DNA of 64,000 nt, from contig NZ_CP151076.1 in assembly GCF_038096165.1 (NCBI RefSeq), positions 5,267,501 through 5,331,500 on the forward strand, read 5' to 3'. This DNA is from Pseudomonas sp. G.S.17 (GTDB lineage Bacteria; Pseudomonadota; Gammaproteobacteria; Pseudomonadales; Pseudomonadaceae). Below, piece by piece: positions 1-64,000 of this stretch (position 1 is its first letter; each line of letters starts with the position of its first letter). The position numbers were made by a program, and so were the translations under genes. The notes under the pieces are model-generated. The model saw only the letters and a list, made by a program, of their open reading frames with translations. It made no database searches and was not told the origin of the DNA.

Positions 1-2118
1 TTGCAGTTCGCGTTGCAGCAGCGCAGCGCGATCCACGGCCCAGCGATCCAGCGCGAGCATTTCTTCGGCGGGCAGGATATCGGTCGCCGGGTTGAAGCCG
101 GTCAGGTTCGAGAGCATGAACCGTGCAGTGTTGCGGATCCGCCGATAGGCGTCTGCGCTGCGCTGCAGGATCTGATCGGACACCGCCATCTCGCCGGAGT
201 AGTCAGTTGCGGAAACCCACAGACGCATGATGTCGGCGCCCAGGGAATCGTTGACCTTCTGCGGCGCAACCACGTTGTTCAACGACTTGGACATCTTGCG
301 ACCGTTTTCGTCGACGACGAAACCGTGGGTCAGCAATTCGCGATACGGAGCGTGGTCGTCCAGCATGCAACCGGTCAGCAAGGACGAGTGGAACCAGCCA
401 CGGTGTTGGTCCGAGCCTTCCAGGTACAGATCGGCGCGCGGACCAGTCTCGTGGCCCATCGGGTGCGAACCGCGCAGGACATGCCAATGCGTGGTGCCGG
501 AATCGAACCAGACGTCCAGGGTGTCGGAGATCTTGTCGTACTTCGACGCTTCATCACCGAGCAACTCGGCGGCATCCAGCTTGAACCAGGCTTCGATGCC
601 TTCCTGCTCGACACGCAGGGCAACCTCTTCCATCAGCTCGACGGTACGCGGGTGCAGCTCGCCGCTTTCCTTGTGCAGGAAGAACGGGATCGGCACGCCC
701 CAGTTGCGCTGACGCGAGATGCACCAGTCAGGACGATTGGCGATCATCGAGTGCAGGCGCGCCTGGCCCCAGGCCGGTACGAACTGGGTGTCTTCGATGG
801 CTTTGACGGCACGCTCGCGCAAGGTTTCGCCGGTTTCCGGCTGCTTGTCCATGCCCACGAACCACTGCGCCGTAGCGCGGTAGATCAGCGGCGATTTGTG
901 GCGCCAGCAGTGCATGTAGCTGTGCGTGATGGTTTCGGTGTCCATCAGACTGCCGACTTCGGCCAGCTTGTCGATGATGTTCTGGTTGGCCTTGAAGATG
1001 AACTGGCCACCGAAGAATTCCAGCGACTCGACATACACGCCGTTGCTCTGCACCGGGCTGATGATGTCGTCGTTGGTCAGGCCGTAGCTCTTGCTGATCA
1101 CGAAGTCGTCGACGCCATAAGCGGGCGAACAGTGAACAACGCCAGTACCGGCGCCCAACTCGACGTAGTCAGCCAGATACACCGGCGACAGGCGATCATA
1201 GAACGGGTGACGGAAGTTGATCAGCTCAAGCTCGGCACCGGTCGTGGTGGCGATCACTGTGCCTTGCAGCTTGTAGCGCGCCAGACACGACTCGACCAGC
1301 TCCGAAGCCAGCACCAGCAACTTGTCACCGACATCGACCAGCGAGTATTCGAACTCGGGGTGAACGTTCAGCGCCTGGTTGGCAGGAATGGTCCACGGGG
1401 TGGTGGTCCAGATGACGATGGATGCAGGTTTGCTCAACGAAGGCAGGCCAAAGGCCGCAGCCAGTTTGGCTTCATCGGCAATCGGGAAAGCCACGTCGAT
1501 GGTCGAAGACTTTTTGTCCTGATATTCGACTTCCGCTTCAGCCAGCGCCGAACCGCAATCGAAACACCAGTTCACTGGCTTGAGGCCCTTGAACACGAAA
1601 CCGCCCTTGACCATTTCCGCCAGCGCACGGATTTCTCCGGCTTCGTTGGCGAAGTCCATGGTGCGGTACGGATTGTCCCAGTCGCCCAGCACGCCCAGGC
1701 GGATGAACTCGGCTTTCTGGCCTTCGATTTGCTCGGCCGCGTAGGCGCGGCACAACTCGCGAGTCTTGTCCGCAGGCAGGTTCTTGCCGTGGGTGACTTC
1801 GACCTTGTGCTCGATCGGCAAGCCATGGCAGTCCCAACCCGGAACATAAGGCGCGTCGAAACCCGAAAGGGTTTTCGAGCGGATGATCATGTCCTTGAGA
1901 ATCTTGTTTACGGCGTGACCGATGTGAATATTGCCGTTGGCGTAAGGAGGGCCGTCGTGCAGGACGAACTTTGGACGATCCTTGCCAATTTCGCGCAGCT
2001 TCTGGTACAGGCCAATGCTGTCCCAGCGCTGCAGAGTTTGCGGCTCGCGCTGGGGCAGGCCGGCCTTCATTGGGAAGGCGGTGTCCGGAAGGTTTAGCGT
2101 GGCTTTGTAGTCGGTCAT
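1..2118 (-). CDS. ileS: Isoleucine--tRNA ligase (3' end outside window)
   Basis: Class Ia aminoacyl-tRNA synthetase that charges tRNA-Ile in the cytoplasm. About 706 of the usual roughly 940 residues are present; the C-terminal zinc-binding part lies beyond position 1. The reading frame gives the N-terminus [11 protein letters not shown], the HIGH-type motif [11 protein letters not shown] near 1915-1945, the CP1 editing domain in the middle, and the KMSKS motif ([11 protein letters not shown]) near 280-300. The start ATG at 2116-2118 overlaps the ribF stop codon (ATGA), so the two are translationally coupled. The order murJ-ribF-ileS is the normal Pseudomonas arrangement. The open plus-strand frame across this stretch is only its antisense shadow. 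Confidence 0.97.
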
Positions 2119-3065
2119 TTAAGGCTCTTCGTTAGCGGTTGGCCATGCCAATGGGCACGGGCGGCGGCGACGTCCGCATTGATCGCCGTCTTAAGCGCCT
2201 CCAGTGAGGCGAAACGCTGCTCATCACGCAGCTTATGGTGGAAAGCCACCGTCAAACGCCGGCCATACAGGTCACCGGCAAAATCCAGAAGATTCACTTC
2301 AAGGTGGGCACTGCCATCACCTGCCACAGTCGGGCGCACGCCGATATTGGCGACTCCCGGCCAGGTCTTGCCGTCGATGCTCGCACTGACCAGATAAACC
2401 CCGGTCAGCGGTACACGACGGCGCTTGAGTTGCACGTTGGCCGTGGGCGTACCCAACTGGCGCGCCAGCTTCTGGCCATGCAGCACTCTTCCGGTAATCC
2501 GGAACGGACGACCGAGCATGCGCTCGGCAAGGGTGAAGTCCGCCACAGCCAAGGCGTTACGCACCTTGGTGCTGCTGACCCGAACACCATCGATCTCGAC
2601 GGTCTGTGCCGCCTCGACCGTAAAGCCCTTGGTGGCACCCACGTGTTGCAGAAAATCGAAATCGCCGATCCGGTCGCAACCGAATCGGAAGTCGTCGCCC
2701 ACTTCAAGATGCCGCACGCCCAGGCCCTGGATCAGCACCGTTTCGACGAACTCGGCGGCACTGAGCTCACTCAAGCGTTGATTGAAAGCCAGGCACAAGA
2801 CCTGATCAACGCCCTCGGCGGCCAGCAATTCCAGCTTGTCGCGCAAGCGTGCCAGACGGGCTGGAGCGGTAGCCGGGGCGAAGAACTCACGCGGCTGCGG
2901 CTCGAAAATCACCACACAGCTGGGCAGGCCCAACTCGACAGCACGATCCCGCAAGCGCGCCAGGATAGCCTGGTGGCCTCGGTGAACACCGTCGAAGTTG
3001 CCGATAGTGGCGACGCAACCCCGATGTCGGGGAAGCAGATTGTGAAGGCCTCGAACCAGCTGCAT
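2115..3065 (-). CDS. ribF: Bifunctional riboflavin kinase / FAD synthetase
   Basis: Makes FMN from riboflavin and then FAD from FMN in the cytoplasm. The N-terminal nucleotidyltransferase (FAD synthetase) half has the motif [14 protein letters not shown] near the start. The C-terminal riboflavin kinase half has GTPTANV followed by [12 protein letters not shown] chose the ATG at 3063-3065 (MQLVRGLHN), which gives 316 residues, the usual length. The frame stays open 25 codons upstream, with another ATG 18 nt earlier, but that extension is not typical of the family. Its stop overlaps the ileS start by four bases. It lies 132 bp downstream of murJ on the same strand. Confidence 0.95.
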
Positions 3066-3197
3066 AACGCGCTTCTTGCTCATAAAGTGGCCGATTATAA
3101 CCACACACAGCCTTGGACGACAGGCAACACGCCAAGGCAAAACAACAGTCGTGCGCCCATAACGGCAAAAATCGACGACTACCCTTTGAATCCCTTC

Positions 3198-4736
3198 CTA
3201 CATCACGGCACTGCGGGCGAAATCTTTCAGACGAAAACCCAGCGCCAGAAGCATCACGAAATACGTCGCCAGCCCCGCAGCCACCAGGCCACCCAGGCGA
3301 ATGAAGCGCTCCAGCATATGCCCCTCATCCCAGGCCGGCATGAAGTGCATGAGCCCCAGCAGAACGCCTGACATCACCGCCACGGCCAAGACCAGCTTGA
3401 ACAAATACTTGGTCCAGCCGGGTTGCGGCTGAAACAAATCCTGCTTGCGCAGCTGCCAGAACAGCAATCCCGCGTTGATGCAGGCGCCGACGCTGATCGC
3501 CAACGCCAGACCCGCATGCTGCAGCGGGCCAATGAACGCGAGGTTGAGCAACTGAGTAACAATGAGGGTGAAGATCGCGATTTTCACCGGGGTACGAATA
3601 TTTTGTTGCGCATAAAAGCCGGGCGCCAGCACCTTGATGACAATGATGCCCAGCAGGCCGACTGAGTAAGCGATCAATGCACGCTGGGTCATGGCCGCGT
3701 CCAGGGCATCGAATTTACCGTATTGAAACAGAGAAACGGTCAGCGGTTCAGCAAGGATACCCAAGGCCAGCGTGCATGGCAGGACCAGTACGAAGCACAG
3801 GCGCAAACCCCAGTCGAGGATCCGCGAGTACTCATGGCGGTCCTTGCTGGCGTAGGTTTTGGAGAGGATCGGCAGCAAGATCGTGCCGAGCGCAACGCCC
3901 AGCACACCTGATGGCAATTCCATCAAACGGTCGGCGTAGTACATCCAGGAAACCGATCCGGCCACAAGGAACGAGGCAAATATCGTATTGATAATCAGAG
4001 AAATCTGACTCACCGAAACGCCAAGGATGGCCGGCAGCATCTGCTTCATTACCCGCCAGACGCCGGAGTCGCGCAAATTCAGTCGCGGCAGGACCAGCAT
4101 GCCGATCTTTTTCAGGTGCGGCAGTTGGTAGAGCAACTGCAGCAAACCGCCGACCAGTACCGCCCAGCCCAGCGCCATGACCGGCGGATCGAAGTACGGA
4201 GTCAGGAACAGCGCGAAAAAAATCATGCTGACGTTGAGCAGGGTTGGCACGAAGGCCGGCACCGAGAAGCGATTCCAGGTGTTGAGGATCGCGCCCGCCA
4301 GCGATGACAGCGAGATCAGCAATATATAAGGAAAAGTCACTCGCAACAGGTCGGACGTCAGTGCGAATTTTTCCGGCGTGTCAGCAAAGCCGGGGGCCGT
4401 GGCCCAGATCACCCAAGGGGCGGCAATGATGCCCAGCAAGGTCACCAACGCCAGCACCAGGGTCAACAAGCCGGTCACATAAGCGACGAAGGTTCGCGTC
4501 GCCTCCTCGCCCTGCTGGCTTTTATATTCAGCGAGAATCGGTACGAAAGCCTGGGAGAAAGCCCCCTCGGCGAAGATGCGGCGCAGCAGGTTGGGCAGCT
4601 TGAATGCGATAAAAAAGGCATCCGTTGCCATTCCGGCACCGAAAGTTCGCGCGATGATTGTGTCCCGAATAAAGCCCAGAACCCGGGAAAGCATCGTGAT
4701 AGAGCTGACGGCAGCCAATGATTTGAGTAGATTCAT
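3198..4736 (-). CDS. murJ: Lipid II flippase MurJ
   Basis: Inner-membrane MOP-superfamily flippase that moves the peptidoglycan precursor lipid II across the cytoplasmic membrane. The 512-residue product has about 14 hydrophobic segments. Its N-terminus [29 protein letters not shown] is diagnostic of MurJ/MviN. The start is the ATG at 4734-4736; an upstream in-frame extension of 16 codons lacks family similarity. It is divergent from rpsT and upstream of ribF-ileS on the same strand, the conserved Pseudomonas order. Confidence 0.96.
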
Positions 4737-4905
4737 TAAGGAATTATTGCCTTGGCTAAAGGACCGGGCGATTAACCTGTCCATTTATGCGATACTCCGC
4801 GCCGCAAAAGCCCAGAGTCAAAGTCGGCGAGTTTACAGGTCGCGCACCGGAAATAAATATCCCGGTCAAACACAGCGACCACTCAGCGGAACACATCAAC
4901 TGCCC

Positions 4906-4934
4906 TTGACAACACATCAACTCATCGGCATGAT
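4906..4934 (+). promoter_or_regulatory. Sigma-70 promoter of rpsT
   Basis: A perfect -35 hexamer TTGACA (4906-4911) is followed by a 17-bp spacer and the -10 hexamer CATGAT (4929-4934). Transcription would start near 4941, about 45 nt before the rpsT start codon. Confidence 0.65.
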
Positions 4935-4987
4935 TCGCGGCCTATTTTGTTTGCTATTTCCTAAAAAGTCTTTCGAGGAGCTCGACG

Positions 4988-5263
4988 GTGGCCAACACAC
5001 CTTCCGCCAAAAAACGTGCAAAACAGGCTGAGAAGCGTCGCAGCCACAACGCCAGCCTGCGTTCCATGGTTCGTACCTACATCAAGAATGTAGTTAAAGC
5101 CATCGACGCAAAAGACGCTGAAAAAGCGCAAGCTGCTTATGTTCTGGCTGTGCCAATCATCGACCGTATGGCCGATAAAGGCATCATCCACAAGAACAAG
5201 GCTGCTCGCCATAAAGGTCGCCTGAATGGTCACATCAAGGCTCTGAACCTTGCTGCTGCCTAA
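4988..5263 (+). CDS. rpsT: 30S ribosomal protein S20
   Basis: Primary 16S rRNA-binding protein of the 30S subunit. The 91-residue, lysine/arginine-rich sequence ([18 protein letters not shown]) is typical of bS20. The start codon is GTG, preceded by GAGGAG at 4975-4980. A non-ATG start is common for rpsT in gamma-proteobacteria and fits its autogenous translational control. It has its own promoter and a strong terminator and is therefore monocistronic. Confidence 0.97.
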
Positions 5264-5277
5264 GCGACACGCTTGTT

Positions 5278-5305
5278 AAAAAACCGACCTCAGGGTCGGT
5301 TTTTT
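5278..5305 (+). terminator. Rho-independent terminator of rpsT
   Basis: The stem AAAAAACCGACC / GGTCGGTTTTTT has a 4-nt loop and a T-run, and starts 14 bp after the rpsT stop. Confidence 0.9.
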
Positions 5306-5371
5306 ATTGGGTGGGATTTGGAGATGCGCAGCTGAGCCAATGGGGCTGGACGTGATGGGCCCCGTAATTGG

Positions 5372-5383
5372 ATGGACTCGCCC
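5372..5383 (+). repeat. Left subterminal inverted repeat of the IS
   Basis: ATGGACTCGCCC is the exact reverse complement of 6789-6800 and also of 5439-5450. It lies 7 bp inside the left end, counting the TA core. Confidence 0.9.
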
Positions 5384-5438
5384 AAGCCGAGGCGTCTGTA
5401 GCGCCACGGTGGCATTCTTAAGAAGCCAACGACAGCGA

Positions 5439-5450
5439 GGGCGAGTCCAT
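5439..5450 (+). repeat. Third, internal copy of the subterminal repeat, over the transposase start
   Basis: GGGCGAGTCCAT has the same orientation as the right-end repeat, and its last two bases are the first two bases of the transposase ATG (5449-5451). With the left-end copy it forms a 12-bp perfect inverted repeat with a 55-nt loop. Confidence 0.85.
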
Positions 5451-6552
5451 GAAAAAGCATACGACCAAAAGTAACGCCTTGTCTTCAGCCGACGTGTCGG
5501 CTTGTTCGACAGTGGCGGTAGATCTTGCCAAGAATGTGTTCCAGGTGGCCGGGGAAGATGCCCTTGGTCAGGTCATTTACGAAGAGCGGATCAAGTCACG
5601 CGAAACCTTTGTGGCCTTTTTACAAAAACTGCCGGCAGGCGTGACGGTGCTGATGGAGACCGGCCCTGGCGCGCAGGCTTGGGCGCGGCTGTTGCAAGCA
5701 CAAGGCAATCAGGCGCGAATTTTACCGGCGCAACATGTCGCCAAACATCGTAGCGGTGCCAAAAATGATCGCAACGATGTGCTGGCGATATTGCGTTCAG
5801 GACGAGATGTAAACATTGCGCCAGTGCCAGTCAAAAGCACCGCACAACTGGCCATGCAGGCTCTGCATCGTGCTCGACAAGGGTATGTAAGGCGGCGCAC
5901 TGCAATGGGTAATCAGATACGCGGGCTGTTGCTGGAACAGGGTATTGCCATGGCGCAAGGGGCGGTGACCCTCAGCCGAAATGTCCCACGTATATTGGAA
6001 GATGCCATCCAGCCATTGCCGGATATGTTGCGCGAGCTGATTGATGAAATGCTGGGCGAATGGAGCCATCTGGGTGAGCGCATCGATGTACTGACGGGCC
6101 GTCTGGAAGCAGCAGCGCGCGAAGATGAGACAGCAAAGCGTCTGATGACAGTGCGCGGCATCGGCCCAATCATCGCCACGGCCTTGCTGGCCAAACAGAC
6201 TGAGCCTGAGCGTTTCGCCAATGCCCGAATGTTTGCTGCCTACTTCGGCACGGTGCCCGAGCAGCACAGCAGCGGGCAAAAAATCCGATTGGGAGGAATT
6301 TGCAGACGCGGAGATGGCTATATTCGCAGCCTGTCGATTCAAGGAGCGCACGCCGTGTTAAGGCAGGTGAAGCCTGATTCGGAGCATCCCGATGATCGCC
6401 GGCTACGACGCTGGCTAAGTCAGCATGGTCAAAAAGGAGCAGCCGTAAGGTTGGCCAATAGAAACCTGCGCATCGTCTGGGTGCTGCTGCAAAACAATCA
6501 GACCTATCGTCGTCAGCCTGCAGGTTGCCAGGAGGCGACGATGAATCATTAA
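5449..6552 (+). CDS. IS110/IS1111-family DEDD transposase (recombinase)
   Basis: RNA-guided DNA recombinase of the IS110 family, with about 367 residues. The N-terminal RuvC-like domain (DEDD_Tnp_IS110) carries the acidic tetrad at about D25 (VDLAKN), E70 (METGPG), D107 and D110 (KNDRNDV). A helix-hairpin-helix-like segment (VRGIGPIIATAL) follows near residue 235. The C-terminal Tnp domain contains EQHSSGQKIRLGGI near 270-285, where a serine of HSSG should be the nucleophile, and RRGDGYIR. The signature FGTVPEQHSSG..R.GGI.RRGDGY.R matches the IS1111 group. The start is the ATG at 5449, with GAGG about 10 nt upstream. No frameshift or premature stop is seen. Confidence 0.95.
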   Translation: MKKHTTKSNALSSADVSACSTVAVDLAKNVFQVAGEDALGQVIYEERIKSRETFVAFLQKLPAGVTVLMETGPGAQAWARLLQAQGNQARILPAQHVAKHRSGAKNDRNDVLAILRSGRDVNIAPVPVKSTAQLAMQALHRARQGYVRRRTAMGNQIRGLLLEQGIAMAQGAVTLSRNVPRILEDAIQPLPDMLRELIDEMLGEWSHLGERIDVLTGRLEAAAREDETAKRLMTVRGIGPIIATALLAKQTEPERFANARMFAAYFGTVPEQHSSGQKIRLGGICRRGDGYIRSLSIQGAHAVLRQVKPDSEHPDDRRLRRWLSQHGQKGAAVRLANRNLRIVWVLLQNNQTYRRQPAGCQEATMNH

Positions 6553-6599
6553 TCAACAGAGTTCTGCCACCGGGGTGCTGAGTCACCTCAACCGCTGCT

Positions 6600-6760
6600 G
6601 AAGAACATTGACCCCAGGTCAGACCGTCGCGGATAGATGCCTACGGTCCTACTGGCCCTTTGAGGCCTTAACGTAATCGGCATACCGCGAGCTTACCCAA
6701 TGTTGGCCAGAAGCCGTAACGCTTCCTCGAACAGGCCTTATACATAGATGCAACCGGGTA
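6600..6760 (+). ncRNA. Candidate bridge RNA / seekRNA of the IS (approximate limits)
   Basis: The 236 bp between the transposase stop and the right repeat carry no plausible gene. IS1111-group elements are known to encode their guide RNA in this 3' region. CGGTCCTAC at 6644-6652 is complementary to GTAGGACCG, the first nine bases of the REP target; the right flank TAGGACCG is still present at 6804-6811. GACCGT (6622-6627) and ACGGTC (6643-6648) form an inverted repeat around this segment and could bound a target loop. GGCC pairs at 6654-6657 and 6664-6667. ATACATA at 6740-6746 repeats the right-end/core sequence at 6799-6805, a possible donor guide. The family placement is known, the pairing is read from the sequence, and the RNA limits are guesses. 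Confidence 0.6.
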
Positions 6761-6788
6761 GCAGTGTTCAAAAGCAGGTTGAAAGTGT

Positions 6789-6800
6789 GGGCGAGTCCAT
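6789..6800 (+). repeat. Right subterminal inverted repeat of the IS
   Basis: GGGCGAGTCCAT is the exact inverse of 5372-5383. Three bp (ACA) separate it from the TA core at 6804. Confidence 0.9.
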
Positions 6801-6803
6801 ACA

Positions 6804-6890
6804 TAGGACCGGCTTCAGCCGGGAGACCGGAACTCTGACGACGCAGCTGCTGCGGATCAATTGCCCCCTCCCGGCTAAAGCCGGTCCTAC
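6804..6890. repeat. REPIN, interrupted at its left edge by the IS
   Basis: Two inverted REP units (TAGGACCGGCTTCAGCCGGGAG and CTCCCGGCTAAAGCCGGTCCTA, each shown only in outline here) flank a 40-45 bp spacer. The usual first base G before TAGG is missing here; it now lies at 5364, left of the IS. Confidence 0.85.
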
Positions 6891-6893
6891 ACT

Positions 6894-7364
6894 TCAAGGC
6901 GCGGGCGCGGGCACCCACGGCAGGATCGGAATCGCTGTCACGGCATTCTGCGGGCTGCCTTCGATGATGCGGTCGCTATAGACCAGATACACCAGCGTGT
7001 TGCGCTTCTTGTCCAGGAAACGCACGACCTGCATGGTCTTGAAGACCAGCGATGTGCGCTCCTTGAACACCTCATCACCGTCCTTCAGGTTTTCCTTGAA
7101 GCGGATCGGCCCGACCTGACGACAGGCGATGGACGCCTCGGCGCGATCTTCAGCCAGCCCGAGACTACCCTTCACTCCGCCAGTCTTGGCCCGGGACAGA
7201 TAACAGGTCACGCCCTCGACCTTGGGATCATCGAATGCCTCGACCACAATCCGGTCGTTCGGCCCAACAAACTTGAACACGGTCGAAACCTGACCAATCT
7301 CTTCAGCCGATGCCAGCAGCGGAAACGCCAGCAGCAGCCCCACTATTCCCTTCATGACGCGCAT
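6894..7364 (-). CDS. creA: CreA family protein, probably periplasmic
   Basis: Conserved proteobacterial protein of unknown biochemical role. The sequence [27 protein letters not shown] and the block [12 protein letters not shown] are characteristic of CreA. The first about 20 residues form a signal peptide ([16 protein letters not shown]). The ATG at 7362-7364 has GGAAG 7-8 nt upstream; a second ATG three codons later (7355) is also possible. It sits 29 bp downstream of proB on the same strand. Its tail (PWVPAPAP) ends 3 bp from the REPIN that received the IS. Confidence 0.85.
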
Positions 7365-7393
7365 CAATTCTTCCTTCCAGCAAAAAAGCCCGA

Positions 7394-8515
7394 TCAAACC
7401 AGAATCAGATTATCCCGGTGCACCAGCTCCGGCTCAGCCATGTAGCCAAGCACGCGCACAATAGCGTCGGACGACTGACCAATAATTTTCTGCGCCTCAA
7501 GCGCACTGTAGTTACTCAAGCCCCGCGCAACCTCGCGGCCATCCGGCGCGACGCAGACCACCATCTCACCGCGACGGAAGCTGCCTTGCACCAACTTCAC
7601 ACCGACAGGCAGCAAACTTTTGTGATCAGTACTCAGCGCCTTCACGGCACCGGCATCGAGCACCAGCGTGCCACGGGTCTGGAGATGCCCCGCCAGCCAT
7701 TGCTTGCGCGCCGCGAGCATTTCACGCTCCGGCGAGAGCAGCGTACCGAGGCGCTCACCGGCCTTGAGCCGCGCCAGCACCCGCTCGATGCGCCCACCGA
7801 CGATAACGGTGTGCGCGCCGGAACGAGCAGCCAGACGCGCCGCACGCAACTTGGTCTGCATACCGCCACGACCCAACGCGCCGCCCGTACCACCGGCAAC
7901 AGCGTCCAGCGCCGGATCATCGGCACGCGCTTCGTAGATCAACTGAGCTTCGGGATTGTTACGCGGATCAGCGTCGAACATGCCGTCGCGATCAGTAAGA
8001 ATCACCAACAGGTCAGCCTCGACCAGATTCGCAACCAGCGCCGCCAGCGTGTCGTTGTCGCCGAAACGAATTTCATCGGTCACGACCGTGTCGTTTTCGT
8101 TGATAACCGGGATGACACCCAGCTCGACCAGCGTGCGCAAGGTGCTGCGGGCGTTCAGATAGCGCTTGCGATCAGACAGATCGTCGTGGGTCAGGAGGAT
8201 TTGCGCAGTATGCCGGCCATGCTCGGCAAAGCTCGATTCCCACGCCTGTACCAGACCCATCTGACCGATAGCGGCGGCAGCCTGCAACTCGTGCATGGCG
8301 CTGGGTCGCACCGTCCAGCCCAGACGACTCATCCCGGCCGCGACGGCCCCGGATGACACCAATACCAGCTCAACGCCCGCCTCATGCAGCGCCACCATTT
8401 GCTCGACCCACACACCCATCGCCGAACGATCAAGGCCCTTGCCATCTGCCGTAAGCAGGGCACTGCCGATCTTCACGACCCAGCGCTGGGCGCCCGTCAC
8501 TTTGCTGCGCATCAT
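7394..8515 (-). CDS. proB: Glutamate 5-kinase
   Basis: Catalyses ATP-dependent phosphorylation of glutamate, the first step of proline synthesis, in the cytoplasm. The 373-residue protein has an amino-acid kinase domain ([10 protein letters not shown] near the start, [19 protein letters not shown], and [18 protein letters not shown] for nucleotide binding). It also has a C-terminal PUA domain from about residue 280. Two consecutive ATGs (8515 and 8512) follow AAGGTTGGAAG, so the true start is uncertain by one codon. It follows obgE on the same strand but is separated from it by a terminator. Confidence 0.96.
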
Positions 8516-8568
8516 CTTCCAACCTTAGCCAGAGAATTTTGGTAGATACAAATTCGAGAAACCGGATA

Positions 8569-8597
8569 CAAAAACGCCGCTTATAAATAAGCGGCGT
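8569..8597 (-). terminator. Rho-independent terminator after obgE
   Basis: Read on the minus strand, an 11-bp perfect stem (ACGCCGCTTAT / ATAAGCGGCGT) is followed by TTTTTG. It separates obgE from proB. Confidence 0.88.
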
Positions 8598-8615
8598 CTA
8601 GTTTACTGCACCCGA

Positions 8616-9983
<1,368 letters not shown>

Positions 9984-10030
9984 ACTCACCAGAAACTTTT
10001 ACAACCAACAACCAACAACCTTCAAAAACG

Positions 10031-10059
10031 AAAAAGCCCCGTCGCGAGACAGGGCTTTT
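10031..10059 (-). terminator. Terminator of the rplU-rpmA operon
   Basis: On the minus strand the stem AAAAGCCCTGTC / GACGGGGCTTTTT, with one mismatch, is followed by a T-rich stretch. It begins 15 bp after the rpmA stop. Confidence 0.82.
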
Positions 10060-10074
10060 CCAGCTGCTGCATGA

Positions 10075-10350
10075 TTACGCTGCGGAGACTACAGTCTTCG
10101 GAACGATGCTCACGTAGCGACGACCGAAGGCGCCTTTAACCTGGAACTTGATCACGCCTTCCACTTTCGCGAACAGGGTGTGATCTTTACCCATGCCAAC
10201 GCCGTAGCCAGCGTGGAATTGGGTGCCGCGCTGACGCACGATGATGTTGCCCGGAATGATAGCCTGGCCGCCATACATCTTAACGCCAAGGCGTTTGGCT
10301 TCTGAGTCGCGACCGTTACGAGTACTACCACCAGCTTTTTTGTGTGCCAT
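10075..10350 (-). CDS. rpmA: 50S ribosomal protein L27
   Basis: Component of the large subunit near the peptidyl-transferase centre. The 91-residue sequence starts [20 protein letters not shown] and contains the highly conserved block [22 protein letters not shown] (shown in part). The C-terminus is a few residues longer than in E. coli. It lies 32 bp downstream of rplU, forming the universal rplU-rpmA pair. Confidence 0.97.
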
Positions 10351-10382
10351 GAGTCAATTCTCCAAATGAGGATTAGGCTGAA

Positions 10383-10697
10383 TTAAGCCTGAATACCGGT
10401 GATTTTGATCTCGGTGTACCACTGGCGGTGGCCCATACGTTTCATGTGGTGCTTACGACGACGGAACTTGATGATGCGGATTTTGTCGTGACGACCTTGG
10501 GAGATCACTTCAGCAACAACGGTGGCACCAACAACAACTGGAGCGCCGATGTTCACGTCGTCGCCATTGGCAACCAACAGAACGCGATCAAAAGTAACGG
10601 ATTCGCCAGTGGCGATTTCCAGTTTTTCGATCTTCAGGTATTCACCTGGGGCAACCTTGTATTGCTTGCCACCGGTTACGATTACTGCATAAGACAT
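10383..10697 (-). CDS. rplU: 50S ribosomal protein L21
   Basis: 23S rRNA-binding protein of the large subunit. The 104 residues start [19 protein letters not shown] and carry the C-terminal [16 protein letters not shown] block typical of L21. It is first in the rplU-rpmA operon and divergent from ispB, the usual gamma-proteobacterial layout. Confidence 0.97.
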
Positions 10698-10829
10698 GGT
10701 ATTTCTCCGTAAATCCTGCTCACCCAGCTCTTTATAAGTAGAGTATTGGCTGGCATGGCTGCTTGGGGCTGGAACGGCCCGTTTGCAATTGCGTAAGGCA
10801 GGTGCTGCCCAGGAAAGTTAGGGTGCGCG

Positions 10830-10858
10830 ATTGTACGCAAGGCGCAAGACTGATGCAA
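10830..10858 (-). promoter_or_regulatory. Sigma-70 promoter of rplU-rpmA
   Basis: On the minus strand a -35 hexamer TTGCAT (10858-10853) and a -10 hexamer TACAAT (10835-10830) are 17 bp apart, about 130 nt upstream of the rplU start codon. Confidence 0.6.
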
Positions 10859-10937
10859 GAGCCCAAACGTCATGCCTTGACACCTTCGGACCCGCAACCT
10901 AGCATGCGGCGCATCCCTTCTGGAGCACCTGTCGCTG

Positions 10938-11906
10938 ATGCAACCTCAAGCCTTCTACCACGCGGTGGCGGACGATTTTAGTGCCGTTGACGTCATTATC
11001 AAGAAGCAGCTGACGTCGCGCGTACCGCTGGTCTCGAAAATCGGTGACTACATCACTTCGGCTGGAGGCAAACGCCTGCGCCCGTTGTTGGTACTTCTTT
11101 GCGGCAAGGCCCTGGGCCGCGAAGGCGATGACCTGCGCCTGCTGGCCGCCACCATCGAATTCCTGCACACCGCAACCTTGCTGCACGACGACGTCGTGGA
11201 CATGTCCGGCATGCGCCGTGGCCGTTCCACCGCCAATGCACTGTGGGGCAATGCGCCCAGCGTTCTGGTCGGCGACTTCCTTTATTCGCGCTCGTTCGAA
11301 ATGATGGTTGAGCTTGGCTCGATGCCGGTCATGAAGATTCTGTCGAAAGCGACACGCGTGATTGCCGAAGGCGAAGTGCTGCAACTGTCGAAGATCCGCG
11401 ACGCGAGCACCACCGAAGAAACCTATATGGAAGTGATTCGCGGCAAGACAGCCATGCTGTTCGAAGCCTCGACGCACAGCGCCGCAGCCTTGTGCAATGC
11501 GAGCGAAGCACAGAGCGAAGCCCTGCGCACGTTCGGTGACCATTTGGGTGTTGCCTTCCAGCTGGTTGACGATCTGCTCGATTATCGCGGCGACGCGGAA
11601 ACCCTGGGCAAGAACGTCGGCGACGACCTGGCCGAGGGCAAGCCAACCTTGCCGCTGATCTACACCATGCGCGAAGGCACGCCGGAACAGGCAGCCCTGG
11701 TCCGTCAGGCCATTCAGAAAGGCGGCCTGGAAGACCTGGAAAGCATCCGCGATGCTGTCGAGCAAGCCGGCGCGCTGGATTACACCGCGCAACTGGCCCG
11801 CGATTACGTCGCCCGCGCCATCTCCTGCCTCGATGCCCTGCCGCCCAGCGAGTACCGCGATGCGTTGGTGGAGTTGAGTGAGTTTGCGGTAGCGCGTACG
11901 CACTGA
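10938..11906 (+). CDS. ispB: Polyprenyl (octaprenyl/solanesyl) diphosphate synthase
   Basis: Makes the long isoprenoid side chain of ubiquinone by adding isopentenyl diphosphate units to an allylic primer. The 322-residue protein has both aspartate-rich motifs: LLHDDVVDMSGMRRG (FARM) near residue 85 and QLVDDLLDYRGD (SARM) near 210, plus the GGKRLRP block. Pseudomonas usually makes ubiquinone-9, so the product is probably solanesyl rather than octaprenyl diphosphate. That is inference from the genus. It is divergent from rplU. Confidence 0.94.
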   Translation: MQPQAFYHAVADDFSAVDVIIKKQLTSRVPLVSKIGDYITSAGGKRLRPLLVLLCGKALGREGDDLRLLAATIEFLHTATLLHDDVVDMSGMRRGRSTANALWGNAPSVLVGDFLYSRSFEMMVELGSMPVMKILSKATRVIAEGEVLQLSKIRDASTTEETYMEVIRGKTAMLFEASTHSAAALCNASEAQSEALRTFGDHLGVAFQLVDDLLDYRGDAETLGKNVGDDLAEGKPTLPLIYTMREGTPEQAALVRQAIQKGGLEDLESIRDAVEQAGALDYTAQLARDYVARAISCLDALPPSEYRDALVELSEFAVARTH

Positions 11907-11921
11907 TCGCTTGCAGCGACT

Positions 11922-11952
11922 AAAAAAGCCCGTCCATGTGACGGGCTTTTTG
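11922..11952 (+). terminator. Rho-independent terminator of ispB
   Basis: The stem AAAAAGCCCGTC / GACGGGCTTTTT has a short loop and a T-run, starting about 15 bp after the ispB stop. Confidence 0.9.
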
Positions 11953-11978
11953 TTGGGACCGCCACCGCATCTGATTTT

Positions 11979-12068
11979 GTGGGAGCAAGCTTGCTTGCGA
12001 AGGCGGCATTCAACGATCTGAAGATGCCTCAACAGTATTGGCCTCTTCGCGAGCAAGCTCGCTCCCAC
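11979..12068. repeat. REPIN, GTGGGAGC family
   Basis: Two inverted units (GTGGGAGCAAGCTTGCTTGC... and ...GCGAGCAAGCTCGCTCCCAC) flank an AT-richer spacer. This is a different sequence family from the GTAGGACCGG type. Confidence 0.85.
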
Positions 12069-12143
12069 GGGATTTCCACAACCTGAACTTCCTGATCTCC
12101 GTCAACCATTCAGCGCAAAATGCGAACTATTCTCAATAGAGAC

Positions 12144-12175
12144 TTGCTATTCCATCAATAAGAATTATTCTCATT
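12144..12175 (+). promoter_or_regulatory. Promoter with overlapping Fur box
   Basis: Positions 12157-12175 (AATAAGAATTATTCTCATT) match the Fur operator core TGAnAAT-n-ATTnTCA closely when read on the minus strand. They overlap the -10 of a candidate promoter (TTGCTA at 12144-12149, 16-bp spacer, TATTCT at 12166-12171). A second TTCTCAAT half-site lies at 12130-12137. Repression by iron-loaded Fur is inferred. Confidence 0.65.
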
Positions 12176-12197
12176 GCACTCACCAAGGAGAAGACAC

Positions 12198-12440
12198 ATG
12201 ACTTATTTGATCGATGCATGGCTGGATCGCCCGCACCCTTACCTCAGAATTCTTCACCGGGAAACGGGCGAAGTCTGTGCAGTGCTGGAAGAGGAAGCGC
12301 TGGATGAATTGCGTGATCAGGGCGATCTGGATGTACATGACCTGAGTTCGAGCGAACCGGTCGTGCTCAAGGAGCTGGTGCGCAATCTGTTTCTGTTCTG
12401 CTATGCGCGAGCGCTGCGCCCGGCCGGAGAGCTGCACTGA
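12198..12440 (+). CDS. Small conserved protein behind a Fur box (PA4570-like)
   Basis: An 80-residue acidic protein (MTYLIDAWLDRPHPYLRILHRETGEVCAVLEEEAL) with no signal peptide or membrane segment and no domain I recognise. Its place directly after ispB matches PAO1 PA4570, which I recall as strongly induced by iron starvation. The start is the ATG at 12198 with AGGAG at 12186-12190; an earlier ATG at 12174 lies inside the Fur box and is rejected. The Fur operator over its promoter supports iron regulation. Its function is unknown. Confidence 0.8.
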   Translation: MTYLIDAWLDRPHPYLRILHRETGEVCAVLEEEALDELRDQGDLDVHDLSSSEPVVLKELVRNLFLFCYARALRPAGELH

Positions 12441-12529
12441 CCATGAGCCACCGCACTCCCCGACCGAACGTTGACGCTGAACGAATCAGGACGATTCGTT
12501 CAGCAGGCAACTGATGCGACTGGAGTCGA

Positions 12530-13147
12530 TCAGAGAACGTCAAGCAACTCGACGTCGAATACCAGCACGCTGTGCGGCGGGATGCTGCCCACGCCTTGAG
12601 CGCCGTAAGCCAGCTCGCTCGGCACGTGCAGACGCCATTTGCTGCCGGCATTCATCAATTGCAGAGCTTCGGTCCAGCCTGGGATAACGCCGCCAACCGG
12701 GAATTCAGCCGGTTCGCCACGATCGTAGGAGCTGTCGAACACAGTGCCGTCGATCAGCGTGCCGTGGTAGTGCGTACGAACCTGATCTTCGCGCGACGGC
12801 TTGGCGCCATCACCGGTGGTCAGCACTTCGAATTGCAGACCGGAAGCCAGAGTGGTCACGCCGTCACGCTTGCCGTTCTCGGCCAGGTAAGCCAGACCAG
12901 CGCCCGCAGCCTGTTCAGCCTTGGCAGCCGCTTCGGCCTGCATGATTTCGCGGATAACCTTGAAGCTGGCGGACATTTCTTCCTGACCAACACGGCTTGG
13001 TTTGCCACCGAATGCATCGGTAAGGCCCGCCAGGATTGCATCCAGGTTTACGCCTGGTGGTGGATTGTCACGCAGCTGGTCGCCCAGTTGACGGCCGATG
13101 CCGTAGCTGACGCGGGTTTCATCGGTAGACAGGTTAACTTCGGACAT
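12530..13147 (-). CDS. fklB: FKBP-type peptidyl-prolyl cis-trans isomerase
   Basis: Catalyses proline isomerisation during protein folding. The 205-residue protein has an N-terminal FKBP dimerisation domain (SYGIGRQLGDQLRD) and a C-terminal FKBP domain with GLQFEVLTTGDG, VRTHYHGTLIDGTVFDSS, PAEFPVGGVIPGW and ELAYG...IPPHSVLVFDVELL. This is the FklB/FkpA layout. There is no clear signal peptide, so it is more like cytoplasmic FklB. I start it at the ATG 13145-13147 (MSEVNLS); the five extra upstream codons are unlikely. It matches PA4572. The cytochrome c gene that lies before it in PAO1 is absent here. Confidence 0.92.
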   Translation of the reverse strand: MSEVNLSTDETRVSYGIGRQLGDQLRDNPPPGVNLDAILAGLTDAFGGKPSRVGQEEMSASFKVIREIMQAEAAAKAEQAAGAGLAYLAENGKRDGVTTLASGLQFEVLTTGDGAKPSREDQVRTHYHGTLIDGTVFDSSYDRGEPAEFPVGGVIPGWTEALQLMNAGSKWRLHVPSELAYGAQGVGSIPPHSVLVFDVELLDVL

Positions 13148-13233
13148 ATCGCTGCTCCGCAAGGGGAACGCTCAAACAAAGCGCCCCGAACCAAAAGGGC
13201 GAGCAGCCTAGCACAGATGCACGACCCGATTCT

Positions 13234-13320
13234 GCAGGACGGCTTCAGCCGGGAGGAGCCCAGCCGATTCGCACCTGGAACTCCCGTGCTCCCGCCCTCC
13301 CGGCTGAAGCCGGTCCTACA
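13234..13320. repeat. REPIN, GTAGGACCGG family
   Basis: Inverted REP units (GCAGGACGGCTTCAGCCGGGAG, partly diverged, and CTCCCGGCTGAAGCCGGTCCTAC in outline) flank a roughly 45-bp spacer between the fklB promoter side and the DUF6482 stop. Confidence 0.8.
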
Positions 13321-13356
13321 GACGCGGAACAGCAATGCCCCGAGAAGATGAGGCCT

Positions 13357-13662
13357 TTACCACTTCGAATGAAAGCTGATCGGCACTCGCAACGGGTCGC
13401 GCTTGTCCATCGGCATGCCACACATTTCGTCATGGACCACGGCGTGGACGAGGTGAAAGGGTAACGGCGGTAAATCCTTGAGCAACTCTCGAGCATGCTC
13501 GACAGAGCGCAAATGCATGATTTCGCCCTTGTCGTCATTCAGGTAGCCCACCGTGCCCTGCAATCGCGCTTGCAGCAGGTAAATGCCACCCTCGATGGAG
13601 ATCAGGTTCAGTTCGTCGATGCTTCCTGCGTTGGCATGCCTTGCCAATTCATATGCGTTCAT
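13357..13662 (-). CDS. DUF6482 family protein (PA4573-like)
   Basis: A 101-residue soluble protein with no known activity. The sequence (MNAYELARHANAGSIDELNL, then RSVEHARELLKDLP and VVHDEMCGMP) resembles the small Pseudomonas family now called DUF6482, and the position matches PA4573. It has no signal peptide or transmembrane segment. The assignment to the family is from memory of the motif and context and is less certain than the gene itself. Confidence 0.75.
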   Translation of the reverse strand: MNAYELARHANAGSIDELNLISIEGGIYLLQARLQGTVGYLNDDKGEIMHLRSVEHARELLKDLPPLPFHLVHAVVHDEMCGMPMDKRDPLRVPISFHSKW

Positions 13663-13803
13663 TTGCTATCCCTCTGGATGCTGCACGATTGTTATGCAAA
13701 ACCACAAACCTCGTACAACAACATAGCGGATCCAAACGCCAGCAACGACACCGCCCGTCCATCTCGCGATGGCCGGGCGGCGTGGTGCAGCAGGAAGCCC
13801 GGA

Positions 13804-14292
13804 TCAGTGCTTGGTCAGCTTGTCCAGATAACCCATGGCGAAGGCCGACACGACGAACGTCATGTGAATGATCACGTACCACATCAGGTATTGCGGCTCG
13901 ATGTTCTTGGCATCCATGAACACCCGCAACAGATGGATCGAGGAAATCGCAACGATGGACGCGGCCACTTTCATCTTCAGCGAGGAAGAGTCCATGGTGC
14001 CCAGCCAGTTGAGCTTTTCCTTGTCCTCATCGATATCCAGCTGCGAGACGAAGTTCTCGTAACCGGAGATCATCACCATCACCAGCAGGCCACCGACCAG
14101 CGCCATGTCGATCAACGACAGCAGCACCAGAATCAGGTCCGACTCAGCCAGGGCAAACACATTGGGCAGGACGTGGACGATTTCCTGGAAGAACTTCAGG
14201 ACCAACGCCAGCAAACCCAGAGACAAACCGAAATAAAGCGGCGCCAGCAGCCAGCGCGAGGCGTACATGGCATTTTCGATAAAACGTTCCAT
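13804..14292 (-). CDS. UPF0114 (YqhA) family inner-membrane protein
   Basis: A 162-residue protein with four hydrophobic segments (about 10-32, 52-75, 108-127 and 136-156). It contains the family motifs [16 protein letters not shown] and [14 protein letters not shown]0114/YqhA proteins are conserved inner-membrane proteins of unknown function. It matches PA4574 by position. It is a single gene, with DUF6482 142 bp away on the same strand. Confidence 0.9.
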
Positions 14293-14461
14293 TGAAACTC
14301 ACAGATGGTGGGAAGTGCCGGCGCGTATACCAGCAGCTCCGGAATTCATAGATCGCAGTTAAACGGGAGCAGAAGACTGTAGCGAACGATGCCACTGCTG
14401 CATTCCACGCCTGGAGCATGGCTTGCAAGACACCGCTGAAGGAAGAGATCGAATGGCCTCG

Positions 14462-14791
14462 TCAGAACGGCGAGGTTCTTCTGGGTTGAGTGGTATCGCC
14501 GTTGAGCCGGCGCAGTTCAGCTTGCAGATGCACGCTCCAGATGGGTATATCGTCGCTCACCTGATAGCCCTGTAGAGCAAGGCTTTCGGCGATGGCCATC
14601 ATCACCGACTCAGCGGCCAGAGAGCCGTGGAACGGTCCTTGAACCTTGATTGCAGAAGGCTGACTCCCTGACATTCCTGCGGCAAACAGCAACGTCCACA
14701 TGCCGTTGTCACCTGAGAGGGGGCGGATTGCGCATTCGATTCGGGTCATCAGACCCAGGCATTGGCGAGTAAGACAGAGGCTACGCAACAT
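14462..14791 (-). CDS. Small hypothetical protein (PA4575-like by position)
   Basis: A 109-residue protein starting MLRSLCLTRQCLGLMTRIEC. The start is supported by GAGGAG six nt upstream. It contains a central GPFHGSLAAESVMMAIAESL helix-like segment. It has no transmembrane segment, signal peptide or recognised domain. The start codon context and place between the UPF0114 and LonB-like genes suggest a real gene equivalent to PA4575. Function unknown. Confidence 0.65.
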   Translation of the reverse strand: MLRSLCLTRQCLGLMTRIECAIRPLSGDNGMWTLLFAAGMSGSQPSAIKVQGPFHGSLAAESVMMAIAESLALQGYQVSDDIPIWSVHLQAELRRLNGDTTQPRRTSPF

Positions 14792-14946
14792 GGCGAGCTC
14801 CTCGTTGATACGGTATTCACCTCCCGATACTGCTGAAGCGGCGCGTCAGTCCCTTTGACAACCGTGGTAACAACACAGGATAGAAGAAAAGCCGGAGTCG
14901 ACAGGAGCCGGGGATGAATGGTCGTTGGCCGTGCGATTACAACCCG

Positions 14947-14972
14947 GTGGGAGCAAGCAAGCTCGCTCCCAC
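14947..14972. repeat. Single REP palindrome, GTGGGAGC family
   Basis: A near-perfect 26-bp palindrome running from GTGGGAGC to GCTCCCAC lies 8 bp beyond the stop of the LonB-like gene. It looks like two REP ends fused without a spacer. Confidence 0.75.
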
Positions 14973-14979
14973 AAATATG

Positions 14980-17415
14980 TCAGGCCTTCAGCTCAGGCGC
15001 CAACTGCGCGGGCTCTTTCTCCAGTTCTTCCTTGAGGTCTTCGTCACTGAGCATTTCGGCGATGTCGCGCAGGCGCTCCACCACCCGCGCATTGACGCTG
15101 CCTTCAGGAAACTCGCCATTTTCGTCCGGCTCGCCAGCAGGTTCGCCCACCAACAGGCTCAACGCCTCATCGGCCTGACGCACCGCATAGACGTGAAACT
15201 GCCCGGCGCGCACCGCTTGCAGCACGCGTTCGTCCAGCATCAGCGTGGCGACGTTGGCTTGCGGAATGATTGCGCCGTGCTCACCGGTCAGGCCCCGCGC
15301 CTCGCAGAGTCGGAAGAAGCCTTCGATTTTCTCGTTGACCCCGCCCACCGCCTGCACTTCCCCAAACTGGTTGATCGAGCCGGTAATCGCGAAACACTGC
15401 TTGAGCGGGGTTTTCGACAAGGCCGAAATGAGCGTGCAAGCCTCGCCCAATGACGCGCTGTCGCCATCCACGTAACCGTAGGATTGCTCAAGAGCAATGC
15501 TCGCGGAAATCGCCAGCGGGAATTCCTGGGCATACCGGCTGCCCAGATAACCGGTGAGGATCATCACGCCCTTGGAGTGGATCGGCTGACCAAGGTTGAC
15601 CTCGCGCTCAATGTCGACAATGCCGCTGCCGCCGGGGTAAACCGTCGCGGAAATCCGCGCCGGCACGCCGAACGCCGAGTCGCCGACCTCCAGCACCGTC
15701 AGGCCGTTGCATTTGCCCACGGCCGCGCCGTCGGTGTCGATGAGAATGATACCCGCCAGCATGTCGTCGAGAATCCTCGCCGAAACTCGCCCGGTGCGCG
15801 TCGCCTTGGCCTTGAGGGCGCGTTCAATGTGCCCGGCGTCGGTCTTGTCGTCGTTGGCCAACTGGCGAATGAAGTCCGCTTCGCTGACCAACTGAAACAG
15901 ATCGCCGATCTTCGCCGACAAACGCCCCTGATGCTCGGCCAGACGCGCGCTGTAGGTCGCCAGTCGCGCCACCGCATCGGCGGTGAGCGGCGCCATGCCC
16001 TCTTCCGATGTGCGGGTTTTCAGCAGTTGCGCGAACTGTTCAAGGGTTTCGTCGTACATCGGGATGTCTTCGTCGAAATCCACCAGCACACGAAACATTT
16101 CCTGGAAGTCAGGATCCAGGTCTTGCAGGGTGTAATACAGCGAACGTGCGCCGATGATGATGACTTTGACCTGCAACGGGATCACTTGCGGGGTCAACGT
16201 CACGGTCGCCAGACGGCCCATTTCACCCAGCGGCGATTCCATTTTCAGCTTGCGTGATTGTAGTGCTCGCTTCAGGGCATCCCAAACGTAGGGCTCGCTG
16301 AGCATTTTTTCCGCTTCAAGCACCAGGAAACCACCGTTGGCCCGATGCAAGGCACCCGGCCGCAACTGACGATACGTGGTGTAAAGCGCGCCTTGATCGG
16401 TGCTGTACTCGATACGCCCGAACAGATTGTCGTAGGTCGGATGCGGTTCGAACACCACCGGCGCGCCGCCACTGGCGGAGTGACCGACCACCAGGCTCGG
16501 GCTGTATTGCTCTTCGAGCAGCTTGCGCGCCTGAGCGTCGGTATTGCTTTCGTCGACCAGTTGCTCGACCACGGTTTTCAGCAAGTAAACCTGCATCGCT
16601 TGCAGATAAGCGCACACCGCGGCGTTTTCCGCATACTGCTCGGACAACGGCGCCAGCAACGGCTGCAAGGCCAAAGTAATGGTTTCTTCGTTGAGCTGGC
16701 GCAGCAGATTGCTCGATTCGCGCTTCCACTGCGGCAGGCTGGCCAGTTCTTCGTTCAGGCGTTCTTCAAGCGTCGAGATGTCTTCATGAAAGCGCTCACG
16801 ATCCGCTTCCGGCAGTTGCGAGAACTCAGCTTCGTCCAGCGCCTTGCCGTCGAGCATGGGCGTAAAGGCGATGTTGGTGCTGTCGCGATACAGGGCGATG
16901 TCTTTTTCCAGAGACAGACGCTCGATCACGTCCAGCGCCTTGTCATAGCGCTGATTGAACGCGCGGTCGATGGCGCTTTTCTTCTGCTGGTAGGACGGGT
17001 GCTCGAACACGGCCGGGAACGTCGCCAGCAGGTTATCGATCAAGCCACCGATATCAGTGATGAACTGGTGCGCGGTGCCTGGCGGCAGCTCCAGAGCGCG
17101 AGGCTCGCGGGGTTCGTCGAAATTATTGACGTAGACCCAGTCGCAAGGGGTCTGCATGCGCTTGCCCTCGGCCTTGAGGTAGCGTTTTACGAACGAGAAC
17201 CGACCGGTGCCGGGCTCGCCCATGACAAATACGTTGTAACCGGGGCGCGGCATGGCCACGCCGAATTGCAGGGCTTCGACTGCTCGTTCCTGACCGAGCA
17301 CTCCGCGAAAGGGTTCCAGATCATTGGTCGTCGAAAAGCTGAACTGTTCAGCGGAAAACGGACGGGTCAGCGCTTCAGGCGCAAGACGCAGGCTGGCAGC
17401 AACAGGATCGGGCAT
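14980..17415 (-). CDS. LonB-like AAA+ ATP-dependent protease
   Basis: An 811-residue protein of the LonB/YcbZ (LonH) type, matching PA4576. The N-terminal AAA+ part has GEPGTGRFSF at the Walker A position, where Arg replaces the usual Lys, and GGFLVLEAEKML at the Walker B position. A helical insert lies between about residues 120 and 330. The C-terminal Lon protease domain has the catalytic serine in GDSASLGE (about residue 670) and the lysine in GGVNEKIEGFF (about 713), so a working Ser-Lys dyad is expected. The C-terminus is acidic. The start is the ATG at 17415 with AAGGA upstream. Substrates are unknown. Confidence 0.9.
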   Translation of the reverse strand: MPDPVAASLRLAPEALTRPFSAEQFSFSTTNDLEPFRGVLGQERAVEALQFGVAMPRPGYNVFVMGEPGTGRFSFVKRYLKAEGKRMQTPCDWVYVNNFDEPREPRALELPPGTAHQFITDIGGLIDNLLATFPAVFEHPSYQQKKSAIDRAFNQRYDKALDVIERLSLEKDIALYRDSTNIAFTPMLDGKALDEAEFSQLPEADRERFHEDISTLEERLNEELASLPQWKRESSNLLRQLNEETITLALQPLLAPLSEQYAENAAVCAYLQAMQVYLLKTVVEQLVDESNTDAQARKLLEEQYSPSLVVGHSASGGAPVVFEPHPTYDNLFGRIEYSTDQGALYTTYRQLRPGALHRANGGFLVLEAEKMLSEPYVWDALKRALQSRKLKMESPLGEMGRLATVTLTPQVIPLQVKVIIIGARSLYYTLQDLDPDFQEMFRVLVDFDEDIPMYDETLEQFAQLLKTRTSEEGMAPLTADAVARLATYSARLAEHQGRLSAKIGDLFQLVSEADFIRQLANDDKTDAGHIERALKAKATRTGRVSARILDDMLAGIILIDTDGAAVGKCNGLTVLEVGDSAFGVPARISATVYPGGSGIVDIEREVNLGQPIHSKGVMILTGYLGSRYAQEFPLAISASIALEQSYGYVDGDSASLGEACTLISALSKTPLKQCFAITGSINQFGEVQAVGGVNEKIEGFFRLCEARGLTGEHGAIIPQANVATLMLDERVLQAVRAGQFHVYAVRQADEALSLLVGEPAGEPDENGEFPEGSVNARVVERLRDIAEMLSDEDLKEELEKEPAQLAPELKA

Positions 17416-17569
17416 CGGGCATCCTTACATCACGGGGCAGATGACCGGCATTCTGGCGCTCGCCGCACATGACTTGCAAGACAGGATAATCCTCAGGGAC
17501 TTATTGACCCGTCGAGCGGCCGATCGGGCATGTAGGGCGCTTCGCGCAAACAACAATTTGTAATAAACA

Positions 17570-17607
17570 GCGGAACCCTTGGAACCTGCCTAAACTCCAA
17601 GTTCCGC
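17570..17607. repeat. Nested inverted repeat upstream of the DUF3015 gene
   Basis: GCGGAAC (17570-17576) pairs with GTTCCGC (17601-17607), and TTGGA (17579-17583) with TCCAA (17596-17600). The whole forms a hairpin with a 2-nt bulge and a 12-nt loop, about 90 bp before the start codon. It may be an operator or leader structure. Confidence 0.5.
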
Positions 17608-17696
17608 GTACCAGACTAAAACATACCTCTGGCCGCCTTGGCGCTTGTAACGGCCATGAACCCTGACCCTTGGTTGAATATAAAGAGAACAAAGCT

Positions 17697-18185
17697 ATGA
17701 AACGGATTCTTCTTGGTACTCTCTTCGCAGCTGTTTCCATCAACGCAATGGCCCAGGCCCCAGGCGGCCCGGATTGTGGCTGGGGCAACATGCTGTTTGA
17801 AGGTCAGCGCGGCACGCCCGCTCACTTTCTCGCATCGACCACCAATGGCACCTCTGGTAACGCCACTTTCGGCATGACCTCGGGCACCAACGGTTGCTCC
17901 ACCAACAGCGCGCTGACCTACGGCGGTAAATCCTGGATTGCCATGAACGGCATGATGGATGAACTCTCCAAAGACATGGCCATGGGTCAAGGCGAAGCTC
18001 TGACCACTTACGCGGTGGTATTGGGCGTTGCACCGGAAGACCGTGCGCATTTCGCCGCAGTCACCCACGAGCACTTCAATCAAATCTTCAGCAAAGCCGA
18101 CGCTACTGCTGACGACGTCCACAACAACACCATCAACGTTCTGAAAAACGATCCAACCCTGGCGAAATACGCTACCCAGGCTTAA
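17697..18185 (+). CDS. DUF3015 family exported protein
   Basis: A 162-residue protein with a clear signal peptide (MKRILLGTLFAAVSINAMAQ). The mature region has APGGPDCGWGNMLFEGQ and two conserved cysteines (CGWG, NGCSTN), the pattern of DUF3015. It is expected in the periplasm; function unknown. I start it at the ATG 17697, not the in-frame codon at 17670, because the signal peptide begins there. It matches PA4578 by position. A GC-rich hairpin follows the gene. Confidence 0.85.
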   Translation: MKRILLGTLFAAVSINAMAQAPGGPDCGWGNMLFEGQRGTPAHFLASTTNGTSGNATFGMTSGTNGCSTNSALTYGGKSWIAMNGMMDELSKDMAMGQGEALTTYAVVLGVAPEDRAHFAAVTHEHFNQIFSKADATADDVHNNTINVLKNDPTLAKYATQA

Positions 18186-18195
18186 GCTCGTTGCG

Positions 18196-18221
18196 CCTGC
18201 CCCTCTGTCCGGAGGGGCAGG
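18196..18221 (+). terminator. GC-rich hairpin after the DUF3015 gene
   Basis: CCTGCCCCTC and GAGGGGCAGG form a 10-bp perfect stem 10 bp after the stop codon. There is no true T-run, so it may be an attenuator or mRNA-end stabiliser rather than a complete terminator. Confidence 0.5.
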
Positions 18222-18265
18222 AGTTGTTGCGCTCTCGCGCCCGGTCCCCTGACTAGTTGCTCTCT

Positions 18266-20119
18266 ATGCTCAAACGCCTTGTGTATTTGGCGCTGTTTGT
18301 CTGCGCCCCGCTGTGCGCCGCTCCCCATGCGAGCGATGCCCGTTTGCAGCAACTGGCCAATGCGCCGTTCTGGATTTCCCTGGGCCACTACGAAACCGCC
18401 AAGCTCGGCGGCTGGCGCAGCTATGTCGATGATCCCAAATTCTTTCTCGCCGCCAACGGTGCCCATGACCCGAAGGCTGAGCTGAGCGCCACACTGGACG
18501 CGATCTACGCGCCGGCCAGTGCTGGCGAAAAACATGCGCAATGCGTCTATCCAGCCCGCACCCGCTGGTTGCGTGATCAACTGAAGCTGATTGATCTGCC
18601 TGCGGTTGAGTGCAAGGAATTCAGGCAATGGTTCAAGGACGTCGCCCCGGACAGCGCGGTGCTGATCTTTCCGGCCGCATACCTGAACAGCCCGTCGTCG
18701 ATGTTCGGCCACACCTTGCTGCGCATCGATCAGGCTGACGTACAAACCAATCACACCGCCCTGCTCAGCTATGCCATCAACTTCGGCGCCTACATCGAAG
18801 GCATGGACAACAGCATTCTGTATGCCTGGAAAGGCTTGATGGGCGGTTATCCGGGTTTGTTCGCCCTGGTGCCCTATCAAGAGAAGCTCTCGGAATACCG
18901 CAGCCTGGAAAACCGAGACCTGTGGGAATACCGTTTGAATCTGACCCCGGAAGAAACCGGGCGCATGGTCGAGCACGTCTGGGAGCTGAAACAGATCCGT
19001 TTCGGTTATTTCTTCTTCGACGAAAATTGCTCCTATCGCCTGCTGGAACTGCTTCAGGTCGCTCGCCCAGGCTTGCAGCTGACTGAACAATTCCCGCTGA
19101 CCGCTATCCCGACCGATACCGTAAAAGCAGTGAAAGCCGCCGGTCTGGTGGAGAAAATCGATTATCGCCCGTCACGTGAACGCGAGTTGCTGGAGCGCGC
19201 CAAACCGCTGAACAGCGACGAGCAACAATGGGTGCTGCACGTCAGCGCCGATCAGAAACAACTGCAAAACGCCGACTATCTGGCCCAACCCAAAGAGCGT
19301 CGGGCGTTGATTCAGGATGCGGCGTATCGCCTGGAACGCTACCGCGCCAACGGCCTGGAACGTGATAGCGAGCGCTCGCAACGCAGTTTCGAGCTGCTGC
19401 GCGCGATCAATCAGAACCCGCCACCCGCGCTGGACATCGCCCGCCCTGGCTTGCCGGAAGACGGTCATCAATCGCGCACCTGGCAGATTGGCGCCGGCAC
19501 ACGAGACGACAAGGCCTTTGCCGAGTACGGCTTGCGCATGGCTTATCACGATCTCAATGACAACGCTTACGGCTTTCCGCTGGGCGCGCAGATTGAAATC
19601 CTGCAACTCAAACTGCGGCAGTACGAAGGCAATAAGTGGCAGCTGCAACAGCTGGATCTGGCCACCATCCGCTCGCTGACGCCGCGCAACGAACTGCTAC
19701 AACCTTGGTCATGGCAAGTGGCCGGTGGGCTGGAGCGGGTGTTGGGCAAGCATGGCGACGAAACGCTGGTCAGCCACGTGAACGGCGGCGCGGGCGGCAC
19801 CTGGCAGTTGGGTGAAGACGTGCTGGGCTTTGCGCTGGGCACGGTGCGGGTCGAGCACAACAACGACTTCGCCGAGTTCGTCTCGCCGGCGGCCGGATTC
19901 AATACCGGCGTGTTGTGGCGCAATCCGTTGGGCAACCTGAGCCTGGAAACCAAGGGCGATTACTTCACCAACGGCGAAGTACGCCGCAGCATCAGCCTCA
20001 ACCAGCAATGGGAACTGTCACGCAACCTCGGCCTGCGCCTGAGCGCCCAGCGCGAATTCAGCCAGCTGGCTTCGCCGCAGAATGAAGTAATGCTTGAAGT
20101 GAAGTGGTATCACTATTGA
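18266..20119 (+). CDS. DUF4105 envelope protein
   Basis: A 617-residue exported protein with signal peptide MLKRLVYLALFVCAPLCAAP. The central part (YLNSPSSMFGHTLLRI, NFGAYIEG, FFFDENCSYRLLELL) matches DUF4105, a domain with conserved His and Cys residues suggestive of an NlpC/P60-like fold. The last about 220 residues are rich in alternating amphipathic strands and end in KWYHY with a terminal aromatic, so they may be an outer-membrane beta-barrel. The start is the ATG at 18266, nine nt after an unlikely TTG. It corresponds to PA4579 by position. Function unknown. Confidence 0.85.
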   Translation: MLKRLVYLALFVCAPLCAAPHASDARLQQLANAPFWISLGHYETAKLGGWRSYVDDPKFFLAANGAHDPKAELSATLDAIYAPASAGEKHAQCVYPARTRWLRDQLKLIDLPAVECKEFRQWFKDVAPDSAVLIFPAAYLNSPSSMFGHTLLRIDQADVQTNHTALLSYAINFGAYIEGMDNSILYAWKGLMGGYPGLFALVPYQEKLSEYRSLENRDLWEYRLNLTPEETGRMVEHVWELKQIRFGYFFFDENCSYRLLELLQVARPGLQLTEQFPLTAIPTDTVKAVKAAGLVEKIDYRPSRERELLERAKPLNSDEQQWVLHVSADQKQLQNADYLAQPKERRALIQDAAYRLERYRANGLERDSERSQRSFELLRAINQNPPPALDIARPGLPEDGHQSRTWQIGAGTRDDKAFAEYGLRMAYHDLNDNAYGFPLGAQIEILQLKLRQYEGNKWQLQQLDLATIRSLTPRNELLQPWSWQVAGGLERVLGKHGDETLVSHVNGGAGGTWQLGEDVLGFALGTVRVEHNNDFAEFVSPAAGFNTGVLWRNPLGNLSLETKGDYFTNGEVRRSISLNQQWELSRNLGLRLSAQREFSQLASPQNEVMLEVKWYHY

Positions 20120-20153
20120 TTTCGCGCTGATCAAACAACACAAAATGCGATCA

Positions 20154-20240
20154 GTTGGAGCGAGGCTTGCCCGCGAATCAGGCGCCTCGGTGTACCAGAC
20201 CCACCGCGTTATCGTTCTTCGCGGGCAAGCCTCGCTCCCA
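20154..20240. repeat. REPIN, GTTGGAGCGAGG family
   Basis: Inverted units (GTTGGAGCGAGGCTTGCCCG... and ...CGGGCAAGCCTCGCTCCCAC) flank a spacer of about 40 bp. This is a third REP family of the window; the same type occurs at 27359 and 53755. Confidence 0.85.
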
Positions 20241-20329
20241 CAGGGACAAATCACTAATTTCCTACACGTCTTTAACGAATAACTCACAGAGCGGCTTTTA
20301 GACTTTATCCACAAGTCGAGGAATCCGTG

Positions 20330-20683
20330 ATGAACGTGCGTTGGGCTGTGCTGTGGTTAGTGGTGCTAGTCGCTGGGTGTCAGTCAACTCACGAGCAATT
20401 AGTGGCCGAAGGTTATCCTCCGGCATTCGCCGACGGCTTTCAGGATGGCTGCGGCAGTGGCCGGCAGGCGGCGGGATCAATCGGTGGGCAGTACAAGAAG
20501 GATGTGCCGCGTTACCTCAAGGACGTGACTTACGCTCAAGGCTGGAGCGACGGTTTTCGGCAGTGCCAGAGCATGCTGGAAAGCCGCGACCGGCTGGACA
20601 CCGATCACATCTGGAACGACCATGATCGAGCTTGGGAGCAACAAAAAACCCAAGGCGCGGGCAAGGCTTATCGGTCGCACTGA
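20330..20683 (+). CDS. Small predicted lipoprotein
   Basis: A 117-residue protein with a type II signal peptide: a hydrophobic stretch (WAVLWLVVLVAGC) ending in the lipobox VAGC at about residue 18, followed by QSTHEQ. The mature part is hydrophilic, with a repeated G..DG..GC pattern (GFQDGCGSG, GWSDGFRQC). The serine-type residue-2 region suggests outer-membrane sorting. ATG at 20330 is preferred to the overlapping GTG at 20327. No known family recognised. Confidence 0.8.
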   Translation: MNVRWAVLWLVVLVAGCQSTHEQLVAEGYPPAFADGFQDGCGSGRQAAGSIGGQYKKDVPRYLKDVTYAQGWSDGFRQCQSMLESRDRLDTDHIWNDHDRAWEQQKTQGAGKAYRSH

Positions 20684-20756
20684 GCTGGCCGGATAGCGAT
20701 TCAACGAAACTAATCAGCCGCAGGCGCGGCCCAAATCTCATGAACAGGAGAAACCC

Positions 20757-21254
20757 ATGAGCCGCGCCTTCGTCAATGAAGATAACGCCGCTGCGGACGC
20801 CAGCCAGCCGGTCGAACGTCTCGTCAGCCAACAACCCAACTACGTCACCGCCCACGGTTTGCTGCAATTGCAGAACCGCGTCGCCGAACTCCAGTCGCAA
20901 CACAGCGCGCAAGCGTCATTGCGGGACAACACCGACAAACAGCGCCTGGCCGATCTCGAGCGGGATCTGCGCTATTTCAATCAGCGCCTGCTGAGTGCTC
21001 AGGTCGTTACGCCCGCGACTTCAACGGAAAAGGTGCAGATCGGCAGTTGGGTGACCTTCGCCGACGAACAAGGCGTCGAGCAGCGCGTGCAACTGGTCGG
21101 CGAGGATCAGGCCGACGCCACTGCCGGGTTGATCAACTGGGGCTCGCCATTGGGCCGCGCGTTGCTGGGTGCGCAATTGGGCGATGAAGTGCTGTGGAAA
21201 CGCCCGGCTGGGGATCAGTTGATTGAAGTGGTGTTGATTGAGGCGGATGTTTGA
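20757..21254 (+). CDS. GreA/GreB-family C-terminal domain protein
   Basis: A 165-residue protein. The first about 75 residues form a helical, Q- and R-rich segment (LLQLQNRVAELQSQHSAQAS). The C-terminal about 70 residues (VQIGSWVTFADEQGVEQRVQLVGEDQAD...SPLGRALLGAQLGDEV) match the FKBP-like Gre C-terminal domain that binds RNA polymerase. The N-terminal part is a short coiled coil, so whether it can act in the polymerase secondary channel is uncertain. CAGGAG lies 7 nt before the ATG. It could be a transcript-cleavage factor relative or an Rnk-like regulator. Confidence 0.75.
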   Translation: MSRAFVNEDNAAADASQPVERLVSQQPNYVTAHGLLQLQNRVAELQSQHSAQASLRDNTDKQRLADLERDLRYFNQRLLSAQVVTPATSTEKVQIGSWVTFADEQGVEQRVQLVGEDQADATAGLINWGSPLGRALLGAQLGDEVLWKRPAGDQLIEVVLIEADV

Positions 21255-21272
21255 AGAAGCAAACGCCAATTC

Positions 21273-21297
21273 CGTAGGACCGGCTTCAGCCGGGAGG
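21273..21297. repeat. Single REP unit, GTAGGACCGG family
   Basis: An intact GTAGGACCGGCTTCAGCCGG palindrome without a partner unit lies between the Gre-like gene and the ettA terminator. It is the best intact reference for the IS target site. Confidence 0.8.
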
Positions 21298-21378
21298 GCG
21301 ATTGTGCTGGCGACGAAGCACCTGCCATGCATCGACCGGCTCCCTGGGTGTCTATTCACATCCGCTCCGCGGCCAACA

Positions 21379-21405
21379 AAAACGGAGCCCGAAGGCTCCG
21401 CTTTT
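21379..21405 (-). terminator. Rho-independent terminator of ettA
   Basis: On the minus strand the stem AAAAGCGGAGCC / GGCTCCGTTTTT with loop TTCG is followed by T residues. It begins 16 bp after the ettA stop. Confidence 0.88.
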
Positions 21406-21420
21406 GTGAAACCTGAGCAA

Positions 21421-23085
21421 TCAGGCCAGTTTCTTGTGGCGTACCCGGTGTGGCTGGGCGGCCGCGTCGCCGAGGCGCTTTTTGCGGTCGGCTTCGTACT
21501 CGGTGTAGTTACCTTCGAAGAATACCGCTTGCGAGTCGTCTTCGTAGGCCAGGATGTGCGTTGCCACACGGTCCAGGAACCACCGATCGTGAGAGATCAC
21601 AATGGCGGCGCCAGGGAAGTCCAGCAGCGCTTCTTCCAGCGAACGCAGGGTTTCCACGTCGAGGTCGTTTGACGGTTCATCGAGCAGCAGGACGTTGCCG
21701 CCCTCTTTCAAGGTCAATGCCAGGTGCAAGCGGCCGCGCTCACCACCGGAAAGGTCCTTGACGAACTTCTGCTGATCGCCGCCCTTGAAGTTGAAACGAC
21801 CGACATAAGTACGCGACGGGATTTCATAGTTGCCGATGCGGATCTGATCAGAGCCGTCGGAAATCTGCTGGAATACCGTTTTGCTGCCGTCCAGGTCGTC
21901 ACGGCTTTGATCCACGCAGGCCAGCTGCACGGTTTCACCGATTTCGATGCTGCCCGAATCCGGCTGCTCCTTGCCCATCAGCATGCGGAACAGGGTCGAT
22001 TTACCAGCACCGTTACCGCCGATCACACCGACAATCGCGCCTTTAGGCATGGCGAACGACAGGTTGTCGATCAACACGCGGTCGCCGTAACCCTTGCTGA
22101 CGTTCTTGAACTCGATGACTTTGTCGCCCAGACGCGGACCGGCCGGGATATAGATCTCGTTGGTCTCGCTGCGTTTCTGGAATTCCTGCGACTGCATTTC
22201 TTCAAAGCGCTGCAGACGAGCCTTGGATTTGGACTGACGCGCCTTGGCGCCCTGCCGAACCCATTCCAGCTCTTCTTTCATGGCCTTTTCATGGGCCGAT
22301 TGCTGCTTGGATTCCTGGGCCAGACGGTCGGACTTGGCTTCAAGCCAGCCCGAATAGTTGCCCTCGTAAGGAATGCCCGCACCGCGGTCAAGTTCCAGAA
22401 TCCAGCCGGCGACGTTATCCAGGAAGTACCGGTCGTGCGTGATCGCAACCACGGTGCCCGGGAAATCGTGCAGGAAATGCTCAAGCCAGGCGACGGAATC
22501 GGCGTCCAGGTGGTTGGTCGGTTCGTCGAGCAGCAGCATGTCCGGCGCCGACAGCAGCAGGCGGCACAAGGCCACGCGACGTTTTTCACCACCGGAAAGG
22601 ACCGCGACTTTCGCGTCCCACGCAGGCAGACGCAAGGCATCGGCCGCCACTTCCAGCTGACGTTCCAGGTTGTGACCGTCGCTGGCTTGCAGGATGGCTT
22701 CGAGCTTGGCCTGTTCGGCGGCCAGCTTGTCGAAATCGGCATCCGGCTCGGCATATTCGGCGTAGACCTGGTCCAGACGCGCCTGGGCGTTCTTGATCAC
22801 GCTCACGGCTTCCTCGACCACTTCGCGGACGGTCTTGGTCGGGTCCAGTTGTGGTTCCTGTGGCAGATAGCCGATGTTCAGCTCGGGCATCGGCCGTGCT
22901 TCGCCATCGAACTCGGTGTCGACACCGGCCATGATTTTCAACAGAGTCGATTTACCCGACCCGTTCAGGCCCAGAACGCCGATCTTGGCGCCCGGAAAGA
23001 ACGAGAGGGAGATATTTTTGAGAATTTCCCGCTTCGGCGGCACAACTTTGCTCAGCCGATGCATGGTAAAGACGTATTGGGCCAT
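21421..23085 (-). CDS. ettA: Energy-dependent translational throttle protein EttA (ABC-F)
   Basis: An ABC-F ATPase that binds the ribosomal E site and gates entry into elongation according to the ADP/ATP ratio. The 554 residues, the family length, contain two ABC domains with no membrane part. The first has GLNGSGKST and LSGGEKRR; the second has GGNGAGKST and LSGGERGR. Between them lies the linker rich in K/R ([19 protein letters not shown]). The N-terminus [19 protein letters not shown] is typical of EttA. It is single-gene, with its own terminator. Confidence 0.95.
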
Positions 23086-23512
23086 GGAATAAAAACCTGG
23101 TGTATGTGGCTATTAAATAGGGCTGAATAGAGCGCGAGCTTAGAGCCCCGTCCTGAAAAAAGCTTTTTTTATCGACGACACTTGCCGTTTGACGTTTCCG
23201 AGCCTTGAATCAAGCACAGCGACCAGGCGATGAACGATAGGGTTGGGATCGGGATCATTAAAGGCAAGTAGTGGAATTACTCATGCAGAAATCAGGGCCG
23301 CGCGTCGCGCAAAGCTACCCGAATGCGCTCGGCAGGGCAAACCATCCAGCCTAACGGGACTGGCACTTTGCCACAACTAAAGGCATGCTAGCCGCCCTTT
23401 GGGCGTCCGGCTTATAGTGCATTTCGCATTAGTTGCCCCACCGATTGTGTGAAAACGTATTGCTGGAGTTTTCACGCTGTCTGTTCAGTCCAGTAGTAGT
23501 CAGGATCAGAGC
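23086..23512. other. 427-bp divergent intergenic region between ettA and morA
   Basis: Contains no convincing gene or REP element. An A/T tract (AAAAAAGCTTTTTTT) lies around 23157-23170. The promoters of ettA (minus) and morA (plus) must be here, but no hexamer pair stands out enough to name. Confidence 0.5.
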
Positions 23513-26500
23513 TTGTCCACACCAATTCACCCATATTCAACGCGTACGGCTAAAGGCGCGACCGTCACGCCTTTGCGCGGCTCATTGAAAGGTGCGCTGG
23601 CGGCTTTGGTGCTGCTGATGCTGGCGCTGTTATTGTGGCAGTTGATCGAGCAATTCCAGCAGACGCAGGAGCGCCAGCGGCAACGCAGTCTCGACTACAG
23701 CGTGCAATTGGCAGACCGCATGAGCCTGAACATGGCCCTCAGCGCCCAGGTTGGCCTCAATCTGCTGGCCGACAGCTCGCAACAACCCCAAGACTCGACC
23801 GGATCGACCCAGCTTGCGGCGCTGCGTCAATCCTTGCCTTCATTGCGCAGCATTGCCTTGCTCGACGCCACCGGCAGTGTCATCGCCGATAGCGTGGATA
23901 ACCCTCGGGACGCCGATGTTCTGAAAAAGGCCCTGCAACAGGCAGCGGGCCGACCTTATTACTACGACAACGCGACCGATGGCTCAGTCATCTATCTGTT
24001 GGTGCGCAAACCCGGCGACGTCCGCGAATACTGGGCGCTGCGGATGGCCCCGGATGCCTTGAAAGCCCTGGCCCGACAGACCGCTCAGGATTTCCAGCCA
24101 CTGTGGCGCCTGGAAAACCGCACCACCGAACGCATGTTGTTTCGTGATACCCCGCCAGGAAACGAGCCGAGCGGCAGCAGTCTTGGGGATAACGAAACAG
24201 TGCTGCTCCAGCCGCTGACCAATAGCGATTGGCAACTGCGTGGCCTGTTTGACGCGCAGAAGGCGCGGGAACAACTGCTGCCGCCATTGATCGGCAAGTG
24301 CCTGATCGGCCTTTTGTGTTCGATCCTGCCGCTACTGGCGTTGCTCAGCTTACGTCGCCGCCAGCGTCAACTGCACGAAAGTCGCCGCCGTTATCAGGAG
24401 ATTTTCGAAGGCGCCGGCGTTGCGATTTGCGTGCTGGACATGTCCGGCCTGCCGGACCATCTGAAGGCCTTGAAACTCAACACCCGCGACGATCTGGAAG
24501 CTTTGTTGCGGGCTCAGCCTGGCCAATTAAAGGCGCTGTTGCGCCAATTGCGCATTACCGAGGTCAATCAGGTCGCGCTGAGCCTGCTCAAGGTTGAATC
24601 CAGCCAGCAGGCCTGGGAGTACTTGATCGAAGGCTGTCCGCGCACGCGTCAGGGCATTGGCGAACAGGTGCTGCACGCGGTGTTGTCCAGGCAAAACCAG
24701 CTCGAACTGGAAATCCGCCTGACTCAGGATGACGGCGAAGACCAGCATCTATGGCTGGTGCTGCGCCTGCCGGAACATATTGACGACTTCCATGCAGTGA
24801 TTCTGAGCATCGGCGACATTACCCGGCGCAAGCAGGTCGAGTTGTCATTGCAGGAACGCGAGAGTTTCTGGTCCGATGTGGTGCGCACCGTGCCGGATCA
24901 TCTCTATGTTCAGGACGTGCTCAGCCAGCGGATGATCTACAGCAACCATCACCTGGGGCACACGCTGGGTTACAGCAAGATCGAGCTGTTGCGGATGGGC
25001 GAGTTTTTCTGGGAAATCCTGCTGCACCCTGATGACGCGCAGAGTTATCAGGACATGCGCCTGCGTCAGCGTCATCGAGGCCATAGCGAGCTGCTGCATT
25101 GCCTGCTGCGTTTTCGTGACAGCAACAGCAAGTGGCGGCGCTTCGACATTCGCGAACAGGCACTGGCCCGCGACAAGGACGATCAGGTCACCCGCATCAT
25201 CGGCGTCGCCAAGGACGTGACTGAACAGCTGGAAGCCAGCGAGTCCTTGCGTGACAGCGAACAGCGCTATCGCATGCTTGCCGAAAGCATCAGCGACGTG
25301 ATTTTCTCCACCGACAGCCAGCTCAAACCCAATTACGTCAGCCCATCGGTGAACACCGTCCTGGGCTACAGCGCCGAGTGGATTCTCGAAAACGGCTGGG
25401 ACACGACATTCGCCAACCCTGCACAACTGGCGGACATGTACGCGCTGCTCGCGCGGGTCAGCAAGGCGCTGGACCAGCCCGACGAATTGCAGAAGCTGCG
25501 CCTGGAAGTCCCCACCCAGCTGTTTTTGTTCGATTCCCTGCGGGCCGATGGCCGAAAGATCCCCATCGAGCTGCGTCTGGTGTTGGTCTGGGATGAACAC
25601 GGTGTCTTCGAAGGCATCCTCGGCGTCGGTCGCGATGTCAGCCAGCAACGGCGGGCGGAAAAAGACCTGCGCATGGCGGCCACGGTGTTTGAACATTCCA
25701 CATCCGCCATCATTATTACCGACCCGGCAGGCTATATCGTCCAGGCCAACGAAGCGTTCAGTCGAGTCAGCGGCTACGAAGTGGCGCAAGTGCTGGATCA
25801 GCTGCCGAGCATGCTGACCGTTGACGAACACCAGGAAGCGCACCTGCGCTACATCGTCAAGCAACTGCATCAGCGGCGCAGCTGGGAAGGCGAAGTGTGG
25901 CTCAAGCGCCGCAGCGGCGAGCATTACCCGGCATGGGTTGGCATCAATGCGGTGCTCGACGATGAAGGTGATCTGGCCAGTTACGTGTGCTTCTTCAGCG
26001 ACATCAGTGAGCGCAAGGCCAGCGAGCAACGCATCCATCGGCTGGCTTACTACGACGCACTGACCCATCTGCCCAACCGCACGCTGTTTCAGGATCGTCT
26101 GCATTCGGCCTTGCAACAGGCCGAACGGCAGCAGTCATGGGTCGTGCTGATGTTCCTCGACCTGGACCGTTTCAAACCGATCAACGATTCCCTTGGCCAT
26201 GCTGCCGGCGACCGCATGCTCCAGGAAATGGCCACGCGCCTGCTGGCCTGCGTTGCCGATGACGACACCGTGGCGCGCATGGGTGGCGACGAATTCACCC
26301 TGCTGTTGCAACCGGGCGCCACTCGCCAACTGGCCTTGAACCGCGCAATCAATGTCGCCGAGAAGATCCTGACCAGTCTGGTCACGCCGTTTGTGCTCGA
26401 AGGCCGCGAGTTCTTCGTCACCGCCAGCATCGGCATCGCGCTCAGCCCGCAGGATGGCAATGAGCTCAGCCAGTTGATGAAAAACGCCGACACGGCGATG

Positions 26501-27355
26501 TATCACGCCAAAGAGCGCGGCAAAAACAACTTCCAGTTCTATCAGGCCGACATGAACGCCTCGGCGCTGGAACGCCTGGAGCTGGAAAGCGACCTGCGCC
26601 ACGCCTTGGAACAGAAAGAATTCACCCTCTACTATCAGCCGCAGTTCAGCGGCGACGGCAAACGCCTCACCGGCGCTGAAGCCCTGCTGCGCTGGCGCCA
26701 TCCGCGTCGTGGCCTGGTATCGCCCAACGAATTCATCCCCGTGCTTGAAGAACTCGGGCTGGTGGTGGAAGTCGGGGATTGGGTATTGGCCGAAGCCTGT
26801 CGCCAGCTCAAGGCGTGGCATGTGGCCAAGGTCCGCGTGCCCAAAGTCTCGGTGAACATCTCGGCCCGGCAGTTTTCGGACGGCCAGCTCGGCACGCGGA
26901 TCGCCAATATCCTCAAGGACTCCGGGCTGCCACCGGCTTGTCTGGAGCTGGAACTGACGGAAAGTATCCTGATGCGTGAAGTCAACGAAGCCATGCAGAT
27001 TCTCGACGGTCTCAAATGCCTGGGCCTGAGCATCGCGGTCGACGACTTCGGCACGGGTTACTCATCGCTGAACTACCTCAAGCAATTCCCCATCGACGTG
27101 CTGAAAATCGACCGCACCTTCGTCGACGGCTTGCCTTCAGGCGAACAGGACGCCCAGATTGCTCGGGCGATCATTGCCATGGCGCACAGCCTGAACCTGG
27201 CGGTCATCGCCGAAGGCGTCGAGACCCACGAGCAGCTGGAATTCCTGCGCGAGCATGGCTGCGATGAAGTCCAGGGCTACCTGTTCGGCCGCCCAATGCC
27301 GCCGGGTCGCTTCGAAGCACAGTTCAGCAACGATGCGCTTTTCATGCTCGACTGA
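23513..27355 (+). CDS. morA: PAS-GGDEF-EAL cyclic-di-GMP regulator, MorA-like
   Basis: A 1280-residue inner-membrane protein with a transmembrane helix at about 27-45, a periplasmic loop, a second helix at about 259-281, and several PAS domains (clear ones near 445-575, 580-720 and 725-840). The GGDEF domain is near 845-1010, with an intact RMGGDEF. The EAL domain is near 1025-1275, with GAEALLRWRHP and DDFGTGYSSLNYL. Both catalytic motifs are present, so it can probably make and degrade cyclic-di-GMP, as known for P. aeruginosa MorA (PA4601). The four residues at the inhibitory-site position before GGDEF read ADDD, lacking the Arg of RxxD. The start is a TTG with AGGA upstream, so the exact start is uncertain. 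glyA follows, as in PAO1. Confidence 0.88.
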   Translation: MSTPIHPYSTRTAKGATVTPLRGSLKGALAALVLLMLALLLWQLIEQFQQTQERQRQRSLDYSVQLADRMSLNMALSAQVGLNLLADSSQQPQDSTGSTQLAALRQSLPSLRSIALLDATGSVIADSVDNPRDADVLKKALQQAAGRPYYYDNATDGSVIYLLVRKPGDVREYWALRMAPDALKALARQTAQDFQPLWRLENRTTERMLFRDTPPGNEPSGSSLGDNETVLLQPLTNSDWQLRGLFDAQKAREQLLPPLIGKCLIGLLCSILPLLALLSLRRRQRQLHESRRRYQEIFEGAGVAICVLDMSGLPDHLKALKLNTRDDLEALLRAQPGQLKALLRQLRITEVNQVALSLLKVESSQQAWEYLIEGCPRTRQGIGEQVLHAVLSRQNQLELEIRLTQDDGEDQHLWLVLRLPEHIDDFHAVILSIGDITRRKQVELSLQERESFWSDVVRTVPDHLYVQDVLSQRMIYSNHHLGHTLGYSKIELLRMGEFFWEILLHPDDAQSYQDMRLRQRHRGHSELLHCLLRFRDSNSKWRRFDIREQALARDKDDQVTRIIGVAKDVTEQLEASESLRDSEQRYRMLAESISDVIFSTDSQLKPNYVSPSVNTVLGYSAEWILENGWDTTFANPAQLADMYALLARVSKALDQPDELQKLRLEVPTQLFLFDSLRADGRKIPIELRLVLVWDEHGVFEGILGVGRDVSQQRRAEKDLRMAATVFEHSTSAIIITDPAGYIVQANEAFSRVSGYEVAQVLDQLPSMLTVDEHQEAHLRYIVKQLHQRRSWEGEVWLKRRSGEHYPAWVGINAVLDDEGDLASYVCFFSDISERKASEQRIHRLAYYDALTHLPNRTLFQDRLHSALQQAERQQSWVVLMFLDLDRFKPINDSLGHAAGDRMLQEMATRLLACVADDDTVARMGGDEFTLLLQPGATRQLALNRAINVAEKILTSLVTPFVLEGREFFVTASIGIALSPQDGNELSQLMKNADTAMYHAKERGKNNFQFYQADMNASALERLELESDLRHALEQKEFTLYYQPQFSGDGKRLTGAEALLRWRHPRRGLVSPNEFIPVLEELGLVVEVGDWVLAEACRQLKAWHVAKVRVPKVSVNISARQFSDGQLGTRIANILKDSGLPPACLELELTESILMREVNEAMQILDGLKCLGLSIAVDDFGTGYSSLNYLKQFPIDVLKIDRTFVDGLPSGEQDAQIARAIIAMAHSLNLAVIAEGVETHEQLEFLREHGCDEVQGYLFGRPMPPGRFEAQFSNDALFMLD

Positions 27356-27358
27356 TCT

Positions 27359-27446
27359 GTTGGAGCGAGGCTTGCCCGCGAATCAATGTCTCAGGCGATA
27401 CTTTCATCGACCGAATTGACGCATTCGCGGGCAAGCCTCGCTCCAA
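27359..27446. repeat. REPIN, GTTGGAGCGAGG family
   Basis: Nearly perfect inverted units (GTTGGAGCGAGGCTTGCCCG... / ...CGGGCAAGCCTCGCTCCAAC) start 4 bp after the morA stop codon. It may act as the transcript end of morA. Confidence 0.87.
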
Positions 27447-27579
27447 CGGTATGTATGTGTGTGTGCAAGCCGCGCTGCGTGAAAACCGCTTGTCCACGAC
27501 ATGACTCCCTTTCATATGCCAGATAAAAGCCGATGGGGTAGAATGCCCTCCTTTTCTGCCCCGATCCTTGAGGACCGCC

Positions 27580-28833
27580 ATGTTCAGCCGTGATTTGACT
27601 CTCGCCAAGTACGACTCCGATCTCTTTGCCGCAATGGAGCAAGAAGCTCAGCGCCAGGAAGAGCACATCGAGCTGATTGCCTCGGAAAACTACACCAGCC
27701 CAGCGGTCATGGAAGCTCAGGGCTCGGTCCTGACCAACAAGTACGCCGAAGGCTATCCAGGCAAGCGCTACTACGGCGGCTGCGAATTCGTCGACGTGGT
27801 TGAGCAACTGGCCATCGACCGTGCCAAAGAGCTGTTCGGCGCCGATTACGCCAACGTCCAGCCCCACGCCGGTTCGCAAGCCAACAGCGCGGTTTACCTG
27901 GCACTGCTGCAAGGCGGCGACACCATTCTGGGCATGAGCCTGGCTCACGGCGGTCACCTGACTCACGGTGCCAGCGTCAGCTCGTCGGGCAAACTGTACA
28001 ACGCGGTGCAGTACGGCATCGACGGCAACGGCATGATCGATTACGACGAAGTCGAGCGCCTGGCCGTTGAGCACAAGCCGAAAATGATCGTGGCCGGTTT
28101 CTCTGCCTACTCGCAGATCCTCGATTTCCCACGCTTCCGCGCCATCGCTGACAAGGTCGGCGCGTACCTGTTCGTCGACATGGCTCACGTTGCCGGTCTG
28201 GTTGCTGCAGGCGTGTACCCGAACCCGGTGCCTTTCGCTGACGTCGTGACCACCACTACGCACAAGACCCTGCGCGGTCCACGTGGCGGCCTGATCTTGG
28301 CTCGCGCCAACGCCGAAATCGAAAAAAAGCTGAATTCGGCAGTTTTCCCCGGCGCACAAGGCGGCCCGCTGGAGCACGTTATCGCGGCCAAGGCCGTTTG
28401 CTTCAAGGAAGCGCTGCAGCCTGAGTTCAAGACGTACCAGCAACAAGTGGTGAAAAACGCCAAGGCCATGGCGGGCGTGTTCATCGAACGCGGCTTTGAC
28501 GTGGTTTCCGGCGGTACAGAAAACCACCTGTTCCTGCTGTCGCTGATCAAACAGGACATCTCCGGTAAAGACGCTGACGCTGCCCTGGGTCGTGCGTTCA
28601 TCACCGTGAACAAGAACTCCGTACCTAACGATCCACGCTCGCCGTTCGTGACCTCGGGCCTGCGTTTCGGCACCCCGGCGGTGACCACTCGTGGCTTCAA
28701 GGAAGCAGAGTGCAAGGAACTCGCTGGCTGGATCTGCGACATCCTGGCTGACCTGAACAACGAAGCCGTGATCGACGCAGTACGCGAAAAAGTAAAAGCC
28801 ATCTGCGCCAAACTGCCGGTATACGGCGCTTAA
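27580..28833 (+). CDS. glyA: Serine hydroxymethyltransferase
   Basis: A pyridoxal-phosphate enzyme that interconverts serine and glycine and supplies one-carbon units to tetrahydrofolate. The 417 residues contain [20 protein letters not shown], the substrate-loop HGGHLTHG, and the PLP lysine in [16 protein letters not shown]. The start is the ATG at 27580 ([14 protein letters not shown]) with GAGGA upstream; a frame extension of four codons is rejected. It matches PAO1 PA4602, downstream of morA. A strong terminator follows. Confidence 0.97.
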
Positions 28834-28857
28834 TCAGCGCGTTTCGGCAGTCACATT

Positions 28858-28887
28858 AAAAAACCGGCTCTTGAGCCGGTTTTTTTG
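28858..28887 (+). terminator. Rho-independent terminator of glyA
   Basis: The stem AAAAAACCGGCTC / GAGCCGGTTTTTTT has a 2-4 nt loop, 25 bp after the glyA stop. Confidence 0.92.
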
Positions 28888-28901
28888 TGCGCGACATAAC
28901 C

Positions 28902-28992
28902 GTAGGACCGGCTTTAGCCGGGAGAGGGCCAGCGCATACGCGACACTCTCCAGGGCAGGCATGCCCCCCCTCCCGGCTAAAGCCGGTCCTAC
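28902..28992. repeat. REPIN, GTAGGACCGG family
   Basis: Inverted units GTAGGACCGGCTTTAGCCGG... and ...CCGGCTAAAGCCGGTCCTAC flank a roughly 45-bp spacer between the convergent glyA and COG0523 genes. Confidence 0.88.
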
Positions 28993-28994
28993 GC

Positions 28995-29972
28995 CTACTC
29001 TGCTACCCTGGCAAACCCCGCCCGAATCTTCTCCTCCGGCAACTCATCGGCAATGAACACGATCACGCTTTCGCGCTTTTCGTCTTCGGCCCATTCGGTA
29101 TCCCAGTCGAAGCCATAGAGCTTCAGCACACCCTGAAACACCATGCGACGCGGTTCGTCGACGATGCTCAGCACGCCTTTGTAGCGCAGTAGTTGCGGGC
29201 CGTGCTCTTCCAGTAGTTCGTTCATGAACTCGCTGAGCTTGTCGAGATCCAGCGGTTTATCGCTGCGCAGCACCAGACTGCTGATCCGGTCGACCGAATG
29301 ACCGGCGGGTGCCACCGGCCGCAAGCTCATGCCGCCGCCCAGATCGGCGTTCAGATTGAAGCCACGTACGTCCAGCAGTTCAGCCAGGTCGATCTTGCCG
29401 TGCTCAACCACCCGAATCGGCGCACGGCGGTTGATGCGCGTCAGCCGCGCACTGAGGGCCTCGAATGCCGCGTCATCCACCAGATCGCGCTTGCTGACCA
29501 GCAAACGATCGGCAAAGCCGATCTGCGCCTGAGCGATGGTTTGCGCCAGATGGGTATCGGCGTTCGCCGCGTCGACCAAGGTGATGATCCCGTCGAGGAT
29601 GTAGCGCTCGCGCAGTTCTTCATCAATGAAGAAGGTCTGCGCCACCGGAGCCGGATCAGCCAGCCCGGTGCACTCGATCACCAGCCGATCAAAGGCGATT
29701 TCGCCGCTGTCCAGACGCTCAAGCAGCAGGAACAACGCTTTGGTCAGGTCAGTGTGAATGGTGCAGCACACGCAGCCGTTGGACAGGGTCATGACTTGCA
29801 CCGGTTCCGAACCCAACAATTGGGTATCGATACCGGCATCACTGAATTCGTTCTCGATCACGGCGATTTTCAGGCCGTGCTCGGCCTTGAGCAGATGCCG
29901 CAGCAACGTGGTCTTGCCCGCACCGAGAAAACCGCTGAGGACAGTGACGGGGATGGGTTGCGGGGTGGTCAT
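28995..29972 (-). CDS. CobW/COG0523-family metal-chaperone GTPase
   Basis: A 325-residue P-loop GTPase of the YjiA/COG0523 group (PA4604 by position). It has the Walker A sequence GFLGAGKTT near residue 14, the metal-binding CxCC motif (NGCVCCTI) near 65, ECTGLADP, and SKRDLVD as the guanine-recognition motif. The C-terminal CobW_C domain runs from about 215. COG0523 proteins are thought to deliver zinc or other metals, but the client is unknown here. It has no histidine-rich stretch and no Zur box that I can see. It lies downstream of the cstA-ybdD terminator. Confidence 0.9.
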   Translation of the reverse strand: MTTPQPIPVTVLSGFLGAGKTTLLRHLLKAEHGLKIAVIENEFSDAGIDTQLLGSEPVQVMTLSNGCVCCTIHTDLTKALFLLLERLDSGEIAFDRLVIECTGLADPAPVAQTFFIDEELRERYILDGIITLVDAANADTHLAQTIAQAQIGFADRLLVSKRDLVDDAAFEALSARLTRINRRAPIRVVEHGKIDLAELLDVRGFNLNADLGGGMSLRPVAPAGHSVDRISSLVLRSDKPLDLDKLSEFMNELLEEHGPQLLRYKGVLSIVDEPRRMVFQGVLKLYGFDWDTEWAEDEKRESVIVFIADELPEEKIRAGFARVAE

Positions 29973-29985
29973 GGGTGCTCCTGTA

Positions 29986-30024
29986 AAAATAAAAAAAAAC
30001 GCGCCACGACAAGCGTGGCGCGTT
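29986..30024 (-). terminator. Terminator of the cstA-ybdD operon
   Basis: On the minus strand an 11-bp perfect stem (AACGCGCCACG / CGTGGCGCGTT) is followed by nine T and a further T-rich stretch. It starts about 30 bp after the ybdD stop. Confidence 0.93.
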
Positions 30025-30054
30025 GGTCAGGCTAGCCTGCGATTGATCAGCCGA

Positions 30055-30252
30055 TCAACAGCATTTGGGCCCACCCTTGCCGCCGTATCGGGCCTCCTGG
30101 CGCTCCCGGAAGAACGCCTCGTAATCCATCACCGGCTTGTCAGGATGTTTGACCTGCATATGCGCGACGTAGGTGTCGTAGTCGGGCATGCCCACCATCA
30201 GGCGTGCGGCCTGACCGAGGTATTTCCCGAGACGACTCAGGTCATTGAACAT
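30055..30252 (-). CDS. YbdD/YjiX family small protein (DUF466)
   Basis: A 65-residue soluble protein ([25 protein letters not shown]) ending in KGGPKCC. YbdD/YjiX proteins are almost always encoded next to CstA/BtsT transporters and may assist them; the exact role is unknown. It lies 27 bp downstream of cstA on the same strand and shares its terminator. It matches PA4605. Confidence 0.92.
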
Positions 30253-30279
30253 AAGCAGATCCTCTTTTCAGCTGGCTAT

Positions 30280-32355
30280 TCACACTTGAGTCGGCGTGGT
30301 CAAGGCGTGGAATGGAGCTTCCTTGTCGGTACGCTCCTTCTTGCCCCAAGCCGCGATGCCGATTTTCAACGCGTAGAACAGAATGCTGAACACCACGAAC
30401 AGGAACAGGATGGTCAGCGTTGCGTTGGTGTAAGCGTTGAAGATCACATGCTGCATCTGGTCCATGGTCTTGGCCGGAGCCAGGATCTGACCGGCGTCAG
30501 CGGCAGTGCTGTATTTCTTGGCCAGGGCCAGAAAGCCGACCGCCGGGTTGGCGTCGAACAACTTGATGAAGCCCGCCGTCACGGTGCAGATCAGCAGCCA
30601 GGTGGCGGGCAACATGGTCACCCAGACATAACGTTGACGCCGCATTTTGATCAGAACGACCGTCGCCAGCATCAGCGCGATCCCGGCCAGCATCTGGTTG
30701 GAGATACCGAACAGCGGCCACAAGGTGTTGATGCCACCCAGCGGATCGATCACGCCTTGATACAGCAAGTAACCCCACAGGGCGACGCAACCACCGGTGC
30801 CGATGGCGTTGGCGGTCCAGGACTCGGTGCGTTTGAGGGCTGGCACGAAGCTGCCAAGCAAATCTTGCAGCATGAAACGCCCGGCACGGGTCCCGGCATC
30901 AACCGCCGTCAGAATGAACAGCGCTTCGAACAAGATCGCGAAGTGGTACCAGAAAGCCATGGTGCTGGTGCCCGGCAACGCCTGGTGCAGGATCTGCGCG
31001 ATACCAACCGCCAGAGTCGGCGCACCGCCAGCACGAGCCAGCACAGTGTTTTCGCCGATGTCTTTGGCCACTGCGATCAGTTGATCAGGCGTAATGGCAA
31101 AGCCCCAGCTGGTCACGGTCTGCGCAACGGTCACGACGTCACCGCCGACGATGGCCGCCGGGCTGTTCATGGCGAAGTACACGCCAGGCTCGATCACCGA
31201 TGCGGCAACCATTGCCATGATGGCCACGAAGGACTCCATCAACATGCCGCCGTAACCGATGTAACGGGCGTTGGCTTCGTTATCCAGCAGTTTTGGCGTG
31301 GTGCCCGACGAGATCAGTGCGTGGAAGCCCGAAACCGCGCCACAGGCGATGGTGATGAACAGGAACGGGAACAGCGCACCTTTCCAGACTGGACCGGTAC
31401 CGTCGGTGAACTGGGTCAGCGCAGGCATTTTCAGCTCTGGCGCGAGGATCAGAATGCCGATTGCCAGGGCAACGATGGTGCCGATTTTCAGGAAAGTAGA
31501 CAGATAATCACGCGGCGCCAGCAGCAGCCAGACTGGCAGCATGGCCGCTACGAAACCGTAGCCCACCAGCATCCAGGTGATCTGCACGCCGGTGAAGGTG
31601 AACATCGGTGCCCACTCGGGACTGGCGGCAATCTGCCCACCGGCCCAGATCGACAGCAGCAGCAACACCACGCCGATGACCGAGATTTCGCCAATACGAC
31701 CCGGACGGATGTAGCGCATGTAAATGCCCATGAACATCGCCGTCGGGATGGTCGCCAGCACCGTGAACATGCCCCATGGACTTTCGGCCAGGGCTTTCAC
31801 GACGATCAGCGCCAGCACCGCAAGGATGATGATCATGATCAGGAAGCAGCCAAACAAGGCGATGGTGCCGGGAATGCGGCCCATTTCCTCGCGAACCATG
31901 TCACCCAGCGAGCGACCGTTACGGCGTGTGGAGAGGAACAGGATCATGAAATCCTGCACCGCACCGGCCAGCACCACGCCAGCAATCAGCCACAGCGTGC
32001 CGGGCAGATAGCCCATTTGCGCCGCCAGAACCGGTCCGACCAGCGGACCTGCGCCAGCGATGGCAGCAAAGTGGTGACCGAAAAGAATGTGTTTGTTGGT
32101 CGGCACATAGTCCAGACCGTCATTGTTGACCACTGCCGGAGTTGCCCGCAGCGGATCGAGTTGCATCACGTGCGTAGCAATGAACAGACTGTAATAGCGA
32201 TACGCAACCAGATAGATGGCAACCGCTGCCACCACGATCCATAACGCGTTGATTGCTTCTCCGCGGCGCAAGGCCACGACACCAAGGGCACAGGCCCCGA
32301 TAATTGCAACGATCAGCCAAGGCACATGGCGCATGACGCTATTATTATTTTTCAT
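30280..32355 (-). CDS. cstA: CstA/BtsT carbon-starvation transporter (pyruvate or peptide uptake)
   Basis: A 691-residue inner-membrane protein with about 16-18 hydrophobic segments. It has the CstA family blocks NKHILFGHHFAAIAGAGPLVGPVLAAQ (in part), GAVQDFMILFLSTRRNGRS and FHALISSGTTPKLL. E. coli relatives import pyruvate (BtsT, CstA), and CstA also affects peptide use; the substrate here is not decided by sequence. The start is the ATG at 32355 (MKNNNSVMRHVPWL). It forms an operon with the YbdD gene, matching PA4606-PA4605. Confidence 0.93.
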   Translation of the reverse strand: MKNNNSVMRHVPWLIVAIIGACALGVVALRRGEAINALWIVVAAVAIYLVAYRYYSLFIATHVMQLDPLRATPAVVNNDGLDYVPTNKHILFGHHFAAIAGAGPLVGPVLAAQMGYLPGTLWLIAGVVLAGAVQDFMILFLSTRRNGRSLGDMVREEMGRIPGTIALFGCFLIMIIILAVLALIVVKALAESPWGMFTVLATIPTAMFMGIYMRYIRPGRIGEISVIGVVLLLLSIWAGGQIAASPEWAPMFTFTGVQITWMLVGYGFVAAMLPVWLLLAPRDYLSTFLKIGTIVALAIGILILAPELKMPALTQFTDGTGPVWKGALFPFLFITIACGAVSGFHALISSGTTPKLLDNEANARYIGYGGMLMESFVAIMAMVAASVIEPGVYFAMNSPAAIVGGDVVTVAQTVTSWGFAITPDQLIAVAKDIGENTVLARAGGAPTLAVGIAQILHQALPGTSTMAFWYHFAILFEALFILTAVDAGTRAGRFMLQDLLGSFVPALKRTESWTANAIGTGGCVALWGYLLYQGVIDPLGGINTLWPLFGISNQMLAGIALMLATVVLIKMRRQRYVWVTMLPATWLLICTVTAGFIKLFDANPAVGFLALAKKYSTAADAGQILAPAKTMDQMQHVIFNAYTNATLTILFLFVVFSILFYALKIGIAAWGKKERTDKEAPFHALTTPTQV

Positions 32356-32642
32356 TTTTTTATTCCAGCAGAATGACTAGAAGACCAACGCTGCGAGTTT
32401 AGCTCTGTCGCTGTGAAAGGCCACCCCCCACGAAGGTATACAGCGCAAAAGAATTCACAGATACAGTCCGTCAGAAAAGTCCGATTGAAATAAGCACAAT
32501 TCGCACAGCAACTTCGCCTGATAAATATACAGTTGAGAACTGTTCGGCAACTCTGAACAGGTCTATCGTCCAGAGATGCGGCGCTGCTGACGCGCGTCGA
32601 TCCGCTGACGTATAGTCACTCGATTACAAGAGAACTGACCAG

Positions 32643-33011
32643 ATGACCGACTCCCACACAGACCGCCGACGTTTCAAGCGCATTGCCTTCGACGCAAAGA
32701 CCGAACTGCGCCAGGGTGACAAACACTGGCAAGTGCAGTTGGTCGACCTGTCCCTCAAAGGTCTGCTTATCCAGCGTCCCGCCGCTTGGCTGGCCGACAC
32801 CGGCAAGCCATTTTCGGTGGATATCCGCCTGAGCGGCGAGGCTCAGGTGCAGATGGATGTCCAGCTGACCCATGACGATCATCAGCAACTGGGGTTTGCC
32901 TGCCTGCACATCGGCCTGGAGTCGATCAGCCATCTACGCCGCCTGATCGAGCTGAACCTGGCTGACGCGGATGAGCTCGACCGCGAACTGGCGGCGTTGA
33001 TCGCGGTTTGA
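32643..33011 (+). CDS. mapZ: PilZ-domain cyclic-di-GMP receptor, MapZ-like
   Basis: A 122-residue single PilZ domain. Both ligand motifs are present: R9-xxx-R13 within RRRFKR, and D35-x-S37-xx-G40 (DLSLKG), so it should bind cyclic-di-GMP. Its position just upstream of radA matches P. aeruginosa PA4608 (MapZ), which binds the chemotaxis methyltransferase CheR1 and alters flagellar motor switching. The assignment to MapZ rests on context and the very similar N-terminus. It lies 5.3 kb from morA. Confidence 0.87.
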   Translation: MTDSHTDRRRFKRIAFDAKTELRQGDKHWQVQLVDLSLKGLLIQRPAAWLADTGKPFSVDIRLSGEAQVQMDVQLTHDDHQQLGFACLHIGLESISHLRRLIELNLADADELDRELAALIAV

Positions 33012-33039
33012 AGCCCTCCTACCGGTTTGCACAGATTCG

Positions 33040-33131
33040 GTAGGACCGGACTTGTCCGGGAAAGCGGCGTGCCTGGCGAGGAAGATCTTCAGCGCTTGCA
33101 CTGGCGCCTTCGGGGACAAGTCCCCTCCTAC
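33040..33131. repeat. REPIN, GTAGGACCGGACTTGTCC family
   Basis: The left unit GTAGGACCGGACTTGTCCGG and the right unit CGGGGACAAGTCCCCTCCTAC are inverted but differ in the loop, the typical asymmetric pair of this fourth REP family. It sits between convergent mapZ and radA. Confidence 0.83.
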
Positions 33132-33140
33132 CCAGACTGT

Positions 33141-34508
33141 TCACTCAAACAACGCATCCAGCGCCTGTTCCAGCCGCGTCACACCAATAATCTGCAAGCC
33201 TGGCGGTGATTCCTTCGGCGCATTGGCCTTGGGCACGATGGCGCGTTTGAAGCCGTGTTTGGCCGCTTCTTTCAAGCGCTCCTGGCCGCTGGGCACCGGT
33301 CGCACTTCGCCAGACAGCCCGACTTCACCGAACACCAGCAAGTCGTGAGGCAGCGGACGATTGCGCAGGCTGGACATCACCGCTGCCATCAAGGCCAGGT
33401 CGGATGCGGTTTCCAGCACTTTGACACCGCCGACCACATTGAGGAAAACATCCTGATCGTGGGTGGGAATCCCACCGTGGCGATGCAGGACAGCCAGCAG
33501 CATCGCCAGGCGATTCTGATCCAGCCCGAGGGTGACCCGGCGTGGATTGGCCAAATGACTGTCATCCACCAGCGCCTGCACTTCGACCAGCATTGGTCGC
33601 GTGCCTTCCCACGTCGCCATCACCACACTGCCTGGGACTTCTTCCTGGGCGCGCGTGAGAAAGATCGCCGACGGGTTGGAAACCTCTTTCAGGCCTTTGT
33701 CAGTCATGCCGAACACGCCCAGCTCGTTGACCGCGCCGAAACGATTCTTCACCGCGCGCAGCAGACGCAGGCGTCCATCGGATTCGCCTTCGAAGTACAA
33801 CACCGTATCAACCATGTGTTCGAGAACCCGAGGACCGGCCAGCGCGCCTTCCTTGGTGACGTGACCCACAAGGAAAATCGCCGTGCCACTTTGCTTGGCA
33901 TAACGCACCAGCAACGCGGCGCTTTCCCGCACCTGGGAAACGCCGCCCGGCGCGGATTGCAGTTGCTCGGTAAAAATCGTCTGGATCGAGTCGATGACCA
34001 TGACCTTCGGCTTTTCGACCTTCGCCGTGGCGATGATGCTTTCGATGCAGGTTTCGGTCATGACCTTGAGCTTGTCCTGAGGCAAGCCCAGACGACGGGC
34101 GCGCATGGCGACCTGCTGCTGTGATTCTTCACCTGTGACATACAGCGCCGGCATGCGCTCGGCGATAGCACACAGGGTTTGCAGCAAGATGGTGGATTTG
34201 CCGATGCCCGGATCGCCGCCAATCAGGACGACAGAGCCATCGACCAGGCCGCCGCCGAGCACGCGGTCCAGCTCGGCGGAGTTGGTCGAAAAGCGCGGAA
34301 TTTCCTCGACGCTGACTTCTGCCAGCGTGCGGATCTGCGCCTGCTGGCCGGTCCAGCTGGAACGGCCACTGGGCGGCGCTGCCGAACCGCTTTCCAGAAC
34401 GGTTTCAACCAATGTGTTCCAGGCACCGCATTCGCTGCACTGACCGGCCCACTTGGGAAAGGTCGCACCGCACTCGGTGCAACCGTACATGCGTTTGGCC
34501 TTGGCCAT
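33141..34508 (-). CDS. radA: DNA repair protein RadA
   Basis: A RecA-like branch-migration ATPase of homologous recombination. The 455 residues contain an N-terminal zinc finger (CTECGATFPKWAGQCSECGAW in outline, C4 type), Walker A GGDPGIGKST near 97, the RadA-specific KNRFG motif near 255, and a C-terminal Lon-like domain (GGVKVLETASDLALMAAV, GEVGLSGEVRPV). The start is the ATG at 34506-34508 (MAKAKRMYGC); nine upstream codons are excluded because the zinc finger should begin near the start. It is divergent from mscL and matches PA4609. Confidence 0.96.
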   Translation of the reverse strand: MAKAKRMYGCTECGATFPKWAGQCSECGAWNTLVETVLESGSAAPPSGRSSWTGQQAQIRTLAEVSVEEIPRFSTNSAELDRVLGGGLVDGSVVLIGGDPGIGKSTILLQTLCAIAERMPALYVTGEESQQQVAMRARRLGLPQDKLKVMTETCIESIIATAKVEKPKVMVIDSIQTIFTEQLQSAPGGVSQVRESAALLVRYAKQSGTAIFLVGHVTKEGALAGPRVLEHMVDTVLYFEGESDGRLRLLRAVKNRFGAVNELGVFGMTDKGLKEVSNPSAIFLTRAQEEVPGSVVMATWEGTRPMLVEVQALVDDSHLANPRRVTLGLDQNRLAMLLAVLHRHGGIPTHDQDVFLNVVGGVKVLETASDLALMAAVMSSLRNRPLPHDLLVFGEVGLSGEVRPVPSGQERLKEAAKHGFKRAIVPKANAPKESPPGLQIIGVTRLEQALDALFE

Positions 34509-34702
34509 GACCACCCCATTCGTAAAAGTCGGCAATCATAACGCAGGTTGCCGCGACTGCGTTCCAGAGCCTCTATGACCTGTGTTTTTGAGTGTTTCGA
34601 TAAAACTTCCGCGCCAGAGGCCGGTCGATTGCAGGTGAAGCGCGTTGCGCGGAGCTGAATTACACTGCATTGACCAAACTCATCTGTAACAAGGAATGAC
34701 CC

Positions 34703-35149
34703 ATGAGCGTACTTAGCGAGTTCAAAGCCTTTGCCGTCAAAGGTAACGTGGTCGATATGGCCGTCGGTATCATCATTGGTGCGGCATTCGGCAAGATCGT
34801 TTCGTCGTTCGTCGGCGATGTAATCATGCCGCCCCTCGGGCTGCTGATTGGCGGCGTGGATTTCAGCGACCTTGCAATCGTTCTGCGACCTGGAGAAGGC
34901 AATACACCGGCGGTGATGCTGGCCTACGGTAAATTCATCCAGACCGTGATCGACTTCATCATTGTGGCGTTTGCCATTTTCATGGGTGTGAAGGCGATCA
35001 ACCGCCTGAAACGCGAAGAGGCCAAGGCTCCGACCTTGCCGCCTACACCAAGCAAGGAAGAAATCCTGCTGGGTGAGATCCGTGATCTGTTGAAAGAACA
35101 GAACAAGCCTGCGGCACCGATCACTGTGGATCCGTTGCGTCCGGTTTGA
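34703..35149 (+). CDS. mscL: Large-conductance mechanosensitive channel
   Basis: An inner-membrane pentameric pore that releases solutes on hypo-osmotic shock. The 148 residues have two transmembrane helices (about 15-45 and 75-100), the N-terminal amphipathic helix [21 protein letters not shown], and the C-terminal bundle ([16 protein letters not shown]). The C-terminal tail is about ten residues longer than in E. coli. It matches PA4614, between radA and the reductase gene. Confidence 0.97.
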
Positions 35150-35163
35150 TTTGACGCAATACC

Positions 35164-35234
35164 TGTAGGACCGGATGTATCCGGGAGGGCGGTACATTCG
35201 ATGCGCCAGGTTCGCGTCGAATGTACCGCCCTCT
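35164..35234. repeat. REP unit plus 17-bp perfect inverted repeat
   Basis: A diverged REP unit (GTAGGACCGGATGTATCCGG at 35164-35183) is followed by arms GAGGGCGGTACATTCGA (35185-35201) and TCGAATGTACCGCCCTC (35217-35233) around a 15-nt loop. The stem lies between convergent mscL and fpr. It has no T-run, so it could block transcription from both sides without being a standard terminator. Confidence 0.7.
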
Positions 35235-35257
35235 TCGCTCCAACAGAACTGGATTTT

Positions 35258-36034
35258 TCACCAATACGTTTCCACCGCAACCTGCCCCGGCCGCCGACTC
35301 AGGCTCAACTGCATGTCTCGCTCCTTGAGCAGGGCGCGGGTGTCTTCGACCATTTGCGGGTTGCCGCACAGCATCACTCTTGAGTGCTCGGCATCCATGT
35401 CCAGCGCCGCAGCCTTCTCCAGATCGCCGCTTTCCAGCAGGTGCGTAATCCGCCCGTGCAACACGCCAGGTGGCTGTTCGCGGGTCACCAGAGGCAGGAA
35501 CAGGAATTTGTCGGCGTATTCAGCCAGGTATTCGCGCTCGGTCAGGGTGGCAATCAGCTCCTGATAGGCCAGCTCTTTGGCCTCGCGCACGCTGTAGACC
35601 AGAATGATCCGCTCGAATTTTTCCCAGACTTCAAAATCCTGCAGGATCGACAGAAAGGGGGCGATGCCGGTGCCGGTGGATAAAAGCCACAAGTCGCGGC
35701 CATCGACAAAACGATCCAGCGTCAGATAACCGAATGCCTGTTTTTCGATCAGCAGCGAATCGCCTTCGCGCAACCTGCTGAGTTCGCTGGTGAATTCGCC
35801 GTCCGGCACGACGATGGAGAAAAACTCGAGGAATTCGTCATGAGGCGAAGAAACCATCGAGTAGGCACGCCACACAACACTGCCGTCAGCCTTGGTGACA
35901 CCCAGGCGTGCGAACTGCCCTGCCCGGAAGCGGAAACCCGCGTCGCGCGTGGTGCGCAGGGTAAACAGGCTGGGGGTGAGTGGCGTCACATTCAGCAGGG
36001 TTTGCCGAGTGAATTTGTCTGCACTGGCGGTCAT
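35258..36034 (-). CDS. fpr: Ferredoxin/flavodoxin--NADP+ reductase
   Basis: A 258-residue FAD enzyme that passes electrons between NADPH and ferredoxin or flavodoxin. The FAD-binding barrel has RAYSMVSSP near residue 57. The NADP domain has LLSTGTGIAPFLSIL near 115 and MLCGNPQMV near 220. The C-terminus AVETYW with an aromatic end is typical of bacterial subclass I Fpr. ATG at 36032-36034 is used; the longer frame would begin at a TTG. It matches PA4615. The gene is convergent with mscL. Confidence 0.92.
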   Translation of the reverse strand: MTASADKFTRQTLLNVTPLTPSLFTLRTTRDAGFRFRAGQFARLGVTKADGSVVWRAYSMVSSPHDEFLEFFSIVVPDGEFTSELSRLREGDSLLIEKQAFGYLTLDRFVDGRDLWLLSTGTGIAPFLSILQDFEVWEKFERIILVYSVREAKELAYQELIATLTEREYLAEYADKFLFLPLVTREQPPGVLHGRITHLLESGDLEKAAALDMDAEHSRVMLCGNPQMVEDTRALLKERDMQLSLSRRPGQVAVETYW

Positions 36035-36054
36035 GGTCAACCTGCAAGCAAAAA

Positions 36055-36109
36055 AAGGAGGTGATCAGTGTCCCGCAAAGCCTTGCAGATAAACACCGCC
36101 GGTTTGTAG
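36055..36109 (+). other. Perfect Shine-Dalgarno sequence with a 13-codon open frame
   Basis: AAGGAGGTGATC at 36055-36066 is complementary over 12 bases to the 3' end of 16S rRNA. Two bases later is a GTG (36068-36070) opening a 13-codon frame (MSRKALQINTAGL, stop at 36107-36109). It could be a leader peptide for the LuxR-type gene at 36383, or it could be incidental. On the minus strand the same bases lie in the fpr leader. The rest of the 348-bp gap between fpr and the LuxR gene shows no other feature I can support. Confidence 0.4.
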
Positions 36110-36382
36110 TGGTATCCCGTCAGGGCGCCAAACAAGCTGAATATTTAGAATCTTTCACTCTTGTTACTATCGCGACACGGTCCGCATCCGGACTTGAATT
36201 TAGCGTAACCGCAGTGACACGCAGCTCCCGCCGGGGTGAACCCTTACAACGTCGAAAACAGGCCATAAATGCCAGCATCCATCCGTCCACAAGCCTTCCA
36301 GCGCCAAATTCCCCTCGAGGTTTTTTTCCTACACTTGGAGTCTCTACGTATGGAATGAGTGAAGAGCAGCACGGAGGCGAGA

Positions 36383-36616
36383 ATGGATAGAATTTTAGTC
36401 AGCTCGTTGCAGGGGGTGTCTGACAAACACCTGACCCCACGAGAAATAGAAATTCTGCGCTGGTCCGCCGAGGGCAAGACAGCGGCAGATATCGCCATCA
36501 TCCTCAGCATGAAAGAACGAACCGTACACTTCCACGTGGCAAACGCTGTGCAAAAAATGGGCGCGTGCAACAAGATCTCGGCGGTGGTACAGGCTGCGTT
36601 AAGCGGCATGTTCTGA
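36383..36616 (+). CDS. HTH-only LuxR-type regulator
   Basis: A 77-residue protein consisting almost only of a LuxR/GerE DNA-binding domain: LTPREIEILRWSAEGKTAADIA (shown in part), then MKERTVHFHVANAVQKMG and a final helix. No autoinducer-binding or receiver domain is encoded upstream. GGAGG at 36373-36377 sets the start at the ATG 36383; a GTG at 36359 would add eight codons. The HTH is most like those of quorum-sensing LuxR proteins, so it might compete for lux-type sites, but its targets are unknown. Confidence 0.82.
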   Translation: MDRILVSSLQGVSDKHLTPREIEILRWSAEGKTAADIAIILSMKERTVHFHVANAVQKMGACNKISAVVQAALSGMF

Positions 36617-36736
36617 GCAAAGGACAAACGACAGAGTGCCAAGCGGCAAAAAGCACGTAAAATCACCGTCTTCTGCGAGCCCGAGCACCATGGGCTTATG
36701 TGACAACACGTTGATTGCCCCTGAGTTTGCCTGCCC

Positions 36737-37861
36737 ATGCCCCTGCTTATCACCCCCTTTGCCCAGCTCGATCTGATACGCCAACCGGAACAGCAAGATG
36801 AGCCATTGCAGGCATTTGACGCTGCCGATGAGTACTTGCTCAACCACGTGGCCGAGCATGGCGTGACATTGCAGAGCCGGGTGCTGGTGCTCAATGACAG
36901 CTTTGGCGCACTGGCCGCGAGCCTCGCGCAACATGCGACGGTCATCAGCAGCACGGATTCGTTCCTGGCCGCTCACGGTCTGGAAAAAAATCTGATCCGC
37001 AACAACATGGCTTACGACTCGGTGCCGATGATTCCGGCCAGCGAGCCACTGCAAGGGCCATTTGACTGGGTGCTGATCCGGGTGCCGAAAACCCTCGCGC
37101 TGTTGGAAGAACAGCTGATCCGCCTGCAAGGCCAACTGGCACCGGGCGCGCGGGTCGTGGCTGCGGCCATGGTCAAGCATCTGCCACGTTCGGCCGGAGA
37201 GTTGCTTGAGCAATATGTCGGCCCGGTGACCGCCTCGTTGGCAGTCAAGAAGGCGCGGCTGCTGTTCGCGACGCCGCAACCCGGTGAAATCCAGCCCTCG
37301 CCCTACCCGACCATCTATAAGCTTGACGAACCCGCCATCGAGCTGGTCAACCACGCCAATGTTTTCTGCCGCGAAGGCCTGGACATCGGCACGCGCGCAT
37401 TTTTGCCCCATCTGCCACAAAACCTGGGGTCGGCCCGCGTTGCCGACCTGGGTTGTGGCAATGGTGTGTTGGCGATTGCCAGCGCGCTGGCTAATCCGCA
37501 AGCCCATTACACCCTGGTGGACGAGTCGTTCATGGCCGTGCAGTCGGCTGCGCAGAACTGGAAAACGGCACTGGGCGAGCGCGAAGCTGTCATCCGCGCC
37601 GATGACGGGCTCGCCAGCCAGGAACCCGATTCCCTCGACGTGGTGCTGTGCAACCCGCCCTTTCACCAACAACAGGTGGTCGGCGATTTTCTCGCCTGGC
37701 GCATGTTTCAACAGGCCCGCGCGGCGCTGGTCGTCGGTGGCGCGCAGTATGTGGTCGGCAACCGCCATCTGGGTTACCACAGCAAACTGGCGCGACTGTT
37801 TCGCGGTGTCGAGCAAGTGGCTGCCACACCGAAGTTCGTGATCCTCAAAGCCCGCAAATAA
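36737..37861 (+). CDS. rlmG: 23S rRNA (guanine-1835-N2)-methyltransferase
   Basis: A SAM-dependent methyltransferase modifying G1835 (E. coli numbering) of 23S rRNA. The 374 residues form two similar halves, the RlmG/RsmC layout. The N-terminal half is degenerate; the C-terminal half carries VADLGCGNGVLAIASA (SAM site) near residue 237 and the NPPFH catalytic motif near 306. It corresponds to PA4627. It is convergent with the cio operon and shares the intervening terminator region. Confidence 0.92.
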   Translation: MPLLITPFAQLDLIRQPEQQDEPLQAFDAADEYLLNHVAEHGVTLQSRVLVLNDSFGALAASLAQHATVISSTDSFLAAHGLEKNLIRNNMAYDSVPMIPASEPLQGPFDWVLIRVPKTLALLEEQLIRLQGQLAPGARVVAAAMVKHLPRSAGELLEQYVGPVTASLAVKKARLLFATPQPGEIQPSPYPTIYKLDEPAIELVNHANVFCREGLDIGTRAFLPHLPQNLGSARVADLGCGNGVLAIASALANPQAHYTLVDESFMAVQSAAQNWKTALGEREAVIRADDGLASQEPDSLDVVLCNPPFHQQQVVGDFLAWRMFQQARAALVVGGAQYVVGNRHLGYHSKLARLFRGVEQVAATPKFVILKARK

Positions 37862-37862
37862 A

Positions 37863-37889
37863 GCAAAAAAACCCTCCAGACGGAGGGTT
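37863..37889 (-). terminator. Terminator of the cio operon (minus strand)
   Basis: On the minus strand the stem AACCCTCCGTC / GACGGAGGGTT-type hairpin (ACCCTCC / GGAGGGT core) is followed by seven T. It lies between the convergent rlmG and DUF2474 stops and could also serve rlmG weakly. Confidence 0.8.
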
Positions 37890-37928
37890 ATGAAAGCCGC
37901 GCCCAGTGAGCGCGGGATGGGATTCGTG

Positions 37929-38099
37929 TCAATGAGTGCGCATACCTGCGGCGGTCATGAACATCCGCAGCAGGCTGGCGACGATATACAGGGCGAACAC
38001 ACTGCCCGCCCAGATACCGATCAACCAGGCCACGCGCTGCCAGAGCGGCTTTTTCAGGGCCGGGTCCTGGTCGTCATGAAAAGATTCTTTGCCAGACAT
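37929..38099 (-). CDS. DUF2474 small membrane protein of the cio operon
   Basis: A 56-residue protein (MSGKESFHDDQDPALKKPLW, then a single hydrophobic helix WLIGIWAGSVFALYIVASLL, ending AAGMRTH). GAGGAG lies about 8 nt before the ATG at 38097-38099. Small DUF2474 proteins with the K/R-P-LWQRV-W start commonly end cyanide-insensitive oxidase operons and may be an accessory subunit comparable to CydX; that role is inferred. It is 52 bp downstream of cioB. Confidence 0.85.
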   Translation of the reverse strand: MSGKESFHDDQDPALKKPLWQRVAWLIGIWAGSVFALYIVASLLRMFMTAAGMRTH

Positions 38100-38151
38100 C
38101 GCCAATCTCCTCTATCAATGGCTCCGGCGCTAAGCGCCAGAGGCCAGTCTG

Positions 38152-39159
38152 CTAGTGATAGCCGTCTTCCTGGGTGACCTTGCCACGGAACACGTAGTAG
38201 CTCCAGAACGTGTAGCCCAGGATGCACGGGATGATGAACAGCGTCCCGACCAGCATGAACCCCTGGCTTTGCGGTGGCGAAGCAGCGTCCCAGATGGAAA
38301 TCGACGGCGGCACGATGTTCGGCCACAAGCTGATACCCAGGCCGCTGTAGCCGAGGAAAATCAGCACCAGCGTCAACAGGAACGGCGTGTAGTTCGCATT
38401 ACGCGCCACGGCTTTGAACAAACCGTACATGGTCACCAGCACCAGAATCGGCACTGGCAGGAACCAGAATAGATTCGGCAGCGTAAACCAGCGATTGGCG
38501 ATGTCCGGGTGGGCCAGCGGCGTCCAGAGACTGACAATGCCGATCACGGCCAGCACCGCAAAGGCCAACGGACGCGCCAGATCATGCATTGCCTTTTGCA
38601 ACGCGCCTTCGGTCTTCATGATCAGCCAGGTGCAGCCCAGCAGCGCATAGGCAACAATCAACGCCACACCGCAGAACATCGTGAACGGTGTGAGCCAGTC
38701 CAGTGAACCGCCAGCAAATTGCCGGTTGACCACCGGGAAGCCATCAATAAACGCCCCTAGCGCTACCCCCTGGAAGAACGTGGCCGTCAGCGAGCCGCCA
38801 ATAAAGGCCTTGTCCCACAAGTGACGCTTGGCGGCGGTGGCCTTGAAACGGAACTCGAACGCAACGCCACGGAAAATCAGCCCGATCAGCATCAGGATCA
38901 ATGGCAGATAAAGCGCCGACAACACCACCGAATAAGCCAGCGGGAATGCGCCGAACAAACCCGCGCCCCCGAGGACCAGCCAGGTTTCGTTACCGTCCCA
39001 GACTGGCGCGACGGTGTTCATCATCACATCGCGGTCGTGCTCTTGCTTCATGAACGGGAAGAGGATGCCGATGCCGAGGTCAAAGCCGTCCATCACGACG
39101 TACATCATGATGCCGAAGATGATGATGATGGCCCAGATCAGCGGAAGATCAATACCCAT
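38152..39159 (-). CDS. cioB: Cytochrome bd-type (cyanide-insensitive) quinol oxidase subunit II
   Basis: Subunit II of the inner-membrane quinol oxidase that reduces oxygen to water. The 335 residues have about eight transmembrane helices and the family blocks GFDLGIGILFPF, NGNETWLVLGGAGLFGAFP (in part) and RGVAFEFRFKA. The start ATG (39157-39159) lies three bases after the cioA stop, so translation is probably coupled. It is the second gene of cioA-cioB-DUF2474. Confidence 0.95.
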   Translation of the reverse strand: MGIDLPLIWAIIIIFGIMMYVVMDGFDLGIGILFPFMKQEHDRDVMMNTVAPVWDGNETWLVLGGAGLFGAFPLAYSVVLSALYLPLILMLIGLIFRGVAFEFRFKATAAKRHLWDKAFIGGSLTATFFQGVALGAFIDGFPVVNRQFAGGSLDWLTPFTMFCGVALIVAYALLGCTWLIMKTEGALQKAMHDLARPLAFAVLAVIGIVSLWTPLAHPDIANRWFTLPNLFWFLPVPILVLVTMYGLFKAVARNANYTPFLLTLVLIFLGYSGLGISLWPNIVPPSISIWDAASPPQSQGFMLVGTLFIIPCILGYTFWSYYVFRGKVTQEDGYH

Positions 39160-39162
39160 GGC

Positions 39163-40605
39163 TTAATGCTCCTTGGTCAGGCTGTCTTGATTGACGTGGT
39201 CTTCGGCGCCTTCTTCAGCGGCGGAGAGCGGACGAGCCGGAGTACGTTTCTGACCAGGGCCGCCGTGCTTGGGCGTATCGCCTTCGTTGACCACCGGACC
39301 TTTGCGCACCAGACGCATCATGTAGCCAAGACCGGTACCAAACAGCAGGAAATACACCACGACAAACAGCACCAGAGTAAAAGTCATCTGCTCGATGCTG
39401 TGCCCGGACGAGGCGTCCTTGGTTCGCATCAGGCCGTACACGACCCAAGGCTGACGACCGACTTCGGTGGTGATCCAGCCCGCCAGAATCGCAATCAGGC
39501 CCGAAGGTCCCATCCACAGCGCCAGGTACAGGAACGGACGGGATTTGTAGAGCGTGTCACGCTTGCGCAGCCACAGGCTCCACAGTCCGGTGAAGATCAT
39601 CAGGAAGCCGAGGCCGACCATGACCCGGAACGACCAGAACACAATGGTCGAATTGGGCCGGTCTTCAGGCTTGAATTCCTTGAGCGCCGGGACTTGCTTG
39701 TCCAGGCTGTGGGTGAGGATCAGGCTGCCCAGATACGGGATTTCCACGGCAAAGTCAGTTGTTTCAGTTTTCATGTTCGGCAGGCCGAACAGGATCAATG
39801 GCGTCGGCTCGTCACCGACGTTTTCCCAATGACCTTCAATCGCAGCGATTTTTGCCGGTTGATGCTCAAGGGTATTCAGACCATGGAAGTCGCCGATCAC
39901 GGCCTGTACCGGCGCGACCAGCAGCGCCATCCACATGGCCATCGACAGCATCTTGCGGATTGGCGGTGTGTCGCGACCGCGCAGCAAATGCCAGGCAGCC
40001 GATGAACCGACGAAGAACGCCGTTGCCACGAACGCTGCCACGGACATGTGCGCCAGGCGGTACGGGAACGATGGATTGAACACCACGGCGAACCAGTCGG
40101 TCGGGATCACCCGGCCGTCGACGATTTCAAAGCCCTGCGGGGTCTGCATCCAGCTGTTGGACGACAGAATCCAGAAGGTCGAAATCAGGGTGCCGATAGC
40201 CACCATGACCGTCGAGAAAAAGTGCAGGTTGCGACCGACGCGATTCCAGCCGAACAACATGACGCCGAGGAAGCCTGCTTCGAGGAAGAACGCCGTAAGC
40301 ACCTCGTAGGTCAGCAGCGGACCGGTGACAGCCCCCGCGAAATCCGAAAACCGGCTCCAGTTGGTGCCGAATTGATAGGCCATGACCAACCCGGAAACCA
40401 CACCCATACCGAAGTTAACGGCAAAGATCTTCGACCAGAAATGGTACAGGTCACGGTAGACGTCTTCACGGGTCTTCAGCCACAGCCCTTCGAGCACAGC
40501 CAGATAACTTGCCAGACCAATGGTGATGGCAGGAAACAGAATGTGGAACGAAATGGTGAACGCGAACTGAATTCGGGCGAGATCAATTGCCTCCAAACCG
40601 AACAT
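39163..40605 (-). CDS. cioA: Cytochrome bd-type (cyanide-insensitive) quinol oxidase subunit I
   Basis: The haem-carrying subunit I, 480 residues, with about nine transmembrane helices. The start LARIQFAFTISFHILFPA includes the axial His for a b-type haem. FHGLNTLEHQPAKIAAIEGHW begins a short Q-loop, and WVVYGLMRTKDA is near the C-terminus. The short Q-loop groups it with P. aeruginosa CioA, which works in the presence of cyanide, rather than with long-loop E. coli CydA. A hydrophilic C-terminal tail ends DSLTKEH. An Anr-like site lies about 150 bp upstream. Confidence 0.94.
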   Translation of the reverse strand: MFGLEAIDLARIQFAFTISFHILFPAITIGLASYLAVLEGLWLKTREDVYRDLYHFWSKIFAVNFGMGVVSGLVMAYQFGTNWSRFSDFAGAVTGPLLTYEVLTAFFLEAGFLGVMLFGWNRVGRNLHFFSTVMVAIGTLISTFWILSSNSWMQTPQGFEIVDGRVIPTDWFAVVFNPSFPYRLAHMSVAAFVATAFFVGSSAAWHLLRGRDTPPIRKMLSMAMWMALLVAPVQAVIGDFHGLNTLEHQPAKIAAIEGHWENVGDEPTPLILFGLPNMKTETTDFAVEIPYLGSLILTHSLDKQVPALKEFKPEDRPNSTIVFWSFRVMVGLGFLMIFTGLWSLWLRKRDTLYKSRPFLYLALWMGPSGLIAILAGWITTEVGRQPWVVYGLMRTKDASSGHSIEQMTFTLVLFVVVYFLLFGTGLGYMMRLVRKGPVVNEGDTPKHGGPGQKRTPARPLSAAEEGAEDHVNQDSLTKEH

Positions 40606-40756
40606 AGGTCTTCCTCTTCAGGTTATACAGCTGGTGACTTGAGGCCATCAGCGACTGCCCCCACAAATATGGAGCACGGCAGGGTGGAATTGTTCTGTGT
40701 TGTTTCTGGCATGGGGGATCTGTTGGTTGCGCCTACACACGATTGCTTTATGTGCA

Positions 40757-40770
40757 TTGACGCAGGTCAA
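40757..40770. promoter_or_regulatory. Anr/FNR-like palindrome upstream of cioAB
   Basis: TTGAC-GCAG-GTCAA has perfect 5-bp arms and the spacing of the Anr/FNR site (TTGAT-N4-ATCAA), differing at one symmetric base pair. It lies about 150 bp upstream of cioA and 245 bp before the divergent MFS gene. Anr represses cioAB in P. aeruginosa, so a link is plausible. Apart from this, the 409-bp region holds nothing I can name. Confidence 0.5.
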
Positions 40771-41014
40771 CCAACGATCAAAGAGTAGACCTATTTGAAC
40801 GCGTGCTCTGTGTGGTCTTTTGTCGCGTGACGTCTTGCCTCACCCCGCAAACGCCCGCCCAGCTTGGGCCTCGGAGTTTTCTGATATCGAAGTGGAATTT
40901 GTAAGCGGCGCATCTTCCGCAAAAAAATCCGGCGGCATCGCCCATACTTTCAGGCAATGCATTGTTACAAAGTGATAATCTCGGCCATCCCCCCCCGCCA
41001 GGCCGCTGTAACTC

Positions 41015-42268
41015 ATGCCGACTCAAGCCCCCGTTCTGTTGCGCAATCATCGTCCGTTCGTCGCTTTCTGGTTCGCCCGTATCTTCACCGCCAGTGGTTT
41101 TCAGATGCTGACAGTGGCCATTGGCTGGAATCTTTATCAGCTGACCGGCAACGTTCTGGACCTGGGTTTGGTCGGGCTCGTGGAGTTCGCACCTCGCGTG
41201 CTGTTCATGTTGCACACCGGTCACGTGGCGGATCGCTACGACCGACGCAAGATCGCCGCGCTGTGCCAGACCGCACAGGCATTGATCGCTCTGGCGCTGT
41301 TCATCGGCAGCACCACGGACAGCGTGACGCGGGAAATGATCTTTATTCTGGCGTTTGCCCTGGGCGCGTCTCGCTCGTTCGAAATGCCTGCGACCCAGGC
41401 GCTGCTGCCGAGTATCGTGCCCAGCTCACTGTTCCCCCGGGCGGTAGCGTCGGCGCAGTCGGCGCAGCAAACCGCGACCATCGTCGCGCCGGCGCTGGGC
41501 GGTTTTCTGTATGCATTCGGCAGCAGCTGGGTCTACGGCCCGACCGTGCTGCTATATCTGATTGCCTGCGGGTTAATGCTCAGCCTGCCCGCTCGCCAGA
41601 TGGCGTTAAACAAGGGCAAGGCAACGCTCGATTCGCTGATGGCCGGAATTCGCTTTATCCGTAGCCGCCCGGACGTACTCGGCGCGATTTCCCTGGATCT
41701 GTTCGCGGTGCTGCTCGGCGGCGCGACTGCGCTGTTGCCAGTATTCGCCAGCGATATCCTGCTGACCGGCCCGTGGGGCTTGGGTTTGTTGCGGTCGGCG
41801 CCAGCAGTCGGCGCGCTGGGCATGTCGTTGTGGCTCGCGCACTTCAACGTCGAACGCAACGTGGGACGCGTGATGTTTACCGCCGTCGGCGTGTTCGGGG
41901 TGGCGACCATCGCGTTCGGTTTGTCGACGTCGTTCTGGTTTTCCCTGGCCGTGCTGGTCGTGCTGGGTGCGGCGGACATGATCAGCATGGTGATCCGCGC
42001 TTCGTTCGTGCAGCTGGAAACCCCGGATGAAATGCGCGGCCGCGTCAGTGCGGTCAACGGGCTGTTCATTGGCGCATCCAATCAACTTGGGGAGTTCGAA
42101 TCCGGTTTGACCGCGCATTGGCTGGGCACCGTCCCGGCAGTAGTGCTGGGCGGCGTCGGCACCCTGGCGGTGACCGGTATCTGGATCAAGCTGTTCCCGA
42201 CCCTGGCCAATCGCGACCGGATGCGGGATGTGGTGGAAGAGGCGGGAGTACAGAAGGCGACCGTTTAA
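41015..42268 (+). CDS. MFS transporter (EntS-like exporter family)
   Basis: A 417-residue inner-membrane protein with about 11-12 transmembrane segments. It has the MFS loop motif GHVADRYDRRKIAAL between helices 2 and 3, and ETPDEMRGRVSAVNGLFIGASNQLGEFESG near helix 10, typical of the MFS_3/EntS-like group. Members include enterobactin exporters and drug exporters; the substrate here is unknown, and no siderophore gene is near. The ribosome-binding site is weak. It diverges from cioA. Confidence 0.85.
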   Translation: MPTQAPVLLRNHRPFVAFWFARIFTASGFQMLTVAIGWNLYQLTGNVLDLGLVGLVEFAPRVLFMLHTGHVADRYDRRKIAALCQTAQALIALALFIGSTTDSVTREMIFILAFALGASRSFEMPATQALLPSIVPSSLFPRAVASAQSAQQTATIVAPALGGFLYAFGSSWVYGPTVLLYLIACGLMLSLPARQMALNKGKATLDSLMAGIRFIRSRPDVLGAISLDLFAVLLGGATALLPVFASDILLTGPWGLGLLRSAPAVGALGMSLWLAHFNVERNVGRVMFTAVGVFGVATIAFGLSTSFWFSLAVLVVLGAADMISMVIRASFVQLETPDEMRGRVSAVNGLFIGASNQLGEFESGLTAHWLGTVPAVVLGGVGTLAVTGIWIKLFPTLANRDRMRDVVEEAGVQKATV

Positions 42269-42312
42269 CTTCATTCTCGGATAACGGCGGGAGCTCGCTC
42301 CCACGCCTGATT

Positions 42313-43245
42313 TCAGCACCCGGCCAAGGAAAACGCGCCCACCAACCACCGATACAACTCATCGGCCTCCTGCGCCTGTCCCTTGGCCCTCAGACAGCCA
42401 TGGACCAATCCCTTACCCGGATAAAAGCTCGTCGCAACGCCCGCATCGCGCAGTTTCTGCTCATAAACCACGCCGTCATCACGCAGCGGATCGAACTGCG
42501 CGACGGCAATGAACGCCGGGGCGAGCTGGCTGAAGTCTTGCGCCAGCAAGGGCCAGGCATAAGGCGACTGCATGTGTTCAGGCTTTGTCGCGTACAGCGC
42601 CAGATAACAATCAATATCCACGCTGCTCAATAGTGGGGCGTCGGCACATTCGCTGCGCGATGGCAAATCTGCTGCGCCGCCCAACGCCGGATAGATCAGG
42701 ACCTGACCGCTGGGCTGGCGCTGCCGCGCATCGCGCAGCGCCAGGCACAACGCAGCCGCCAAGGTCGCCCCCGCGCTATCACCGGCAACCGCGACCTTTG
42801 ACGGATCGATGCGCAGCCAGTCTGCTTGCGCCTGAATGCCATGCCAGACCGCCACACAATCCTCGAAAGCCGCCGGAAACGGATGCTCCGGCGCCAGCCG
42901 ATAGTCCACAGCGATGACCACACAGCCCAGATCAAGGGCGAGATCGGTGCAGATGAAATCGTGAGAATCCAGATCGCCCACCACCCACCCGCCGCCATGC
43001 AGGTACAGCACGCAATCAGCAACAGTGTTCGGGGAAAGGCTTTCAGGTCGATAACTGCGAACCGGCACATCAGCCAGTTCGAAATCCGTTACGGCTAGGC
43101 CAGCCGGACGTGACGGGTTAAACGCGCGGCACATCTTCGAATAAGCCGCGCGCTGCTCGTTCATATCCGGAGCGGAGGAGCTGAAGATCAGGGTCCTGGC
43201 GACGAACCCGGCCATTTCGGCAGACAGAGGGTAATGGGTGGTCAC
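42313..43245 (-). CDS. Alpha/beta hydrolase, hormone-sensitive-lipase family
   Basis: A 310-residue esterase or lipase with the HSL oxyanion motif HGGGW near residue 84, the nucleophile elbow GDSAGA near 156, an Asp in the FDPLRDDG segment, and the catalytic His in VHGCL near the end. I use the GTG start at 43243-43245 with GGAG five nt upstream. The longer frame would begin at an ATG inside the neighbouring REP repeat, which is unlikely to be coding. It has no signal peptide and is therefore cytoplasmic. Natural substrate unknown; short-chain esters are likely for the family. Confidence 0.87.
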   Translation of the reverse strand: MTTHYPLSAEMAGFVARTLIFSSSAPDMNEQRAAYSKMCRAFNPSRPAGLAVTDFELADVPVRSYRPESLSPNTVADCVLYLHGGGWVVGDLDSHDFICTDLALDLGCVVIAVDYRLAPEHPFPAAFEDCVAVWHGIQAQADWLRIDPSKVAVAGDSAGATLAAALCLALRDARQRQPSGQVLIYPALGGAADLPSRSECADAPLLSSVDIDCYLALYATKPEHMQSPYAWPLLAQDFSQLAPAFIAVAQFDPLRDDGVVYEQKLRDAGVATSFYPGKGLVHGCLRAKGQAQEADELYRWLVGAFSLAGC

Positions 43246-43276
43246 AAAGACTCCATTGGGTGTGGGAGTGAACATC

Positions 43277-43330
43277 TGTGGGAGCGAGCTTGCTCGCGAA
43301 GCCGCCGCTTCGCCAACAAGTTGGCCCCTA
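43277..43330. repeat. REP unit, GTGGGAGC family, with degraded partner
   Basis: The unit GTGGGAGCGAGCTTGCTCGC (about 43279-43298) is followed by a diverged inverted unit (GCTTCGCCAACAAGTTGGCCCC) before the choX-like stop region. Confidence 0.7.
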
Positions 43331-43341
43331 CGAAACCAGCG

Positions 43342-44283
43342 CTACTTCCCGATTGCGGCGACAACCGCTGGCGCTGCGTCCTTGCCATCGAAGGTTGTCA
43401 CGCCGGCCAGCCAGCGTTGCAGATCTTCGGGATGATCCTTCAGCCATTGTTTGGCGACATCATCCGGCGCCTTGCGATCCATGATCGGCACCATCATCTG
43501 GCTTTCCTGAGCGGCGGTGAACGTCAGATTGGTCAGCAATTTGCTGACGTTCGGGCAGCGCTGGGCGTAGTCCGGAGCGGTTACGACGGAAACGGTCGCG
43601 GCGCCTTCCTGTGGACCAAAGACGTCTTCGCTGCCGGTCAGGTAATCGATTTTCATATTGATGTTCATTGGGTGCGGGGTCCAGCCGACAAACACCACCC
43701 ATTCGTTGCGTTTGACCGCGCGCTGAACCGCCGCCAGCATCCCCGCCTCGCCCGACTCGACCAACTGGAAGCCACCGAGGCCGAACTGGTTCTTGGCGAT
43801 CATGTCCTTGATGTTGGTATTGGCGCCGGTGCCTGGTTCGATGCCGTAGATCTTGCCGCCGAGCTTGTCCTTGAATTTGGCGATATCGCCGAAGGTCTTG
43901 AGCCCGCCAGCCGCCACGTAATCCGGCACCGCCAACGTCGCCTGAGCATCACTCATGCTGGGTTTATCGAGGACTTTGACCTGATTGGCCGCCACGAACG
44001 GGGCGATATTCTTGTCCATCGCCGGCTTCCAGTAGCCGAGGAAGATATCCAGACGCCCGTCGCGTAAACCGCCGAAGACAATCTGCTGCGCCGCGCTGGT
44101 CTGTTTGACGTCATAGCCCATGTTTTGCAGCAAGACCTGGGCAACCGCGCTGGTGGCGATCACATCGGTCCAGTTGACCACGCCCATGCGTACGTTCTGG
44201 CACGCAGCGGGTTCGGCAGCCAGCAACGCTGTACTGCTCAGCATCAATACACCGCAACTGATATGACGAATTAGTTTCTTCAT
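43342..44283 (-). CDS. Choline/betaine-type ABC transporter substrate-binding protein
   Basis: A 313-residue periplasmic protein with signal peptide MKKLIRHISCGVLMLSSTALLAA. The mature protein is an OpuAC/ProX-type glycine-betaine-choline binding domain: VRMGVVNWTDVIATSAVAQVLL at the start, GIEPGTGANTNIKDMI near 150, and WVVFVGWTPHPMN near 195, where aromatic residues would form the quaternary-amine box. The closest group is the ChoX/CbcX/CaiX/BetX set. No permease or ATPase gene is adjacent, so it is probably an orphan binding protein that serves a shared transporter, as known for Pseudomonas CaiX and BetX. Confidence 0.85.
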   Translation of the reverse strand: MKKLIRHISCGVLMLSSTALLAAEPAACQNVRMGVVNWTDVIATSAVAQVLLQNMGYDVKQTSAAQQIVFGGLRDGRLDIFLGYWKPAMDKNIAPFVAANQVKVLDKPSMSDAQATLAVPDYVAAGGLKTFGDIAKFKDKLGGKIYGIEPGTGANTNIKDMIAKNQFGLGGFQLVESGEAGMLAAVQRAVKRNEWVVFVGWTPHPMNINMKIDYLTGSEDVFGPQEGAATVSVVTAPDYAQRCPNVSKLLTNLTFTAAQESQMMVPIMDRKAPDDVAKQWLKDHPEDLQRWLAGVTTFDGKDAAPAVVAAIGK

Positions 44284-44455
44284 GCGTGCTCCCTCGGGTC
44301 GGCTCGATATTTTTTGGTTTTTTCAAGCATCAGCGGCAATACGAGTGCTGCCGGAGTGACCAAATTACGCAGCAGTGCGCTGCATGAAGCGCACCAGCGC
44401 GACCTGTGCTTGCACTCTGGCGACATTCAAAGCCAGCGCTGCAGGAGCGGGCCTG

Positions 44456-44519
44456 GTGGGAGCGAGCTTGCTCGCGAATAGGCCAGAACCACCGCCTTCG
44501 CGAGCAAGCTCGCTCCCAC
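44456..44519. repeat. REPIN, GTGGGAGC family
   Basis: GTGGGAGCGAGCTTGCTCGC... and ...GCGAGCAAGCTCGCTCCCAC form a close inverted pair with a short spacer, downstream of the paoC-like gene. Confidence 0.85.
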
Positions 44520-44546
44520 ACAGTTGCCACAGGTAAGCACTACCCG

Positions 44547-46757
44547 TTAAAGCACCTTATCCAGCGTAATCGGGAAGTCCCGAACGCGCTTGCCGGTTGC
44601 ATGGTAGATCGCGTTGGCGACCGCCGCTGCGACGCCCACGATGCCGATTTCGCCGACACCCTTGGAACCCAATGCATTGACGATCTCGTCGTCTTCTTCA
44701 ACGAGAATCACATCAATGTCGCCGATATCGGCATTAACCGGAATGTGGTACTCGGCAAGACTGTGGTTCATCTGACGCCCCAGGTGATGGTCAGTCTGGG
44801 TTTCTTCATGCAATGCCATGCCGATGCCCCAGACCACGCCGCCGAGGATCTGGCTGCGGGCCATTTTCGGATTGACTACCCGTCCCGCCGCGATGGCGCT
44901 GACCACCCGGCTGACCCGAATGCTGCCCAGATCTTCGTCCACCTGCACTTCGACGAAAACCGCCGAATGCGTCGCGGTGGAATAAGCTTTGCGCTTCTTG
45001 TCCGGCTCGGCGTCGATCTGCACCTCAAGCCCATCGGGAAGGCCGCTCAATACCTCGGCCAACGCCAGCTGTTGCTCACCCAAATACAGGTAGCCTTGGG
45101 CAAGGGTCATCTGATCGGCGCGGGCTAAATTCCACTGCGCATCGATCTGGCAGGCCGCCTCGAACAGCTTCTCGCGCAAGGCCTTGCTGGCCTGTTGCAC
45201 AGCGGTGCCCACCGAAGAAACAGTGAAGGAACCACCCTGCAATGGCGCAGTGGGCAGCGAGGAGTCGCCAAGCAAAAAGGTGACATCTTCAGTCGCAACG
45301 CCCGCCGCCGCTGCCGCGATCTGGGTCATGACGGTGTAGGTGCCGGTGCCGATATCGGTGGTTGCGCTGCTGACGATCAACTTGCCATCAACGCCCAGCC
45401 GGGCCTTGGCGCTGGCCTTCATTTGCATCGCTTCCCAGACGCCGCCCGCCATACCCCAACCGATCAGCTGCCGACCTTCACGCATGCTGCGCGGTTCCGG
45501 ATTGCGCTTGCTCCAGCCGAAACGTTCCGCGCCCTGCGCATAGCAGGCGCGCAGCTCTTTGCTCGAATAAGGCTTGTCTTCATTGCCATTGCGCTCGGCG
45601 AAATTGATCAGGCGCAATTGCACCGGGTCGATCGCGACGGCGCAGGCCAGTTCATCCATGGCGCATTCCAGGCCGATCAAGCCCAGGGCGGCCCCAGGCG
45701 CGCGCATGTCCAGTGGGGTGAAGACATCCAGCGCCGCGAGTTTGTAAGTGAGCTGCACGTTGTCGCACTGATAGAGCATGCCGCTCCATTCCACGACGTG
45801 CTCGGTGAAGTCTTCAAAACGCGAGGTCTGGCCGATGGCTTCGTGCCCGACCGCCAACAGCCGGCCATTGGCCGCTGCACCCAGACGCAGATGCTGCAAG
45901 GTTCGCGGACGATAGCCAAAGGTGAACATCTGCTGTCGGGTCAAGGTCACGCGCACCGAACGCTTCAACTCCAGCGCAGCCATGACCGCGAGTGGCAGCT
46001 GATATTGCGGACGCAGTCCGGAACCGAACGCGCCACCGACAAAGGCGGCGAACACGCGGATCTTTTCCTTTTCCATGCCGAATACCTTGTGCAGGTAATC
46101 CTGACAATTCTGCGGGCCTTGGGTCTTGTCATGAATATGCAGGCTGCCATCGGCTTGATACAGCACGGTGGACGCGTGGGGTTCCATCGGATTGTGATGC
46201 TCGATGGGCGTGCTGTAGTGAACGTCGACGCTCAATGCTGATCCGGCAAACTCAGCCTGGAAGTTGCCGCGCGGCTTGGGCAGTTCGGCCGGTGCGTCCT
46301 GGGATTCGTCCAGTACCGCGAGCAAATCCGTCTCGTGATCTTCGACCAGATATTCGATACGCACCAATGAACCGGCATATCGCGCCAGCTCCAGGGTTTC
46401 GGCCACCACCAGCGCCAGCGGCTGGCCGCTGTACATAACCCGGTCGTTATACAACGGGCGGAACGGCGAACCTTCTGCCGAATCGGCGTCCTGATAGTCT
46501 TTGTCGTAGCTGGCGAGTCTTGGACGGTTTTTGTGATCCAGGACCATCACTACGCCGGGAACCTGCAAGGCCTCGGTGATATCGATATGCGTCACGCGGC
46601 CACGGGCAATGCTGCTGGACACCACGCTGCCGTGCAGCAAGCCGGTTTCCGGAAATTCACCGGCATAACGCGCCTGTCCGGTGACTTTCAGTCGGCCGTC
46701 AACGCGGTCCAGCGGTTGGCCCAGCGGCGTGGACGGCTTATTGGTCAGGCTGTTCAT
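44547..46757 (-). CDS. paoC: Molybdenum-cofactor subunit of a xanthine-oxidase-family dehydrogenase (PaoC-like)
   Basis: The 736-residue large subunit. It has an Ald_Xan_dh_C domain at the start (LDRVDGRLKVTGQARYAGEF), molybdopterin-cytosine-dinucleotide binding blocks (GGAFGSGLRPQ near 240, MRAPGAALGLIGLECAMDEL near 350, GTYTVMTQIAA near 450), and the catalytic Glu in GSKGVGEIGI near 700. The three-gene order matches E. coli paoABC/yagTSR, a periplasmic aldehyde oxidoreductase. No Tat signal is seen on the partner here, so this enzyme may stay in the cytoplasm. Its ATG overlaps the preceding stop (ATGA). The real substrate is unknown. Confidence 0.88.
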   Translation of the reverse strand: MNSLTNKPSTPLGQPLDRVDGRLKVTGQARYAGEFPETGLLHGSVVSSSIARGRVTHIDITEALQVPGVVMVLDHKNRPRLASYDKDYQDADSAEGSPFRPLYNDRVMYSGQPLALVVAETLELARYAGSLVRIEYLVEDHETDLLAVLDESQDAPAELPKPRGNFQAEFAGSALSVDVHYSTPIEHHNPMEPHASTVLYQADGSLHIHDKTQGPQNCQDYLHKVFGMEKEKIRVFAAFVGGAFGSGLRPQYQLPLAVMAALELKRSVRVTLTRQQMFTFGYRPRTLQHLRLGAAANGRLLAVGHEAIGQTSRFEDFTEHVVEWSGMLYQCDNVQLTYKLAALDVFTPLDMRAPGAALGLIGLECAMDELACAVAIDPVQLRLINFAERNGNEDKPYSSKELRACYAQGAERFGWSKRNPEPRSMREGRQLIGWGMAGGVWEAMQMKASAKARLGVDGKLIVSSATTDIGTGTYTVMTQIAAAAAGVATEDVTFLLGDSSLPTAPLQGGSFTVSSVGTAVQQASKALREKLFEAACQIDAQWNLARADQMTLAQGYLYLGEQQLALAEVLSGLPDGLEVQIDAEPDKKRKAYSTATHSAVFVEVQVDEDLGSIRVSRVVSAIAAGRVVNPKMARSQILGGVVWGIGMALHEETQTDHHLGRQMNHSLAEYHIPVNADIGDIDVILVEEDDEIVNALGSKGVGEIGIVGVAAAVANAIYHATGKRVRDFPITLDKVL

Positions 46758-47743
46758 AGCGCGTTGGCTCCCACGGCGGCATCGCTCAGGGCGCGAATGA
46801 TCGCCCGACGCGCCAGCTTGATTTTGAAGGCGTTGTGCTCCAGTGGCTGGGCGTCCTTGAGCAGCGCATCCGCCGCCACTGCGAAGTGCTCACGAGACAC
46901 CGGTTTGCCGATCAGCGATTGCTCGACGGCCTTGTCGCGCCAAGGTTTGTGCGCAACGCCGCCAAGGGTCAGGCGCACGTCGCGAATGATTCCACCGTCC
47001 AGCTCCAGCGCAGCAGCGACGGACACCAGGGCGAACGCATAAGACGCACGATCCCGGATTTTCAGGTAATTGTGGTTGGCGCTGAAACCGGCTGGCGGCA
47101 GCTCAACAGCAGTGATCAGTTCGTCATCAGCCAGCTGATTGTCACGTTCAGGCGAATTGCCCGGCAGTCGGTGGAAGTCGGCGAATTCGATTGTGCGAAC
47201 GCCTGCCCGACCTTCTACGTGGAGGACTGCATCCAGCGCGGACAGGGCGATGCACATGTCCGAAGGATGAGTCGCGACGCATTCGTCGCTGGCACCCAGA
47301 ATCGCGTGAATCCGGTTCAGGCCCGTCCGCGCTGGACAGCCGCTGCCCGGTTCTCGTTTGTTGCAGGGCACGCCGGCGTCGTAGAAGTAATAGCAGCGGG
47401 TGCGCTGCAACAGATTGCCGCCAGTACTGGCCATGTTGCGCAACTGCGGCGAAGCGCCTGCCAGGACCGCTTTGGACAACAGCGGATACTGCTTTTCGAT
47501 GATCGGGTTCCAGGCCAGATCGGCATTGCTCACCAATGCACCAATCAACACGCCGCCATTGGGGGTCGGGGTGATGCTCTTGAGTGGCAAGCCGGTAATA
47601 TCGATCAGGTGCTCAGGCCGGGTGATGTTTTCTTTCATCAGGTCGAGCAGGTTGGTGCCGCCCGCGATAAATCGCGTTGCCGCACCGCTCAGGTGGACGG
47701 CGTCGCTGACGGTCGCGGGCTTGCTATAAGTGAAGGGATTCAT
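46754..47743 (-). CDS. paoB: FAD-binding subunit of the same dehydrogenase (PaoB-like)
   Basis: A 329-residue FAD subunit with a molybdopterin-dehydrogenase FAD domain (FIAGGTNLLDLM near 28, ASTGGNLLQRTRC near 108) and a C-terminal CO_deh_flav_C domain. Between them is a cysteine-rich insert (CYYFYD, PCNKR, GCPARTG and later a Cys). This insert resembles the E. coli PaoB segment that holds an extra [4Fe-4S] cluster. ATGA overlaps occur at both ends, to paoA and paoC, showing tight coupling. Confidence 0.88.
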   Translation of the reverse strand: MNPFTYSKPATVSDAVHLSGAATRFIAGGTNLLDLMKENITRPEHLIDITGLPLKSITPTPNGGVLIGALVSNADLAWNPIIEKQYPLLSKAVLAGASPQLRNMASTGGNLLQRTRCYYFYDAGVPCNKREPGSGCPARTGLNRIHAILGASDECVATHPSDMCIALSALDAVLHVEGRAGVRTIEFADFHRLPGNSPERDNQLADDELITAVELPPAGFSANHNYLKIRDRASYAFALVSVAAALELDGGIIRDVRLTLGGVAHKPWRDKAVEQSLIGKPVSREHFAVAADALLKDAQPLEHNAFKIKLARRAIIRALSDAAVGANAL

Positions 47744-48261
47744 TGGCCGCTCCTTGCGCGTTGCGCTTCGCGCATTTCGGGCAGCACGTCTTCAACTGCG
47801 GCGAGGATATTGCTGTACGCCCCACAACGGCACAGGTTGCCGCTCATCATTTCCTGGATTTCGGCGCGGCTGTTGGCGCGTCCTTCATTGGCCAGGCCAA
47901 CCGCCGAGCAAATCTGCCCTGGCGTGCAATAGCCACACTGAAACGCGTCGTGCTTGACGAAGGCCTGCTGCAGCGGATGCAGCTGCTCGCCATCGGCCAG
48001 TCCTTCGATGGTGGTCAGTTCCGCGCCATCGCACATGATCGCCAGAGTCAGGCAGGCATTGATGCGTTTGCCGTCGCGCAGCACGGTACATGCACCGCAC
48101 TGGCCGTGATCACAGCCTTTCTTGCTACCGGTCAGGTCAAGCCGGTCGCGAAGCAGATCCAGCAATGTCGTCCACGGCTGCACATCGAGCTGCCGGGTTT
48201 GGCCGTTGAGGGTCAGGCTTATCGCGTGGCCGGCGAAATCCTTGGGGGTCGTTGCAGTCAT
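47740..48261 (-). CDS. paoA: [2Fe-2S] subunit of the same dehydrogenase (PaoA-like)
   Basis: A 173-residue iron-sulfur subunit. The first cluster site is the plant-ferredoxin-type GCDHGQCGACTV with a later Cys (NACLTLA). The second is QCGYCTPGQ and LCRCGAY in the C-terminal half. It transfers electrons from the Mo site toward FAD. The start at 48261 (MTATTPKDFAGH) has no twin-arginine signal, unlike E. coli PaoA. It is first in the operon paoA-paoB-paoC. No paoD-like maturation gene is seen nearby. Confidence 0.9.
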   Translation of the reverse strand: MTATTPKDFAGHAISLTLNGQTRQLDVQPWTTLLDLLRDRLDLTGSKKGCDHGQCGACTVLRDGKRINACLTLAIMCDGAELTTIEGLADGEQLHPLQQAFVKHDAFQCGYCTPGQICSAVGLANEGRANSRAEIQEMMSGNLCRCGAYSNILAAVEDVLPEMREAQRARSGQ

Positions 48262-48401
48262 GAGAACCTCACGGTAGGTACTTTTTAGCGCAGTTATTCT
48301 GCGTCTTAAGGGGTACGACTTCGTGGGGTTGGCAACGTTCAGGGTTTGTTGACGGGCGTCGATAGGGGGCTGAAAAGCGGGTCAAGGGCGGATACAAACG
48401 G

Positions 48402-48503
48402 GTAGGAGGGGACTTGTCCCCGAAGGCAATGGGACGGACAACGAGACAAGTCTGGAAAATCACACGCCTCAGAGTACGCTTTCGGGGACAAGTCCCCTCC
48501 TAC
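48402..48503. repeat. REPIN, GGGGACTTGTCCCC family
   Basis: GTAGGAGGGGACTTGTCCCC... and ...GGGGACAAGTCCCCTCCTAC are inverted units of the fourth REP family, between divergently placed paoA promoter DNA and the DJ-1-like gene. Confidence 0.85.
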
Positions 48504-48514
48504 CTGATCCAGCG

Positions 48515-49063
48515 TCAGGCGATGGTGTTCAAAACCGCTGAGCGCCGCACCTTGCCGCACAGCTGCTCGACCAGCATCAAGGCGAATTCCAGGGCGGCGA
48601 CTGAGCCTTTTGCCGTGATGCAATTGCCGTCCACCACCACCGGTTGATCAACAAATGAACAGCCGGAGAGCTGATCACTGACCGCTTCGCTACAGGTCAT
48701 GCGGCGCTGCTTGAGCACGCCATAGGCCTGAAGCGCCAGCGCCGGGGATTCATCCATTGCGGCGTAGAACAGGCCAGCGGCGGCTTGCTCGCGCACCCGT
48801 TGCGCCAACGGCTGATGTTCGGCCAGATGCCGGGCGCCGGGCGAGCCACCGGGCAGCACGATCAAATCGAAGGTCTGCGCCAGCACATCCACCAGCATGG
48901 TGTCGGCTGTCAAACGAGTGCCCCGCACGCAAGTCAGCATGCGCCGCGCTTCGATGCTGGCCACTACCACGTCGATATCAGCGCGCCGCAGCACGTCGAT
49001 CAAAGTCACGCTTTGCAGATCGTCGATGCCATCTGCCACCGCAATCAAGGCTCTTTTACTCAC
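48515..49063 (-). CDS. DJ-1/PfpI-fold protein lacking the catalytic cysteine
   Basis: A 182-residue protein aligned along its whole length with DJ-1/YajL (SKRALIAVADGIDDLQSV at the start, LIVLPGGSPGARHLAE near 70, LEFALMLVEQL near 160). The nucleophile position after the AA element reads AMDESPA, with Asp where DJ-1 has Cys106, and the DJ-1 Glu18 position is Gln (DDLQ). Without these residues glyoxalase or deglycase activity is unlikely. A binding or chaperone role, or a different chemistry using the Asp, is possible. It is divergent from the purine permease gene. Confidence 0.85.
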   Translation of the reverse strand: MSKRALIAVADGIDDLQSVTLIDVLRRADIDVVVASIEARRMLTCVRGTRLTADTMLVDVLAQTFDLIVLPGGSPGARHLAEHQPLAQRVREQAAAGLFYAAMDESPALALQAYGVLKQRRMTCSEAVSDQLSGCSFVDQPVVVDGNCITAKGSVAALEFALMLVEQLCGKVRRSAVLNTIA

Positions 49064-49268
49064 AGGCGACTCCTCGACAAGGTTTACGGCAAGCTTAGCC
49101 AGAATTTATGAACAACCGCCGATGATCGGTGAGCAGTCATATGAACACGCTACTGGTATGATGCGCGGCTTTTTCGACCCACAGAAAATGTCCCGGCTGC
49201 CGAGCAGTCTGTGCTTTGCTGTTTTAGTCGATTCATTTACGACGCAGGCGCGTCACGGGGAGCCAGAC

Positions 49269-50564
49269 ATGCTGGAACGGCTGTTTCAACTCAAGGCACA
49301 CAACACCAACGTGCGCACCGAGATTCTCGCGGGCATCACGACCTTTCTGGCCATGGCCTACATCCTGTTCGTCAACCCGAGCATCCTCGGCGAAACCGGC
49401 ATGGACAAGGGCGCGCTGTTCGTCGCTACCTGTCTGGCCGCCGCCATCGGTTCGGCGACCATGGGCCTGATTGCCAACTACCCGATTGCCCTGGCGCCGG
49501 GTATGGGGCTGAACGCGTTCTTCACCTATACCGTCGTGCTGCACCTGGGCCATACCTGGCAAGTAGCGCTGGGCGCGGTGTTCATTTCGGCAGTGATGTT
49601 CTTCATTTTGTCGATATTTCGCATCCGTGAATGGATCATCAACAGCATTCCGCTGCCGTTACGCTCGGCAATTGCCGCCGGTATAGGCCTGTTCCTGGCG
49701 TTGATTGCCCTGCACAACGCGGGCATCGTGGTCAGCAATCCGGCAACCATGGTTGGCATGGGCGACCTGAAACAACCGGCGCCGGTGCTGGCGACGCTGG
49801 GCTTCTTCCTGATTGTCGCCCTGGAAAGACTCCAGGTACGCGGCGCGGTACTGATCGGCATTCTCGCGGTGACCATCGCCTCGATCGTCCTGGGCTTCAC
49901 GCCGTTTGGCGGGGTGATGTCGATGCCGCCTTCGCTAGCCCCGACCTTCCTGCAACTGGACATCAGGGGCGCGCTGGACATTGGTCTGATCAGCGTGATC
50001 TTCGCCTTCCTGTTCGTCGATCTGTTCGACAACTCCGGCACGTTGATCGGCGTCGCCAAACGCGCCGGTTTGATGGACAAGAACGGCCACATGCCGAAAA
50101 TGGGCCGCGCGCTGATCGCCGACAGTACCGCAGCCATGGCCGGTTCGCTGCTGGGCACCTCGACCACCACCAGTTACATCGAGTCCGCAGCCGGCGTCAG
50201 CGCTGGTGGGCGCACCGGTTTGACTGCGATTGTCGTAGCGATTCTGTTCCTGCTGGCGTTGTTCTTCGCGCCGCTGGCCAGCAGCGTTCCAGCCTTCGCC
50301 ACGGCCCCTGCCCTGCTGTTCGTGGCCGTGCTGATGACTTCCGGTCTGGCTGAAATCGACTGGGATGACATCACCGTCGCCGCGCCCGTGGTCATCACCG
50401 CGCTGGCCATGCCTTTCACCTATTCCATTGCCAACGGCATCGCCTTTGGTTTTATTTCCTGGACAGCGATCAAACTGTTGTCGGGCCGCTGGCGCGAGCT
50501 GAATTCTGCGCTGGTGATCCTGTCGATTCTGTTCGTGATCAAGTTGGGTTGGTTCCCTGCATGA
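49269..50564 (+). CDS. NCS2-family purine permease
   Basis: A 431-residue inner-membrane transporter of the AzgA/GhxP branch (COG2252) with about 12-14 helices. Characteristic blocks are [20 protein letters not shown] at the start, [11 protein letters not shown] near 85, [16 protein letters not shown] near 255, and [22 protein letters not shown] (in part) near 295. These proteins import adenine, guanine or hypoxanthine with protons. I start it at the ATG 49269 ([12 protein letters not shown]) with GGGGA upstream; the much longer open frame from 48897 is non-coding extension. It lies 11 bp before trmA, matching PA4719-PA4720. Confidence 0.92.
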
Positions 50565-50574
50565 GTCTTCTTCA

Positions 50575-51660
50575 ATGAGCGTTCCATTCGATCCTGCCAG
50601 CTACGACCGTCAGCTCGCAGAGAAAGCCATGCGCCTGCGTGAGTTGCTGGCGCCGTTCGACGCACCCGAGCCGCAGGTGTTTGACTCGCCGCGCGAGCAT
50701 TACCGGCTGCGCGCCGAATTCCGTCTGTGGCGCGAGGACCAGAAGCGTCACTACGCGATGTTCGCTCCCGGCGACAACCGCACGCCGATCCTGCTGCAAG
50801 GTTTGCCCATCGCCAGCGCGCGCATCAATGCCCTGATGCCGGTGTTGCGCGACCGCTGGGAAGCCAGCGGCGTGCTGAGCCACAAGCTGTTTCAGGTGGA
50901 TTTCCTGACCACGCTGGCCGGCGACGCGATGATCACCCTGTGTTATCACCGCCCGCTGGACGAAGAGTGGACCGCCGCCGCCGAAAAACTCGCCGCCGAA
51001 CTGGACGTCAGCCTGATCGGACGTTCCAAGGGCCAGCGTCTGGTAATCGGCCGCGACTACGTGACCGAGGAACTGGACGTCGCCGGACGCACCTTCAGTT
51101 ATCGCCAGCCGGAAGGCGCGTTCACTCAGCCCAACGGCACGGTGAACCAGAAGATGCTCACCTGGGCCTACGACGCCCTGGGCACGCGGGATGACGATTT
51201 GCTGGAGTTGTATTGCGGCAACGGCAACTTCACCCTGCCATTGGCAACGCGAGTGCGCAAAGTACTGGCCACCGAAATCAGCAAGACTTCGGTGAATGCG
51301 GCGTTGGCCAATCTGGCGGACAACGCGGTGGATAACGTCACGCTGGTGCGTCTTTCAGCCGAAGAGCTGACCCAGGCGTTGAATGAAGTGCGACCGTTCC
51401 GTCGCCTGCATGGCGTGGATTTGAAGAGCTACGAGTTCGGCAGCGTCTTCGTCGACCCGCCGCGCGCCGGTATGGACCCGGACACCTGCGAGCTGACCCG
51501 GCGCTTCGAGCGCATCCTTTATATCTCCTGCAACCCGGAAACCCTGGCTGCCAACATCGCGCAACTGCACGACACCCATCGCGTCGAGCGCTGCGCGCTG
51601 TTTGACCAGTTTCCGTATACCCATCACATGGAGTCGGGGGTTTTGCTGGTAAGGCGCTGA
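50575..51660 (+). CDS. trmA: tRNA (uracil-5-)-methyltransferase
   Basis: Makes ribothymidine at position 54 of tRNAs, using SAM. The 361 residues contain [10 protein letters not shown] near 178, the SAM site [16 protein letters not shown] near 208, DPPRAGMD near 297, and the catalytic cysteine in [12 protein letters not shown] near 322. This length and the lack of an iron-sulfur cluster motif separate it from RlmD. It lies 11 bp downstream of the permease gene, probably in one transcript. Confidence 0.96.
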
Positions 51661-51870
51661 TGACGGCACAGTCAGCGACCCCTGAACGAGCTAGGCAAGC
51701 CAGGCTGTACAACGCGGAATAATGGCGAACTAATACCCACCGAAACATCTCTATCTATCCGTCGAAGATTCGTCGCTTTACGTCATCCATTTCGCCAGCC
51801 TGAATAATCAGACTGGCGCATACCCGACCTAGCAGCGAAACTCCATAAAGGATCAGTAGAGGATTGCCCC

Positions 51871-52755
51871 ATGCTATGGAAAAAAGGTCGCCGCAGCGAC
51901 AACGTGGTAGATGCGCGAGACAGCGGTAGCGGCGGCGGTGGAATGCGCTTGGGCGGCAAGGGATTGGGCATCGGTGGCATCGTCATCATTGTCGCTATCG
52001 GTCTGTTGACCGGTCAGGACCCGATGCAGATTCTCGGGCAGATCACCGGCCAGCTAAGCGAACAACCGGCGGCAGTCAGCCCGCAAACAACCCAGGCGCC
52101 ACCCGCCAACGATCAGCAGGCTGAGTTCGTCCGTTCAATTCTGGGCGATACCGAAGACACCTGGCGTGCAGTCTTCCAGCTTAACGGCCGCCAATACCAG
52201 GATCCGAAGCTGGTGCTGTTTCGCGGCCAGGTTCAGTCGGCGTGCGGTTTTGCGTCGTCGGCCAGCGGCCCGTTCTACTGCCCGGCAGACCGCCAGGTCT
52301 ATCTGGACATGGACTTCTTCCGGGAAATGTCACAGCGCTTCAAGGCCGCAGGAGATTTCGCCCAGGCCTATGTGATTGCTCACGAAGTAGGCCATCATGT
52401 GCAGACGTTACTGGGTGTTTCAGATAAGGTTCAGGCAGCCCGTCAACGGGGCCAGAAAATGGAAGGCACCAATGGGTTGCTGGTACGCCAGGAACTTCAG
52501 GCCGACTGTCTGGCAGGTGTCTGGGCTTTCAATGCGCAAAAGCGTTTGAACTGGCTCGAACCCGGAGATATTGAAGAAGCGCTGAACGCGGCCAACGCCA
52601 TTGGCGATGACCGTTTGCAGCAGCAAAGCCAGGGCCGCGTAGTACCCGATTCGTTCACGCACGGGACCTCCGCTCAACGGGTTCGCTGGTTCAAGACCGG
52701 CTTCGCCCAAGGCCAAATCAATCAGTGCGACACGTTCGCAGCAAAGAGCCTCTGA
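51871..52755 (+). CDS. YpfJ-family zinc metallopeptidase
   Basis: A 294-residue protein of the neutral zinc metallopeptidase family (COG2321, YpfJ). A basic N-terminus and a single transmembrane helix (about 32-48, GIGGIVIIVAIGLLTG) anchor it. A linker rich in Q, P and A follows. The catalytic domain from about 85 carries CGFASSASGPFYCPADRQVYLDMDFF (in part) and the zinc motif HEVGHH near 172. Its active site is expected on the periplasmic side. Its substrates are unknown. The next gene starts 5 bp after its stop. Confidence 0.9.
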   Translation: MLWKKGRRSDNVVDARDSGSGGGGMRLGGKGLGIGGIVIIVAIGLLTGQDPMQILGQITGQLSEQPAAVSPQTTQAPPANDQQAEFVRSILGDTEDTWRAVFQLNGRQYQDPKLVLFRGQVQSACGFASSASGPFYCPADRQVYLDMDFFREMSQRFKAAGDFAQAYVIAHEVGHHVQTLLGVSDKVQAARQRGQKMEGTNGLLVRQELQADCLAGVWAFNAQKRLNWLEPGDIEEALNAANAIGDDRLQQQSQGRVVPDSFTHGTSAQRVRWFKTGFAQGQINQCDTFAAKSL

Positions 52756-52759
52756 TCAC

Positions 52760-53746
52760 ATGATAAAACCGCTTCTGGTCCTGTCGTTAAGCGCCCTTCT
52801 GAGTTTTGCAGCTCATGCCGAGGATCAGGCGGTCAAATCAATCAGTCCGAATCGACTGACCATTAATGGCGTGCAGGCAACGCTCGGTTTGAGCCAGCAA
52901 TGGAACAGGCCCAAGCCGCAGATCGAGCGTGCGGTGATTGTTCTGCACGGCCGCTTGCGTAATGCGCAGACCTACTTGCGCAGCATCGAGCGTGCCGCCA
53001 ACCAGTCCAAGGAACGCAGCAAGACGCTGTTGATAGCGCCGCAATTTCTCAATGAGAAGGATGTCGTCGCCCACCACCTTGCGGACAACATCCTACGCTG
53101 GCACGGCAATGACTGGATGGCCGGCGACACCGCCATCGGGCCCAAGCCGGTCAGCTCGTTCATCGTCATCGACCATATCCTGCGCCGCCTCAGCGACAGC
53201 AAGTTGTACCCGAACCTGAAGGAAATCGTGATTGCCGGTCACTCCGGCGGCGCGCAGGTGGTGCAACGCTACGTGATGCTCGGCGGCAAGGAAGACGTGC
53301 TGCTCAGGAAAGAAGGCATCAAGCTGCGTTATGTGATCGCCAACCCGTCCAGCTACGCGTATTTCGATGCCGAGCGGCCGTTGCCGGTAACAGCGGCGCA
53401 GTGCCCTGGCTTTGATGACTGGAAGTACGGTTTGAAACACATGCCGACCTATGCCGGCAAAGTGAACCCGGCTGAAATCGAGCAGGGTTACGTCAAACGC
53501 GACGTCACTTACCTGCTGGGTGAACTCGACACCAACCCCAACCATCCCGCGCTGGACAAGACCTGCGGCGCCGAAGCCCAGGGCGCATTCCGCCTGGCGC
53601 GCGGCCAGAACTACTTCAACTACCTGACCAAGCGCCATCCGGAAGGCCTGAACCAGCGTTTGATCATCGTGCCAAATGTGGGTCATAACGGCGACGGTAT
53701 GTTCACCTCGCCGGAAGGCCAGGCGGTGTTGTTCAAGCCGCTTTGA
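52760..53746 (+). CDS. Exported alpha/beta hydrolase
   Basis: A 328-residue protein with a signal peptide (MIKPLLVLSLSALLSFAAHA). The alpha/beta-hydrolase features are VIVLHGRLRN near 60, the nucleophile elbow GHSGGAQ near 157, and a C-terminal NVGHNGDGMF with a likely catalytic His. It should be periplasmic. It resembles conserved Pseudomonas proteins of unknown substrate. It lies 5 bp after the metallopeptidase gene, so they are probably co-transcribed, but no functional link is evident. Confidence 0.82.
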   Translation: MIKPLLVLSLSALLSFAAHAEDQAVKSISPNRLTINGVQATLGLSQQWNRPKPQIERAVIVLHGRLRNAQTYLRSIERAANQSKERSKTLLIAPQFLNEKDVVAHHLADNILRWHGNDWMAGDTAIGPKPVSSFIVIDHILRRLSDSKLYPNLKEIVIAGHSGGAQVVQRYVMLGGKEDVLLRKEGIKLRYVIANPSSYAYFDAERPLPVTAAQCPGFDDWKYGLKHMPTYAGKVNPAEIEQGYVKRDVTYLLGELDTNPNHPALDKTCGAEAQGAFRLARGQNYFNYLTKRHPEGLNQRLIIVPNVGHNGDGMFTSPEGQAVLFKPL

Positions 53747-53754
53747 CTTTACCC

Positions 53755-53838
53755 GTTGGAGCGAGGCTTGCCCGCGAATCGGAATTTCAATCGACGTATA
53801 TATGTCGCCTGAAACGGCCCCTTCGCGGGTAAGCCTCC
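53755..53838. repeat. REPIN, GTTGGAGCGAGG family, right unit diverged
   Basis: The left unit GTTGGAGCGAGGCTTGCCCG is intact. The right unit (TTCGCGGGTAAGCCTCCAGC) has lost part of the palindrome. Confidence 0.75.
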
Positions 53839-53852
53839 AGCAGGGGTAGTTG

Positions 53853-54443
53853 TCAGGCCAGCAACCCGTGCAATTCCACGCAATCCTGCGCGTGCCAATC
53901 GGCCAGTTCCGGCCATGGGTTTTCCGGCAGATTGACCAGAATCGTGCGGGTTCCGGCAGCACGGCCGCAGTCCAGATCAAAGCGATAATCGCCGACCATG
54001 ACCATCTGCGACGGCTCGACCTGCCAGGCCCGCGCCAGATGCAGCAGGCCGGCTGGGTCAGGTTTATGCGCGGCTTCGTCGCGGCCAAGGATATCTTCCA
54101 GGGCAAAACAATCCGCCAGCCCGATGGCTTCAAGGGTCACATGCGCCAGCTCCCGCGCGTTGCGGGTCAGGATGCCGAGCCGATAACCACGCCCGGCCAG
54201 ATCTCGTACCAATTCCACCGCGCCCGGCGCCGCTTGCGAACCCAAGGCCAGTTCACGCTCATGTTCCAGCAACCAGGCGTGTTTGGCCGCAGCCACATCG
54301 GCGGGCAATGCCGCCAGATGACCGAGAATGTCGTGATCCTGCGGGATATCCAGCGCGCGTTTGATCGCCGGAAAATCATGCACGGCGATGGTCAGGGTGC
54401 CGTCCATGTCGAACACCCAGTGGTGAATTCCGTTCAGGTTCAT
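53853..54443 (-). CDS. HAD-superfamily phosphatase (subfamily IA)
   Basis: A 196-residue hydrolase. Motif I is FDMDGTLT near residue 11 (the first Asp is the nucleophile), motif II is LTRNA near 94, and motif III/IV is KPDPAGL with VGDYRFDLDCG near 150. The small helical cap and length fit HAD-IA phosphatases such as phosphoglycolate-type enzymes; the substrate is not determined. The ATG at 54441-54443 overlaps the tesB stop (ATGA), so the two are coupled. Confidence 0.9.
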   Translation of the reverse strand: MNLNGIHHWVFDMDGTLTIAVHDFPAIKRALDIPQDHDILGHLAALPADVAAAKHAWLLEHERELALGSQAAPGAVELVRDLAGRGYRLGILTRNARELAHVTLEAIGLADCFALEDILGRDEAAHKPDPAGLLHLARAWQVEPSQMVMVGDYRFDLDCGRAAGTRTILVNLPENPWPELADWHAQDCVELHGLLA

Positions 54444-55309
54444 GCCCAATCCTTGCGATGACGAATCAGGCCTTCCTGACTGACCGAAGCCACCAGCTGA
54501 CCGGCGCGGTTGTAAACGCTGCCTCGGGAAAATCCACGGGAATTGCCGGCCCACGGGCTGTCCATCGCATACAGCAGCCAGTCATCGGCGCGCAGGTCGC
54601 CATGAAACCACAGCGAATGATCAAGACTGGCTACTTGCATGTCCTTCTGCCAGACCGTCTTGCCATGCGGCAGCAACGAAGTGGTCAGCAGATTGAAGTC
54701 CGACGCGTAGGCCATCAGATATTTATGCAGCGCGGGAACATCCGGCAACGTGCCATCGGCACGGAACCAGATGTACTTCACCGGCTCGGCAGGCTGCGGA
54801 TCGTAAGGATCGGACGCCGTCACCGGACGGAATTCGATCGGCTTGGGGCAGAGCATCTTGTCGCGCATCTGCTCGGGAATCAGGTGCGCGCGTTGCTGCA
54901 GCAATTCCAGCTCCGAAGGCAGGTTTTCCGGGCCGACCACATCGGGCATCGACGTCTGATGTTCATAGCCCTTCTCGTCGTACTGGAAGGAAGCACTGCA
55001 AGTGAAGATCGGCTGACCTTTCTGAATGGCCGTGACCCGACGCGTACTGAAACTGCCGCCATCGCGCACCCGATCCACCTGATAGACCACCGGCAAACCA
55101 GCATCGCCGGGGCGCAGGAAATAGCCGTGCAGCGAATGCACGTGGCGCTCGTCCTCTACGGTCTGGCTGGCGGCCGACAGCGACTGGCCCAACACTTGCC
55201 CACCGAACAACTGACGAAAGCCAAGGTCCTGGCTGCGGCCGCGAAACAGGTTTTCCTCAATCGGCTCCAGAGTCAGCAGCTCGACCAGATCATCCAATAC
55301 TTGGCTCAT
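54440..55309 (-). CDS. tesB: Acyl-CoA thioesterase II
   Basis: Hydrolyses medium- to long-chain acyl-CoA to free fatty acid and CoA. The 289 residues form a double hot-dog fold: FRGRSQDLGFRQLFGGQVLGQSL near 22 (in part), HSLHGYFLRPG near 59, and in the second half MAYASDFNLL near 200 with SLDHSLWFH near 228, which hold the Asp, Ser/Thr and Gln region of the active site. Length and motifs are those of TesB. It is followed by the overlapping HAD gene. Confidence 0.94.
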   Translation of the reverse strand: MSQVLDDLVELLTLEPIEENLFRGRSQDLGFRQLFGGQVLGQSLSAASQTVEDERHVHSLHGYFLRPGDAGLPVVYQVDRVRDGGSFSTRRVTAIQKGQPIFTCSASFQYDEKGYEHQTSMPDVVGPENLPSELELLQQRAHLIPEQMRDKMLCPKPIEFRPVTASDPYDPQPAEPVKYIWFRADGTLPDVPALHKYLMAYASDFNLLTTSLLPHGKTVWQKDMQVASLDHSLWFHGDLRADDWLLYAMDSPWAGNSRGFSRGSVYNRAGQLVASVSQEGLIRHRKDWA

Positions 55310-55391
55310 TCATCATTCCTCACCCAAACCTGGTCGCCCTTTGCGGCGCGACAAAGTTGAAATGATACAGAAATAAACCAGGCATTCCCGG

Positions 55392-55961
55392 TCAAGCTTG
55401 CAGGGTTTTCAGCCATTGTTGGCGATTGATCCGATACAGCACGTGGGGTGTGAGCGGATGCCCTGGCGGAAGTTTCGGGTGCTCGAAGTTCTCCGCAGGA
55501 TCGCTGTGCATGCCGATGGCCTGCATGACTTTCTGCGACGGCAGGTTGCTGACGGCGGTAAACGACACGATCTGCTCCAGCCCCAGGCGCTCGAACCCGC
55601 AGCCCAGAGCGGTCCAGGCCGCTTCACTGGCGTAACCGAAGCCCCAATGCTCGCGCGCCAGGCGCCAACCGATTTCCACCGCCGGGGTGAAGTGCGCATC
55701 GAAACCCACCACGCAAAGGCCAGTGAAGCCAATGAACTCACCGCTGTCTTTACGCTCCAGCGCCCACATTCCAAAGCCCAGCTCGGCAAAATGCCCACGC
55801 ACGCGTCCGATCAACGCCGCGCTTTCCAGACGCGTCAGCGGCGCTGGAAAGTAACGCATCACCTGCGGGTCGGCGCACATGGCGGCAAATGCCGGCAAAT
55901 CGTCATCTCGCCACTGGCGCATCAACAATCGTGCGCTCTCGAGCTTGAGTATCGGCTCCAT
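55392..55961 (-). CDS. GNAT-family N-acetyltransferase (RimJ/RimL-like)
   Basis: A 189-residue protein starting MEPILKLESARLLMRQWRDDD, the usual beginning of the Acetyltransf_3 branch. EIGWRLAREHWGFGYASEAA is the acetyl-CoA site; here GFGYAS replaces the common G-x-G-A/x-A spacing. VSFTAVSNLPSQKVMQAIGM follows. Members acetylate protein N-termini, antibiotics or small amines; the target is unknown. It is divergent from the deacetylase-like gene, 132 bp away. Confidence 0.88.
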   Translation of the reverse strand: MEPILKLESARLLMRQWRDDDLPAFAAMCADPQVMRYFPAPLTRLESAALIGRVRGHFAELGFGMWALERKDSGEFIGFTGLCVVGFDAHFTPAVEIGWRLAREHWGFGYASEAAWTALGCGFERLGLEQIVSFTAVSNLPSQKVMQAIGMHSDPAENFEHPKLPPGHPLTPHVLYRINRQQWLKTLQA

Positions 55962-56093
55962 CGTTTGCTCCTAAACAGCCTGTCTGACCCGTCGGTGGAT
56001 AGTCGGCCCGTGTTGCGCTCGATCAAACCGCAAAGCTGGGCGGATACGAGCAATGCTGGCACTATCCGGCTTCGACCTCCCAACGGACGCAAA

Positions 56094-57011
56094 ATGTCCC
56101 TGCCGCTCATCTATCACGAGGATTACAGCCCGGACTTCCCGGCTGACCATCGCTTCCCCATGGACAAGTTCCGGCTGCTGCGCGATCACTTGATCGACAG
56201 CGGCCTGACGACCGATGCGCAACTGTTGCGTCCGGAACTGTGCCCGAACGAGATTCTGGCCCTGGCCCACGATCGGTCCTACATTCGCCGCTATATGGAA
56301 GGTGATCTGTCCCGGGAAGACCAGCGCCGCCTCGGCCTGCCGTGGAGCGAAGCCCTCGCCCGCCGTACCGTACGCGCGGTCGGCGGCTCGCTGCTGACTG
56401 CCGAAACGGCTCTTGAACACGGCCTCGCCTGTCATCTGGCGGGCGGCACCCATCACGCACACTACGATTATCCCGCCGGATTTTGCATCTTTAATGACCT
56501 GGCGGTGATCAGCCAATACCTGCTGCAGAGCGGCCGCGTGAGCAAAGTGCTGATTTTCGATTGCGACGTGCATCAGGGCGACGGCACGGCGCGGATTCTC
56601 GCCGACACCGAAGATGCCATCACCGTCTCGCTGCATTGCGAAAAGAACTTTCCGGCCCGCAAGGCCCACAGCGACTGGGACATCCCGCTGGCCATGGGCA
56701 TGGGCGATGAGGAATACCTGACAGTCGTCGATGATGTGCTCAATTACTTGCTGCCGTTCTATAAGCCGGATCTGGTGTTGTATGACGCGGGTGTCGATGT
56801 GCATCAGGACGACGCCCTCGGCTACCTGAAACTGACCGATGCTGGCGTGGCGGCGCGAGACGAAGCCGTGCTGCGCCACTGCCTGCAACGGGATATTCCG
56901 GTGATGGGCGTGATCGGCGGCGGCTACAGCAAAGATCGCCAGGCGTTGGCGCGCCGCCACGGGATTTTGCATCACAGCGCGCAGAAGGTCTGGGTGGCGC
57001 AGGGGTTGTGA
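56094..57011 (+). CDS. Histone-deacetylase-family (class IV/SIR2-unrelated) amidohydrolase
   Basis: A 305-residue zinc hydrolase of the arginase/deacetylase superfamily. The motifs are GGTHHAHYDYPAGFCIFND near 118 (active-site histidines), FDCDVHQGDG near 160 (zinc ligands Asp and His), and YDAGVDVHQDD near 228 (zinc Asp), followed by VIGGGYSKD near 275. Bacterial members act on acetylpolyamines or acetylated small molecules or proteins; the substrate is not known. The start is ATG 56094 (MSLPLIYHED); the longer open frame upstream overlaps the divergent acetyltransferase and is rejected. Confidence 0.9.
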   Translation: MSLPLIYHEDYSPDFPADHRFPMDKFRLLRDHLIDSGLTTDAQLLRPELCPNEILALAHDRSYIRRYMEGDLSREDQRRLGLPWSEALARRTVRAVGGSLLTAETALEHGLACHLAGGTHHAHYDYPAGFCIFNDLAVISQYLLQSGRVSKVLIFDCDVHQGDGTARILADTEDAITVSLHCEKNFPARKAHSDWDIPLAMGMGDEEYLTVVDDVLNYLLPFYKPDLVLYDAGVDVHQDDALGYLKLTDAGVAARDEAVLRHCLQRDIPVMGVIGGGYSKDRQALARRHGILHHSAQKVWVAQGL

Positions 57012-57044
57012 GCGGCAAGACACACGACTTTCGACACCAGCATT

Positions 57045-57186
57045 CGGGGACAAGTCCCCTCCTACCGATTGGAGCGGATCTGGTAGGACCGGACTTGTCC
57101 GGGAAAGAGGCCGGCGCAGATACCGGGCTGGGTCAGGCTGTATGATGCTGGTCAATCCGACGCCATCGGGGACAAGTCCCCTCCTA
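57045..57186. repeat. Cluster of three REP units, GGACAAGTCC family
   Basis: Units lie at about 57045-57066 (CGGGGACAAGTCCCCTCCTAC), 57083-57104 (GTAGGACCGGACTTGTCCGG) and 57166-57186. The last two form a normal REPIN pair; the first is an extra half element. Confidence 0.83.
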
Positions 57187-57205
57187 CTGAGATGCCAAAC
57201 TCGCC

Positions 57206-58441
57206 ATGACCAGCCCCGCCAGCAAATCCCAACCTTCAGTCGCCATTATCGGTGGCGGCCCTGCTGGCCTGATGGCCGCCGAGGTGCTGAGTCAGGCGGG
57301 GATCAAAGTCGATCTGTACGACGCCATGCCTTCGGTGGGTCGCAAGTTTCTGCTAGCCGGCGTCGGCGGCATGAACATTACTCACTCGGAACCTTATCCG
57401 GCGTTTTTGTCGCGCTACGCCGAACGCGCGCCGCAGATCGCGCCGATGCTGCGCAGTTTTGGTTCCAATCAGCTGTGCGAGTGGATTCACGGGCTGGGCA
57501 TCGAGACGTTTGTTGGCAGCACCGGCCGGGTTTTCCCCACCGACATGAAGGCCGCGCCCTTGCTGCGCGCCTGGCTCAAGCGTTTGCGCGAGGCCGGCGT
57601 GGTGATTCACACCCGGCATCGCTGGCTGGGCTGGGATGCGCAAGGTCATTTGCGGATTGCCAATGCTGACGGCGAAACGTCGATCAATCCTGATGCCGTG
57701 CTGCTGGCGCTGGGCGGCGCGAGCTGGGCGCGCTTGGGTTCCGACGGCGCGTGGCTGCCATGGCTGGAACAACGCGGGGTTAACGTTACGCCGCTGCAAG
57801 CGGCCAATTGCGGCTTCGAAACAAGTGGCTGGAGCGAGTTGCTGCGCAGCAAATTTGCTGGCGCGCCGCTGAAGAACATCGCCATGGGCCTGCCCGGTCA
57901 GGCCGCGCGCCTGGGCGAATGTGTGCTCACCGAAACCGGCGTCGAAGGCAGCCTGGTCTATGCCCTGTCGGCGCAGATTCGTGAGCTGATCAATCAGCGC
58001 GGGTCAGCAACGGTTTATATCGACCTGCTGCCTGGCAAAAGCGCATCGAACATCGAAAAACTTCTCGCCAAGCCGCGTGGCTCGCGCTCGATGTCCAAAC
58101 ATCTGCACAGTCAGCTGGGGATTGATGGGGTCAAGGCTGCGTTGCTTCGGGAACTGGCTTCGAAAGAGGCATTCGATAATCCCGCTCAGCTGAGCAAGGC
58201 GCTCAAAGCTCTGCCACTGAAGCTGGTCAAGGCGCGACCGATGGACGAAGCGATCAGCACCGCAGGCGGCGTGACGTTCGAAGCCATGGACGAACGCCTG
58301 ATGCTCAAGCCATTACCCGGCGTGTTCTGCGCAGGCGAAATGCTCGACTGGGAAGCACCCACCGGCGGCTATCTGCTGACCGCCTGTTTCGCCAGCGGCC
58401 GTACAGCGGGGTTGGGGATGGTGGAGTGGTTGCGCAGATAA
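57206..58441 (+). CDS. TIGR03862-family flavoprotein (BaiN/HI0933-like)
   Basis: A 411-residue NAD(P)/FAD-dependent oxidoreductase of the HI0933-like fold. An N-terminal dinucleotide site reads AIIGGGPAGLMAAEVL near residue 14. GRKFLLAGVGGMNITHSEP near 48 is the signature of this family. The C-terminal FAD contact is FCAGEMLDWEAPTGGYLLTACFASG (in part) near 373. Reaction and substrate are unknown. It is convergent with rhlE, with a compact REPIN between. Confidence 0.88.
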   Translation: MTSPASKSQPSVAIIGGGPAGLMAAEVLSQAGIKVDLYDAMPSVGRKFLLAGVGGMNITHSEPYPAFLSRYAERAPQIAPMLRSFGSNQLCEWIHGLGIETFVGSTGRVFPTDMKAAPLLRAWLKRLREAGVVIHTRHRWLGWDAQGHLRIANADGETSINPDAVLLALGGASWARLGSDGAWLPWLEQRGVNVTPLQAANCGFETSGWSELLRSKFAGAPLKNIAMGLPGQAARLGECVLTETGVEGSLVYALSAQIRELINQRGSATVYIDLLPGKSASNIEKLLAKPRGSRSMSKHLHSQLGIDGVKAALLRELASKEAFDNPAQLSKALKALPLKLVKARPMDEAISTAGGVTFEAMDERLMLKPLPGVFCAGEMLDWEAPTGGYLLTACFASGRTAGLGMVEWLRR

Positions 58442-58454
58442 ATGACGTAAATCC

Positions 58455-58506
58455 GTAGGACCGGCTTTAGCCGGGAGCACGCCCTCCCGGCTAAAGCCGG
58501 TCCTAC
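58455..58506. repeat. Compact REPIN, GTAGGACCGG family
   Basis: Two perfect inverted units with only a few bases between them (GTAGGACCGGCTTTAGCCGG... ...CCGGCTAAAGCCGGTCCTAC) make a strong stem between the convergent flavoprotein and rhlE genes. Confidence 0.88.
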
Positions 58507-58527
58507 GGGATTACGCCGAGACCTCGA

Positions 58528-59862
58528 TCAAGGCTTCTTCTTGCGCGGTCCGGTATTGAATACGGGCACTTTACGCACCGGCTTGACCGCCACTGGATCA
58601 GGCGCTGTGTCGCCGCTGTCGACCCATTTGCCCAGGTTGCGTTTACCGCCGCCGGAGATTTTCGGTTTTTTTGGCTTCTTGGGTTTCTTCAGAATCTGCC
58701 CGGTGGAATCGGTCGTCGGCACCCGATGCTCAGGCGTGAAGTCCGGCTCTTCCTCGCGACGCAAGGTCTGCCGCGTCAGGGTTTCGATGGCCGAAAGCAG
58801 CTCGACTTCATCCGCGCACACCAAAGAAATCGCTTCGCCGGTCAGGCCAGCACGGCCGGTGCGACCGATGCGGTGGATGTAATCCTCGGCCACGATAGGC
58901 AGGTCGAAGTTGACCACCGTTGGCAGATCGTCGATATCCAGACCGCGCGCGGCAACGTCAGTGGCCACCAGAATCTGCACTTCGCTGGCCTTGAAGCGAT
59001 CCAGCGCCCGTTGCCGTGTGGCTTGTGGCTTGTCGCCATGAATGCCATCGGCGTTGAAGCCCAGACCTTGCAGACGCTCGACCAGTTGATCGACGCCGAC
59101 GCGTGTCTTGGCGAACACCAGCACTTGGGACCAGTGCAGTTTTTTCAGCAGATGGATGAACAGTTCCGGCTTGCGCTTCTTGTCGACGGTCACCACCCAT
59201 TGTTTGACCGAACTGGCGGCCACATTGCGCGGGCTGACTTCGATGGTCAGTGGATCATCGAGCATTTGCGCCGCCAACTGGCGGATCGCGTCGGAAAACG
59301 TCGCCGAGAACAGCAAGGTCTGGCGGCGTTTAGGCAGCGCGGCATAAATACTGCGCAGCTCTTCCGAGAAGCCCAGATCCAGCATGCGGTCGGCTTCGTC
59401 GAGAATCAGGGTTTGCAGTTGCGAGAACTTCAATGCGTTCTGGCGATGCAGGTCCAGCAGACGACCCGGCGTCGCGACGAGGACGTCCACGCCTTTGCGC
59501 AGCTTCATCATCTGCGGGTTGATGCTCACGCCACCGTAGACCGCGTAGGTGCTCAGCGGCAGGTGCTCGGCGTATTGACGGATGCTCTCGTGAACCTGTT
59601 CGGCCAGCTCGCGGGTGGGCACCAGAACCAGGGCGCGGATCGAGTTGGCGGCGACTTTCGGGCCTTCCAGAGTCAATCGTTGCAGCAGCGGCAAGGCAAA
59701 ACCGGCGGTCTTGCCGGTCCCGGTCTGGGCCGCAGCCATCAAGTCACGCCCGGCCAGAACCGGTGGGATCGCCTGCGTCTGCACAGGCGTCGGCGTCTGG
59801 TAACCGAGCGTTTCAAGGGCGCGCAGCAGGGGTTCGATCAGGCCAAGAGTGGCAAATGTCAT
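58528..59862 (-). CDS. rhlE: DEAD-box RNA helicase RhlE
   Basis: An ATP-dependent RNA helicase acting in ribosome assembly and RNA turnover. The 444 residues contain the Q motif (GYQTPTPVQTQAIP), AAQTGTGKTAGF (Walker A), PTRELAEQV, ATPGRLLDL, LDEADRMLDLGF (DEAD), SATFS, and HRIGRTGRAG. A basic low-complexity tail (KKPKKPKKPKISGGGKR) follows and ends in RKKKP. The start is the ATG at 59862 (MTFATLGLIEPLL); eight upstream codons are excluded by similarity to RhlE proteins. The basic tail probably binds RNA. Confidence 0.94.
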   Translation of the reverse strand: MTFATLGLIEPLLRALETLGYQTPTPVQTQAIPPVLAGRDLMAAAQTGTGKTAGFALPLLQRLTLEGPKVAANSIRALVLVPTRELAEQVHESIRQYAEHLPLSTYAVYGGVSINPQMMKLRKGVDVLVATPGRLLDLHRQNALKFSQLQTLILDEADRMLDLGFSEELRSIYAALPKRRQTLLFSATFSDAIRQLAAQMLDDPLTIEVSPRNVAASSVKQWVVTVDKKRKPELFIHLLKKLHWSQVLVFAKTRVGVDQLVERLQGLGFNADGIHGDKPQATRQRALDRFKASEVQILVATDVAARGLDIDDLPTVVNFDLPIVAEDYIHRIGRTGRAGLTGEAISLVCADEVELLSAIETLTRQTLRREEEPDFTPEHRVPTTDSTGQILKKPKKPKKPKISGGGKRNLGKWVDSGDTAPDPVAVKPVRKVPVFNTGPRKKKP

Positions 59863-59901
59863 CGGTAATACCATAGGGAAATTCAACGCAAGACGCGGAG
59901 T

Positions 59902-60816
59902 TTACCCTGTCCTCACCGATCCGGCCTGTTCCGGCTGCGGCTTTCGCCATTGCGGCAGGCCGATCAGCACCACCGCGCTGATAATCACTGCCATCGCCAG
60001 GCACTCTTCCGGACCGATGGTTTCGCCCGCGAAGAGGATGCCCAGCAACACCGCGACCGCTGGATTGACGTAGGCATAGCTGGTGGCGGCGGCGGGCCTG
60101 ACGTTTTTCAGCAGATACATATAGGCGCTGAACGCGACGATGGAGCCGAACACAATCAGATAGGCCAAGGCGCCCCAACCTGCGGCGCTGGGCATCTGCT
60201 GCAGATGCTCGCCACTCATGGCACTGGCGATCAGCAACATGACGCCGGCGGTAATCATCTCGGCGCCGCTGGCCATCGGTCCTTCGGGCAACGGCAGATG
60301 CTTGCTCCACACCGAGCCGAACGCCCAGGCGGCGGCGGCAAAAATCACCAGTGCGGCGCCATAAGGACTGGCTTGCAGGTTCGAACCCAGGTTCAGCAGG
60401 CCGATGCCGATCAGCCCGAGGATAATCCCGGCCCACTCCAGGCGCGTGGTGCGATTGCCCCAGAACAGGCCGAACAACAGGGTAAACAGCGGCATGGTCG
60501 CAATCGCCAGCGCGGCAATGCCCGACGCGATGCCCGCATGTTCCGCCAACGTCACCCCGCCATTGCCGCAAGCGAGCAGCAAAAAGCCGATCGCAGCCGA
60601 TGCCTTCCATTGCGCAAAAGTTGGGGCCGGTGCGCCGCGAAAACGCAGAAAGCCATACAGCAGGCAACCGGCGATCAGGAAGCGAATTCCGGCCATCATC
60701 AGCGGCGGCCACGACTCGACGCCAATGCGGATCACCAGATAAGTCGATCCCCACACCAGATACAACGCCAGGAAGGCACCCACAAGCAGCAACGGAAAAC
60801 GACGAGAACTCGGCAT
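59902..60816 (-). CDS. EamA-family (DMT) inner-membrane exporter, YedA-like
   Basis: A 304-residue drug/metabolite transporter with ten transmembrane helices in two repeated EamA halves. LYLVWGSTYLVIRIGVESWPP at the start and SYAYVNPAVAVLLGILFAGE near 245 are typical of YedA. Family members export amino acids or related metabolites; the substrate is unknown. It lies 39 bp upstream of rhlE on the same strand. Confidence 0.88.
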   Translation of the reverse strand: MPSSRRFPLLLVGAFLALYLVWGSTYLVIRIGVESWPPLMMAGIRFLIAGCLLYGFLRFRGAPAPTFAQWKASAAIGFLLLACGNGGVTLAEHAGIASGIAALAIATMPLFTLLFGLFWGNRTTRLEWAGIILGLIGIGLLNLGSNLQASPYGAALVIFAAAAWAFGSVWSKHLPLPEGPMASGAEMITAGVMLLIASAMSGEHLQQMPSAAGWGALAYLIVFGSIVAFSAYMYLLKNVRPAAATSYAYVNPAVAVLLGILFAGETIGPEECLAMAVIISAVVLIGLPQWRKPQPEQAGSVRTG

Positions 60817-60979
60817 GTCAGGCTCGGAAAGTTAATTATTATTCGCCAGCTCTATAGAAAGGCTGATCTTGGCAGTAAACACTGAACCTTTTTAAACCAG
60901 CTGACCGGCGAGGAAAACCCGTTTCTTGCTCACTAACTTCAACACAGTCTGAACAGCAACCGGCTTGCCGTTCAGCAAG

Positions 60980-61594
60980 TCAGAATCCGCGCTGACGCTT
61001 GAGGGCTTCACTGATCTTGGCGGCGGGAACTTTCTGCAAAGTGCAGAGCAACTGATGGGAAATCCCGGCGATGCCATGGGTGTGGCGCAGTTCGTTGGTC
61101 AGGTGCGCCGTGAGGTTGGCGGCCATTTCCGCATCGGCCATGGCCCGGTGAGCCTTGCCGGTGTTGGGCAGGCGCGCGTAGCTGGTCAGGGTGCCAAGCT
61201 TGTGGTTCGGCGCACCGGGCATCAAACGCCGCGCCAGCAGCATCGAACAGGCGAAGCTTTGTTCGCGATTGCGCTGAATGCGGGACAGCTCGTAATCCCA
61301 GAATTTCTGGTCGAATGAAGCGTTGTGCGCCACCAATGGTGTCAGGCCGACAAAATCCGCCACATCGTTCATGACTCTTTCGGCGCTGGGCGCTGTACGA
61401 ATCATGCTGTTGCTGATGCCGGTCAGCGACTCGATGAATGAAGGAATTCGCACGCCTGCGTTCATCAGGCTCTGATAACGCTCGACGATGCGCCCCTGCT
61501 CCATGATCACCACGGCGATTTCCGTCGCCCGGCAACCGTGGCCGGGGGAAATACCGGTGGTTTCAAAGTCGATGACTGCGATGCGTTCCAACAC
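60980..61594 (-). CDS. DnaQ-like 3'-5' exonuclease (DEDDh)
   Basis: A 204-residue protein with an RNase T/DNA polymerase III epsilon-type exonuclease domain. Exo I is VIDFETTGIS near residue 8, Exo II is VAHNASFDQKFW near 88, and Exo III contains AHRAMADAEMAA near 148 with the His and Asp. It lacks the C-terminal domain that ties true DnaQ to the polymerase, so it is likely a stand-alone nuclease in repair or RNA processing. It is 30 bp downstream of the NYN-domain gene. Confidence 0.9.
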   Translation of the reverse strand: MLERIAVIDFETTGISPGHGCRATEIAVVIMEQGRIVERYQSLMNAGVRIPSFIESLTGISNSMIRTAPSAERVMNDVADFVGLTPLVAHNASFDQKFWDYELSRIQRNREQSFACSMLLARRLMPGAPNHKLGTLTSYARLPNTGKAHRAMADAEMAANLTAHLTNELRHTHGIAGISHQLLCTLQKVPAAKISEALKRQRGF

Positions 61595-61624
61595 TTGCCT
61601 GGATCCTTTGAAAAATGAACATGC

Positions 61625-62104
61625 TCAGTTGCGCAGCAGCAGCGAACCTTCGATCGGCACATAGCGCGTGGCGGCGCGGATCAACGAATTGGCGGTCAAG
61701 CCGGGTACGCCGTAAGCCACAGCCTCGACGCCATGCTTGTTGATGATGTGTTCGAGCAGCAAATCGAAATCACCATCACCGGAAGCCAGCACCACTTCGT
61801 CGACTTGCGAGGCGATGTCCATGATATCGATGGTGATGCCTACATCCCAGTCACCCTTGGCCGAACCGTCGCTGCGCTGGATGTAAGGCTTGAGTTTCAC
61901 GGTAAAACCGAGGTTGCGCAGGATCTGCTGGAACTGCTGCTGTTTACTGTCGCCACGGTCGATGGCATAAGCGTAAGCCTGCACGATTTCGCCGCGCTGG
62001 CTGATATCAGCCCACAACGCTGCGTAACTGAAATGGCAGCCATGCGCCTGTCGAACGGTGTAATAGAGGTTCTGTACATCGGCGAACACTGCGATCTTTT
62101 TCAC
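61625..62104 (-). CDS. NYN-domain (LabA-like) protein, putative nuclease
   Basis: A 159-residue PIN-like NYN domain. The acidic residues expected for a metal-dependent nuclease are present: FADVQNLYY near 8, KGDWDVGITIDIMD near 86, and ASGDGDFDLLLEHI near 107. Members of the LabA/DUF88 family include RNases. A role in RNA processing with the neighbouring exonuclease is conceivable but is only inferred from the 30-bp spacing. Confidence 0.87.
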   Translation of the reverse strand: MKKIAVFADVQNLYYTVRQAHGCHFSYAALWADISQRGEIVQAYAYAIDRGDSKQQQFQQILRNLGFTVKLKPYIQRSDGSAKGDWDVGITIDIMDIASQVDEVVLASGDGDFDLLLEHIINKHGVEAVAYGVPGLTANSLIRAATRYVPIEGSLLLRN

Positions 62105-62169
62105 CGGAAATCCTCATGACGCCGATCCAGAAGTGAATCGGCGCCCAGTATGCCAGTTTCGCGTCAGCC

Positions 62170-62294
62170 GTAGGACCGGCTTTAGCCGGGAGGGCGTCGA
62201 TCCTGCCAATCAAGATTTTCAACGCCCTCCTCGGGGATAAATCCCCTCCTACAAGAACTCGTAACCCCGTAGGACCGGCTTCAGCCGGGAGGGC
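62170..62294. repeat. REP cluster (REPIN plus a single unit)
   Basis: GTAGGACCGGCTTTAGCCGG at 62170 pairs with a mixed unit (CGGGGATAAATCCCCTCCTAC) ending at 62252. Another GTAGGACCGGCTTCAGCCGG begins at 62269. The mixture of two REP families in one pair is unusual. Confidence 0.82.
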
Positions 62295-62299
62295 GTCGG

Positions 62300-63079
62300 T
62301 CAGACAAACGAATCATCATCGCCAAACATGTCATCGCCACCGCCATCGTCGTAGCCGCTGTCGGCGTAGCTGTCCTGATTACCGTTGACGTCGTTGTCGC
62401 TGACGCGCTGTTGGTCATTGCCCCAGTTGTTGCCGCTGTCGCTGTTACCGTGATCGGCAACCTGCTCCGGCTCTTCCTTGATGACTTCGACCACTTCCTG
62501 CGGCTGCTCGTGATGGCCGAACATGCTGCTGATGCCTTGGGCCAGCATCACGCCGCCCGCCACGCCGGCCGCTGTTTTCAAGGCACCGCCCAGAAAGCCG
62601 CTGCCCATCGGAGCTGCCGGGGCCTGTTGTTGCGGCGCGGCATAGTTGCCTTGCTGGGGATTGCCTTGCTGAAAGTTGGAAGGTGGCGGGCTGGCCGGGC
62701 CATCGCGCCAGCCGCCCGAAGACGACGGGTTGCTCGGCCGCGCCTGCGGCTGCTGGGAGTTGCCACCGCCGAAGATGCTCGACAAAAAGCCACCGCTGCT
62801 CGGAGCTGGCGCCGCTGACGATTGCGCCTTGGCCTGCTGCAACTCGGCCTGAAGCTGCTGAATCTGCTCCTCGCGCTGTTTGATCTGCAGGTTCAACTGA
62901 TTGACTGCCGCTTCCTGCACCAGAATTGCCTGCGCCATGTAATAAGGGGCCGCTGGCTGCTGGGTGAGATGCTCCTTGATCCTGGCTTCGGCCTGCGCAT
63001 CGCGTGGGGCTGAAGCGGTTTCGGCACTTTTCAGTTTCGAGAAAAGGCCATCGATCAGGGTTTGCTCTTCGCTGTTCAT
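62300..63079 (-). CDS. DUF2076 family protein
   Basis: A 259-residue protein. Residues 1-100 are helical and probably coiled coil (NQLNLQIKQREEQIQQLQAELQQ, in part), then a low-complexity G/S/Q/P-rich linker, then a short hydrophobic glycine-rich segment (GGALKTAAGVAGGVMLAQGI near 163). The tail is acidic (DDGGGDDMFGDDDSFV). This matches DUF2076, whose role is unknown. The short glycine-rich hydrophobic segment may associate with membrane. A REP unit lies 6 bp after the stop. Confidence 0.87.
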   Translation of the reverse strand: MNSEEQTLIDGLFSKLKSAETASAPRDAQAEARIKEHLTQQPAAPYYMAQAILVQEAAVNQLNLQIKQREEQIQQLQAELQQAKAQSSAAPAPSSGGFLSSIFGGGNSQQPQARPSNPSSSGGWRDGPASPPPSNFQQGNPQQGNYAAPQQQAPAAPMGSGFLGGALKTAAGVAGGVMLAQGISSMFGHHEQPQEVVEVIKEEPEQVADHGNSDSGNNWGNDQQRVSDNDVNGNQDSYADSGYDDGGGDDMFGDDDSFV

Positions 63080-63278
63080 GGCGACCTCGTTAGATTGCCG
63101 TTAAATATCGTCGCCGGGCCAAATGGCCAGACGTACGCAAGGTAATGGGGCTGATCCGATGCGTTTCAATGGCTGTGCGCAAATGTTAAGAATGCCGCGC
63201 AACGCTCTGGCTCGCGCTTGGTTCGCTGGGGTGCATGGGCTAAAGTGACCACCTGCTTTTTCTCTGCGACCCGATTCC

Positions 63279-63941
63279 ATGAACCCGCTGATCGTTCTGC
63301 AAGACTCGCTGTATTTTTTCCGGCGCAACCTGGCGAGCATTCTGCTGCTCTGTCTGCCGCTGGTGATACTCGAAGCCTTGGCCAAGCAAGCCCTGGGCAA
63401 TGCGCTGGCAGCGCAGGCTTCGCCGGCTTACGAACTGCTGGTCGGCCTGTTGTTTTATCCGCTGTATACCGGCGCGCTGATTCTGTTTCTTGACGCCCGC
63501 AGCCGTGGCGAAGAACCCGACAAACGCGACCTGCTCGCCATGGCCCTGCGCCTGTGGCCGACCTTTGCCGTGCTGTCGGCGCTAAGCACGTTGCTGATCA
63601 TGTTCGGCCTGTCGATGTTCATCATTCCCGGCGTGTACATCATGGTCAAACTGGCCTTTTCCGAGTATCTGCTGGTCCTGCGCGGCCTGACGCCGCTGGC
63701 CGCGATGCGCGAAAGCCTGCTGCTGACCAAGGGCCAGTTCGTACGCATCCTGGCCTGTGTGCTGTGCGTTTATCTGCCGCTGTCGGTGCTGGAAGGCATC
63801 GGCATGTTCCTGCTGCCGGAACCACAGAGCGCGGCGGTTACGCTGGCTATCGACAGCATCAGCAGCTTCCTGCAACTGTTCACCAGCGTGGTGATGTTCC
63901 GCCTGTTCATGTTGATCAGCGAGCCGGGACAACCGGCGTGA
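63279..63941 (+). CDS. YciC-family (UPF0259) inner-membrane protein
   Basis: A 220-residue membrane protein with about six hydrophobic segments (roughly 18-40, 48-72, 88-112, 120-140, 158-178 and 185-210). LALRLWPTFAVLSALSTLLI and LTPLAAMRESLLLTKGQFVRIL (in part) are blocks shared with YciC. Function unknown. The stop codon overlaps the next gene's GTG start (GTGA), suggesting an operon. Confidence 0.85.
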   Translation: MNPLIVLQDSLYFFRRNLASILLLCLPLVILEALAKQALGNALAAQASPAYELLVGLLFYPLYTGALILFLDARSRGEEPDKRDLLAMALRLWPTFAVLSALSTLLIMFGLSMFIIPGVYIMVKLAFSEYLLVLRGLTPLAAMRESLLLTKGQFVRILACVLCVYLPLSVLEGIGMFLLPEPQSAAVTLAIDSISSFLQLFTSVVMFRLFMLISEPGQPA

Positions 63942-64000
63942 AAGCCCGCATCCTCGTCATCATTGTGCTGTTGACCGGCCTGCTTTTCGGCTTTGTCTAC
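63938..64000 (+). CDS. Start of a further gene (21 codons in window)
   Basis: A GTG at 63938-63940 overlaps the yciC stop and opens a frame MKARILVIIVLLTGLLFGFV, a positively charged residue pair followed by one hydrophobic helix. This suggests a signal peptide or anchor of an exported protein. The rest lies outside the window, so no function can be given. Confidence 0.65.
   Translation, partial: MKARILVIIVLLTGLLFGFVY

Follow-up and report, generated by a model that had tools for sequence, protein, structure and literature searches.

A predicted guide RNA downstream of the transposase gene of a REP-targeting IS1111-type element in Pseudomonas sp. G.S.17, and its variation with the target among relatives

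The 3' region of IS1111 elements is the reported source of the seekRNAs, among them that of ISPa11, which targets the REPs of P. aeruginosa, and one natural redirection has been described (PMC11187229). Bridge RNAs have been predicted in 93.0% of IS1111 elements, ISPa11 being among the six presented (PMC11208160), and REP-specific insertion was described for ISPa11, ISPpu9, ISPpu10, ISPsy8 and others (PMC1525189). Here we analyse one such element in a stretch of 64,000 nucleotides of the Pseudomonas sp. G.S.17 chromosome, referred to below as the window. Positions 5365-6803 are an insertion sequence of the IS1111 type (Table 1). By analogy, its mechanism is that of the published IS1111 seekRNAs or bridge RNAs, including that of the REP-targeting ISPa11, and the guide principle itself is already known. 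A search of the open-licence literature, judged from listings, returned no study of the guide series of this clade.

As reported in PMC11187229, the elements ISEc11, ISKpn4, ISPst6 and ISPa11 share with the present one the 3' non-coding location of the RNA, subterminal inverted repeats (sTIRs) with extensions of 7 and 3 bp, and a top-strand guide lying 5' of the bottom-strand match, here a candidate one; the REP target of ISPa11 and the natural redirection between ISEc11 and ISXne4 also have their counterparts here. The present case differs from that account in that the RNA is known from sequence alone, the left-target match is short and ten natural guides are compared within one clade. With the bridge RNA of IS110/IS621 (PMC11208160, PMC11208158) the predicted RNA has in common a core dinucleotide that is shared and a target loop with a guide on one side and, as a candidate, on the other, along with putative matches to the donor ends. 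The core is TA in our element, and the RNA lies downstream of the transposase gene (6603-6769); that of the IS110 group is stated to precede the gene, in the left end of the element (PMC11208160). In the accounts of ISPpu9 and ISPpu10 of Pseudomonas putida, all reported copies are in REPs and ISPpu9 has an sRNA downstream of the transposase gene (PMC1525189, PMC8450116); insertion there is reported between the ninth and tenth bases of the REP with a 2-bp repeat (PMC1525189), whereas our element is inserted after the first base, G, of the REP consensus that we use (G^TAGG).

The element and its insertion sites

The ends of the element were placed by the 7/3-bp rule from the literature. They have in common a TA, at 5365-5366 and 6804-6805, which leaves the junction ambiguous by 2 bp. 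The sTIRs are perfect over 13 bp, within the 11-13 bp of near-perfect repeat expected of IS1111, and the extensions outside them, 7 bp on the left and 3 bp on the right, agree with all seven copies found in the host genome. Also as in the IS1111 family, the gene product is a DEDD transposase carrying PF01548 and PF02371, and the non-coding stretch is longer 3' of the stop codon (251 nt) than upstream of the gene (84 nt). The C-terminal domain of the transposase matches IS621 (8wt6, E 9e-5). By motif we located D25, E70, D107, D110 and S274 or S275, which by analogy with IS621 are candidate catalytic residues.

Table 1. Features of the element and of the predicted guide RNA, in coordinates of the window.
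Feature	Position	Strand	Remarks
IS1111-type insertion sequence, 1439 bp	5365-6803	+	Seven copies in own genome: same ends, different outer flanks
Left sTIR ATGGACTCGCCC	5372-5383	+	
Third sTIR copy GGGCGAGTCCAT, covering the transposase start codon	5440-5451	+	At least 10 of 12 matches in 17/17 lineages with a left end
Transposase, 367 aa	5449-6552	+	DEDD N-terminal domain (PF01548) and PF02371
Structured domain of the predicted guide RNA, eight helices	6603-6769	+	In the 3' non-coding region; consensus fold, pair counts
Closing helix	6603-6607 with 6765-6769	+	Consensus fold
Second outer helix	6613-6619 with 6753-6758	+	Consensus fold
Helix 3, closing the target loop	TCGCGG 6627-6632 with CCGCGA 6685-6690	+	Three of six pairs with two-sided changes
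Helix 4, also closing the target loop, inside helix 3	TGCC 6638-6641 with GGCA 6679-6682	+	Invariant in 17 sequences, hence no covariation
Predicted right-target guide (RTG) CGGTCCTAC	6644-6652	+	Complementary to top strand of target G-TA-GGACCG; covariation with target, 18 lineages
Helix 5, hairpin GGCC-loop-GGCC	6654-6667	+	Inside the target loop, parting its two sides; consensus fold
Candidate left-target guide (LTG) CGTA	6672-6675	+	Identical to top strand of the target at the core and to its left; weak in this clade
Candidate right-donor guide CCAAT	6697-6701	+	Complementary to left-end ATTGG (5367-5371); tracks left end in G104, L009
Second arm	6705-6708/6734-6737 and 6710-6714/6721-6725	+	Flanked by CCAAT and ATACATA
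Candidate left-donor guide ATACATA	6740-6746	+	Identical to right end and core (6799-6805); changes with right end in L011, L010
-35 box TTGAAA of the putative circle-junction promoter	6779-6784	+	-10 CATAAT would be 6802-6803 joined to 5365-5368, 17-bp spacer
Right sTIR GGGCGAGTCCAT	6789-6800	+	
Right part of the interrupted REP	6804-6825	+	Its left base is the G at 5364

The host genome contains at least seven full-length copies, a lower bound because the search scored 40 of its 277 initial candidates; the non-coding region may also occur separately. All seven found lie in one orientation at the same point of the REP, G^TAGGACCG (in longer form G^TAGGACCGGCTTYAGCCGGGAG), and their outer flanks differ; a single target site and a single orientation are likewise characteristic of IS1111. 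Most matches in the DNA search of the host genome (42/49) were pieces of 32-51 bp corresponding to the REP that adjoins the right end. Under a strict pattern the host has 160+161 = 321 intact REPs, and GTAGGACCG occurs at 269+257 = 526 sites, compared with 69+61 for the same pattern read backwards.

Fold of the RNA and variation of the right-target guide

Comparison with relatives reveals a conserved fold of the 3' non-coding region, covariation of guide and target, and an association between the occupancy of repeats and the repeat base that the guide reads. Folding the single sequence for minimum energy gave a result no better than shuffles (z -0.74) in which the guide is paired with GACCGT, and the fold of an alignment was used in its place. 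This consensus was built on 17 lineages (L013 was left out) and has 37 pairs: 97.8% of the cells are paired and 10/37 pairs have changed on both sides, values that none of 500 shuffles reached on either measure, and slid controls gave 30-44% pairing. The region of the guide is covered by this fold with its compensatory changes. A covariance model derived from it, R1, has a single match in the window (6598-6780, 210 bits), the window sequence being among those used to build it, and Rfam at gathering thresholds has no match in the window. Of the two sides of the target loop, the 5' one contains the predicted guide and the 3' one CGTA.

The inverted arms GACCGT (6622-6627) and ACGGTC (6643-6648), between which the original prediction had set the guide, are present in the window sequence; as a structure we rejected them, with 60.8% of the cells paired, no two-sided change and one of the six pairs formed in only 1/17 sequences. 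They appear in the window because the guide happens to complement that strand.

All motifs of the original prediction were found where it had placed them, and the complementarity of CGGTCCTAC to the REP target goes beyond chance, since a given 9-mer is expected about 0.0009 times per strand of 251 nt (a simple 4^9 estimate). As in IS1111 seekRNAs, the complementarity is to the top strand of the target. We then compared relatives with transposases 65-81% identical, from 17 further genomes or contigs that we call lineages (18 with our own), whose ends were set from their sTIRs with the same 7/3-bp rule, and in each copy the segment aligned to 6644-6652 was read against that copy's own target. 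Among 63 copies in 18 lineages there are ten distinct guides; complementarity to the target is complete (9/9) in 56 copies, 8/9 in five (L058, L074, L096, L101, L127), 6/9 in one (L118) and 5/9 in one (L079). By inspection, L118 reaches 9/9 if one target base is left unpaired, the mismatch of L127 is a G-U pair, and the right flank of L079 is a piece of another IS copy. The guide in the 3' non-coding part varies with the insertion target, as predicted; homologues in other targets with CGGTCCTAC unchanged had been named as the observation that would speak against a guide, and the comparison gave the opposite.

When each lineage contributes a single target, the match scores 160 of 162, which none of 20,000 shuffles of targets among lineages reached (maximum 145), the relatedness of the lineages meaning that such shuffles overstate independence. 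The misses are in G046 and L013, the latter being an alignment gap that reads 9/9 at the level of copies. The best alternative offset in either orientation scores 100 against 160 at the guide. Taken singly, five of the six variable target positions, +3, +5, +6, +7 and +8, have their unique best columns at 6649, 6647, 6646, 6645 and 6644, in antiparallel order; for the sixth, +4, at which one lineage varies, columns 6648 and 6755 tie as best.

These counts were made after dropping G611 (the same sequence as L009), the distant L019-L024 and L102-L115, which were handled separately, and partial contigs in which no right end could be used (L012, L014-L018, L025, L100); L039 and L040 are listed outside the guide analysis, and L013, which has no left end, was given G as its left base. 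The searches of genus, family and class scored at most five candidates per genome, so that more copies may exist, and those of genus and family were samples of 398 and 348 genomes from larger groups. No relative beyond our own genome was found in a class-wide sample of 369 genomes at E 1e-100, and none of five pattern matches in viral contigs was a relative. The 33 plasmid records, all below 60% identity, were left out of the counts. A protein search with a threshold of E 1e-80 gave 438 proteins, the identity reaching 93%; they come without DNA context, so the guides of the closest relatives lie outside the comparison.

Individual copies have peculiarities. L101 (G046) is a shortened element, with a transposase match ending at residue 294-296 and a non-coding part of 192 nt; its guide AGCTGCTAC is like that of G129, yet it sits in GTAGGAGCT (8/9). 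L013 is a contig-end fragment lacking about 16-18 nt, among them strands that close the target loop; it keeps CGGTCCTAC and is inserted in TAGGACCG. The right flank of L079 (G255) resembles the non-coding region of another copy, not a REP, and copy L078 is about 1.6 kb away, an arrangement that resembles a rearranged or nested insertion.

Because the lineages are related, we also made comparisons within single genomes. For G264, with the guide CGCTCTTAC, a repeat different from the REP serves as target. One pattern recovers 81 empty copies of this repeat, 65 with GTAAGGGCG, 10 with GTAAAAGCG and 6 with GTAAGAGCG (manual count), and 12 insertions were found in it in a re-search that covered copies in this repeat, insertions outside it being invisible to the search. 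Eleven of the 12 are in GTAAGAGCG, compared with 6/81 empty copies (Fisher p 2e-9); as listed, 11 are in TAAGAGCG and one in TAAAAGCG. All 12 carry the guide CGCTCTTAC, and no two are near-identical over 200-320 bases downstream. In G129, with guide AGCTGCTAC, 5/5 copies examined are in GTAGCAGCT, as are 21 among the 100 empty sites listed first out of 913 (p 7e-4). Occupancy goes with the repeat base read by the guide in both genomes, an association and not an experiment. Of the at least 81 empty copies of the G264 repeat, several stand in inverted pairs about 400-700 bp apart (L138-L141 and other places), and apparently belong to a larger unit that is itself repeated.

Along with the original prediction, CGGTCCTAC had alternatively been taken for the relic of a REP half. 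Such a piece would have been captured, or would remain from a previous insertion, and would have no guide function, and in this one genome the motif does equal the REP end. However, the segment is found at one conserved position of the fold in 18 lineages, matching the target of each, and targets of different sequence are matched too, such as the repeat of G264 and the palindromes of L010 and L011; besides, only 9 nt match in the window and the bases on both sides do not continue the REP. The covariation among lineages refutes the relic, which we give practically no chance. It is also very improbable that the transposase reads the REP hairpin and that the RNA matches mirror shared descent alone. 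Most targets are indeed palindromic repeats and the counts from related lineages are not fully independent, but G129 and G275, both about 72% identical to the query and with closely similar non-coding regions, are one guide base apart, and their targets differ at the matching base as the guide predicts in 9/10 copies (the tenth, L096, differs at another base). In G264, moreover, the occupied variant of the repeat is the one that the guide reads.

The region might instead give a small RNA that regulates the expression of the transposase, the role proposed for Ssr9. The element concerned, ISPpu9, is also found in REPs and has an sRNA of about 180 nt downstream of its transposase gene, which is reported to act as a sponge (PMC8450116). 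An RNA that did no more than regulate would not follow the target site, however, and we hold it highly unlikely that the region is a regulator and not a guide; the two roles are not exclusive, and the paper on Ssr9 (2021) is older than those on guide RNAs (2024). We are highly confident, from the fold and the covariation, that the 3' non-coding region encodes a guide RNA (seekRNA or bridge RNA) of about 167 nt or longer that reads the REP target, and the interpretation made from the window alone is supported in substance.

Left-target and donor guides and distant relatives

The candidate left-target guide CGTA was absent from the original prediction. Base 6672 equals target position -2 in 45/62 copies (permutation p 0.02), and nothing was seen at positions further left. 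In our own host, C is at -2 in 73 of 100 listed empty REPs (of 287; manual count) versus 5/7 occupied ones; the own copies show no enrichment of C and therefore do not test this guide. The strand that runs from it (CGTAATCGGCAT, 6672-6683) is similar to the left-junction sequence of the element as inserted (CGTAATTGGATG); its TAAT is common to the RNAs of 18 lineages, and the later positions do not track the left end.

The idea of donor guides, also part of the original prediction, is partly supported. CCAAT agrees with the left end at 76/85 positions (permutation p 0.005), and its equivalents change with that end in two lineages, to CCGAT for ATCGG in G104 and to CTGAT for ATCAG in L009; what does not hold is the outermost (fifth) position, which matches in 10/17 lineages and fails in seven, the fourth matching in 15/17 and failing in two. 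ATACATA is replaced by ATATATA in L011 (7/7) and by ATATAAA in L010 (6/7), two Burkholderiaceae elements whose right end and core are ATATATA, so that it tracks the right end fully in one of them. Among the lineages whose ends vary, those in which the candidate donor guides change along with the ends are a minority. We regard the left-target and donor guides as leads, weaker than the right-target guide.

The covariance model from the alignment was run on 31 other loci. With E values between 4e-5 and 2e-3 it found L013 together with 12 distant IS1111 loci, and at E 0.4 only it found L020 and L022; there was no match in L019, L024, L109, L110, L112 and L113, in five partial or pseudo-copies (L012, L017, L018, L025, L040) or in five loci that surround REPs or target repeats free of the element. 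In the 12 distant loci, with transposases 36-42% identical, the model located the RNA downstream of the transposase gene, and the fold and the geometry of the loop are thus common to relatives at this identity. The left side of the loop matches the own target over 5-7 nt in 11 distant rows, a longer match than to any other target in 9/11. The right side is clear in 4/11, namely L021 (10 nt, CTAACAATCT against its own target AGATTGTTAG) and L102-L104 (7 nt), which are copies of one element and so not independent rows, and loose in the other seven. A direct test of the longest complement on 11 distant IS1111 loci, made before the model placed the loop, gave no signal above shuffles. From these matches, the strict side of the target seems to differ between clades.

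We suggest, as a possible and rather tentative reading, that the guide is a short, fast-drifting address in which point changes over six bases follow the repeat variants of the host and so re-address the element to local intergenic repeats, and that strictness has moved almost wholly to the target's right side, a sister clade being strict on the left and loose on the right. The clade supplies ten natural guides with their natural targets, an unusually clear case of natural retargeting, and within single genomes one repeat base goes with occupancy. The set of copies can serve for the study of guide drift, mismatch tolerance and settling in REPs by IS1111 elements.

Proposed mechanism and expression

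By published work on related elements, the guide RNA would bind the transposase. In the target loop, CGGUCCUAC would pair with the top strand of G-TA-GGACCG, and CGUA, on the opposite side, would bind the bottom strand at and about the TA core. CCAAU and AUACAUA may pair with the joined ends of the element. The transposase would then exchange strands at the TA core, with transposition proceeding via a circle, as in the published systems. The element would spread among REPs in one orientation because its guide reads the REP, which is present hundreds of times.

Transcription of the RNA is probably initiated at a promoter that arises from the joining of the two ends in the circular form. The best sigma-70-like match, with 9 to 11 of 12 positions, spans the junction in 14/14 lineages checked (14 of 18). 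The inserted form has two promoter-like sites at 9 of 12, versus 0.8 in shuffles. In a read-through transcript all 12 bases of the third sTIR copy can pair with the left one, within a segment of 89 nt that includes 12 coding nucleotides (-41.8 kcal/mol). This pairing may keep translation shut off unless transcription begins at the putative circle-junction promoter.
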